In this document: piece by piece, positions 1-32,334 of the stretch
Numbering within the stretch: the stretch's first letter is position 1
Layout: each line of letters starts with the position of its first letter
Assembly: GCA_025054715.1 (NCBI GenBank)
Contig: JANWYH010000005.1
Span: 1 to 32,334 of the forward strand
Origin: Pyrinomonadaceae bacterium
Lineage (GTDB): Bacteria > Acidobacteriota > Blastocatellia > Pyrinomonadales > Pyrinomonadaceae
Direction of reading: 5' to 3'
DNA length: 32,334 bases
The notes under the pieces: generated by a model
What the model was told of the DNA's origin: nothing
The model's input: the letters and a program-made list of their open reading frames with translations, nothing else
The model's database searches: none
Position numbers and translations under genes: made by a program

Positions 1-226
1 ATAGGAAAAGTCAAGGTTTCAAGTGATACCAGTAGGGTTACTTTATGAGACTCACTCAAATTTGTAAGACAACTACCAAAATATCCCTTATCTTCGTCTT
101 TATCCTTCCTTTGCAAATACTCTTTGCTAGTTTTCCTTTAAGTTTTGTTTTTTATGCACTTTGACTCGGCTTATTCAAGAAAGGCTCTAATTTTCTTTCC
201 CGCTACTTCACTTCACAAAAATTTTG

Positions 227-232
227 TATTAT
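227..232 (+). promoter_or_regulatory. -10 box for the arsC-like operon, likely leaderless
   Basis: TATTAT lies 7 nt before the ATG at 240, so transcription would begin at or next to the A of the start codon. No Shine-Dalgarno sequence is visible between the box and the ATG. No convincing -35 is present at 17 bp spacing. The same geometry is seen at 8919 and 12949. The leaderless reading is inference. Confidence 0.5.
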
Positions 233-239
233 AAAAGCT

Positions 240-590
240 ATGAAAGAAAAAATCACGGTTTACGAAAAGCCGACGTGCACAACTTGTCGAAAGCTGGCAA
301 AATGGCTGGAAGAAAAAGGAATAGAACATGAAAAAGTCAACTACTACATCGAACCATTAACAGAACAGAAACTGCGCGAGCTTCTCAAGAAAGCTAACCT
401 TAAAGCCTTCGATCTGCTTCGTAAAAATGAAGCTGCTTTCAAGAAAAAAGGTTTCACCGAAGAAACTCCTGAAGATGAAATAATTAAAGCAATGCTTGAA
501 AATCCTGATCTTATTCAGCGTCCGATCGTTGAAATCGGTGATAAGGCTGTATTGGCAAGACCTATCGAAAAAATAGAAGAGATTCTATGA
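240..590 (+). CDS. ArsC/Spx-family thioredoxin-fold protein (arsenate reductase-like)
   Basis: This small cytoplasmic protein of 116 residues matches the ArsC/Spx/YffB family in length and layout. An N-terminal CxxC (Cys13 and Cys16, in KPTCTTCRK) sits after the first beta strand. The family's C-terminal RPIVEIGDKAVLARP segment (Arg94, Arg107) follows a helical insert. Family members reduce arsenate through glutathione/glutaredoxin or thioredoxin, or act as thiol-redox proteins. The CxxC rather than a lone Cys leaves the true substrate uncertain, and no ars genes are nearby. It is first in an operon with a DUF2237 gene (4-bp ATGA overlap) and scpA. The ATG follows a -10 box by 7 nt with no ribosome binding site. 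The family call is firm; arsenate activity is not. Confidence 0.85.
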   Translation: MKEKITVYEKPTCTTCRKLAKWLEEKGIEHEKVNYYIEPLTEQKLRELLKKANLKAFDLLRKNEAAFKKKGFTEETPEDEIIKAMLENPDLIQRPIVEIGDKAVLARPIEKIEEIL

Positions 591-973
591 TCACAAATGG
601 TCATCTCCCAAAACCAAAAAATGTTCTTGGTGGTGAGCTAAAGCGTTGTTGTTTGAAGCCTCTTACAGGATTCTACAGAGACGGATTCTGCCGAACAGGC
701 CCCGACGACATAGGAAGCCACACGATTTGCGCCGTAATGACTGACGAGTTTTTAGAGTTTACACTTTCAAGAGGAAACGATCTAATAACACCCCGACCAG
801 AATTTAATTTTCCGGGTCTTAAAGCTGGCGACAAGTGGTGTCTTTGTGCCTTAAGGTGGCGCGAAGCCTTAGAAGCAGGGGTTGCTCCACCAGTGATTCT
901 ACAAGCTTGTCATGAATCAGCATTAAAATTCGTAAGCCTCGAAGACCTAAGAAAATACGCACTGAAAGACTAA
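587..973 (+). CDS. DUF2237 family protein
   Basis: This is a 128-residue protein with the hallmark strings of the DUF2237 family: NVLGG near the N-terminus, then GFYRDGFCRTGPDD, GSHTICAVMTDEFL, TPRPEF.FPGLK.GDKWCLCALRW and EAGVAPPVIL. The family is widespread in bacteria and has no established biochemical role that I can name. Several conserved cysteines (CC near residue 22, then the C of FCRTG, the C of TICAV, and the CLC pair) suggest a metal or redox function, which is inference. It overlaps the upstream ArsC-like gene by 4 bp (ATGA), and its TAA directly abuts the ATG of scpA, so all three are very probably cotranscribed and translationally coupled. Confidence 0.85.
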   Translation: MITNGHLPKPKNVLGGELKRCCLKPLTGFYRDGFCRTGPDDIGSHTICAVMTDEFLEFTLSRGNDLITPRPEFNFPGLKAGDKWCLCALRWREALEAGVAPPVILQACHESALKFVSLEDLRKYALKD

Positions 974-1732
974 ATGCAAGAACAGATACAATTTGATTTT
1001 TACAATCTCCAACCACAAATACAAGAAGATGGCAGAACATTAAGAATCGGTGACTTCGCAGGCCCTCTCGATTTGCTTCTTTTTTTGATAAAACAAGAAA
1101 AGGCAAATATATTTGATATTCCCATCGCAAAAATTACAGATGAATATCTGAGATACATACGCTTGATGGAAAAATTAGATATTGCTGTTGCAAGCGAATT
1201 TCTCGTAATGGCTGCCATTCTAATTGAAATAAAATCTAAAATGCTCCTGCCTCAACCACCGACAGAAAGTGGAACTGATCTGTTTGAAGACCCTCGCCTT
1301 AAACTTGTTGAGCGCTTAGTCGAATACGAAAAATTCAAAACTGCCGCTCAGATGCTGTGGGAAAAGGCTACAATTGAACAATCTATTTTTAGACGAGGCA
1401 AAAACAACTCTAAAGAACTAATTATAAACGCAACTCCTTTTGACCTATTTGAGGCTTTCCAAAGACTTCTAAAGCGTCAGATTAAAGAAAAGGAATCCTC
1501 GATTGAAGTTGAAGCCGAAAAAATTTCTATAGAAAACGTAATCAAAAATCTAAAAGAAAAACTCATCAAGAATAAATCTTTAAGCCTTTTTCAGCTTGCG
1601 AAACAAGTAAGTAGCAAACTCGAATTTATAGTTAGTTTCCTCGCTATTCTAGAGATCGTTAGAACTGAAGGTGTTGTTATTATTCAGAAGCGTCCTTTTG
1701 GCGATGTAATCATCATGCTCTCTGGAAATTAA
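974..1732 (+). CDS. scpA: Segregation and condensation protein A (ScpA)
   Basis: ScpA is the kleisin subunit that bridges the SMC dimer heads in the bacterial condensin Smc-ScpAB, which organises and segregates the chromosome. The 252-residue protein begins with the diagnostic segment F.GPLDLLLFLIKQEK.NIFDIPI and continues with ITDEYLRYI and the EFLVMAAILIEIKSKMLLP helix that contacts SMC. A charged middle region and a C-terminal winged-helix-like segment (FLAILEIVRTEGVVIIQKRPFGDVII) follow. Length is normal for the family. The ATG directly follows the stop of the DUF2237 gene. scpB, often the next gene, is absent here: the next gene lies on the opposite strand and overlaps the last 20 bp of scpA tail to tail. 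Confidence 0.93.
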   Translation: MQEQIQFDFYNLQPQIQEDGRTLRIGDFAGPLDLLLFLIKQEKANIFDIPIAKITDEYLRYIRLMEKLDIAVASEFLVMAAILIEIKSKMLLPQPPTESGTDLFEDPRLKLVERLVEYEKFKTAAQMLWEKATIEQSIFRRGKNNSKELIINATPFDLFEAFQRLLKRQIKEKESSIEVEAEKISIENVIKNLKEKLIKNKSLSLFQLAKQVSSKLEFIVSFLAILEIVRTEGVVIIQKRPFGDVIIMLSGN

Positions 1733-4700
1733 TAGGCTTTTCGAAGAACTTGGAAATTTCTTCCGCATTCAAAGGTTTGGAAAAAACAAATCCCTGTCCG
1801 AATTGACATCCGTAAGTCTTAAGCATCTGAAGTTGAGTATCTTCCTCAATTCCTTCGGCTACTGTATTCATTCCCAAACCTTCACCAATCATAAGAAGAG
1901 CCTTAACAACAAGCTCGCTTTTCCTATCCTTATTAATTCGACTTATAAGACTTCGGTCTATTTTCAGCCACTTAAACGGAAAACTACTCAGATAACCTAA
2001 ACTAGCATGTCCTGTCCCAAAGTCGTCTGTAGAAATCATGATGCCGATTTTATCTAATTCATTTAAGATTCTTCCTGCAAGTATTTCGTCCTTTAGAACG
2101 GCACTTTCCGTAAGCTCTAAACAAACTGAGCTAGGTTCCAAAGAATTGTCATGAATCAATCCCTTTATCTTCCGAACCAAAGACACGTTGGCAAGTTGTT
2201 TAGCAGAAAGATTTACGCAAATGAAAAGCTCCTTATCAAATTCATCTTTCCATTTACGAAGCTGAGAAATAGCTTTCTCTAAAACTAATCCCCCTATGGT
2301 AACTATTAAGCCCGTCTCTTCGGCAACGTCGATAAACTCTTCAGGAGGCAGTAATCCTAACTCTGGATGCTTCCAGCGAAGTAGTGCTTCAAATCCTCTA
2401 GTTTTACCATCCGCCAAAGAAACTATCGGCTGATAATAGACATCAAATAGTCCCTCCTTTATGGAATGCCTCAAATCACTCTCCAGTCTCAAGAAGTTAT
2501 AACCTAACGCTTTCATCTCATGACTAAAGACTTCATATCCGGACTTACCTCGCTCTTTTACCTTATACATAGCAATATCGGCGTCTCGTAAATAGTCCTC
2601 AGGAGTCTTTCTTTCCTCATCTGAAAAAACAATGCCGATGCTGGCCGAAGTGAAAATTTCGTTGTTTTTCACTTTAAGCGGCTTTGAAAGAGTATCCAAA
2701 ATTCTATCTGCCACCTTAAAAACATTTTCTTTTGAATTAAAACCATTGAGAAGAACCGTGAATTCATCTCCTCCGAACCTTGCTACAACATCACGAGGCC
2801 GAACGCATCTTTTTATTCTTTCAGCGGTTATTTTTAGATACTCATCTCCTACGCCATGACCGAGACTGTCGTTAACTACTTTGAACCTATCTAAATCTAA
2901 AAACAAAACCGCAAAGTTCGATAGGACTTTTTCTTGTAGTTTCTCTATAGCCTTATTTAGTTCCGCTACAAACTGCGAGCGGTTAAAAAGACCTGTTAGG
3001 CTGTCATGCTTTGCTAAGTAATCTAACTCCGATTCAGCAACTTTTTTGTCGTGAATGTTTGTACCTGTTCCAAACCATTTCACAACATTTCCTTCATCAT
3101 CTAGGTAGGGAACGACACGAACAGCATGCCACAGATACTGACCATCTTTACGCTTTAACCTAAGCTCTACGTCAAAAGCTTCACCATTACGTAATGCAGT
3201 AATCATCTTCCTAAAGCATTTACGTAAATCTTCAGGATGCACCCTCTTTTGCCAGCCACCATTTTCCAAATCTTCCAAAGAACAGCCAAAATATTCCTTT
3301 ACCCTGCTATTGACAAACTCTATCTTTCCATCAGGAAATACTGACCAAATTTGATGCATCACACCTTCAGTTACCAAACGATAACGCTCTTCACTTTCCT
3401 TCAAAGCTCTTTCCATCTTTTTTCGTTCGGTAATATCCCTACCTATTCCTTGAACCCCAACTGGCTTACCGTCTCTATAAATGAGTCTCGTCCTCAGTTC
3501 TAGCGTAATCCTGCGGCCATCTTTCGTAATTACATCCAACTCATAAGTTGTTGATTCGCCCGTCTTCAGCTTTCTTCTAAAAGCCTCTTTTGCCCTGTCT
3601 AAATGTTCTGGAGCTACAACTTGAGTAAAGCTCAATCCCTTTATCTCTTCTTTCGTATAACCTGTCAAAACTTCCGCCATTCTGTTCGCTTCAGTGTAAT
3701 TACCCTGAAGATCGTGTGTGTAGATTAGATCATTGGCATTTTCAAAAAGCTCCCGATAACGCTCTTCGCTTTCCTTTAGAGCCTGCATTACGAATTTCTT
3801 TTCCGTAATGTCCCTTAGAACCATGACTACACTCGTTTCATCCAGGGGCGAAAAAGTGACTTCGTAGAAGACATCATCCCTTCCAACGTAAATTTCGCTT
3901 TCAAAGCTTACCGGCTTAGACTTACGTAGGCTTTCCCGTATCTTCAGTAAAAAGAAATCCAGATGTTCTGCAAGAATTATCTCCTCAATTGACTTGCCAA
4001 CTAGCTTCTTCAAATTCTCATGAAATGTCGCTGAGCCCCTAGTCAAAAGCGTTTTTATGATTTTTCCATCGTTGCTAACCACAAAAACCATTTCGGGAAG
4101 TGCCGACAAAATAGCTTTTATTTCTCTTTCAGAACTACTTAAAGCTTCAACTAGCTTTCTTTTCTCAGTAACATCACGGGCAATTCCTTGAATAGCTAAA
4201 GGCTGCCCAGATTCACCCCAAAGAAGACGGCTCTTGATTTCAAGAGTTACTCTCACTCCATCTTTTCTTATAAACTGAACATCATAAGTCGTTTCGCTGG
4301 AGTCACCTTTTGTTTTTTCTTCAAGTTTTTGCTTTACTAATTGCAGATACTCGGGAGCAACAATATCTTCAGTCCTTAACTGAGTTAATATCTCGTCTCG
4401 GGTATAACCTAAAATTTTTTCAACTGCAGGATTGACTAAAACCCATTTACCTTGCAGATCGCTTAAGTAAACTATATCGCTTACATCCTCAAAAAGCTTA
4501 TAATAAAAATCTCCGTCGACACCTAGTAAGGTTTTGATAAACTTGTAATCTATAGCTTCAATTAAAACTCCGTGAATTTTATCATCTATAAAACATGAGT
4601 GATCAAAAACCTTATGAATCTCACCGTTTTTTCCGATAATCCTGTATTGAGAAGTTTTACTCTTCTTTTCTGTTATTAACTTCAACTTGTCAGCTAAAAA

Positions 4701-4910
4701 CACCTCTCTATCTTCAGGATGTACAAACTTACTCCAGTCTAAGTTTTTAACCTCGCACCATTCATGAACGGAATGTCCGAACCTTTCAATTGAAGGACTA
4801 AAATAAATTGGAGTATAAGTAGGTTCAGAGCATAACACGTAGAAAACTGTCAGAGGTTGAAAACTCCCTCTTTCTTCGCTGCGAAATTTTTCTATATCTT
4901 TTACTTTCAT
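1713..4910 (-). CDS. PAS(x5)-GGDEF-EAL cyclic-di-GMP signalling protein
   Basis: This 1065-residue protein has no signal peptide or membrane segment, so it is probably a cytoplasmic sensor. Five PAS-like units occupy roughly residues 20-125, 135-255, 258-375, 379-500 and 504-625, most closed by a PAC motif ending RDVTEK, RDITEK or RDITERKK. The GGDEF domain follows (about 628-795), with an intact GGDEF active motif at 713-717 and an RxxD inhibitory site (RPRD, 704-707) at the standard five-residue spacing. The EAL domain (about 805-1055) keeps EALLRW (841), NLSAKQL, ELTES, DDFGTG (962-967), KIDRSL and VAEGIEE, so both diguanylate cyclase and phosphodiesterase activity are plausible. The net direction cannot be read from sequence. 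The 3' end overlaps scpA by 20 bp on the opposite strand. AAGG abuts the ATG, a weak ribosome site. Confidence 0.93.
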   Translation of the reverse strand: MKVKDIEKFRSEERGSFQPLTVFYVLCSEPTYTPIYFSPSIERFGHSVHEWCEVKNLDWSKFVHPEDREVFLADKLKLITEKKSKTSQYRIIGKNGEIHKVFDHSCFIDDKIHGVLIEAIDYKFIKTLLGVDGDFYYKLFEDVSDIVYLSDLQGKWVLVNPAVEKILGYTRDEILTQLRTEDIVAPEYLQLVKQKLEEKTKGDSSETTYDVQFIRKDGVRVTLEIKSRLLWGESGQPLAIQGIARDVTEKRKLVEALSSSEREIKAILSALPEMVFVVSNDGKIIKTLLTRGSATFHENLKKLVGKSIEEIILAEHLDFFLLKIRESLRKSKPVSFESEIYVGRDDVFYEVTFSPLDETSVVMVLRDITEKKFVMQALKESEERYRELFENANDLIYTHDLQGNYTEANRMAEVLTGYTKEEIKGLSFTQVVAPEHLDRAKEAFRRKLKTGESTTYELDVITKDGRRITLELRTRLIYRDGKPVGVQGIGRDITERKKMERALKESEERYRLVTEGVMHQIWSVFPDGKIEFVNSRVKEYFGCSLEDLENGGWQKRVHPEDLRKCFRKMITALRNGEAFDVELRLKRKDGQYLWHAVRVVPYLDDEGNVVKWFGTGTNIHDKKVAESELDYLAKHDSLTGLFNRSQFVAELNKAIEKLQEKVLSNFAVLFLDLDRFKVVNDSLGHGVGDEYLKITAERIKRCVRPRDVVARFGGDEFTVLLNGFNSKENVFKVADRILDTLSKPLKVKNNEIFTSASIGIVFSDEERKTPEDYLRDADIAMYKVKERGKSGYEVFSHEMKALGYNFLRLESDLRHSIKEGLFDVYYQPIVSLADGKTRGFEALLRWKHPELGLLPPEEFIDVAEETGLIVTIGGLVLEKAISQLRKWKDEFDKELFICVNLSAKQLANVSLVRKIKGLIHDNSLEPSSVCLELTESAVLKDEILAGRILNELDKIGIMISTDDFGTGHASLGYLSSFPFKWLKIDRSLISRINKDRKSELVVKALLMIGEGLGMNTVAEGIEEDTQLQMLKTYGCQFGQGFVFSKPLNAEEISKFFEKPINFQRA

Positions 4911-4930
4911 CCTTCCATGTAGCCAAATAA

Positions 4931-4960
4931 ATTTTAGTCTTTTTAGACAAAAAACAACAA
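4931..4960 (-). promoter_or_regulatory. Promoter of the GGDEF-EAL gene with an inverted repeat in the spacer
   Basis: On the minus strand, TTGTTG (4960-4955) and TAAAAT (4936-4931) are separated by 18 bp. The spacer holds the perfect inverted repeat GTCT-4-AGAC at 4937-4948, directly beside the -10, where a repressor could bind. The hexamers are reasonable matches; operator function is inference. Confidence 0.45.
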
Positions 4961-5036
4961 TAAAAATTTTTCAAGCCCTCACAAATCTATGAGAATCTGA
5001 AAGCATTTTTTATTCCATTTTAATCGTAAGCGAGGT

Positions 5037-5852
5037 TTATCTTCTTCTTTGCTTTGGGTCTAGATATTCTCTGATCCCATCACCTATGAAGTTGAATGCA
5101 AGGACCGTAAGAGCAATAGCAATACCGGGAAAGAAAAGAACATGAGGCGCATTGTAAAGGGTATCAAGACCACGAGCTTCTTCTATCATTGTTCCCCATG
5201 AAGGCGCAGGTGGTGGCACTCCTAACCCTAGAAAAGAAAGAGAAGCTTCCGAAAGAACAGCTCCAGCCATTCCAAGAGAAGCCTGAACTATTATAGGTTG
5301 AATCGAATTCGGCAAAATATGCACAAAAAGAATCCTCAAATCATTTGCACCGAGTGCTCTTGCCGCTTGCACAAAGTCCATCTCTCTTACTTTGAGAACC
5401 TGTCCACGCATAACTCGGGCATATCCAACCCAACCTATTACACAAAGCGCAAAAATCACCTTCCAAATTCCCGCTCCTAAGAAGGCAACCAGCGCAATCG
5501 CAAGTAGCAAGCCCGGAAAAGCAAGAAAAACATTAAAAACGTAACCTGATAGAATCTTGTCAATTACTCCTCCATAATAACCCGCAATCGCACCTATGAC
5601 CACACCAAGAAAAGCTGAAATAAAGGTTACCGTTACTCCAACTTGTAGAGAAATTCTCGCTCCGTAAACGATTCTGGAGAAAATGTCTCGTCCTAAAGCA
5701 TCAGTTCCAAACCAATGCTCTGCCGACGGCGCAGCAAAACGCATCGCAAGATTCTGCACGGTAGGATCATGAGTTGCCACAAAAGGCGCAAAAACCGCTA
5801 CAATTATTAAAATCGCAACTATGAAAAAACCTATGTAAGCTAATCTATTCAT
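5037..5852 (-). CDS. DppC/OppC-type ABC transporter permease
   Basis: This inner-membrane permease belongs to the dipeptide/oligopeptide/nickel importer family. The family's N-terminal helix is followed by the periplasmic segment APFVATHDPT..NL and the H.FGTDALGRDIFSRIVYGARISL motif. Further helices follow, with the cytoplasmic EAA loop (ARALGANDLRILFVHILPN) and the C-terminal SFLGLGVPPPAPSWGTMI signature. I place the start at the ATG at 5852-5850, which overlaps the dppB stop as TGATG; a TTG lies one codon upstream. At 271 residues it is slightly shorter than many DppC proteins. No ATPase or solute-binding gene follows; the next gene is the GGDEF-EAL protein with its own promoter. The substrate cannot be deduced from the permease alone. 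Confidence 0.92.
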   Translation of the reverse strand: MNRLAYIGFFIVAILIIVAVFAPFVATHDPTVQNLAMRFAAPSAEHWFGTDALGRDIFSRIVYGARISLQVGVTVTFISAFLGVVIGAIAGYYGGVIDKILSGYVFNVFLAFPGLLLAIALVAFLGAGIWKVIFALCVIGWVGYARVMRGQVLKVREMDFVQAARALGANDLRILFVHILPNSIQPIIVQASLGMAGAVLSEASLSFLGLGVPPPAPSWGTMIEEARGLDTLYNAPHVLFFPGIAIALTVLAFNFIGDGIREYLDPKQRRR

Positions 5853-6850
5853 CAAGAAAGCCTAATTCTAGGGTCAAGCCAACTGTAGATCAAATCAGTT
5901 AACATGTTTGCCAAAATATAAGTCAAACTAATCACCAAAACACAACCTTGAACGAGGCGATAATCTCGCTTAGCAATCCCTTCGTCAAGAAGCAATGTTC
6001 CAAGTCCAGGCCAGCTAAAAATCTTTTCTGTAATTATCGCACCAGCCAACAAAACACCCAGCTGCAAACCTAAAATCGTAACCACAGGTATTAAGCCATT
6101 TTTTAAGACGTGTTTATAAATAACAACTCTTTCGCTCAAGCCTTTCGCCCGTGCTGTGCGGACATAATCCTCGCCGAGCTCCTCGATTACAGAGCTTCTC
6201 ACCATTCTTGTCAAAATCGCAGAAAGCGCTGCACCGAGCGTAACTGCAGGCAAAACAATATCTTCAGGATTTGTGCTACCAGTCGGAGCAAACCAGTTTA
6301 GCTTTACTGCAAAAACATAAACCAAAAAAGGGCCCGTCACGAAGCTTGGAAGACTTATCCCGATTAAAGCAAAAATAGATGCAAAATTATCAATCAGCGA
6401 ACCTTTATGCGTTCCAGCTAGCACACCAAGCGGAATAGCTATCGCGACAGCTACTAACATAGCTGCAAAGGCAAGCTTTATCGTGTTTGGATAACGCTCG
6501 AGTATCATTTCGGAAACAGGCCTATCCGTCCGAAAAGATCTTCCCAAATCACCCTTCAAAATTCCTAGAAAATAGTAAGCATAACGATTATCCAAACCAT
6601 TCCAGACCAAACCATCACTAAACGAAAAGCTAATGAAAAAGGCGGGTTTATCCAAACCGTGCTTTCTCTCAAATTGCTCTATCTGCTCCGGCGTTGCATT
6701 CTCGCCTAGAATTGCGGTAGAAGGCTTTCCAGGAATTATCTCAATCAGAAAAGTTACAAGTGAAACTACAGTCCAAACAACCAACAAAATAAGACCTATC
6801 CGACCAATGAACTTCTTAAGCCTTACATTAATCGTCTTGCAAAACTTCAT
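5852..6850 (-). CDS. DppB/OppB-type ABC transporter permease
   Basis: This is the partner permease of the downstream DppC-like gene, with about six membrane helices. It shows the N-terminal helix, then the periplasmic segment with GENATPEQIEQFERKHGLDKP (the usual DppB linker), GDLGRSFRTDRPVSEMI, and the cytoplasmic EAA loop YVRTARAKGLSERVVIYKHV. It ends with the family's SWLDPRIRLS. I choose the ATG at 6850, which overlaps the ubiE stop as ATGA, over an in-frame TTG three codons upstream; this gives 332 residues. The pair would form the transmembrane channel of a peptide-type importer. The required ATPases and binding protein must be encoded elsewhere or be shared with another system. Confidence 0.92.
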   Translation of the reverse strand: MKFCKTINVRLKKFIGRIGLILLVVWTVVSLVTFLIEIIPGKPSTAILGENATPEQIEQFERKHGLDKPAFFISFSFSDGLVWNGLDNRYAYYFLGILKGDLGRSFRTDRPVSEMILERYPNTIKLAFAAMLVAVAIAIPLGVLAGTHKGSLIDNFASIFALIGISLPSFVTGPFLVYVFAVKLNWFAPTGSTNPEDIVLPAVTLGAALSAILTRMVRSSVIEELGEDYVRTARAKGLSERVVIYKHVLKNGLIPVVTILGLQLGVLLAGAIITEKIFSWPGLGTLLLDEGIAKRDYRLVQGCVLVISLTYILANMLTDLIYSWLDPRIRLS

Positions 6851-7554
6851 AACTTCCAAGCACAGTGAACCGCTGCAATTCCCCCCGTTAGGTTTTCGTA
6901 CTCGACCTTACTAAAACCAACATGCTCCATCATTCTTTTGAGCCCATCTTGATCAGGAAAATGAGAAACCGATCTAGGTAGATAAGCGTAAGCTTCCATT
7001 GACCTAGATAGAAACCCACCAACAAACGGCAAAATCTTATTAAAGTAAAAATCGAAAACCTGCTTAAACCCAGGCACAACAGGCGTCGAAAATTCAAGAA
7101 CGACCAGCCTACCAAAAGGCTTTAATACTCTGTAACTTTCTCGTAAGCCTAACTCCCAATCGGCAAAATTCCTAAGCCCAAAGGCTATCGTAACAGCATC
7201 AAAACATAGATCCTCAAATGGAAGATTAAGCCCATCACCTTCGATAAAAGGCACTGAATCAGTTTTTTGCATTGCAAGCTGAAGCATAGGATGACAAAAA
7301 TCAACGCCGAAAATTTTAGCTTTACCTACATTCTTCAGCTCTATAGACAAATCTCCAGTCCCACAAGCTAAATCCAAAACGACCGCAGCCGGATTTTCTA
7401 AGATATCATCTAGCCGCCGACAAACCCGTTTACGCCAATGCCGATCTATGTTGAAAGAAAGTAAATGGTTCAGAAAATCATATCTTGGAGCAATTCGTGA
7501 AAACATCTCACGAATGGCGGCCGGATTTCTTGTCTCCAACTTTCGATAATTCAT
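6847..7554 (-). CDS. ubiE: Demethylmenaquinone/ubiquinone methyltransferase UbiE/MenG
   Basis: This 235-residue SAM-dependent methyltransferase performs the C-methylation step of menaquinone (MenG) or ubiquinone (UbiE) biosynthesis. Family marks are the N-terminal MFSRIAPRYDFLNHLLSFNIDRHWR (residues 17-41), the SAM loop VVLDLACGTGDLS (58-70), the acidic residue in GVDF (83-86), AFGLRNF (124-130) and the C-terminal YLPRSVSHFPDQDGL. No other quinone gene is in the window, so quinone type is not settled; menaquinone is the more likely guess for an Acidobacteriota-like host. It overlaps the M16-like gene upstream by 4 bp (ATGA) and dppB downstream by 4 bp (ATGA), so it is translationally coupled on both sides to genes with no known metabolic link. 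Confidence 0.92.
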   Translation of the reverse strand: MNYRKLETRNPAAIREMFSRIAPRYDFLNHLLSFNIDRHWRKRVCRRLDDILENPAAVVLDLACGTGDLSIELKNVGKAKIFGVDFCHPMLQLAMQKTDSVPFIEGDGLNLPFEDLCFDAVTIAFGLRNFADWELGLRESYRVLKPFGRLVVLEFSTPVVPGFKQVFDFYFNKILPFVGGFLSRSMEAYAYLPRSVSHFPDQDGLKRMMEHVGFSKVEYENLTGGIAAVHCAWKL

Positions 7555-8789
7555 CTTTTAATCAGAACAACGTTAACAATCGGTCTTTTGCGAAATTCCT
7601 CAAGCAAGCTTACAACATCCTGTAAACTTACGCTTTCGGCCTTCTTTTTCTCCTCTTCTAAAGAAACAAGGCCATAAGTGTCTAGATCGAGCCACAAATC
7701 ATAATGCGGCGTAGCGTTGAAATCTTTCAAAAAGTCACTCTTCGCCTTCTCAAATTCTACTGTATTTATGCTTTCCCTCATTAAATCTGAAAGGCTGAAT
7801 TTGGGCAAAAATTTTTCCGAAGAAAATTCTTCGTTGCTAGAGGCTTTACTTAGAGAAAGCTTAGAAATTAAAATTCCGGGTAAGAAATACCCTTGATGAA
7901 TAACGGCAGAATTGTCTGATTCGCGCTTTAATCTTTCTGATAGAACCCTAGCAAGAATCTGTGCGGTAAAAAAGTTCTTGTCGCTTCTAGCCACTCCACG
8001 CAATGCCGAACGGGCTTCTATTAAGTTGTCATCTGTAGACGCCATCTCAAGCAAGGAAGTATCAGGCTCGTCTGGCTGGCGAAAACTGTAAGGAATTGGT
8101 CTTTCAGACTTCTTCCACGGGCCGAAGATTCGCCTCGCGGCCATGTAAACAAAATCCGATTTCAGATTTCCGCTAATAATCAATGTCGCATTATCAGCCG
8201 TCAAATACCTCTCTTTTGCAAAAATCAAGTCAGCAAGTTCGATATTTTTTAGACTTTGAGCTGTCCCTTCAATGCTTCTACCATAAGGAAAAGTTCCTAA
8301 AAGTCTCTTTCTGACTGCAAGATCGGCAACATAAGAATCCTTTTTCTCTAGATTCTCTATCTTTGCAAGCCTCGCTTCATACACTTTCTTAAAATTTTCC
8401 TTCGTAATAGGCGGATTTATCAGCGAATTCGCTAGTATTTCAAGCATCGCTAGGAAATTTTCCGTTTTTCCCAATGCATCAATTTGAATGTAATCGTAAT
8501 TTACCGTAACGTCCAATTTTCCTGCAAAATCTTCACGGAAGAGCTTTTCAGACTGCCCGTCGGCAAAGAGAATGTCACTCAGCAGAGCCATCATTCCTTC
8601 TTTGTCTTTAAGGTCAAAAGCCGCTCCTTTGTGAATTCGCACTTTTACCGTCATTTTGTTGGCTAACCTGTCTTCCCAGATTAGAAGTTTTAAGCCATTA
8701 AGTAGCTGCTCTTGACGAGGTAGCTGTTGCGAAAAAATAATCGTTGAAGTTAGTAAAAAAACTCCAATAGTAAAACAAGCTCTTCTCAT
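7551..8789 (-). CDS. Exported M16 (insulinase-family) protein lacking the zinc motif
   Basis: A signal peptide (MRRACFTIGVFLLTSTIIFS, cleavage near SQQ) precedes about 390 residues with the M16B fold pattern. These include NGLKLLIWEDRLANKMTVKV, a GMMALLSDILFADG helix, PPITKENFKKVYEARLAKIENL, FPYGRSIEGT..SLKNI, and the ATLIISGNLKSD strand at the end of the first half. In active M16 peptidases the helix reads HLLEHMLF (HxxEH zinc site). Here the aligned stretch is ALLSDILF, so both histidines and the catalytic glutamate are missing. In M16B pairs one subunit is typically catalytic and the other lacks the motif, so this may be a non-catalytic partner, but no catalytic partner is adjacent. It is first in a coupled operon with ubiE and dppBC. 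Confidence 0.8.
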   Translation of the reverse strand: MRRACFTIGVFLLTSTIIFSQQLPRQEQLLNGLKLLIWEDRLANKMTVKVRIHKGAAFDLKDKEGMMALLSDILFADGQSEKLFREDFAGKLDVTVNYDYIQIDALGKTENFLAMLEILANSLINPPITKENFKKVYEARLAKIENLEKKDSYVADLAVRKRLLGTFPYGRSIEGTAQSLKNIELADLIFAKERYLTADNATLIISGNLKSDFVYMAARRIFGPWKKSERPIPYSFRQPDEPDTSLLEMASTDDNLIEARSALRGVARSDKNFFTAQILARVLSERLKRESDNSAVIHQGYFLPGILISKLSLSKASSNEEFSSEKFLPKFSLSDLMRESINTVEFEKAKSDFLKDFNATPHYDLWLDLDTYGLVSLEEEKKKAESVSLQDVVSLLEEFRKRPIVNVVLIKR

Positions 8790-8808
8790 AATTCCACAAT
8801 AAGCTTAG

Positions 8809-8837
8809 ATTATAAGACATGCACAAATCGGCACAAA
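8809..8837 (-). promoter_or_regulatory. Promoter of the M16-ubiE-dppBC operon
   Basis: On the minus strand a perfect TATAAT lies at 8814-8809, about 20 nt from the ATG at 8789. Upstream, GCACAAA (plus-strand orientation) occurs twice, at 8821-8827 and 8831-8837, ten bases apart. The outer copy sits where the -35 (TTTGTG) should be. The -10 call is good. An activator or repressor site on the repeats is inference. Confidence 0.5.
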
Positions 8838-8895
8838 AATACGCTTTGTAAACTTCGATGCCTAAAGCAAGCGTTTAGCTTCTTACGGAAAATTT

Positions 8896-8924
8896 TTGAG
8901 GTTTTTGCCGTCAAAAGCTATAAT
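8896..8924 (+). promoter_or_regulatory. folA promoter, leaderless arrangement
   Basis: TTGAGG (8896-8901), a 17-bp spacer and a perfect TATAAT (8919-8924) make a textbook sigma-70-type promoter. The predicted start of transcription, 7-8 nt downstream, falls on the GTG at 8932. This indicates a leaderless mRNA and also rules out start codons inside the promoter at 8896 and 8905. Confidence 0.7.
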
Positions 8925-8931
8925 CGAAAAC

Positions 8932-9447
8932 GTGCAAGAAATCATCGGCGTAGTTGCCATTGCAAAAAACCTTGCTATAGGCAAAAATGGTCAACTTCCT
9001 TGGCATTGCGAATCAGATTTGAAGTTTTTCAGAAAACTCACCACAGGACACACCGTTGTGATGGGCTATAAAACATGGCTTTCCATTGGAAAACCTTTGA
9101 AAAATAGACTAAACATAGTTCTTAGTCGCTCACACATATTAAACAACCAGCCTAACTTATTACTAATGCGATCAAAAGAAGAAGTCCTCGCAATCAGACG
9201 ATACCTAAACTGCGACATCTTCATCATTGGCGGAGCAAAAGTTTATTCGACCTTCTCTAGAGAAATCCAAAGATGGTTTGTAACTGAAATACCTCTTGAA
9301 ATAGAAAACGCTGATACCTTTATGCTTGAAAACTTCCTCGAAGATTTCGATCAAATCAACACGATAAATCTTCAAAATGAAGTAACAGTAAGAGTATATG
9401 AACGACGCAAACCCCTTTCCGAACCAAATTTAACAGCTTCCCTTTAG
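8932..9447 (+). CDS. folA: Dihydrofolate reductase
   Basis: The enzyme reduces dihydrofolate to tetrahydrofolate with NADPH. Visible landmarks are IIGVVAIAKNLAIGKNGQLPW (the Met20-type loop), the active-site acid in ESDLKFF (Asp29), VVMGYKTW, KPLKNRLNIVLSR and the NADPH-binding IFIIGGAKVY. The frame stays open upstream, but I place the start at GTG 8932: it gives the usual DHFR N-terminus, a 171-residue protein close to family length, and it coincides with the predicted transcription start. No ribosome binding site precedes it. The gene stands alone, with no thyA beside it. It is divergent from the M16 operon and convergent with the cupin-like gene. Confidence 0.92.
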   Translation: MQEIIGVVAIAKNLAIGKNGQLPWHCESDLKFFRKLTTGHTVVMGYKTWLSIGKPLKNRLNIVLSRSHILNNQPNLLLMRSKEEVLAIRRYLNCDIFIIGGAKVYSTFSREIQRWFVTEIPLEIENADTFMLENFLEDFDQINTINLQNEVTVRVYERRKPLSEPNLTASL

Positions 9448-9465
9448 TTTTATACCTCTAAACCC

Positions 9466-9478
9466 GCTTTCAAAAAGC
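9466..9478. terminator. Short hairpin between convergent folA and the cupin gene
   Basis: GCTTT-CAA-AAAGC forms a five-pair stem in the 37-bp gap between the two convergent stops. It is weak and has no long T run on either side, so a terminator role is only possible. Confidence 0.25.
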
Positions 9479-9484
9479 AAGTTT

Positions 9485-10738
9485 CTATGCCAAAAGTGGC
9501 TCGAAGATCACGTTTTCCTGAAGTTTTCTTTTTCTACTGCTGATTTGCTCGCCCTGTAAATTAACACCGTAGTCTTCAAACAACTGGGATTCTTGTTTAC
9601 CATCGAAATCTCTTAGTAAACTTTCCAGTATAACTAAATCTACAGGACTGAAATCCGAGATACCCAAAGCATTACTCAAATTAAAATCTAGAACCTTTGT
9701 GCTCGCAAGCTGATCTACCCAGTCAAGAATTTTTTCCACCGGGTCTGTATTAGGAAAGCGCTCTTTCACAAGTTGAAAAATTCTCTGTTTACCCTCAACA
9801 TTCATCAGAAGGGCAAGAAAAAATCTCAACTCATTATCTACAACGAAGCTTCTTCTACGTGTAATTTCCTGTATTCTCTCTTGATAATGAAAAATCTCAG
9901 GCAAAGAATTCGCAACCGTCCCGTGCTTGCGCTGAACTAACTCAACTAGCTCTTTGAATAGTTCTTTGCCTCTACCAAAAATCTTGTTAAAGCGATTATT
10001 GTCAATGTGGCTTTTAATCGTGGAAAGTATAAAATAAGATGTTTGAAAGTCCGAATTTTTTAGCATCTCCGAAATAATCTTAACGTTTTCAGCTAAGTCT
10101 AACCTAAGAAGAGTTGAAATGACTTGAGTTTTTCTAGTTATATTTGGTTCATCGAAAAATGGATCAATAGCTAAATTCGGTTTTCTATAGTCGTATTGAG
10201 GAAGACAAAGCGGGCTGCGAGTCGTTCTAATTACTATGGTTGCCGAAGGTTGGTCAAGATGAAATAAAGAGTGAATGAAACTTCGTCCGGGTAAAATCTT
10301 TCTTATATCGTTTGCTTTTAGTAGCTCACAGTCAACAAGTTTAATTTTACCCAACTCTGTAAAAACGTTTATTGACTCTTCAAGCTCGAATTCATAAGTG
10401 GTATGTATGCTTGAACCGTGAAAGACCTGAAAAGCTCCACAGAAAGAATGCTGATGAATCGAAGTCGTTCCATCAAGCCAAAAATACACGTCAATATGAA
10501 AGCGTGGGCTGTTGTAAATAGTTATCGGCGGATCACCAAACTTAGCAGCTAGATCGCGCTGCTCTGGTAAATATGTTGTCTGAATCACCCATTTTAGAAC
10601 ATCATAAGCAGACAACTTCTTCGGTAGCTCAGCCTCTTCGAGGGCATCGGCGCATATTTCAGGAAAAGTGTTTTCAGAGTAATTTTTCGATCGCCATCTC
10701 TTTTCGACTGTTTCACCGAGCTTCGCAACTTCCTTCAT
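9485..10738 (-). CDS. Cupin-like protein of unknown function
   Basis: This 417-residue protein has no signal peptide or membrane segment. Around residues 78-175 it shows a cupin-like core: RFHIDVYFWLDG, then IHQH (His95, His97) followed by SFCGAFQVFHGSSIHTTYEF, and a later strand ILPGRSFIHSLFHLD (His156, His160) followed by ATIVIRTT. HxH with a third histidine about 59 residues on is the ligand layout of cupin metalloenzymes such as cysteine dioxygenase. An acidic or glutamine ligand is not obvious. The C-terminal 230 residues are helical and rich in charged residues, and I do not recognise them. The gene lies 3 bp after the small membrane-protein gene and behind the M1 peptidase. An oxygenase or sensor role is inference. 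Confidence 0.6.
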   Translation of the reverse strand: MKEVAKLGETVEKRWRSKNYSENTFPEICADALEEAELPKKLSAYDVLKWVIQTTYLPEQRDLAAKFGDPPITIYNSPRFHIDVYFWLDGTTSIHQHSFCGAFQVFHGSSIHTTYEFELEESINVFTELGKIKLVDCELLKANDIRKILPGRSFIHSLFHLDQPSATIVIRTTRSPLCLPQYDYRKPNLAIDPFFDEPNITRKTQVISTLLRLDLAENVKIISEMLKNSDFQTSYFILSTIKSHIDNNRFNKIFGRGKELFKELVELVQRKHGTVANSLPEIFHYQERIQEITRRRSFVVDNELRFFLALLMNVEGKQRIFQLVKERFPNTDPVEKILDWVDQLASTKVLDFNLSNALGISDFSPVDLVILESLLRDFDGKQESQLFEDYGVNLQGEQISSRKRKLQENVIFEPLLA

Positions 10739-10741
10739 AAC

Positions 10742-11017
10742 TTAACTTCCACCTTGCTTCTTTCCGTCTAAATAATTGACTATGGTCCAGACACCTAAAA
10801 GACTAAAAAACTCCGAAAGAAACATGACTAGAACCATGAACCTCTTAACTTCCAAAAAGCTACTTAAAATCAAAAGCGTAAAGACCACAATCAAGAATTG
10901 AATCCCCAGATAAGAAATAATTGCTGCTAAGACCCAAAAAAAAGACGATTGGCCAGCTTGTTTTGTCAACCTATGAATTTTCAGCGTAAGCAAAACCATT
11001 ATTATTAAGCCGATCAT
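10742..11017 (-). CDS. Small integral membrane protein, unknown
   Basis: This 91-residue protein has three probable membrane helices: residues 2-12, short and N-terminal; about 27-52; and about 58-82. A basic loop (KIHRLTKQ) separates the first two and the tail is charged (DGKKQGGS). I see no recognisable family motif. The start is well supported by a strong Shine-Dalgarno sequence (GAGGAGGAG) just upstream of the ATG. It lies 38 bp after the M1 peptidase gene and 3 bp before the cupin-like gene, so the three are probably one transcript. Confidence 0.7.
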   Translation of the reverse strand: MIGLIIMVLLTLKIHRLTKQAGQSSFFWVLAAIISYLGIQFLIVVFTLLILSSFLEVKRFMVLVMFLSEFFSLLGVWTIVNYLDGKKQGGS

Positions 11018-11055
11018 TTTCTCCTCCTCTTAATAAACGTGTGCAAAATCAAACA

Positions 11056-12714
11056 CTACTCAAAAACTACTCTCTTCAGAATCCATCCTCTCGGATCGAC
11101 TTTTATTGAAGATATTGGATATTCGATTGCCCCTTGTCCTCCTTTCATTTCTAAACGTATGATTTTACCTTCAACTTCAACTTCTACTGGCATAGGAAAC
11201 TCAGTTTTGTAAGGCGTCTTCCAGAATATTTTAGTTTTCTCGTTCGCTTGTTGCACAAAAAGCTCAGGAAGTTCAGGCTGCCTTAGATAAACATTAAAAA
11301 ACCATCGAAGCTGCATTCCAGATTCTCGCTCAACAATGTTGATAAACTCATCCGTAGTCACAAATCTTGCTTGAATACCTTTTTTCGACCTTTCCATTTC
11401 CTCTCTCGGATAAGCCATTCTCCTAAGAGAGCGAAAAAAGACTTCATCTCCTATCAAATAACGCAAAGTATGCAAAACACAAGCGCCCTTGTCGTAAATG
11501 TCGCCATCACTTTTTTTGTAATCTGGCTCAGCCATGTAAACTTGATAGGCAAATTTAGGTTCTAAAGGAGCAATGGCTTTTTTGTTTTTTACTCTGTTCA
11601 TCCTTTCTCTCATTTGCTCAAGATAAGCCTCTATGCCGGCAACTTCTTCAACATAAAGAGTATCCATAAAGGATTGAAATCCCTCATGCAACCAAAAATC
11701 TCGCCAGTCAGAAGCGGTAACCAGATTACCCCACCACTCATGACCAAGCTCATGTAACATTAACCAGTCAAAACCGTATTCGTTATTTTTGAAATCGCTT
11801 CCATATGCAATTATTGTTGAGTGTTCCATTCCTAGATACGGAGTTTCTGCTATTCCAAGCTTTTCTTTGCGAAATGGATAAGGTCCGAGATATTTTTCAT
11901 AAAAAGCGAGAAACCTTTTAGTTTGCGACACTATATCCTTTGCTTTTTCGTAACTTTCAGGTAGGGCGTAGAAAATAATTGGAAAAACCGTTCCATCAAT
12001 ACTTTTATACTTGTCCTCAATCAGTTTATAAGGCGCGATGTTAAGCGTAATATTGTAGTTATTTATAGGGCTAGACATTTGCCAATAAAAGGTGCTTTTG
12101 CCTTCTAGACTGCTTTCTATTTTTCTCAATTTTCCATTTGAAGCTACATACAGTCCTTTTGGAACCGTTACTTTGAGATTGACTCGATCGGGCCTATCTG
12201 AAGGATGATCCTTGACAGGAAGCCAAAGATCGGCACCATCACCTTGACAAGCAACACCGATCCAATCGGATCCATCAGCCGTCTTCGTCCAAACAAAACC
12301 ACCGACCCAAGGCGGATTTGGAGCTACACGCGGAGCACCTGAGTAAGAAATTTCAACAGAAACAGATTCTCCAGGCTGTTTCGTCTCCATGAACTTTATC
12401 CACAGCTTTCCGCCGCGTCGTTCAAACTGTAATTCCCTATTGCGCTCCAACACCTGCCTTACATCAAAGTTTTCTTTCAAATCAACCACAAACCTATCCA
12501 CAGGCTGAACAATTTTAGCCCTGATCAAAACCGAAGCCGAAATCTTCTTGTCCGAAGGAAAAACCTCAACGCTTATATCATATGAAGTAACATCATAAGC
12601 AGCTTGCTCGTAAATTAAAACCCCGCCTGACTCATCAGGCCTATCCTTAAACTCTCTTTGCGAAAAAGACGAAATATTTAAGAAAAACAATAACAAAAGT
12701 AATCTAACTAGCAT
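11056..12714 (-). CDS. Exported M1-family (gluzincin) metallopeptidase
   Basis: A signal peptide (MLVRLLLLLFFLNISSFS) leads to the N-terminal beta-saddle of M1 peptidases (DVTSYDISVEVFPSDKKISASVLIRAKI). The exopeptidase-type motif follows as YLGMEHSTIIAYG. The zinc site is complete: HELGHEWW (His321, Glu322, His325, counted from the ATG at 12714) and Glu344 after 18 residues in FWLHEGFQ. The protein is about 552 residues and stops after the catalytic domain, so it lacks the large C-terminal helical domain of aminopeptidase N and resembles short secreted M1 enzymes. It probably trims peptides in the periplasm. The ATG at 12714 is preferred over a TTG two codons upstream. It heads a run with the small membrane protein and the cupin-like gene. 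Confidence 0.92.
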   Translation of the reverse strand: MLVRLLLLLFFLNISSFSQREFKDRPDESGGVLIYEQAAYDVTSYDISVEVFPSDKKISASVLIRAKIVQPVDRFVVDLKENFDVRQVLERNRELQFERRGGKLWIKFMETKQPGESVSVEISYSGAPRVAPNPPWVGGFVWTKTADGSDWIGVACQGDGADLWLPVKDHPSDRPDRVNLKVTVPKGLYVASNGKLRKIESSLEGKSTFYWQMSSPINNYNITLNIAPYKLIEDKYKSIDGTVFPIIFYALPESYEKAKDIVSQTKRFLAFYEKYLGPYPFRKEKLGIAETPYLGMEHSTIIAYGSDFKNNEYGFDWLMLHELGHEWWGNLVTASDWRDFWLHEGFQSFMDTLYVEEVAGIEAYLEQMRERMNRVKNKKAIAPLEPKFAYQVYMAEPDYKKSDGDIYDKGACVLHTLRYLIGDEVFFRSLRRMAYPREEMERSKKGIQARFVTTDEFINIVERESGMQLRWFFNVYLRQPELPELFVQQANEKTKIFWKTPYKTEFPMPVEVEVEGKIIRLEMKGGQGAIEYPISSIKVDPRGWILKRVVFE

Positions 12715-12800
12715 AAACAAAAAACCCTAACTCTTTCTTCGGAAAGGCAGCCTAAAAACTGCTTTGCAATGATCACCAATGGAAACACTTACGAACTGTT

Positions 12801-12829
12801 ATTATAGACAACCTCAAAACTTTTGACGA
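12801..12829 (-). promoter_or_regulatory. Promoter of the M1 peptidase operon
   Basis: On the minus strand TCGTCA (12829-12824), a 17-bp spacer and a perfect TATAAT (12806-12801) lie in the divergent gap before the peptidase gene. They imply a leader of about 80 nt. Confidence 0.5.
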
Positions 12830-12945
12830 TCCATTTAGCCAAGAAAAAGCACCTCATCCAGACAAAAGCAGAAATGATACCGTATAAAGCGCTTTTCTTT
12901 CGATCTATTCTATAGCAATTCATCAGTCCTTCTTACCTCGTAAGA

Positions 12946-12954
12946 TGTTATGAT
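12946..12954 (+). promoter_or_regulatory. Extended -10 promoter of the histidine kinase gene
   Basis: TGT-TATGAT is an extended -10 (TGn + hexamer) with no clear -35, as is common for this class. The -10 ends 6 nt before the ATG at 12961, again pointing to a leaderless transcript. Confidence 0.5.
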
Positions 12955-12960
12955 ATGCTT

Positions 12961-14730
12961 ATGATGACTATTCTTCACTTATTGGCTCTTTTTTTGCTAG
13001 TGCTGTTAGGGTTTTACATTTTCGTAGAGAACCCTAGAAATCGAGCACATCAAACCTTCGCCAGCTTTATAGCTTTACTGGGACTTTGGACAACTAAAGA
13101 TCTGTTTTTTTGGAATTTCGAAGAATTACAACGCTTTCCCGAAATCTGGGCTGCTACCAGCTTTATTGTAGCACTCTTCATGCAATACACTTTGATAGTC
13201 TTCGCCTGGGTATTTCCAGAAAATTCACGGACGCCGCGCCGAAAAGCGGCTATATTTTTTTCTCCGGGATTGGTTCTCATTCCCGCCACTATCACCGGTT
13301 TCTTATGGAAAGAGATAAGCTTTGATGATGGAAAACTAAGAATAGAGCTTACCACGGTCACATATTTTTTCGTTTTTTACATCTATCTGCTTTTCAGTTA
13401 CGGTTTTCTCGTACTTTTTAAGAAATACCTTCATTACCGTAAAAGTCAGGAAGGAAAACAACTCGGAGCTATACTCTGGTCAATCGGAATTACAGTGATT
13501 CTGAAAACATTAGCAAATGTCATTTTGCCTTTTCTTGGAAACTACGATTTTCTTCCCATCTCATCACTATTTGTTCTGCCTGGGGTTTTAATTTGTGCAT
13601 ACGCCATATCGAACTTCAATCTTTTTTCACTCGAAACGGCGCTTGATCAATTCAAACTCTTTCCGCTTACATACAAGATAGCTCTAATCGTGGCAGCGAT
13701 CGCCGCGGCTGGATTCTTCGTTTTCCAAGTGCCGATAGTATGGTGGGTTTTTGGAAATGGCGCTGACTTCGAAGCATGGCGTAAATATCTGGTCTTCAGC
13801 ATTGTTTCAGCCTTACTCCCTAATTTGCTAATCGTTCTACTGATAATTCGTGCTATTTCTAGACCGCTACAAAAAATCACCCTTGCTGCAATTCAAGTAA
13901 TAAATGGTGAATATGGAACTCAAGTTGAGCTACGCAAAACAAATGATGAAATAGGCATTTTGGCGGACGCTTTCAATAAGATGAGTCAGAAAATGGCTGA
14001 TGACATAGAGCGACTTCGTAAGCTACATGAACACCTAATTCAAACCGAAAAACTCGCTGCCATGGGAACCTTGACTGCTGGTATAGCTCACGAAATAAAC
14101 AATCCTCTCGCTTCGATTTCATCTTTAATTCAGATAATCCAAAAAAATAAGAATTTGGACGAAGACGTAAAAGAGAAGCTGAAAATTATATTATCTCAAA
14201 TAATGCGTATCAAGCAGGTTACATCTGACATGATGGAGTTTTCACGCGTTCGTCCTTCTTCTCGAACACTTCTAAACATAAATTCAGTCTTGGAAAGCAG
14301 TTTGCGGCTTGTAAGCTTTGATAAAACCTTTCAAAAAATTGAAGTAAAGAAAGAATTTGATAACTTCTTGCCTGAAGTCTATGCCGATATAAATCAAATG
14401 CAACAGGTTTTTCTAAACATCTTGCTCAATGCTCGCGATGCAATGCCTAATGGAGGTAAATTAACAATAAAAACTCTAGAAGAAGAAAATTTTGTTGTCA
14501 TAGAGTTTACAGATACAGGAATAGGAATCGAAAAAGAGAATTTAAGGAAAGTTTTTGACCCATTTTTCACAACCAAAAGCAAAGGCACAGGATTAGGATT
14601 AGCAGTTTGTTACGGAATAGTCACGGCTCACGGCGGTAAAATTGAAGCTCAATCAGATAGCGGGAAAACAAAATTTATTGTTAGGTTACCAAAGAATAAG
14701 GCTCGGAAAAGTGAACCCGAGCCTTTATAG
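12961..14730 (+). CDS. Membrane sensor histidine kinase (7TM-like, HAMP, HisKA, HATPase)
   Basis: The N-terminal 295 residues carry about eight hydrophobic helices in a seven-helix-like sensor block plus one more helix pair. A HAMP-like linker follows (ISRPLQKITLAAIQVINGEYG ... DEIGILADAFNKMSQKM). The HisKA H-box MGTLTAGIAHEINNPLASI places the phospho-acceptor at His377. The ATPase domain has its N-box (FLNILLNARDAMP), DTGIG, FDPFFTTK and GTGLGL. A two-component kinase is therefore certain; the signal is unknown. No response regulator is adjacent, so it is an orphan. Three in-frame ATGs (12955, 12961, 12964) are possible; 12961 fits the -10 position best. The last codons contain an inverted repeat, and the stop lies 2 bp from the convergent glycine-zipper gene. 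Confidence 0.92.
   Translation: MMTILHLLALFLLVLLGFYIFVENPRNRAHQTFASFIALLGLWTTKDLFFWNFEELQRFPEIWAATSFIVALFMQYTLIVFAWVFPENSRTPRRKAAIFFSPGLVLIPATITGFLWKEISFDDGKLRIELTTVTYFFVFYIYLLFSYGFLVLFKKYLHYRKSQEGKQLGAILWSIGITVILKTLANVILPFLGNYDFLPISSLFVLPGVLICAYAISNFNLFSLETALDQFKLFPLTYKIALIVAAIAAAGFFVFQVPIVWWVFGNGADFEAWRKYLVFSIVSALLPNLLIVLLIIRAISRPLQKITLAAIQVINGEYGTQVELRKTNDEIGILADAFNKMSQKMADDIERLRKLHEHLIQTEKLAAMGTLTAGIAHEINNPLASISSLIQIIQKNKNLDEDVKEKLKIILSQIMRIKQVTSDMMEFSRVRPSSRTLLNINSVLESSLRLVSFDKTFQKIEVKKEFDNFLPEVYADINQMQQVFLNILLNARDAMPNGGKLTIKTLEEENFVVIEFTDTGIGIEKENLRKVFDPFFTTKSKGTGLGLAVCYGIVTAHGGKIEAQSDSGKTKFIVRLPKNKARKSEPEPL
14698..14725. terminator. Bidirectional hairpin inside the end of the kinase gene
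   Basis: AAGGCTCGG (14698-14706) pairs perfectly with CCGAGCCTT (14717-14725) around a 10-nt loop. It lies within the last codons of the kinase gene and just beyond the stop of the convergent minus-strand gene. On the minus strand the stem is followed by a T-rich stretch (ATTCTTT), so it most likely ends that transcript. Confidence 0.5.
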
Positions 14731-14732
14731 CT

Positions 14733-15161
14733 CTACCAATTAGGCACGGCATATATTTTGCCGTTTCTCGCTCTGTAATAACGATATCCATTCTTTGTGT
14801 AAAGATAAGTTGCCCCAGCACCTATAAGGCTTCCTATAATCATTCCTTTCTTGCCGCCAAGATAGCCACCTACACCTGCACCTACCAAAGTTCCCCCGGC
14901 TATTTTTGCTATTCGGCGATAGTTGCTACCATATGCTCTTCGTTTTGTGCCCTTACGGCTTGAAGCATAAAGAAGTCCAGCTCCAGCACCTATCATCGCA
15001 CCTTTACGACCGCCTATCAAAGCTCCTGCAGCGGTGCTACCACCAACTATTGCAATGTTCGTTGCAAGCCCAGGATATTTCTTCTCTTTTCTAACTTGAG
15101 CATTGCTAATGCCTGCCAAAGCAAAAAGCAACAGCGTAAATAAAATCAACGTTTTTTTCAT
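14733..15161 (-). CDS. Exported glycine-zipper protein
   Basis: This 142-residue protein has a clear signal peptide (cleavage near SNA-Q, residue 21). Two glycine-zipper membrane-type segments follow: GGSTAAGALIGGRKGAMIGA (40-59) and a second at 89-116 with GGYLGGKKGMIIGSLIGAGA. The segments align with each other, including a GG[RK]KG turn, so the protein looks like an internal duplication. The basic linker between them is rich in Arg, Lys and Tyr, and the tail (NGYRYYRARNGKIYAVPNW) resembles YXRR-type surface tails. Such proteins sit in or on the outer membrane; the role is unknown. A good Shine-Dalgarno (AAGGAGG) precedes the ATG. It converges with the kinase gene. Confidence 0.8.
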   Translation of the reverse strand: MKKTLILFTLLLFALAGISNAQVRKEKKYPGLATNIAIVGGSTAAGALIGGRKGAMIGAGAGLLYASSRKGTKRRAYGSNYRRIAKIAGGTLVGAGVGGYLGGKKGMIIGSLIGAGATYLYTKNGYRYYRARNGKIYAVPNW

Positions 15162-15429
15162 ATTGCCTCCTTTTTACTAGGAATTGACTTCTTCAACCCA
15201 GAGCAACTGGCGTGCCAACAAAATAGCTAAATTAGATTAAATCTTCTCTTTACAATATAATAGGCTTTCAGTGCGCAAACTTTTCTTTGAAAAATTTTTA
15301 CGCAAAACGTAAAGAAAGACACGATTTCGTTTGTTTTTCTGCGGTCAATTTGATTATTCTGAAACATAAATCCCTGCTTTTCAGTAAAAGACTTAGCTCT
15401 CTTATGAAGGTTCGAGGAGAAGAAAAATT
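15162..15429. other. Divergent intergenic region
   Basis: This 268-bp gap separates the glycine-zipper gene (-) from the first amidohydrolase (+). It holds a perfect TATAAT at 15256-15261 on the plus strand with a poor -35, implying a leader of about 160 nt. A six-pair hairpin (TTTACG / CGTAAA, 15297-15313) lies within that leader. The amidohydrolase Shine-Dalgarno (GAGGAGA) is at its right end. I see no RNA gene or coding frame in it. Confidence 0.3.
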
Positions 15430-16740
15430 ATGAAGAAGCTTACTTTGATTTTTTTCTTGGCTGTAGCCGTTGTATGCCAAGAGAAACCGGTTGCGTTTGT
15501 CAACGCAAAAGTAATTCCTATAGTGGGACAACCCATAGAAAAAGGCGTTTTGATAATACAAAATGGTAAAATAGTCTCAGTTGGAGCTGTCGGCAGCGTA
15601 TCAATTCCAAAAGATGCCGAAATCAGAGACGTAAGCGGTAAGGTAATAATGCCCGGACTCGTTGATACGCATAGCCACATCGGTGAAGTGTCAGGAGCAG
15701 ATGGTTCAAGTCCGATTCAGCCCGATGTGCGCGTTTTGGACTCTATAAACGTGCGTTCTTCCAGCATTCAACGGGCACAAGCAGGCGGAATAACCACGGT
15801 TAATGTGATGCCAGGCTCAGGTCATCTAAATAGCGGTCAGACCCTTTACCTTAAATTACGAGACGGCGCAAACAAAATAGAAGATCTCCTAATATACACG
15901 GACGAAGGAAGAATTGCTGGCGGGATGAAATTTGCTAACGGTACCAACAGCCTTAGAACCGGTGGAGGCAACTTTCCTGGCACTCGTGCAAAATCGGCAG
16001 CACTTTTTCGTGAGCAGTTAATCAAGGCTCAAGAATATAGAGAAAAAATCAGAAGAGCAGGAGACGATAAGTCGAAACTGCCCGCACGCGATCTCACAAT
16101 GGAAGCTTTGGTTGAAGTACTCGATGGCAAACGCATAGTTCATTTTCATACGCACCGACACGATGACATAATCACGGTGCTACGTCTTCAAAAGGAATTT
16201 GGGTTCAGAGTAGTTTTACATCACGTTTCAGAGGCATGGAAGGTAGCCGAAGAAATAGCAAAAGCAAAGGTACCATCTTCGATAATCATAATAGATTCGC
16301 CTGGTGGGAAACTCGAGACTATGGATATTTCAATGACAAACGGTGCCGCACTTGAAAAAGCTGGTGCTTTAGTAGGCTTTCATACTGACGATTACATAAC
16401 TGATTCTAGGCTCTTCCTGCGGTCAGCTGGTCTTGCAGTAAGAAATGGCATGTCAAGAGAAAAAGCTCTGTATGCTATGACAATGGCTGGAGCCATCATG
16501 CTTGATCTTGAAAAACGCATAGGCTCGCTAGAACCCGGCAAAGACGCTGATTTTATAATTCTCTCTGGCGATCCATTAAGCGTTTATACAAAGGTTCTTG
16601 AAACCTGGGTAGAAGGAAAAAAAGTCTTTGATCGAAGCGATCCGAAAGATTACTTGATTGCCGTAGGTGGCTACGGAGCTTCTGAAGATCGTCACGCTCA
16701 CATAGATTGTTTTGAAGATGTAGGAGGTGAAAACAAATGA
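15430..16740 (+). CDS. Exported amidohydrolase (imidazolonepropionase-like), metal ligands present
   Basis: An N-terminal secretion signal (MKKLTLIFFLAVAVVC) is followed by a composite beta-sandwich/TIM-barrel metal hydrolase of 436 residues. The metal-site pattern is complete: HSH (His81, His83) in GLVDTHSH, a histidine-rich strand VHFHTHRHDD (His238-His244), LHH (His264, His265) and HTDD (His318, Asp320). The closing beta-sandwich signature is LEPGKDADFIILSGDPL. Relatives hydrolyse cyclic amides, imides or dipeptides; the substrate here is unknown. It overlaps the next gene, a degenerate paralogue, by 4 bp (ATGA), which suggests the two act together in the periplasm. The Shine-Dalgarno is GAGGAGA. 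Confidence 0.88.
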   Translation: MKKLTLIFFLAVAVVCQEKPVAFVNAKVIPIVGQPIEKGVLIIQNGKIVSVGAVGSVSIPKDAEIRDVSGKVIMPGLVDTHSHIGEVSGADGSSPIQPDVRVLDSINVRSSSIQRAQAGGITTVNVMPGSGHLNSGQTLYLKLRDGANKIEDLLIYTDEGRIAGGMKFANGTNSLRTGGGNFPGTRAKSAALFREQLIKAQEYREKIRRAGDDKSKLPARDLTMEALVEVLDGKRIVHFHTHRHDDIITVLRLQKEFGFRVVLHHVSEAWKVAEEIAKAKVPSSIIIIDSPGGKLETMDISMTNGAALEKAGALVGFHTDDYITDSRLFLRSAGLAVRNGMSREKALYAMTMAGAIMLDLEKRIGSLEPGKDADFIILSGDPLSVYTKVLETWVEGKKVFDRSDPKDYLIAVGGYGASEDRHAHIDCFEDVGGENK

Positions 16741-17921
16741 GAAAACTTCTTGTAATAGCTATTACGTTTTTCGCTCTTGCTAGAATTGATGCGCAAATTG
16801 CAGTTAAAGGTGAGATTATATGGACAATGGCTGGTGAAAACATTCAAAACGGAGTTGTTTTAATCGGCACAAATGGAAAGATAGAAGCTGTAGGACCTGC
16901 AACTCAAATCAAAATCCCTGCTGGCTATAGGGTTTTATCTGCAAAAGTAGTAACACCCGGCTTAATTGACGCTCACTCTGTCATAGGGCTTTCAGGTTAT
17001 CTTAACCAACCTCACGACCAGATGCAGCTCGATGCCTCCTCGCCCATTCAACCAGAGCTTCGAGCAATCGATGCATATAATTCCGAAGAAAAACTAGTCG
17101 AATGGGTAAGACAATATGGCGTCACAACGATTCATACAGGACATGCTCCAGCGGCTTTGGTTTCAGGTCAAACAATGATTGCAAAAACCTTTGGACGCAC
17201 GATAGAAGAAGTTACCTTAGTTCCTACAGCGACGATTGCCGTAACGCTAGGTCAAGCCGGTCTTGCAGGACAAGGTCGCTCGCCCGGAACAAGAGCAAAG
17301 GCAGCCGCTATGCTGCGCTCAGAACTCATAAAGGCTCAGTCTTACAAACCTGATTCTTCAAGAGACTTAAAACAAGAAATGTGGCAAAAAGTTTTGAAAC
17401 GAGAAATTCCGCTTCTCGTAACTGCCCACAAAGCTCAAGACATAATGACCGCTCTCCGCATAGCGAAGGAATTCAACATAAGAGTAATTCTCGATGGAGC
17501 TAGTGAAGCCTATCTTTTAATTGATGAAATAAAGCAAGCAGGTGTGCCAGTAATTATACACCCGACAATGTATCGAGCAAGCGGCGATGCGCAAAATCTC
17601 TCTATGGAAACTGCAGCAAAGCTTCGAGCTGCTGGAATTCAGGTAGCTCTTCAAAGCGGATATGAAACGTATGTTCCGAAAACTAGAGTTGTTCTATTTG
17701 AAGCTGCAATAGCCGCAGCAAACGGACTTTCTCAAAAAGATGCACTTGCTACTATCACAATAGATGCGGCTAGAATCTTAGGAATAGCTGACCGTGTAGG
17801 CTCGATCGAAGTAGGTAAAGATGGCGATTTAGCGCTTTTCGATGGCGATCCATTTGAATACACAACTCATTGCATCGGAACCATCATCAATGGCAAAGTC
17901 GCTAGTGACGTTGTTAGATGA
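16737..17921 (+). CDS. Exported amidohydrolase paralogue with lost metal ligands
   Basis: This 394-residue protein has a signal peptide (MRKLLVIAITFFALARIDAQ) and the same fold as its upstream neighbour, with closely matching segments: TPGLIDAH, SPIQPELRAID, SPGTRAKAAAMLR, and VGSIEVGKDGDLALFDGDPF. The metal ligands are eroded. The HxH is HSV (His80, Val82), the His-rich strand keeps a single histidine (His231), the LHH pair is LDG (253-254), and the HTDDY motif is QSGYE (306-310). It is therefore unlikely to bind the usual binuclear metal centre and may be a structural or regulatory partner, or use another chemistry. It is translationally coupled to the first gene by ATGA. A pseudogene is unlikely because the frame is intact and conserved. 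Confidence 0.85.
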   Translation: MRKLLVIAITFFALARIDAQIAVKGEIIWTMAGENIQNGVVLIGTNGKIEAVGPATQIKIPAGYRVLSAKVVTPGLIDAHSVIGLSGYLNQPHDQMQLDASSPIQPELRAIDAYNSEEKLVEWVRQYGVTTIHTGHAPAALVSGQTMIAKTFGRTIEEVTLVPTATIAVTLGQAGLAGQGRSPGTRAKAAAMLRSELIKAQSYKPDSSRDLKQEMWQKVLKREIPLLVTAHKAQDIMTALRIAKEFNIRVILDGASEAYLLIDEIKQAGVPVIIHPTMYRASGDAQNLSMETAAKLRAAGIQVALQSGYETYVPKTRVVLFEAAIAAANGLSQKDALATITIDAARILGIADRVGSIEVGKDGDLALFDGDPFEYTTHCIGTIINGKVASDVVR

Positions 17922-17924
17922 ACT

Positions 17925-17953
17925 TTTACAGCTTTTTAGCTTTGATGTAAAAT
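17925..17953 (+). promoter_or_regulatory. Promoter of the four-helix membrane protein gene
   Basis: TTTACA (17925-17930), a 17-bp spacer and TAAAAT (17948-17953) begin 4 bp after the amidohydrolase stop. They give a leader of about 30 nt with AAGGGAG before the ATG, so this gene has its own promoter. Confidence 0.6.
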
Positions 17954-17990
17954 TTACCTGAAACCAATTAAAACAAAAGGGAGAAAAAAT

Positions 17991-18353
17991 ATGCCTAGAG
18001 CTGCGGTTATCTGTGGTCTATTACTCGTTCTAGTCGGCGCAATCGGCTACGGTTATGGTTTGGTTGAAGGCTCGGCAAGCTTTACTGCACTGATACCGGC
18101 AGGCTTCGGCGTTATCCTTCTTATTCTTGGCTTTCTATCTGAAAAGAAAGAAAACCTACGTAAAACACTAATGCACACTGCTGTTCTAGTAGCCTTTATT
18201 GGCTTTCTTGTTCCACTGCTTAGAATACTGTCGAATATAGGCAACTTCACCTTCAACTTTGCGGCTTCAATGCTTATTGCAATGACCTTGATATGCCTCG
18301 TGTTTGTAATCCTCGGAGTCAAGTCATTCGTTGAAGCACGCCGAAAATCTTAA
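17991..18353 (+). CDS. Small four-helix membrane protein, unknown
   Basis: This 120-residue protein has four predicted membrane helices in two hairpins (about residues 5-23, 29-48, 61-80 and 88-110). A charged cytoplasmic-type loop SEKKENLRKT joins the hairpins, and the tail is basic (EARRKS). The start is supported by an AAGGGAG site. I do not recognise a named family. It sits between the amidohydrolase pair and the Spy-like gene, with its own promoter and a terminator-like hairpin after it. Confidence 0.75.
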   Translation: MPRAAVICGLLLVLVGAIGYGYGLVEGSASFTALIPAGFGVILLILGFLSEKKENLRKTLMHTAVLVAFIGFLVPLLRILSNIGNFTFNFAASMLIAMTLICLVFVILGVKSFVEARRKS

Positions 18354-18389
18354 ATCTTTCAAAAACTTTCAAAAAAAAACTCTGTCCTA

Positions 18390-18408
18390 GGGCGAAAATT
18401 TTTCGCCC
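18390..18408 (+). terminator. Probable terminator after the membrane protein gene
   Basis: GGGCGAA (18390-18396) pairs with TTCGCCC (18402-18408) around AATTT. The tail (AATCTTTACTTTTTC) is T-rich but interrupted, so termination strength is uncertain. Confidence 0.55.
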
Positions 18409-18429
18409 AATCTTTACTTTTTCGTGTCT

Positions 18430-18457
18430 TATAAATTAGAAACGGTAAAAAACCGTT
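18430..18457 (+). promoter_or_regulatory. -10 box and 5'-end hairpin of the Spy-like gene
   Basis: TATAAA (18430-18435) is a plausible -10, placing the transcript start near 18442. AACGGT (18441-18446) and ACCGTT (18452-18457) would then form a stem-loop at the very 5' end of the mRNA, a known stabilising arrangement. No good -35 is visible. Function is inference. Confidence 0.4.
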
Positions 18458-18486
18458 GAAAATTCCGAAGGAAAGGAGAAAGACTT

Positions 18487-18948
18487 ATGCAAAGAGTGTT
18501 TTATGCATTTTCGGTTTTTATTCTTGGATTGTTTTGCCTGAATTCTACCTTTGCTCAAAAAGCAGAGCGAAAGATGCCAATTTTTAGCGACAAATGGGCT
18601 GAACAAGTCGGTCTTACCGAAGATCAAAGAAACCAAATAAGGCAAATTCTTGAAAACGAAAGAGCCAAACTTCAGCCTCTTAAGCAAGAGCAACGCCAGA
18701 TCCTATTTCAAATGAAAGATTTAGGAAAGAACGGATACTTTGACGAAGCTCTTGCTAATCAGCTCGCAACAAGAAAAGCCGAAATAGATAAGCAAATCAC
18801 AATTGAGCGCCTTAGAACCAAAGCTTCTATCTTTTCGTTATTAACTCCAGAACAAAGAGAAAAAGCTCAACAGTTTCGACCTCGTTTCGGGGAAAAGTTT
18901 CAAAAATTCCGAAAAGGCAAAAAAGAATTGCCTCCGATGGAGCAATAA
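18487..18948 (+). CDS. Periplasmic Spy/CpxP-like LTxxQ protein
   Basis: This 153-residue protein has a signal peptide (cleavage after TFA, residue 23) and a long helical body. Two LTxxQ motifs, LTEDQ (43-47) and LTPEQ (119-123), are the mark of the Spy/CpxP/CnrX fold. Spy and CpxP are periplasmic chaperones or stress regulators, and CnrX and ZraP relatives bind metals. The middle is charged and coiled-coil-like, with no cysteines and few histidines in the mature part, so metal sensing is not favoured. The tail is basic (FRKGKKELPPMEQ). AAAGGAG precedes the ATG and a strong terminator follows, so it is transcribed alone. A stress-induced envelope chaperone is the best guess. Confidence 0.82.
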   Translation: MQRVFYAFSVFILGLFCLNSTFAQKAERKMPIFSDKWAEQVGLTEDQRNQIRQILENERAKLQPLKQEQRQILFQMKDLGKNGYFDEALANQLATRKAEIDKQITIERLRTKASIFSLLTPEQREKAQQFRPRFGEKFQKFRKGKKELPPMEQ

Positions 18949-18970
18949 CAAAGAAAGCTCTACCCTCAAA

Positions 18971-18999
18971 AAGACAGGCTCCTTGCCTGTCTTTTTTTT
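18971..18999 (+). terminator. Rho-independent terminator of the Spy-like gene
   Basis: AAGACAGGC (18971-18979) pairs with GCCTGTCTT (18985-18993) around TCCTT and runs into a T tract to 18999. Confidence 0.9.
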
Positions 19000-19064
19000 G
19001 CATACAAGCAACCCTTTTTTCACTTTTCATCTTCGAAAGGATTTGTAGTTTTTTTATAGAAAAG

Positions 19065-19349
19065 ATGCCAACAAAGATAACGCAAGTAGAAGATACGGAA
19101 AGAGGAAAAACGATCTTGAGAGTCGAAGGTTCTCTGACACTCGAGGATGCTATTTTGCTAGAAAAAATAGCCCTCGAAATGAGGGAAGAGCTTCAAAGGA
19201 ATATAACACTCGACCTTGCTGACATTGATTTCCTTGATAGCGAAAGTGCTTCCGTCTTGAAAAAACTATCGCAAGAAGACGGATTTGAAATAGAAGGACT
19301 TGAGTTTTTTCTTCAAAATGCAATCTCTCAAGCTGAAAGGCAAGGCTAG
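19065..19349 (+). CDS. STAS-domain protein (anti-sigma antagonist-like)
   Basis: This 94-residue protein consists of a STAS fold. An N-terminal strand (ILRVEGSLTLEDA) is followed by a helix, then the conserved strand-turn NITLDLADIDFLDSESASVLKKL, which aligns with the LDLS...MDSSG phospho-site loop of SpoIIAA/RsbV. The serine after the Asp is kept, so phosphorylation by an anti-sigma kinase is possible; the usual following Ser/Thr-Gly is Glu-Ser. No kinase, phosphatase or sigma gene is near. The start is uncertain: ATG 19065 has only a weak GAAAAG upstream and a TATAGA box 4 nt away. Its 3' end overlaps the convergent thpR by 4 bp. Confidence 0.75.
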   Translation: MPTKITQVEDTERGKTILRVEGSLTLEDAILLEKIALEMREELQRNITLDLADIDFLDSESASVLKKLSQEDGFEIEGLEFFLQNAISQAERQG

Positions 19350-19921
19350 AATGATTGATTTAGTTTGTGCTTCGAGACGATTGAATATCTCGAACCTTCT
19401 CTCAAAAGTTGACTTTCATAGATAACCACTTCTGAAACCTGAAATTCGCCGCCTAAGAAGCCTCTTCTTAAATGTTCCTGCAAAAGCTCAGAAGCTAGCT
19501 CCGGTTGGCGAATTCTACCTATTGTCAAGTGAGCCTTAAAATCTCTATTTTCAGATTTAAATCCGACTTTTTGACATTCAAGATCCAAAATCTTTTGAAG
19601 CCGCTCCAAACATCCTGAATTATCGCTCACACCAAGCCACAAAACTCTAGGGTAAGATTTTGAACCGAAAAAACCTGTCCCGGATATTTCTATTGTGAAA
19701 GGAGTAAAATCTCTAGCAACGTCAGAAACGACCTTTTCAAGCCATTTTACCTTCTTTAACTCTATCTCGCCAAGAAATTTAAGCGTCAGATGAAGTTTTT
19801 CCTTGCGCTCCCAACCAACCTTCAAGTTACTAAAGGCTTGTCTTAACTCTTCGATGTATTGAGCAACTTTGAGTTGTATCTCTTCAGAAAGATCCACCGC
19901 AACGAAAATTCGCTTTTTCAT
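19346..19921 (-). CDS. thpR: RNA 2',3'-cyclic phosphodiesterase (ThpR/LigT, 2H family)
   Basis: This 191-residue 2H phosphoesterase carries both HxTx motifs, HLTL (His44, Thr46) and HLTI (His131, Thr133), in the contexts EKLHLTLKFLGE and FKAHLTIGR that typify ThpR. The enzyme opens 2',3'-cyclic phosphates on RNA ends and was first described as a tRNA ligase (LigT) in vitro. The N-terminus RIFVAVDL also matches the family. It lies 8 bp after the ABC ATPase gene and is probably at the end of that operon. A functional link to efflux is not evident. Confidence 0.92.
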   Translation of the reverse strand: MKKRIFVAVDLSEEIQLKVAQYIEELRQAFSNLKVGWERKEKLHLTLKFLGEIELKKVKWLEKVVSDVARDFTPFTIEISGTGFFGSKSYPRVLWLGVSDNSGCLERLQKILDLECQKVGFKSENRDFKAHLTIGRIRQPELASELLQEHLRRGFLGGEFQVSEVVIYESQLLREGSRYSIVSKHKLNQSF

Positions 19922-19929
19922 TTTCAGAA

Positions 19930-20643
19930 TTAGCCTACGCTGACAACGTTTGGAACATCACTTTCAATTTTTCCATCTCTGATTGTTATTATTCTGTGAG
20001 CACGCGCAGCAATGTCTTGTTCGTGTGTAACAACAATAATCGTATTTCCTTCTGCATGTAACTTCTCAAACAAAGACATTATTTCTGCGCTAGTTTTCGA
20101 ATCAAGTGCTCCTGTCGGCTCATCTGCAAGTAGAATAGAAGGATGGTTTACAAGTGCTCTTGCAATTGCGACTCTTTGACGCTGTCCTCCCGAAAGTTCG
20201 TTAGGACGATGATTTGCTCTATCAGTTAACTCAACAGAATGCAAGGCTTGAAGCGCCATTTCGCGACGCTGAGAAGCAGGAATTCCAGCGTAAATTAGCG
20301 GCAGTTCAACATTTTGAAGTGCTGTAGCTCTAGGCAGTAAATTAAACGTCTGAAAAACAAAACCTATTTCTTTGTTGCGTATTTGGGCTAGCTGATCATC
20401 ATTCATTTCGGATACAAGAGTGCTATTTAGCCAGTATTTACCTTTTGTAGGCGTATCTAAGCACCCTATTATATTCATCAAGGTAGATTTTCCTGAGCCT
20501 GAAGGTCCTACGATCGCTACGTACTCACCTTTTTTAACCTGAAGGTAAACTCCGCGTAAAGCATGAATCTCCTCGACCCCCATCTTGTATGTGCGCCAAA
20601 CATCTTCCATTTTTATTAACACTTTATCTGTTTTATCAAACAT
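19930..20643 (-). CDS. ABC transporter ATPase, MacB/LolD type
   Basis: This is the nucleotide-binding subunit of the lipoprotein/macrolide-export type. It shows Walker [10 protein letters not shown] (about 46-54), the Q-loop [22 protein letters not shown], the signature [15 protein letters not shown], Walker [14 protein letters not shown] and the switch histidine in VVTHEQD. The Y-K-MG...ALRGV start and the PTGALDS box are typical of MacB/LolD ATPases. I choose ATG 20643, one base after the adaptor stop, over an upstream in-frame GTG at 20685 that would overlap the adaptor by 41 bp; this gives 237 residues. No MacB-type permease follows, which is unusual because the adaptor, ATPase and permease normally sit together. 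Confidence 0.92.
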
Positions 20644-20644
20644 A

Positions 20645-22183
20645 TCACGAATCGTTAGAACCCTTTTTGATCTTGACAAAGTCACCGTCTTTTATGGTCC
20701 TGAGGGTTTTGCTAGGACCAGTTATTAACTCCTGACCTTCTTCAAGCCCTGAAGTAATCTCTATCTCAGTTTCTCCTGACACGCCGGTCGTAACTTCAAC
20801 AAACTTAGCCCTGTCTCTTTCGACAATATAAACTCCCTTGGGAGGTTTGGTTTTTTCCTCTGCTTGCTGAGGCGTCGGAGTTTCCACTTGCTTTTCTACT
20901 ATGGCTTGGATTGGAATAGCAATCACGTTTTCGACAGTTTTCGTAAAAATAGTAGCCGTGGCATTCATCCCGGGTCTAAGACCATCTTTGACTTTGTCCG
21001 GAATTTCCTTTAATTGAATAACTACTCGAAATTCTTTAGATTCCTGCACATTTATATTTGTAGAAAGTCCGCCTGTAGTTTGAGATTTCCCCAATGCAAG
21101 AGGGGTTTTTTGTGTTACTTCACCCAAAATTTCTGTTTCTGGAAAGGCATCTACACGAATAGTTGCCCTTTGCCCGACTTCTACCTTGTCAATTTCAGTT
21201 TCGCTTACCTTCACTTCAACGTTTATTGTGGACATATCCGCAATTGTAAGAAGCGGAGTTGTTGAAAGTCCTGCAACGGCAAAAGTTCCCACTTTTGAAG
21301 GAATGTCTGCGATTATTCCATTGATTGGGGCAAGCTGTAAGGTCTTATCTCTTTGGCTTTTTTGACCTCGAAAGAGTGCAGCTTGCTGCTCAGCCCTTTT
21401 TGCGCTTGATTCGGCATTCAGATCGGCAGCTTTGACGGCTCTTTCAGCATCCCTTACTGCAACTTCTTGCTGAGAGACTCTAGCTCGAAGCTCCTTCACT
21501 CTTGCTTCCGCCTCACTTACGGCCAACTGTTGACTTCTTAGTCTTGCTTCAGCGTTTCTTAAAGCCGTTTCAGCGGTAGCGAGACGATCTCTGGCTTGAT
21601 CATACTCAGAACGAGAAATTACGTTGCTTTCTAAAAGTTCTTCAGCTCTTCTTAACTCTCTTCTCGCTGCATTAACTTCGATTTGCGCTCGATCTACCTC
21701 CGTTTGCGCTGTAACAACTTGTTGACGAGCCGTTGCAACTTGTTGAACGGCTGCATCTACAGAGGCTTGAGCTGCGGTTAATGCTTCTCGCGCTTGTGAT
21801 AATTGATTTTGTGCAGCGAGAACCTGAGAACGAGCTACCTGAGCTTCTGTCTGTGCTGCCTGCAAAGATGCAAATTGTGCATCAGTGCTATACTGAAGCT
21901 GCGTCGGATCAAGCCTTACAAGCGGCTGACCTTTCACGACATAATCGCCCTCTTTAACGTATATCTCCTCAATTCTTCCTTGGACTTCGCTCGTTAAATT
22001 TATGAACTGTATTGGACGAACTTCTCCCGATGCGGTCACAGTTGAGACCAACTTTGCTTTTCTAGCAACCTTAACAGTAGTCACTTCCGCAATATCTTGT
22101 CTAGTCGCTAAAATTGCTCCTATTATCAGAAATAGAAGCAGTATAGACACAACAGTTACAATAACTATTTTTCTTTTATTCAT
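20645..22183 (-). CDS. HlyD/MacA-family periplasmic adaptor
   Basis: This 512-residue protein is anchored by one N-terminal membrane helix (about 5-27). After the first half-lipoyl segment ([40 protein letters not shown]) comes a very long alanine/glutamine-rich coiled-coil hairpin, about residues 80-275. The matching lipoyl half ([20 protein letters not shown]) and beta-barrel domains follow, ending with [16 protein letters not shown]. This is the MacA-type adaptor that bridges an inner-membrane ABC pump and an outer-membrane channel. The hairpin is longer than in E. coli MacA and has heptad-like A/Q/R repeats. The gene is followed by the ATPase, with the stop one base before the ATG. Confidence 0.92.
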
Positions 22184-22251
22184 AAGCTTTTGGCATTGAT
22201 TTTTGCTTCTGTCAGAAGTTACGATTTTACGAGTCTAATGGTTTCAAAAAG

Positions 22252-24063
22252 TTATTCCCGCGTGTCTAATCTTATGCCCAGCTCTTTTAATTGAGATTCT
22301 TCTACCAAACTTGGTGAATCTATCATCAAGTCCTGCCCGGATGAAGTCTTTGGAAATGCCATCACATCACGGATATTTTCTGTCCCACAGATTATCATGC
22401 AGGTTCTTTCTATACCCGCAGCAAATCCTCCATGAGGTGGCGCTCCGTAGTCAAGAGCTTCAAGGAAAAAGCCAAAGCGCTCTATAGCGGTTTCGTTGCT
22501 CAAGCCTATAGCTTTAAAGTTTAGCTCTTGTAGCCTTCTTTGATGAATACGTATCGAACCGCCGGCACACTCGTATCCATTGATTACGGCATCATATGCC
22601 TTTGCTCTTATCTTGCCAAGCAGTTCGCGTTCGCCTTTTTCGACAGCTCGATAAAAAAGCTCTACATCCTCATCCATGGGAGCAGTAAACGGATGGTGGG
22701 CTGCTTCATATTCGCACGTGTCTTCATTATATTCAAACATAGGAAATTCAGTTATAAGGACGGGTTTATATGAATTTCTATCTATAAGATTTTCCGTCTC
22801 GGCTATTTCTGTTCTCAAGGCTCCTAGAGATGATGCAACCACCTTCTTTTTACCCGCAACTATCAAAACCGCATCGCCTTTTTCTGCCTTTACTTTAGAG
22901 GCTATCTCTTCAACCTTTGCCTCACCTAAAGCTTTCATCAAAGAAGAAGAAGTCTCATCTGCTAGTTTTATCCATGCTAATCCTCCAGCACCGTAGCGTT
23001 TGGTTAGCTGTTGTAATTCATCGAGTCTTTTTCTAGAATAATCTGCGCGCCCTTTGACGACTATTGCTTTTACTTGACCGCCGCTTGCAACTGCTGATGT
23101 AAATGGAGCAAAGCCGTCATTTTTGAATAAGTCTGATATATCCTGAAGTTCCATTCCGAAACGTAAGTCAGGCTTGTCAGTCCCGAATCTTTCAATCGCC
23201 TCTTTGTAAGTCAAACGTGGAAATTGTTCTGGCAAATCAACATCAATTAGTTTAAAAACACTTCTGAAAACACCTTCAATTATCCTGTAAATCATTTCCT
23301 GATTTGCGAAAGACATTTCCACATCTAACTGCGTAAACTCAGGCTGGCGATCAGCACGTAAATCTTCGTCTCGAAAACATCTTGCTATTTGGTAATACCT
23401 ATCTAATCCGGCTATCATGCAGATTTGCTTTAGAATCTGCGGAGATTGAGGAAGAGCATAAAATTTTCCTTTGTAAACACGCGACGGAACAAGAAAATCG
23501 CGAGCACCTTCGGGCGTTGACTTTAGCAAGATCGGAGTCTCTATCTCGATAAACCCTAGTGAATCCATATACTCGCGAATTTTACGAATCACCTGCGCAC
23601 GCATTATTAAGTTTTTCTGTAGTCTCTGTCTTCTAAGATCAAGATAGCGATACTTCAATCTCAACTCCTCACTTGCTAGATTCTGCGAGCCGGCTTTTTC
23701 TATTTCAAAAGGCAAAGTCTTCGATTCATTCAAAATCAGAATCTCATCCGCTAGAACCTCAATTCTGCCAGTTGGTATTTTCGGATTAACGGCTGAGTCC
23801 GAACGTGCTACAACAGAACCCTTAACTGCTACAACATACTCATTTCTTACTTGCTTTGCCTTTGCATGAGCTTGAGGAGCTACATCTTCACTAATAACAA
23901 TCTGCGTTATTCCCTCGCGATCCCTTAGGTCCAAAAAGGTAAAGATACCAAAGTCGCGCTTTCTTGCAACCCAACCCATTAAAACTACTCTTTCGCCAAC
24001 ATTTTTAACGTCAAGCTCACCGCACGTGTGAGTTCTTTCAAGATTACCTAGACTGTCAAGCAT
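22252..24063 (-). CDS. aspS: Aspartyl-tRNA synthetase
   Basis: This class II synthetase charges tRNA-Asp (and possibly tRNA-Asn) in the cytoplasm. The OB-fold anticodon domain starts at RTHTCGELDVKNVGERVVLMGWVARKRDFG. Motif 2 reads FRDEDLRADRQPEFTQLDVEMSF. The bacterial GAD insertion follows, and motif 3 reads GGFAAGIERTCMIICG, ending with IRDVMAFPKTSSGQDLM. I choose the ATG at 24063 (603 residues) over an ATG at 24084, because an extended -10 box lies between them and overlaps the upstream ATG. Discrimination between tRNA-Asp and tRNA-Asn cannot be decided here, and no gatCAB genes are visible. The macA-like gene follows after 68 bp. Confidence 0.95.
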   Translation of the reverse strand: MLDSLGNLERTHTCGELDVKNVGERVVLMGWVARKRDFGIFTFLDLRDREGITQIVISEDVAPQAHAKAKQVRNEYVVAVKGSVVARSDSAVNPKIPTGRIEVLADEILILNESKTLPFEIEKAGSQNLASEELRLKYRYLDLRRQRLQKNLIMRAQVIRKIREYMDSLGFIEIETPILLKSTPEGARDFLVPSRVYKGKFYALPQSPQILKQICMIAGLDRYYQIARCFRDEDLRADRQPEFTQLDVEMSFANQEMIYRIIEGVFRSVFKLIDVDLPEQFPRLTYKEAIERFGTDKPDLRFGMELQDISDLFKNDGFAPFTSAVASGGQVKAIVVKGRADYSRKRLDELQQLTKRYGAGGLAWIKLADETSSSLMKALGEAKVEEIASKVKAEKGDAVLIVAGKKKVVASSLGALRTEIAETENLIDRNSYKPVLITEFPMFEYNEDTCEYEAAHHPFTAPMDEDVELFYRAVEKGERELLGKIRAKAYDAVINGYECAGGSIRIHQRRLQELNFKAIGLSNETAIERFGFFLEALDYGAPPHGGFAAGIERTCMIICGTENIRDVMAFPKTSSGQDLMIDSPSLVEESQLKELGIRLDTRE

Positions 24064-24074
24064 AGAAAGTTTTA

Positions 24075-24083
24075 ATTTTAGCA
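24075..24083 (-). promoter_or_regulatory. Extended -10 promoter of aspS
   Basis: On the minus strand TGC-TAAAAT (24083-24075) is an extended -10. The box ends 11 nt before the ATG at 24063, giving a leader of only a few bases. No strong -35 is visible. Confidence 0.45.
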
Positions 24084-24128
24084 TAGCACTAACGGAAAAA
24101 CCGAACCTACAAAAGCATCATTATTAAG

Positions 24129-24156
24129 TTGACAATAACACTAGAAAAGATAAACT
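24129..24156 (+). promoter_or_regulatory. Strong promoter of the unknown helical-protein gene
   Basis: A perfect TTGACA (24129-24134), a 16-bp spacer and TAAACT (24151-24156) precede GGGGAAG and the ATG at 24171. This promoter shows that in-frame start codons at 24129 or further left are not used. Confidence 0.65.
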
Positions 24157-24170
24157 TTTCTTTGGGGAAG

Positions 24171-24746
24171 ATGATGAAAAACCTAGGTTCGCAAGTAGAG
24201 AATATTTGGAAAAACTTGCGACCTGTCACGAAAGAAATAATCGTAGGAGCATTGAAAAAAAGCTCCTCTGTTCAGAAAAAGATTTACGATGTTCATTCCG
24301 ACTGGGAATTGAGCAGGCTTCTTAAAGCTCTCGATGACCAACTGAAAAAGACAGACGGGAAAAAATTAAGGGAAATTCGTAAATTAGCCGATATATGCGC
24401 TGATTTGCTGCAGTCTCAGACAAAATCCGCTGAAGTTTTCATTCAACTCGTAGAAAGAGCATTAAAACAGCAAGACTTTGCGAAAGTAGAAGCGCTATGC
24501 CAAATTTTAAATGAGAGATTCCCAGTATCAGAAGTCTGCGAAATAATAAGGCAAACCGAAAACCCAACCATAAAAGCTCTTGCTTATGAGGCGCTTTCAC
24601 TTTTCCCAACCTCTTCGTTACTGTCGCTGATTAACGACCCCGTCTATGCAGACATAGCAAAAAGCGCTTTAGAAATACAAGCCTTTGATTACGATCTCGA
24701 AGAAGCTAAAGAAATATTAAGTCAGATCGAAGGAGAAATGTTTTGA
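24171..24746 (+). CDS. Helical protein of unknown function
   Basis: The protein has about 191 residues from ATG 24171 (ATG 24174 is equally possible, spaced from GGGGAAG). It has no signal peptide or membrane helix. It appears almost wholly alpha-helical and charged (for example KALDDQLKKTDGKKLREIRKLADICADLL), and the C-terminal half has repeat-like helix pairs (CEIIRQTENPTIKALAYEALSLFPTSSLLSLI), reminiscent of HEAT or tetratricopeptide-like stacking. I recognise no family. It is divergent from aspS and converges with the DUF3108 gene 4 bp away, with a strong promoter of its own. A scaffold or regulatory role would be pure guesswork. Confidence 0.65.
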   Translation: MMKNLGSQVENIWKNLRPVTKEIIVGALKKSSSVQKKIYDVHSDWELSRLLKALDDQLKKTDGKKLREIRKLADICADLLQSQTKSAEVFIQLVERALKQQDFAKVEALCQILNERFPVSEVCEIIRQTENPTIKALAYEALSLFPTSSLLSLINDPVYADIAKSALEIQAFDYDLEEAKEILSQIEGEMF

Positions 24747-24750
24747 AAAA

Positions 24751-25593
24751 TCAGTTACGGCTGTTTTGAATTTGCTTAAGTTTTACCTCTAACCTACCAA
24801 TGTTAGTGTAAACCCTCGACAAAACCGGAATTCTTCTCTCGTTGTCGGCTATCCAGATTATCATTCTTCCTTCGCGTTCTATGAGCCTACCCTGACCGAA
24901 AACTTGAGGCTCAACCAGAAAGCACCAAACATTACCTAAAAGAGTTTTTCTTTTCTCTTTTCCAGTGACCTTAACCGGAATCTTGTAAACAAGCCCAGAA
25001 TCGCTAACCGTAGTTTCTATAACCTTGCCAATCTCTAAATTAGACTGCCTCAAACGATAAATTCCTGAAACTAAATCATGCGTTTCCTCTTCTATAGTAG
25101 AGGCAATTTTTCTTGGTGGTTTTAAGGGATCGTTAGGATCGGTCTCAACAAATACAACTTTCTTTTCTTTGTAATCAAAAACGGCTTCTGAATCACGGAT
25201 TCGATTACCTTGCTCATCCCGCTTTATAGTTTTCAAGATGCGGAATTTCTCGGCATCAACGCTGGATTGAAAAATTTGAAGGATTCTCTGTCCGAAAAGC
25301 CTTACGAACGTGCCCTTTGATCTACCCTCAAATCTTATGTTGTAAACCCCTTCCGACTTGCTAACCGAAAATGTCAAAGTTCCTACGTCTATACCTCTTA
25401 AAATGCCATAATTGTATTTCACCTCATAAACAAGAGTTTCGCCGTCAAATAGAAACTCAGGTTTTGGCGGATTTGACTGAGAAAAAATGAAACTGTAAAG
25501 GAGCAGTATTAAAACGAAAGCGTTTGAGATTTGCCAGAAAGTAGCCTTCGTCGAACCGCCTCGAAAACATGATCTACAGATATATTCATACAT
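24751..25593 (-). CDS. Exported DUF3108 protein
   Basis: The mature region matches DUF3108. It contains GETLVYEVKYNYGILRGIDVGTLTF, FEGRSKGTFVRLFGQRILQIFQSSVD, the ETHDLVSGIYRLRQ segment, and a late VWCFLVEPQVFGQGRLIEREGRMIIWIADNERRIPVL. These are beta-rich envelope proteins of unknown function. A signal-anchor-like stretch (AFVLILLLYSFIFSQS) precedes it. No start codon exists between that stretch and the end of the heptosyltransferase gene, so the start must lie inside the latter. ATG 25593 gives an 85-bp overlap; a TTG two codons upstream, 9 nt after AGGAG, is an alternative. It is last in the operon with the GT9 gene and the large ATPase. Confidence 0.78.
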   Translation of the reverse strand: MYEYICRSCFRGGSTKATFWQISNAFVLILLLYSFIFSQSNPPKPEFLFDGETLVYEVKYNYGILRGIDVGTLTFSVSKSEGVYNIRFEGRSKGTFVRLFGQRILQIFQSSVDAEKFRILKTIKRDEQGNRIRDSEAVFDYKEKKVVFVETDPNDPLKPPRKIASTIEEETHDLVSGIYRLRQSNLEIGKVIETTVSDSGLVYKIPVKVTGKEKRKTLLGNVWCFLVEPQVFGQGRLIEREGRMIIWIADNERRIPVLSRVYTNIGRLEVKLKQIQNSRN

Positions 25594-26534
25594 ATCCAAT
25601 TGCCACAACTCCTGCGATGACAATTTACCCGACAAGCGATGTCTCTTCTCTCTACACATATATCTTCCCGATATGGACTACCATTTCGCCACCATTCGGT
25701 CGGACCAAATATCCCGACAATTGGCGTTCCTGCAGCTACAGCAATATGCGTAGGTCCTGTGTCACCGCCAACATAAATTTTAGCTTTTTTTGCAAGCTCA
25801 TAAAATCCCTTAAGCGACAAACTAGCTAGCACCGTCTGTTTAGTCTTACTCGCTTGCAACACTCTTTGGGCTAGATCATATTCATTTCTTGCCACAGACA
25901 CCACCGATCTTATACCAAATTCCTCCCAGAGCCTGTCGGCTAGAAAACCAAAATTTTCAGCGTTCCATAATTTCGTCTTCCAGGCAGCAGCTGGATTCAA
26001 AATGGCAAAACTCTCACCCACCAATTCAATCACAGAAGTAGCCTCCCTTTTTTCCGCCTGCTCAGTGAAAATAGGAAACTGCAACCTCTCAGGGAGCAAA
26101 TCAAAACCAAACGCTTTGCTTACCAATAAAAGATTTTTCTTTATCACGTGAGTTTTTTGCGGTATCTCGACTTGCTCGCTCAGAAAGAACCTGCTTTCCG
26201 GTTCTCTTAAAACATCACTTGCAAAACCGATGCGCCTTTTTGACCCTGAAAGAAAAGCTAGAAAGGATGACTTCAAAAGCCCTTGAAAATCCAGTGCTAC
26301 GCTTGCTCCTAACCTACGCAAATTGTAAACGCTCTCTAAGAGAGCACTGATAGACCTGCTTTTTAAGAGAATTATTTTGTCAATTAAAGGATTTTTCTCT
26401 AAAATTCCATAAGCTTTCTCTTCAACCGCCCATATAATCTCTGCTCCTGGCAACTTCTCGCGGATATACGAAAGCGCGGGCAAGCAGTGAACAACGTCTC
26501 CGATACTTCCCAACTTGACTATAAGTATTCTCAC
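25509..26534 (-). CDS. Lipopolysaccharide heptosyltransferase-like GT9 glycosyltransferase
   Basis: This 341-residue GT-B enzyme of family GT9 has the N-terminal RILIVKLGSIGDVVHCLPAL, the middle AVEEKAYGILEKNPLIDKIILL, and the donor-site region YVGGDTGPTHIAVAAGTPIVGIFGPTEWWRNGSP. It ends with the cysteine-rich tail CRVNCHRRSCGNWICMNI, common in heptosyltransferases. It probably adds heptose to lipid A-core (WaaC-like), which would mean an LPS-bearing outer membrane; the exact acceptor is inference. The start is GTG, directly after the TAG of the large ATPase with no gap, so it depends on coupled translation. The DUF3108 gene overlaps its 3' end. Confidence 0.9.
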   Translation of the reverse strand: MRILIVKLGSIGDVVHCLPALSYIREKLPGAEIIWAVEEKAYGILEKNPLIDKIILLKSRSISALLESVYNLRRLGASVALDFQGLLKSSFLAFLSGSKRRIGFASDVLREPESRFFLSEQVEIPQKTHVIKKNLLLVSKAFGFDLLPERLQFPIFTEQAEKREATSVIELVGESFAILNPAAAWKTKLWNAENFGFLADRLWEEFGIRSVVSVARNEYDLAQRVLQASKTKQTVLASLSLKGFYELAKKAKIYVGGDTGPTHIAVAAGTPIVGIFGPTEWWRNGSPYREDICVERRDIACRVNCHRRSCGNWICMNISVDHVFEAVRRRLLSGKSQTLSF

Positions 26535-29500
26535 CTATATTTTCATTAAGACGGGGTCATCTGGAAGCTCCTCAAACCATTCAGAGAACCTCTCCTGAAG
26601 CTCAGCTCGACTCATAAAGCTTTCATCTTCCGGAAGCTCAATCATCAACATGGGCGAAGCCTTTATCATGCTTACGGCTTTTTTCAATACTACCATTTCT
26701 TTGGATGAAAGCAGCGGAAAATCACGTCCTGACTGAAGTATATCTACAAGTTCTTGAGCTACTTGCTTTTCCTCTTTCTTTTTTGATTCCTGGATTATCT
26801 GTTCCAACATCGAGACAAGCGTATCTCTTAGAACTCTTATGACTTTGCGATAGCTTAGACGTCCCCGTTCTACCACTTCCCTTAGCTTGTCAGGAAGCTT
26901 TTTCCATTCTTCAGCCATCGAAAGTCGAAAAGAGCAAGAACAAAGTGGATACCTTTTAAGCACCTCACGAACATCAGCTTTGCAGTTTAATTTTTTGCCA
27001 TTAAAGTAAATCATTTTTGCTCGATTGTAGTATGTTTTTGGGAAAATACTGATTTTAGAAAGGTTCTCAAACTCCCACCATTCATCGCTGCCGATTATCT
27101 CTTCGAATCTATCCTGCAGCTCAGAGTTTCTCATAACAGCATCATGCCTAACAATAAAATAATCAGCATACTTTTTCTGAAATTCATTCCATTTCTCTTC
27201 AAATTCCCTGTTTAGAGTTTCGCTCGGTGATTGCAGCGACTCGACAGTAAATTCAAGTAGTTGCTTGCGCAAAGCTTCTATTGTTTCATCCGTCGTGATC
27301 TCACAAAGAGACAGATACTTCCAGACTTGACTACGAAGGTCTGCTCCTCTTAGAAAATCCTCAAGTTTAACTAGGTCTTTCGTTCTGTCTATAAAAATTT
27401 TCTCCGAGTTAGAAAAGGCATCAGCAATTGTTTGTAAGCATTCTTCTAGAGAGATTGACTCTTCTAAAAGCTCTTCTATGGAACTTGCAACGCTTCCAAA
27501 AGTTTTTGCTACGTTAGTAGCAAGCCTCCAAACACTAGTATTAAGCGCATCTTCTGGAAGTTTTTCAAACCGCTCCAGAACGGCCTCTGACCTCCAGTCG
27601 TTTAACCAACTAGAAAGAGCTTGACGAATTTTTTCTCTATCTTTCGGATCGTCTAAAGTCCTAAACGTATCAACAGCAGTAAGCGTCCTCGCCCAATCAA
27701 CAAGCTCTACGCTCGAATATGAAACCGTTTCAGGGCGAGAAATACCAACTATATCGTCCCAAATTATCTTCAAATCCAGCGAACGATGATTTATACGATT
27801 ACCTTTAGAGGTTACAAATTCAATCCTTCTTTTTGCGACAAGAGCTGAAAGATAAAGCTGCACTGCTTCCCGCGAAAACCCAAAAGGCTTTTTCTTTAAT
27901 TCTTGGTAAATATCTTTCAAGGGAAAAACCTCATCATTATTTTCATTTATTCGAGAAAGAATTTTCTGAATAGGAGCAAGCTTTAATAGCTCTTCTTCAG
28001 AGGAAAGCACTAGATAATCACCTCGTAAAGTTACAAGACCTAATGGCTCAGCTAAATTTACAGCTAAAGTCTGCACCTCAGGCGACGAAACTTTTCTTGC
28101 TCCAAAAAGCTCATTAACTATAGAAGAAACCTCAGCTATTCCCAAAGTTCCAGTCAAAACGGGATGATCTGCATAATAAGACTCGAAGATTTGATTTAAT
28201 ATCTCAATAAAAGCATCACTTAAGTGCCGAGAGTTCTTTGCTGACGGACTAAAACTATAAACTTTTCCATCAACAATTAAACTTCCCTCTTCAAGAAAGA
28301 TTCTTTCCCAAATCTTTCCCACAGTTGTCATCAAGGCATGCCCAGCTATACTAATTTGATCTTTGAACTCTTCAGCTATTGATTCGTCAGTGACCAAAAC
28401 ATGGTAACGCAGAATAGTCTCAGCTTCTTCGGGCCTAAGAAGAGCAGGTTGCCAGAAAATTCTGGGAATCGCCAAGTTCTGGTCGAAACTTGGTTCTTTC
28501 CCAGGCTTTACTATCACAACTTCCCAATCATAAAAGTCAGACTTATGCCCGTCTGGCTTTAAGTCATTGTTCCAATTCCAAATAATTCTTCCCCTTCTGA
28601 TGGTACCTCTCCAAACTACATTGCAATCCACCGAATCAAAAACTTCGTTCTCTGTCAACAAAACCCAGTCGTTAAATCTTTCACTAGCAAAGCGACGCAA
28701 AACCTTCGGTATAACTTCCGATGAGATGCCAAGAGCTGCTTCTCTTAAGGCTTGGTTTAGACTGTCTTTACCAGCAACCTTGAAGCAATATCTAATTTGT
28801 CCACTTTTTTCCTCATAGCGATTTAGCTGTTCTGGAATCAACTGGGCAAACCTTTCAAGTATCTCTGCGACAGAAGCACTAGGATTTTCAGAACCTTCAT
28901 CAAAAACAAGCGTAGCAGCGCTTATCTCAGAAGCAGTCGCACCCTCTCCGCTTAAGGACATAAGAAGCAAAGCTTTCAAAACTAGCTTTGCTTGTAATCT
29001 TTGAAGAACTGGTATTTGGTTTATGACTTCACTGCTTACCTTATCGAAGGCATCAAAAACTTCCTTTAACTCCTCAGATTTCCTCAAACCAGCTTCAACT
29101 AGATCAAAAACCTCATCCAAGCAAATTAGAGAATTTGCGGGTCTTCCCAAAATTTTTGCTCCTGCTTCAGAGGCAAATCCCATCAAAGCGAACTCTTTTA
29201 CGTATAACCTCACAAAAGGAGCTATTTCTAAAATCAAAGGATGCAGCGGATAAAGTGATGAAAACTTCTGCTCACTCCATTGAAAGGCCGGTAAAACACT
29301 ACGAAAATACTGATAAACCTCTTTTAGAGACTGTAACTCTTGAGTGTTTTTCGGAAAAACATAGTTATTAACGATTCTATAGAGGTGGTCTTGATCAAGA
29401 TAATCTATAGAGTATGTTCTTGCTATAGCGGCATTTACTCCATCAGCTCCTGCAATGTCATCATCTAGAGCAACAGCAACAAATATGTTTAGATTTTTCC

Positions 29501-30068
29501 CGATCTCAGCAATCTCTCCGAGCAAAGGACCGTCATTTCTTGCAACTCGCTTGATCCTTTCTTGAGCCGTGTCAATTATAAATACAAAAGGTAAATCACC
29601 TGCTTTCGTAGCAGCCATTTTTAACAATTCTTCAAGTGAATCACTAAGCTTAGCCCTATCAATCTCTAGAGACTTTGCAAGTGAATCTTTTAACTCTTCA
29701 AAAAGATCCTTATTCGTTCCACGCCTCACATAAGCAACAGGATGACGACGCCTTTTTAGCTGTTGGGCACTGGAAGCAACCAACGGATCAACTATCTGTG
29801 ATCTCAGTTCAGGATTCGAAACTATCGCTCCAAGTGTTGCAAGAAAGTGGCTCTTTCCAACGCCACGATAACCAGCTAAAGCCTTTGCAGCACCGCTTTG
29901 AGGACCTACTTCGGAAATCTTATCTAACCACTTCGCCATCATTTCCGAAGTAGCTTCAGTAAAAAGATAAGCTGCAAGCGTTCTCGCTGGGTCTGAAAAA
30001 TAATCTAGCAGGCTACTATAAGGTTTTACCTCAACTAAATCCTTTACCTTTTTATCTGTTCTGTACAT
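26535..30068 (-). CDS. Large P-loop ATPase, BrxC/PglY/DUF6079-like, orphan
   Basis: This 1177-residue cytoplasmic protein starts like BREX-type P-loop proteins (VKDLVEVKPYSSLLDYFSDP). Walker A is GYRGVGKSH (66-74). The candidate Walker B is FVFIIDTAQE (161-170), where the usual acid right after the Asp is Thr and a Glu comes four residues later. Next are NIFVAVALDDDIAGADGVNA, a YPLHP segment, winged-helix-like stretches, and a tail with paired cysteines (Cys1043, Cys1045 in PLCSCSF) before a long helical region. Overall size and order resemble BrxC/PglY and DUF6079 proteins of phage-defence systems, but the likeness is distant and from memory. No PglX, PglZ or BrxA/B is adjacent. It is joined to the GT9 gene without a gap, so an envelope or housekeeping role is equally possible. 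Confidence 0.7.
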   Translation of the reverse strand: MYRTDKKVKDLVEVKPYSSLLDYFSDPARTLAAYLFTEATSEMMAKWLDKISEVGPQSGAAKALAGYRGVGKSHFLATLGAIVSNPELRSQIVDPLVASSAQQLKRRRHPVAYVRRGTNKDLFEELKDSLAKSLEIDRAKLSDSLEELLKMAATKAGDLPFVFIIDTAQERIKRVARNDGPLLGEIAEIGKNLNIFVAVALDDDIAGADGVNAAIARTYSIDYLDQDHLYRIVNNYVFPKNTQELQSLKEVYQYFRSVLPAFQWSEQKFSSLYPLHPLILEIAPFVRLYVKEFALMGFASEAGAKILGRPANSLICLDEVFDLVEAGLRKSEELKEVFDAFDKVSSEVINQIPVLQRLQAKLVLKALLLMSLSGEGATASEISAATLVFDEGSENPSASVAEILERFAQLIPEQLNRYEEKSGQIRYCFKVAGKDSLNQALREAALGISSEVIPKVLRRFASERFNDWVLLTENEVFDSVDCNVVWRGTIRRGRIIWNWNNDLKPDGHKSDFYDWEVVIVKPGKEPSFDQNLAIPRIFWQPALLRPEEAETILRYHVLVTDESIAEEFKDQISIAGHALMTTVGKIWERIFLEEGSLIVDGKVYSFSPSAKNSRHLSDAFIEILNQIFESYYADHPVLTGTLGIAEVSSIVNELFGARKVSSPEVQTLAVNLAEPLGLVTLRGDYLVLSSEEELLKLAPIQKILSRINENNDEVFPLKDIYQELKKKPFGFSREAVQLYLSALVAKRRIEFVTSKGNRINHRSLDLKIIWDDIVGISRPETVSYSSVELVDWARTLTAVDTFRTLDDPKDREKIRQALSSWLNDWRSEAVLERFEKLPEDALNTSVWRLATNVAKTFGSVASSIEELLEESISLEECLQTIADAFSNSEKIFIDRTKDLVKLEDFLRGADLRSQVWKYLSLCEITTDETIEALRKQLLEFTVESLQSPSETLNREFEEKWNEFQKKYADYFIVRHDAVMRNSELQDRFEEIIGSDEWWEFENLSKISIFPKTYYNRAKMIYFNGKKLNCKADVREVLKRYPLCSCSFRLSMAEEWKKLPDKLREVVERGRLSYRKVIRVLRDTLVSMLEQIIQESKKKEEKQVAQELVDILQSGRDFPLLSSKEMVVLKKAVSMIKASPMLMIELPEDESFMSRAELQERFSEWFEELPDDPVLMKI

Positions 30069-30215
30069 CTTCGTTTCTCTCTCTCAAATCTTTCGCCTAG
30101 ACACTATAATTTACCAAGTTTTACGCTTTAAGTTAAACACTTTTGAGCAAAAATTAAAGAAATAATTACTAAAAATCTCACAACCTTCTTAGCCAAACTA
30201 TCATCAAGAAAAATG

Positions 30216-30245
30216 TTGCCTCGCAGATAATCGAGTAGTTAAAAT
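30216..30245 (+). promoter_or_regulatory. Promoter of the M48 protease gene
   Basis: TTGCCT (30216-30221), an 18-bp spacer and TAAAAT (30240-30245) lie upstream of AAGGAGG (30257-30263). The ribosome site is 13 nt from the ATG, slightly far. The divergent ATPase gene has a TATAGT box on the minus strand at 30108-30103. Confidence 0.5.
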
Positions 30246-30276
30246 TAAAGTAGGAGAAGGAGGCTGCGATTCAGAA

Positions 30277-31407
30277 ATGTTGAAAAATCTAAAAAAGCTA
30301 TTGTCTTTGATTTTATTGACGTCCTTCTGGCTTAACTTCGGTGCCATCTCGATAGTAAGGGGACAGGACGTTCAATCCAATCAGGAAAAAAAGCAAGAAA
30401 AAAACGAAAAAAAGGAAAAGCAAGCTGAAAAAGGTAAGACTGCTCGTCCGCTTTCCGAAAAAGAAGATCCTTCAAAGATAGGTAAAAGAAACATAAACAA
30501 AGGAGGTGATAGTTTTTTTGGTTGGCTTGGCGGCTCTCAAGAAAAGGAAATAGCCATCGGTCGTCAATTAGCTGCGGAGATAGATCAGCAAGTCAAACTA
30601 GTAGACGACCCAATAATCACCGAGTACATAAATCGAGTAGGTCAAAATCTAGTCCTACACTCAGACGCGAAAATCCCTTTTACCATAAAGGTCATAGAAA
30701 GTGACGAAGTTAATGCCTTTGCTCTTCCGGGTGGATTTTTCTATGTAAACACCGGTCTTATCTTAGCAACTGACACAGAGGCTGAGCTTGCTAGCGTAAT
30801 GGCTCACGAGATTGCTCATGTTGCAGCACGCCATGCAATTGAAAACTTCGGTAAGAGCAGACTTCTAGGGATCGGCATAATAGCAGGCATTATCTTTGGT
30901 GGCGGAGTCACCTCAACAATCCTTCAGAATGTCGGAGGGCTAGGCGAAGGGCTAGCTTATCTACATTTTTCTAGAAGCGCTGAAGAAGAAGCTGATATGC
31001 TAGGCGTCCAATATCTTTATGCGGCAGGCTACGATCCGACCGCTATGGCTACGATGTTTGAAAAACTTGCTGCTCAAAATCGAAAAAAACCAAGCGCACT
31101 GAAAAAACTTTTCTCGACTCATCCGCCCTCATTAGAAAGGCGCGATAAAGTGTTAGCCCTAGTAGCAAGATTTCCAGAAAAGCAAGAATACATAATCAGC
31201 ACTTCAGAATACCAGCGCGTGAAAGAGCGATTGATGCGAATGACAAATGTAAAAGCTTTAGTTGCTTCTGATGGGCAGCAAGAGGACACACGCCCAACAC
31301 TAAAACGGCGTCAACCTGAACCTGATGATGCAGAAAAAAATGATTCACCACCTCAATTGAAGCGGCGTTCTCCTGAACCCTCCCCTTCTCCAACCCCCAG
31401 CAATTAA
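30277..31407 (+). CDS. Exported M48-family metalloprotease (BepA/LoiP-like)
   Basis: A long signal sequence (hydrophobic to about residue 28) is followed by a Lys/Glu-rich low-complexity stretch (about 36-60) and a linker. The M48 zinc protease core comes next: HEIAH (177-181) in SVMAHEIAHVAARHA, a glycine-rich hydrophobic segment (about 197-215), and the third ligand in SAEEEADMLG (Glu236, Asp240). STHPPSLERRDKV is a typical M48 end motif. Such enzymes act in outer-membrane protein and lipoprotein quality control. The C-terminus ends in Pro/Ser-rich repeats with two LKRRxPEP units. A bidirectional terminator begins at the stop codon. The substrate is inferred from the family only. Confidence 0.9.
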   Translation: MLKNLKKLLSLILLTSFWLNFGAISIVRGQDVQSNQEKKQEKNEKKEKQAEKGKTARPLSEKEDPSKIGKRNINKGGDSFFGWLGGSQEKEIAIGRQLAAEIDQQVKLVDDPIITEYINRVGQNLVLHSDAKIPFTIKVIESDEVNAFALPGGFFYVNTGLILATDTEAELASVMAHEIAHVAARHAIENFGKSRLLGIGIIAGIIFGGGVTSTILQNVGGLGEGLAYLHFSRSAEEEADMLGVQYLYAAGYDPTAMATMFEKLAAQNRKKPSALKKLFSTHPPSLERRDKVLALVARFPEKQEYIISTSEYQRVKERLMRMTNVKALVASDGQQEDTRPTLKRRQPEPDDAEKNDSPPQLKRRSPEPSPSPTPSN

Positions 31408-31435
31408 AAAAGCCTGCCTTCTGGGCAGGCTTTTT
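31407..31435. terminator. Bidirectional terminator between M48 gene and TonB/Oar-type gene
   Basis: AAAAAGCCTGCC (31407-31418) pairs with GGCAGGCTTTTT (31424-31435) around TTCTG. The A run on the left and T run on the right make it work for both convergent genes. Confidence 0.92.
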
Positions 31436-31455
31436 ACATTCATAGCTCTTAGCCT

Positions 31456-32334
31456 CTAGAAGCTAAACCTGACGCCTAACTGTAGCTGACGCGGTCCGCC
31501 GAAACGTGCCGTTGAAGGCGCTGTGTATGGCACACCAGCCGTTATCGAAGGAAATGTTCCAGAAGGACAAGTAATGTTAAGGCGATTTTGCGTGTCAATA
31601 AGAGCCGAATTTGTGGTGCAAAAGTCAGAAATTGCATCCACTCCAAAACCGCGATTTGGGCTTCTCGTCACGTTGAAAACCTCGGCTGAAATCGCAAGAC
31701 GACCTAATTCACCAAGCTTGAAGCTCTTTAATAGTCTCAAATCCAGGTTGAAAAAATTGGGTTGGCGAAAAGTATTCCGTCCCACTACTTTTCCATTAAC
31801 TATCGCTCGATCATTTGCATCGTTGCCGTCATTTTGAAAATCCTCGCCGTCAATTATTCTAGCCGTATAAGGCAAGCCGCTTCTCGCAATTAGAATCCCG
31901 CTTAAGGTGAAACCCCAACCTAGATCAATAACCCCAGAAACATTGAAATTATGCCTTATGTCTTGCTTTGAAGGTCCTGCCTCTAGTTTCAGATTGAATG
32001 GGTTGAGTGTTGTTTCACGTGAAAAGTTCCTTTCGTTCGAATCATCATCTCGATTTTTTGAAAAGGTGTAATTTGCCTCAAATTGAAACCTTTTAGTGAA
32101 CCTTCGCCTTACAGACATCACTAGAGCATCATAGCTGGAATGAGCTGTTGATTCATTTACAGAAAATACGCCTATATTGGGATTTGGCCTCAATGTTCCA
32201 CCTTGAGAATTTACTGGAAATACAGGGAACCCGCTTGGTTGAATGGTTGGAGCAAATAAATTCCTATCAATTCTTCTTTGCAAGTTCCATGCTGACGTCC
32301 TCAAATAGCCGATAGAAAGCACCGTAAATTCATT
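31456..32334 (-). CDS. TonB-dependent/Oar-like outer-membrane receptor, C-terminal part (cut by the window edge)
   Basis: The frame is open to the right edge, so this is only the C-terminal ~292 residues of a larger protein; an internal GTG near the edge is not its start. It shows beta-barrel strands typical of Oar-like receptors: SSYDALVMSVRRRFTKRFQFEANYTFSKNRDD, then DIRHNFNVSGVIDLGWGFTLSGILIARSGLPY, NFFNLDLRLLKSFKLGELGRLAISAEVFNV, and the final RQLQLGVRFSF with a terminal Phe for BAM recognition. The full-length protein would carry a plug and, in Oar-like forms, a carboxypeptidase-regulatory-like N-terminal domain, which lies outside the window. The ligand is unknown. Confidence 0.88.
   Translation of the reverse strand, partial: NEFTVLSIGYLRTSAWNLQRRIDRNLFAPTIQPSGFPVFPVNSQGGTLRPNPNIGVFSVNESTAHSSYDALVMSVRRRFTKRFQFEANYTFSKNRDDDSNERNFSRETTLNPFNLKLEAGPSKQDIRHNFNVSGVIDLGWGFTLSGILIARSGLPYTARIIDGEDFQNDGNDANDRAIVNGKVVGRNTFRQPNFFNLDLRLLKSFKLGELGRLAISAEVFNVTRSPNRGFGVDAISDFCTTNSALIDTQNRLNITCPSGTFPSITAGVPYTAPSTARFGGPRQLQLGVRFSF

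Follow-up and report, generated by a model that had tools for sequence, protein, structure and literature searches.

BrxC is among the least understood components of BREX and is regarded as part of a defence system; a BrxC-like ATPase encoded apart from any BREX partner raises the question of what such a protein does in the cell. A gene of this kind lies in the window analysed here, that is, the whole stretch of 32,334 nucleotides taken from a Pyrinomonadaceae bacterium (assembly GCA_025054715.1, contig JANWYH010000005.1). Its open reading frame starts with ATG, reads from 30068 to 26535 on the minus strand and ends in a TAG that, as read from the window sequence, directly abuts the GTG start codon of a GT9 gene; this GTG opens the heptosyltransferase motif VRILIVKLGSIGD. 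The frame itself, its intact Walker A, its altered Walker B and the abutting TAG and GTG had been pointed out in a first-pass annotation, and all of them were confirmed. The gene and those adjoining it are:

26535..30068, minus strand: stand-alone AAA+ protein of the BrxC/DUF6079 family, 1177 aa (ORF, Pfam, AlphaFold model)
25509..26534, minus strand: GT9 heptosyltransferase-like gene with a GTG start (PF01075, 116.5 bits)
24751..25659, minus strand: DUF3108 envelope gene, next after GT9 (PF11306, 118.1 bits)
30277..31407, plus strand: divergent M48 metalloprotease, BepA-like, upstream of the ATPase (PF01435, 112.6 bits)

The ORF is far beyond chance, as relatives that are full-length and free of internal stops are found across almost the entire family, with dN/dS values of 0.12-0.27 between close pairs.

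The kinship with BrxC, PglY and DUF6079 that had been proposed for this protein is borne out by Pfam, PADLOC, structure matching and profile comparison. It matches Pfam DUF6079 (PF19557) in two stretches with 67.9 bits, above the gathering cut-off of 23, and is thus a member of that family; its best defence matches are the BrxC-PglY models of PADLOC (53.6 bits), and with the NCBIfam BrxC equivalog NF033441 it reaches 43.2 bits over residues 688-906, far below the cut-off of 400 bits set for that model. Alignment of the ATPase profile with DUF6079 proteins by hhalign extends over the full length (99.8%, E 2e-29, 1106 columns). In the AlphaFold (AF2) model, with a mean pLDDT of 85.5 (28 homologues), the AAA+ domain, the lid and the first winged helix superpose with the solved BrxC of the type I BREX of Acinetobacter (9zll, 9zdx, 9zn5; PMC13326643), with VIA Z 20.6 for 9zll and 20.1 for 9zdx over about 390 residues (391 residues and rmsd 5.3 at Z 20.6). 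Both proteins also share the Walker A lysine, a length of about 1200 aa and, by profile comparison, the order of their domains. The next structural family is that of the ORC/Cdc6 initiators (2qby_B, Z 13.4), which have the same AAA+ plus winged-helix layout but a clearly lower Z than BrxC, and lack the alpha+beta domain and the helical arms. A PDB sequence search with the single protein gave chance matches only, and it was the profile search that brought up BrxC; the viral fold library returned only generic AAA+ matches. The C-terminal half, modelled separately (pLDDT 87.6), gave no Foldseek match at E <= 0.001, and the fold search found for it winged helices and helical bundles only, with no whole-domain match. 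Taken at its full length, the protein is a member of the BrxC/PglY/DUF6079 ATPase superfamily, composed of an ORC/Cdc6-type AAA+ domain, winged helices flanking an alpha+beta domain, and long helical arms:

28659..28934, minus strand: first winged-helix region after the AAA+ lid, about residues 379-470 (model secondary structure)
27726..28001, minus strand: second winged helix, residues 690-781 (fold matches; weak Pfam BrxC_wHTH match at 706-755)
26928..26984, minus strand: C-x13-C-x-C-x-F motif in the helical arms, with C1029, C1043, C1045 and F1047 (conservation)

The part of solved BrxC that holds its wHTH1 (residues 1-551) aligns to residues 6-432 of the ATPase model, and positions 260-351 of the C-terminal model match the winged helices of SelB, Zur/Fur, TFIIIC and MukF (Z 6-7.5, 58-78 residues). 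A second wHTH has been described for BrxC as well (PMC12839542), in a half of that protein that no solved structure covers. The three cysteines of the arms occur in 41 and H975 in 43 of 45 family sequences, and a related cysteine motif lies near the C terminus of DUF6079 proteins. Shorter members of the family, of about 920-1050 aa, were found at loci L024-L030 and L083 (genomes G002, G011, G013 and G035), in which no counterpart of residues 446-787, the stretch with the alpha+beta domain and the second winged helix, is present or can be recognised.

The ATP site combines an intact Walker A with several replaced positions, whose conservation was counted over 45 distinct family sequences:

29850..29873, minus strand: Walker A GYRGVGKS, residues 66-73 (invariance in homologues)
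29568..29588, minus strand: altered Walker B FVFIIDT, residues 161-167, with Thr at the position of the catalytic Glu (conservation, alignment)
29454..29471, minus strand: sensor-1 position with the Asp triplet ALDDDI, residues 200-205 (conservation)

In Walker A, G66, G69, G71 and K72 are invariant in 28 homologues and found in 43-44 of the 45 sequences, K72 (the counterpart of K78 in Acinetobacter BrxC) in 44. At Walker B, where the predicted strand 161-166 of the model ends, I164-I165-D166-T167 replaces hhhDE. Both D166 and T167 are kept in 44/45 sequences, and profile alignment sets T167 against the mutated Walker B residue E269 of Acinetobacter BrxC (Q270 of chain 9zll_A), so that the altered Walker B first noticed in a single protein is a real clade-wide substitution at the place of the BrxC catalytic glutamate. 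Next to the Walker B Asp, on its C-terminal side, related families mostly have G, D, E or N, so that the threonine marks the Pyrinomonadaceae branch. Where predicted strand 195-200 ends, D202, D203 and D204 occur in 44-45 of the 45 sequences, and ALDDDI stands where BrxC has TSQADI; R177 is kept together with D179 (44-45/45), and the VxRDDG motif is also near-invariant in this set. The arginine-finger region (K326 and R330 in BrxC), on the other hand, is not conserved, with R217 in 21/45 sequences, and the placement in the ATPase of sensor 2 (R430 in BrxC) is uncertain. The disappearance of both the Walker B glutamate and the BREX partners could be taken to mean that the gene is decaying, left over from a BREX operon since lost, but this reading is refuted by conservation: frames are open family-wide, dN/dS keeps to the range given above and the replaced residues are near-invariant (44/45). 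The nucleotide site is remodelled rather than eroded.

Nor is the window ATPase a BREX component. BREX would require PglZ and PglX to be encoded along with BrxC, and this combination is absent from its genome: PglX and BrxB gave no match there, and PglZ gave only a partial sub-threshold match away from the locus (20.7 bits against a cut-off of 25). No BREX partner, among them BrxA, BrxB, PglX, PglZ and BrxL, was found near the ATPase when looked for, and its description as an orphan in the first-pass annotation holds for the whole genome. A control is provided by another genome of the same family (G007), which has a complete type I BREX operon (BrxA-B-C, PglX, PglZ and BrxL). Its own BrxC reads IIDEVG and scores 738 bits, whereas a separate orthologue of the window gene, located elsewhere in that genome, reads IDTAFG and scores 41 bits; across the ATPase group, scores with the PADLOC BrxC model are 41-54 bits. 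These are different genes with different histories, and the ATPase has either left BREX or never belonged to it. The operon of G007 (L199, L203) includes an extra HNH/DUF262-like gene and a 281-aa gene between BrxC and PglX. The ATPase also differs from DUF6079 proteins of BREX-related loci (L091-L095), which have Walker B VVDELLD in place of IIDT and whose genes adjoin a large DNA-methyltransferase-like gene and other shared genes, while the window ATPase stands alone. In other families of Acidobacteriota, such VVDELLD proteins beside a large DNA-methyltransferase-like protein form a type of locus related to BREX (L091-L096), with an AlbA/Schlafen-like gene in four of the loci. A survey of BREX diversity published in 2026 uses neither 'orphan' nor the stem 'acidobacteri' in its main text (PMC12839542).

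The relatives of the ATPase that bear species names come from Pyrinomonadaceae (f1), a family of soil bacteria, and other Acidobacteriota. The gene is present in 32 of the 37 sampled Pyrinomonadaceae genomes, nearly always as one copy (in G006 as a fragment only). A survey of the class, within Acidobacteriota and with approximate start codons, found it in 87 genomes of f1, in families f3, f5 and f8 and, as a near-full-length match, in one genome of f6, with the proviso that the A1 profile includes the distant members L097 and L103, whose families therefore match by construction. The ATPase tree follows that of AspRS (Mantel r 0.93 over 24 genomes, with 0/2000 permutations as high). The five sampled genomes that lack the ATPase group as one branch (SH-aLRT 93) nested among its carriers, and a single loss is enough to explain them. 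Resting on one marker, AspRS, and on a quick tree search, these results are good but not final evidence. In genomes of the three genera to which the five belong, the facing M48 and DUF2520 genes are 166-556 bp apart, with no remnant of the ATPase between them, and these loci often also keep the gene beyond, which by its sequence encodes a malic enzyme. Within the protein, purifying selection is strongest on the AAA+ part (dN/dS 0.09-0.19 in close pairs), and the alpha+beta part is the fastest in most pairs (0.15-0.37); the whole ATPase evolves about 2.3 times faster than AspRS. In Pyrinomonadaceae and related families of Acidobacteriota, the ATPase gene is thus near-core, chromosomal and single-copy, and it is inherited vertically.

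These data bear on the idea of a single-gene phage-defence protein, that is, a BrxC-like sensor or effector able to block phage DNA with none of the other BREX proteins, whose stable inheritance would be incidental. The kinship of the ATPase with BrxC and SspC models would suit it, as would the fast alpha+beta part, also reported for BREX BrxC (PMC12839542), and the loss in one clade without visible replacement. However, a fixed locus, a single copy and an AspRS-congruent tree across the whole family speak against it, no relatives were matched on plasmids, phages or viral contigs, and Pfam reveals no effector domain, which makes the defence reading unlikely. Of the two alternatives first offered for this gene, a relative of defence ATPases or a family tied to the envelope, the relationship stands, and the gene itself is recast as a vertically inherited near-core one.

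The other alternative, a link of the ATPase to the making of the envelope or of LPS, derives from the neighbours. Besides the abutting GT9 start and the DUF3108 gene that follows, the same order occurs in the sister genome (L070), and a divergent M48 peptidase lies upstream of the ATPase in 28 of the 29 assessable f1 loci. Moreover, in a two-contig genome of another family, f3 (L087:7222-12491), the ATPase is flanked by an LpxA-like acyltransferase gene (lpxA) and by lptE, whose start it overlaps, which makes a second, independent LPS neighbourhood. Nevertheless, the linkage to GT9-DUF3108 is confined to the window's genus (the window and L070), and in the rest of the family that pair is never a neighbour: DUF2520 comes next after the ATPase in 26 of 29 assessable f1 loci, an order that also holds in f5 and f8. 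The M48 neighbour holds in f3, but it is divergent, stays after loss of the ATPase and is not adjacent in f5 or f8. A tie to LPS genes is therefore not upheld beyond the genus, linkage to PglX or PglZ, named in the first-pass annotation as the sign of a defence role, was not seen among the homologues surveyed either, and an envelope function is quite improbable.

Three proposals were rejected: the envelope operon as the conserved context, and DUF2520 and M48 as obligate partners. The envelope operon was ruled out by the 29 family loci. DUF2520, on whose function the literature gave nothing, is absent from all three f3 genomes checked, although the ATPase is present in them, and it lies elsewhere in the window's own genome (on another contig), in the sister genome and in G017. 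M48 is not adjacent in the f5 and f8 loci and is retained where the ATPase was lost. As no neighbour is obligatory, the ATPase probably acts alone or together with partners encoded elsewhere.

What this protein does is best approached through BrxC, which has been described as an ATP-dependent AAA+ dimer whose E269Q mutant traps or stabilises the ATP-bound state, and whose wHTH1 and alpha+beta domain bind DNA (PMC13326643). We infer ATP binding, DNA binding and dimerisation of the ATPase by analogy, on top of the observed fold, conservation and inheritance, and propose, with a probability of roughly 0.6, that it is a stand-alone, vertically inherited, ATP-gated DNA-binding scaffold of the BrxC family. 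Like BrxC, it would act as a dimer or scaffold, in which binding of ATP by the intact Walker A would favour pairing of the AAA+ domains, DNA would be gripped by the winged-helix/alpha+beta/winged-helix middle, and subunits would be joined by the helical arms and their Cys3/His motif. Since the Walker B glutamate is always a threonine, hydrolysis would probably be slow or rerouted through another acid, perhaps a sensor-1 Asp, and the protein should then be a long-lived ATP-bound switch. A stable ATP-bound state is likewise predicted from the natural Glu-to-Thr change with Walker A kept and, together with the published behaviour of BrxC, favours a DNA-bound housekeeping scaffold. A chromosome-associated or regulatory role would suit the ATPase better than BREX restriction, and it probably does some cellular job rather than BREX defence. 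On the other hand, the unconserved arginine finger may speak against AAA+ dimers like those of BrxC and would allow another mode of assembly, and fast evolution, in most pairs fastest in the alpha+beta part, could also suit a defence protein. Counting against this reading, too, are the negative Foldseek result for the C-terminal half and the Z of its winged-helix matches, 7.5 at most. In any case, this vertically inherited near-core relative of BrxC, which has no BREX partner and whose non-canonical ATP site is fixed, provides a simplified one-protein system for the question of how the BrxC fold on its own deals with DNA, and automatic defence finders may label a housekeeping gene as BrxC.

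More tentatively, the protein could represent a housekeeping branch of the BrxC superfamily in Acidobacteriota, in which the ATP site (the Thr, the Asp triplet and VxRDDG) would have been rebuilt as a unit, with catalysis relocated to another strand or ceased, and which would serve chromosome maintenance or gene control. If so, the central ATPase of BREX would have a cellular counterpart, in one family even fused to CheY-type receivers. In f8 paralogues of the ATPase (L085:9346-13062, L152:8040-12242 and L165:7476-11243), a CheY-type receiver replaces part of the helical arms, recognised as Pfam Response_reg in L085 and L152 and as a similar stretch in L165. To our knowledge, BrxC-like proteins wired into two-component signalling have not been described. 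A 2053-aa ATPase of the same group (L151:8098-14259) carries a very long Ser/Thr/Asn-rich tail, and a shorter paralogue of about 1010-1040 aa occurs in f3 and f5 (L088:8005-11040; L101, L102, L154 and L155), followed in L088 by P-II and ammonium transporter genes.
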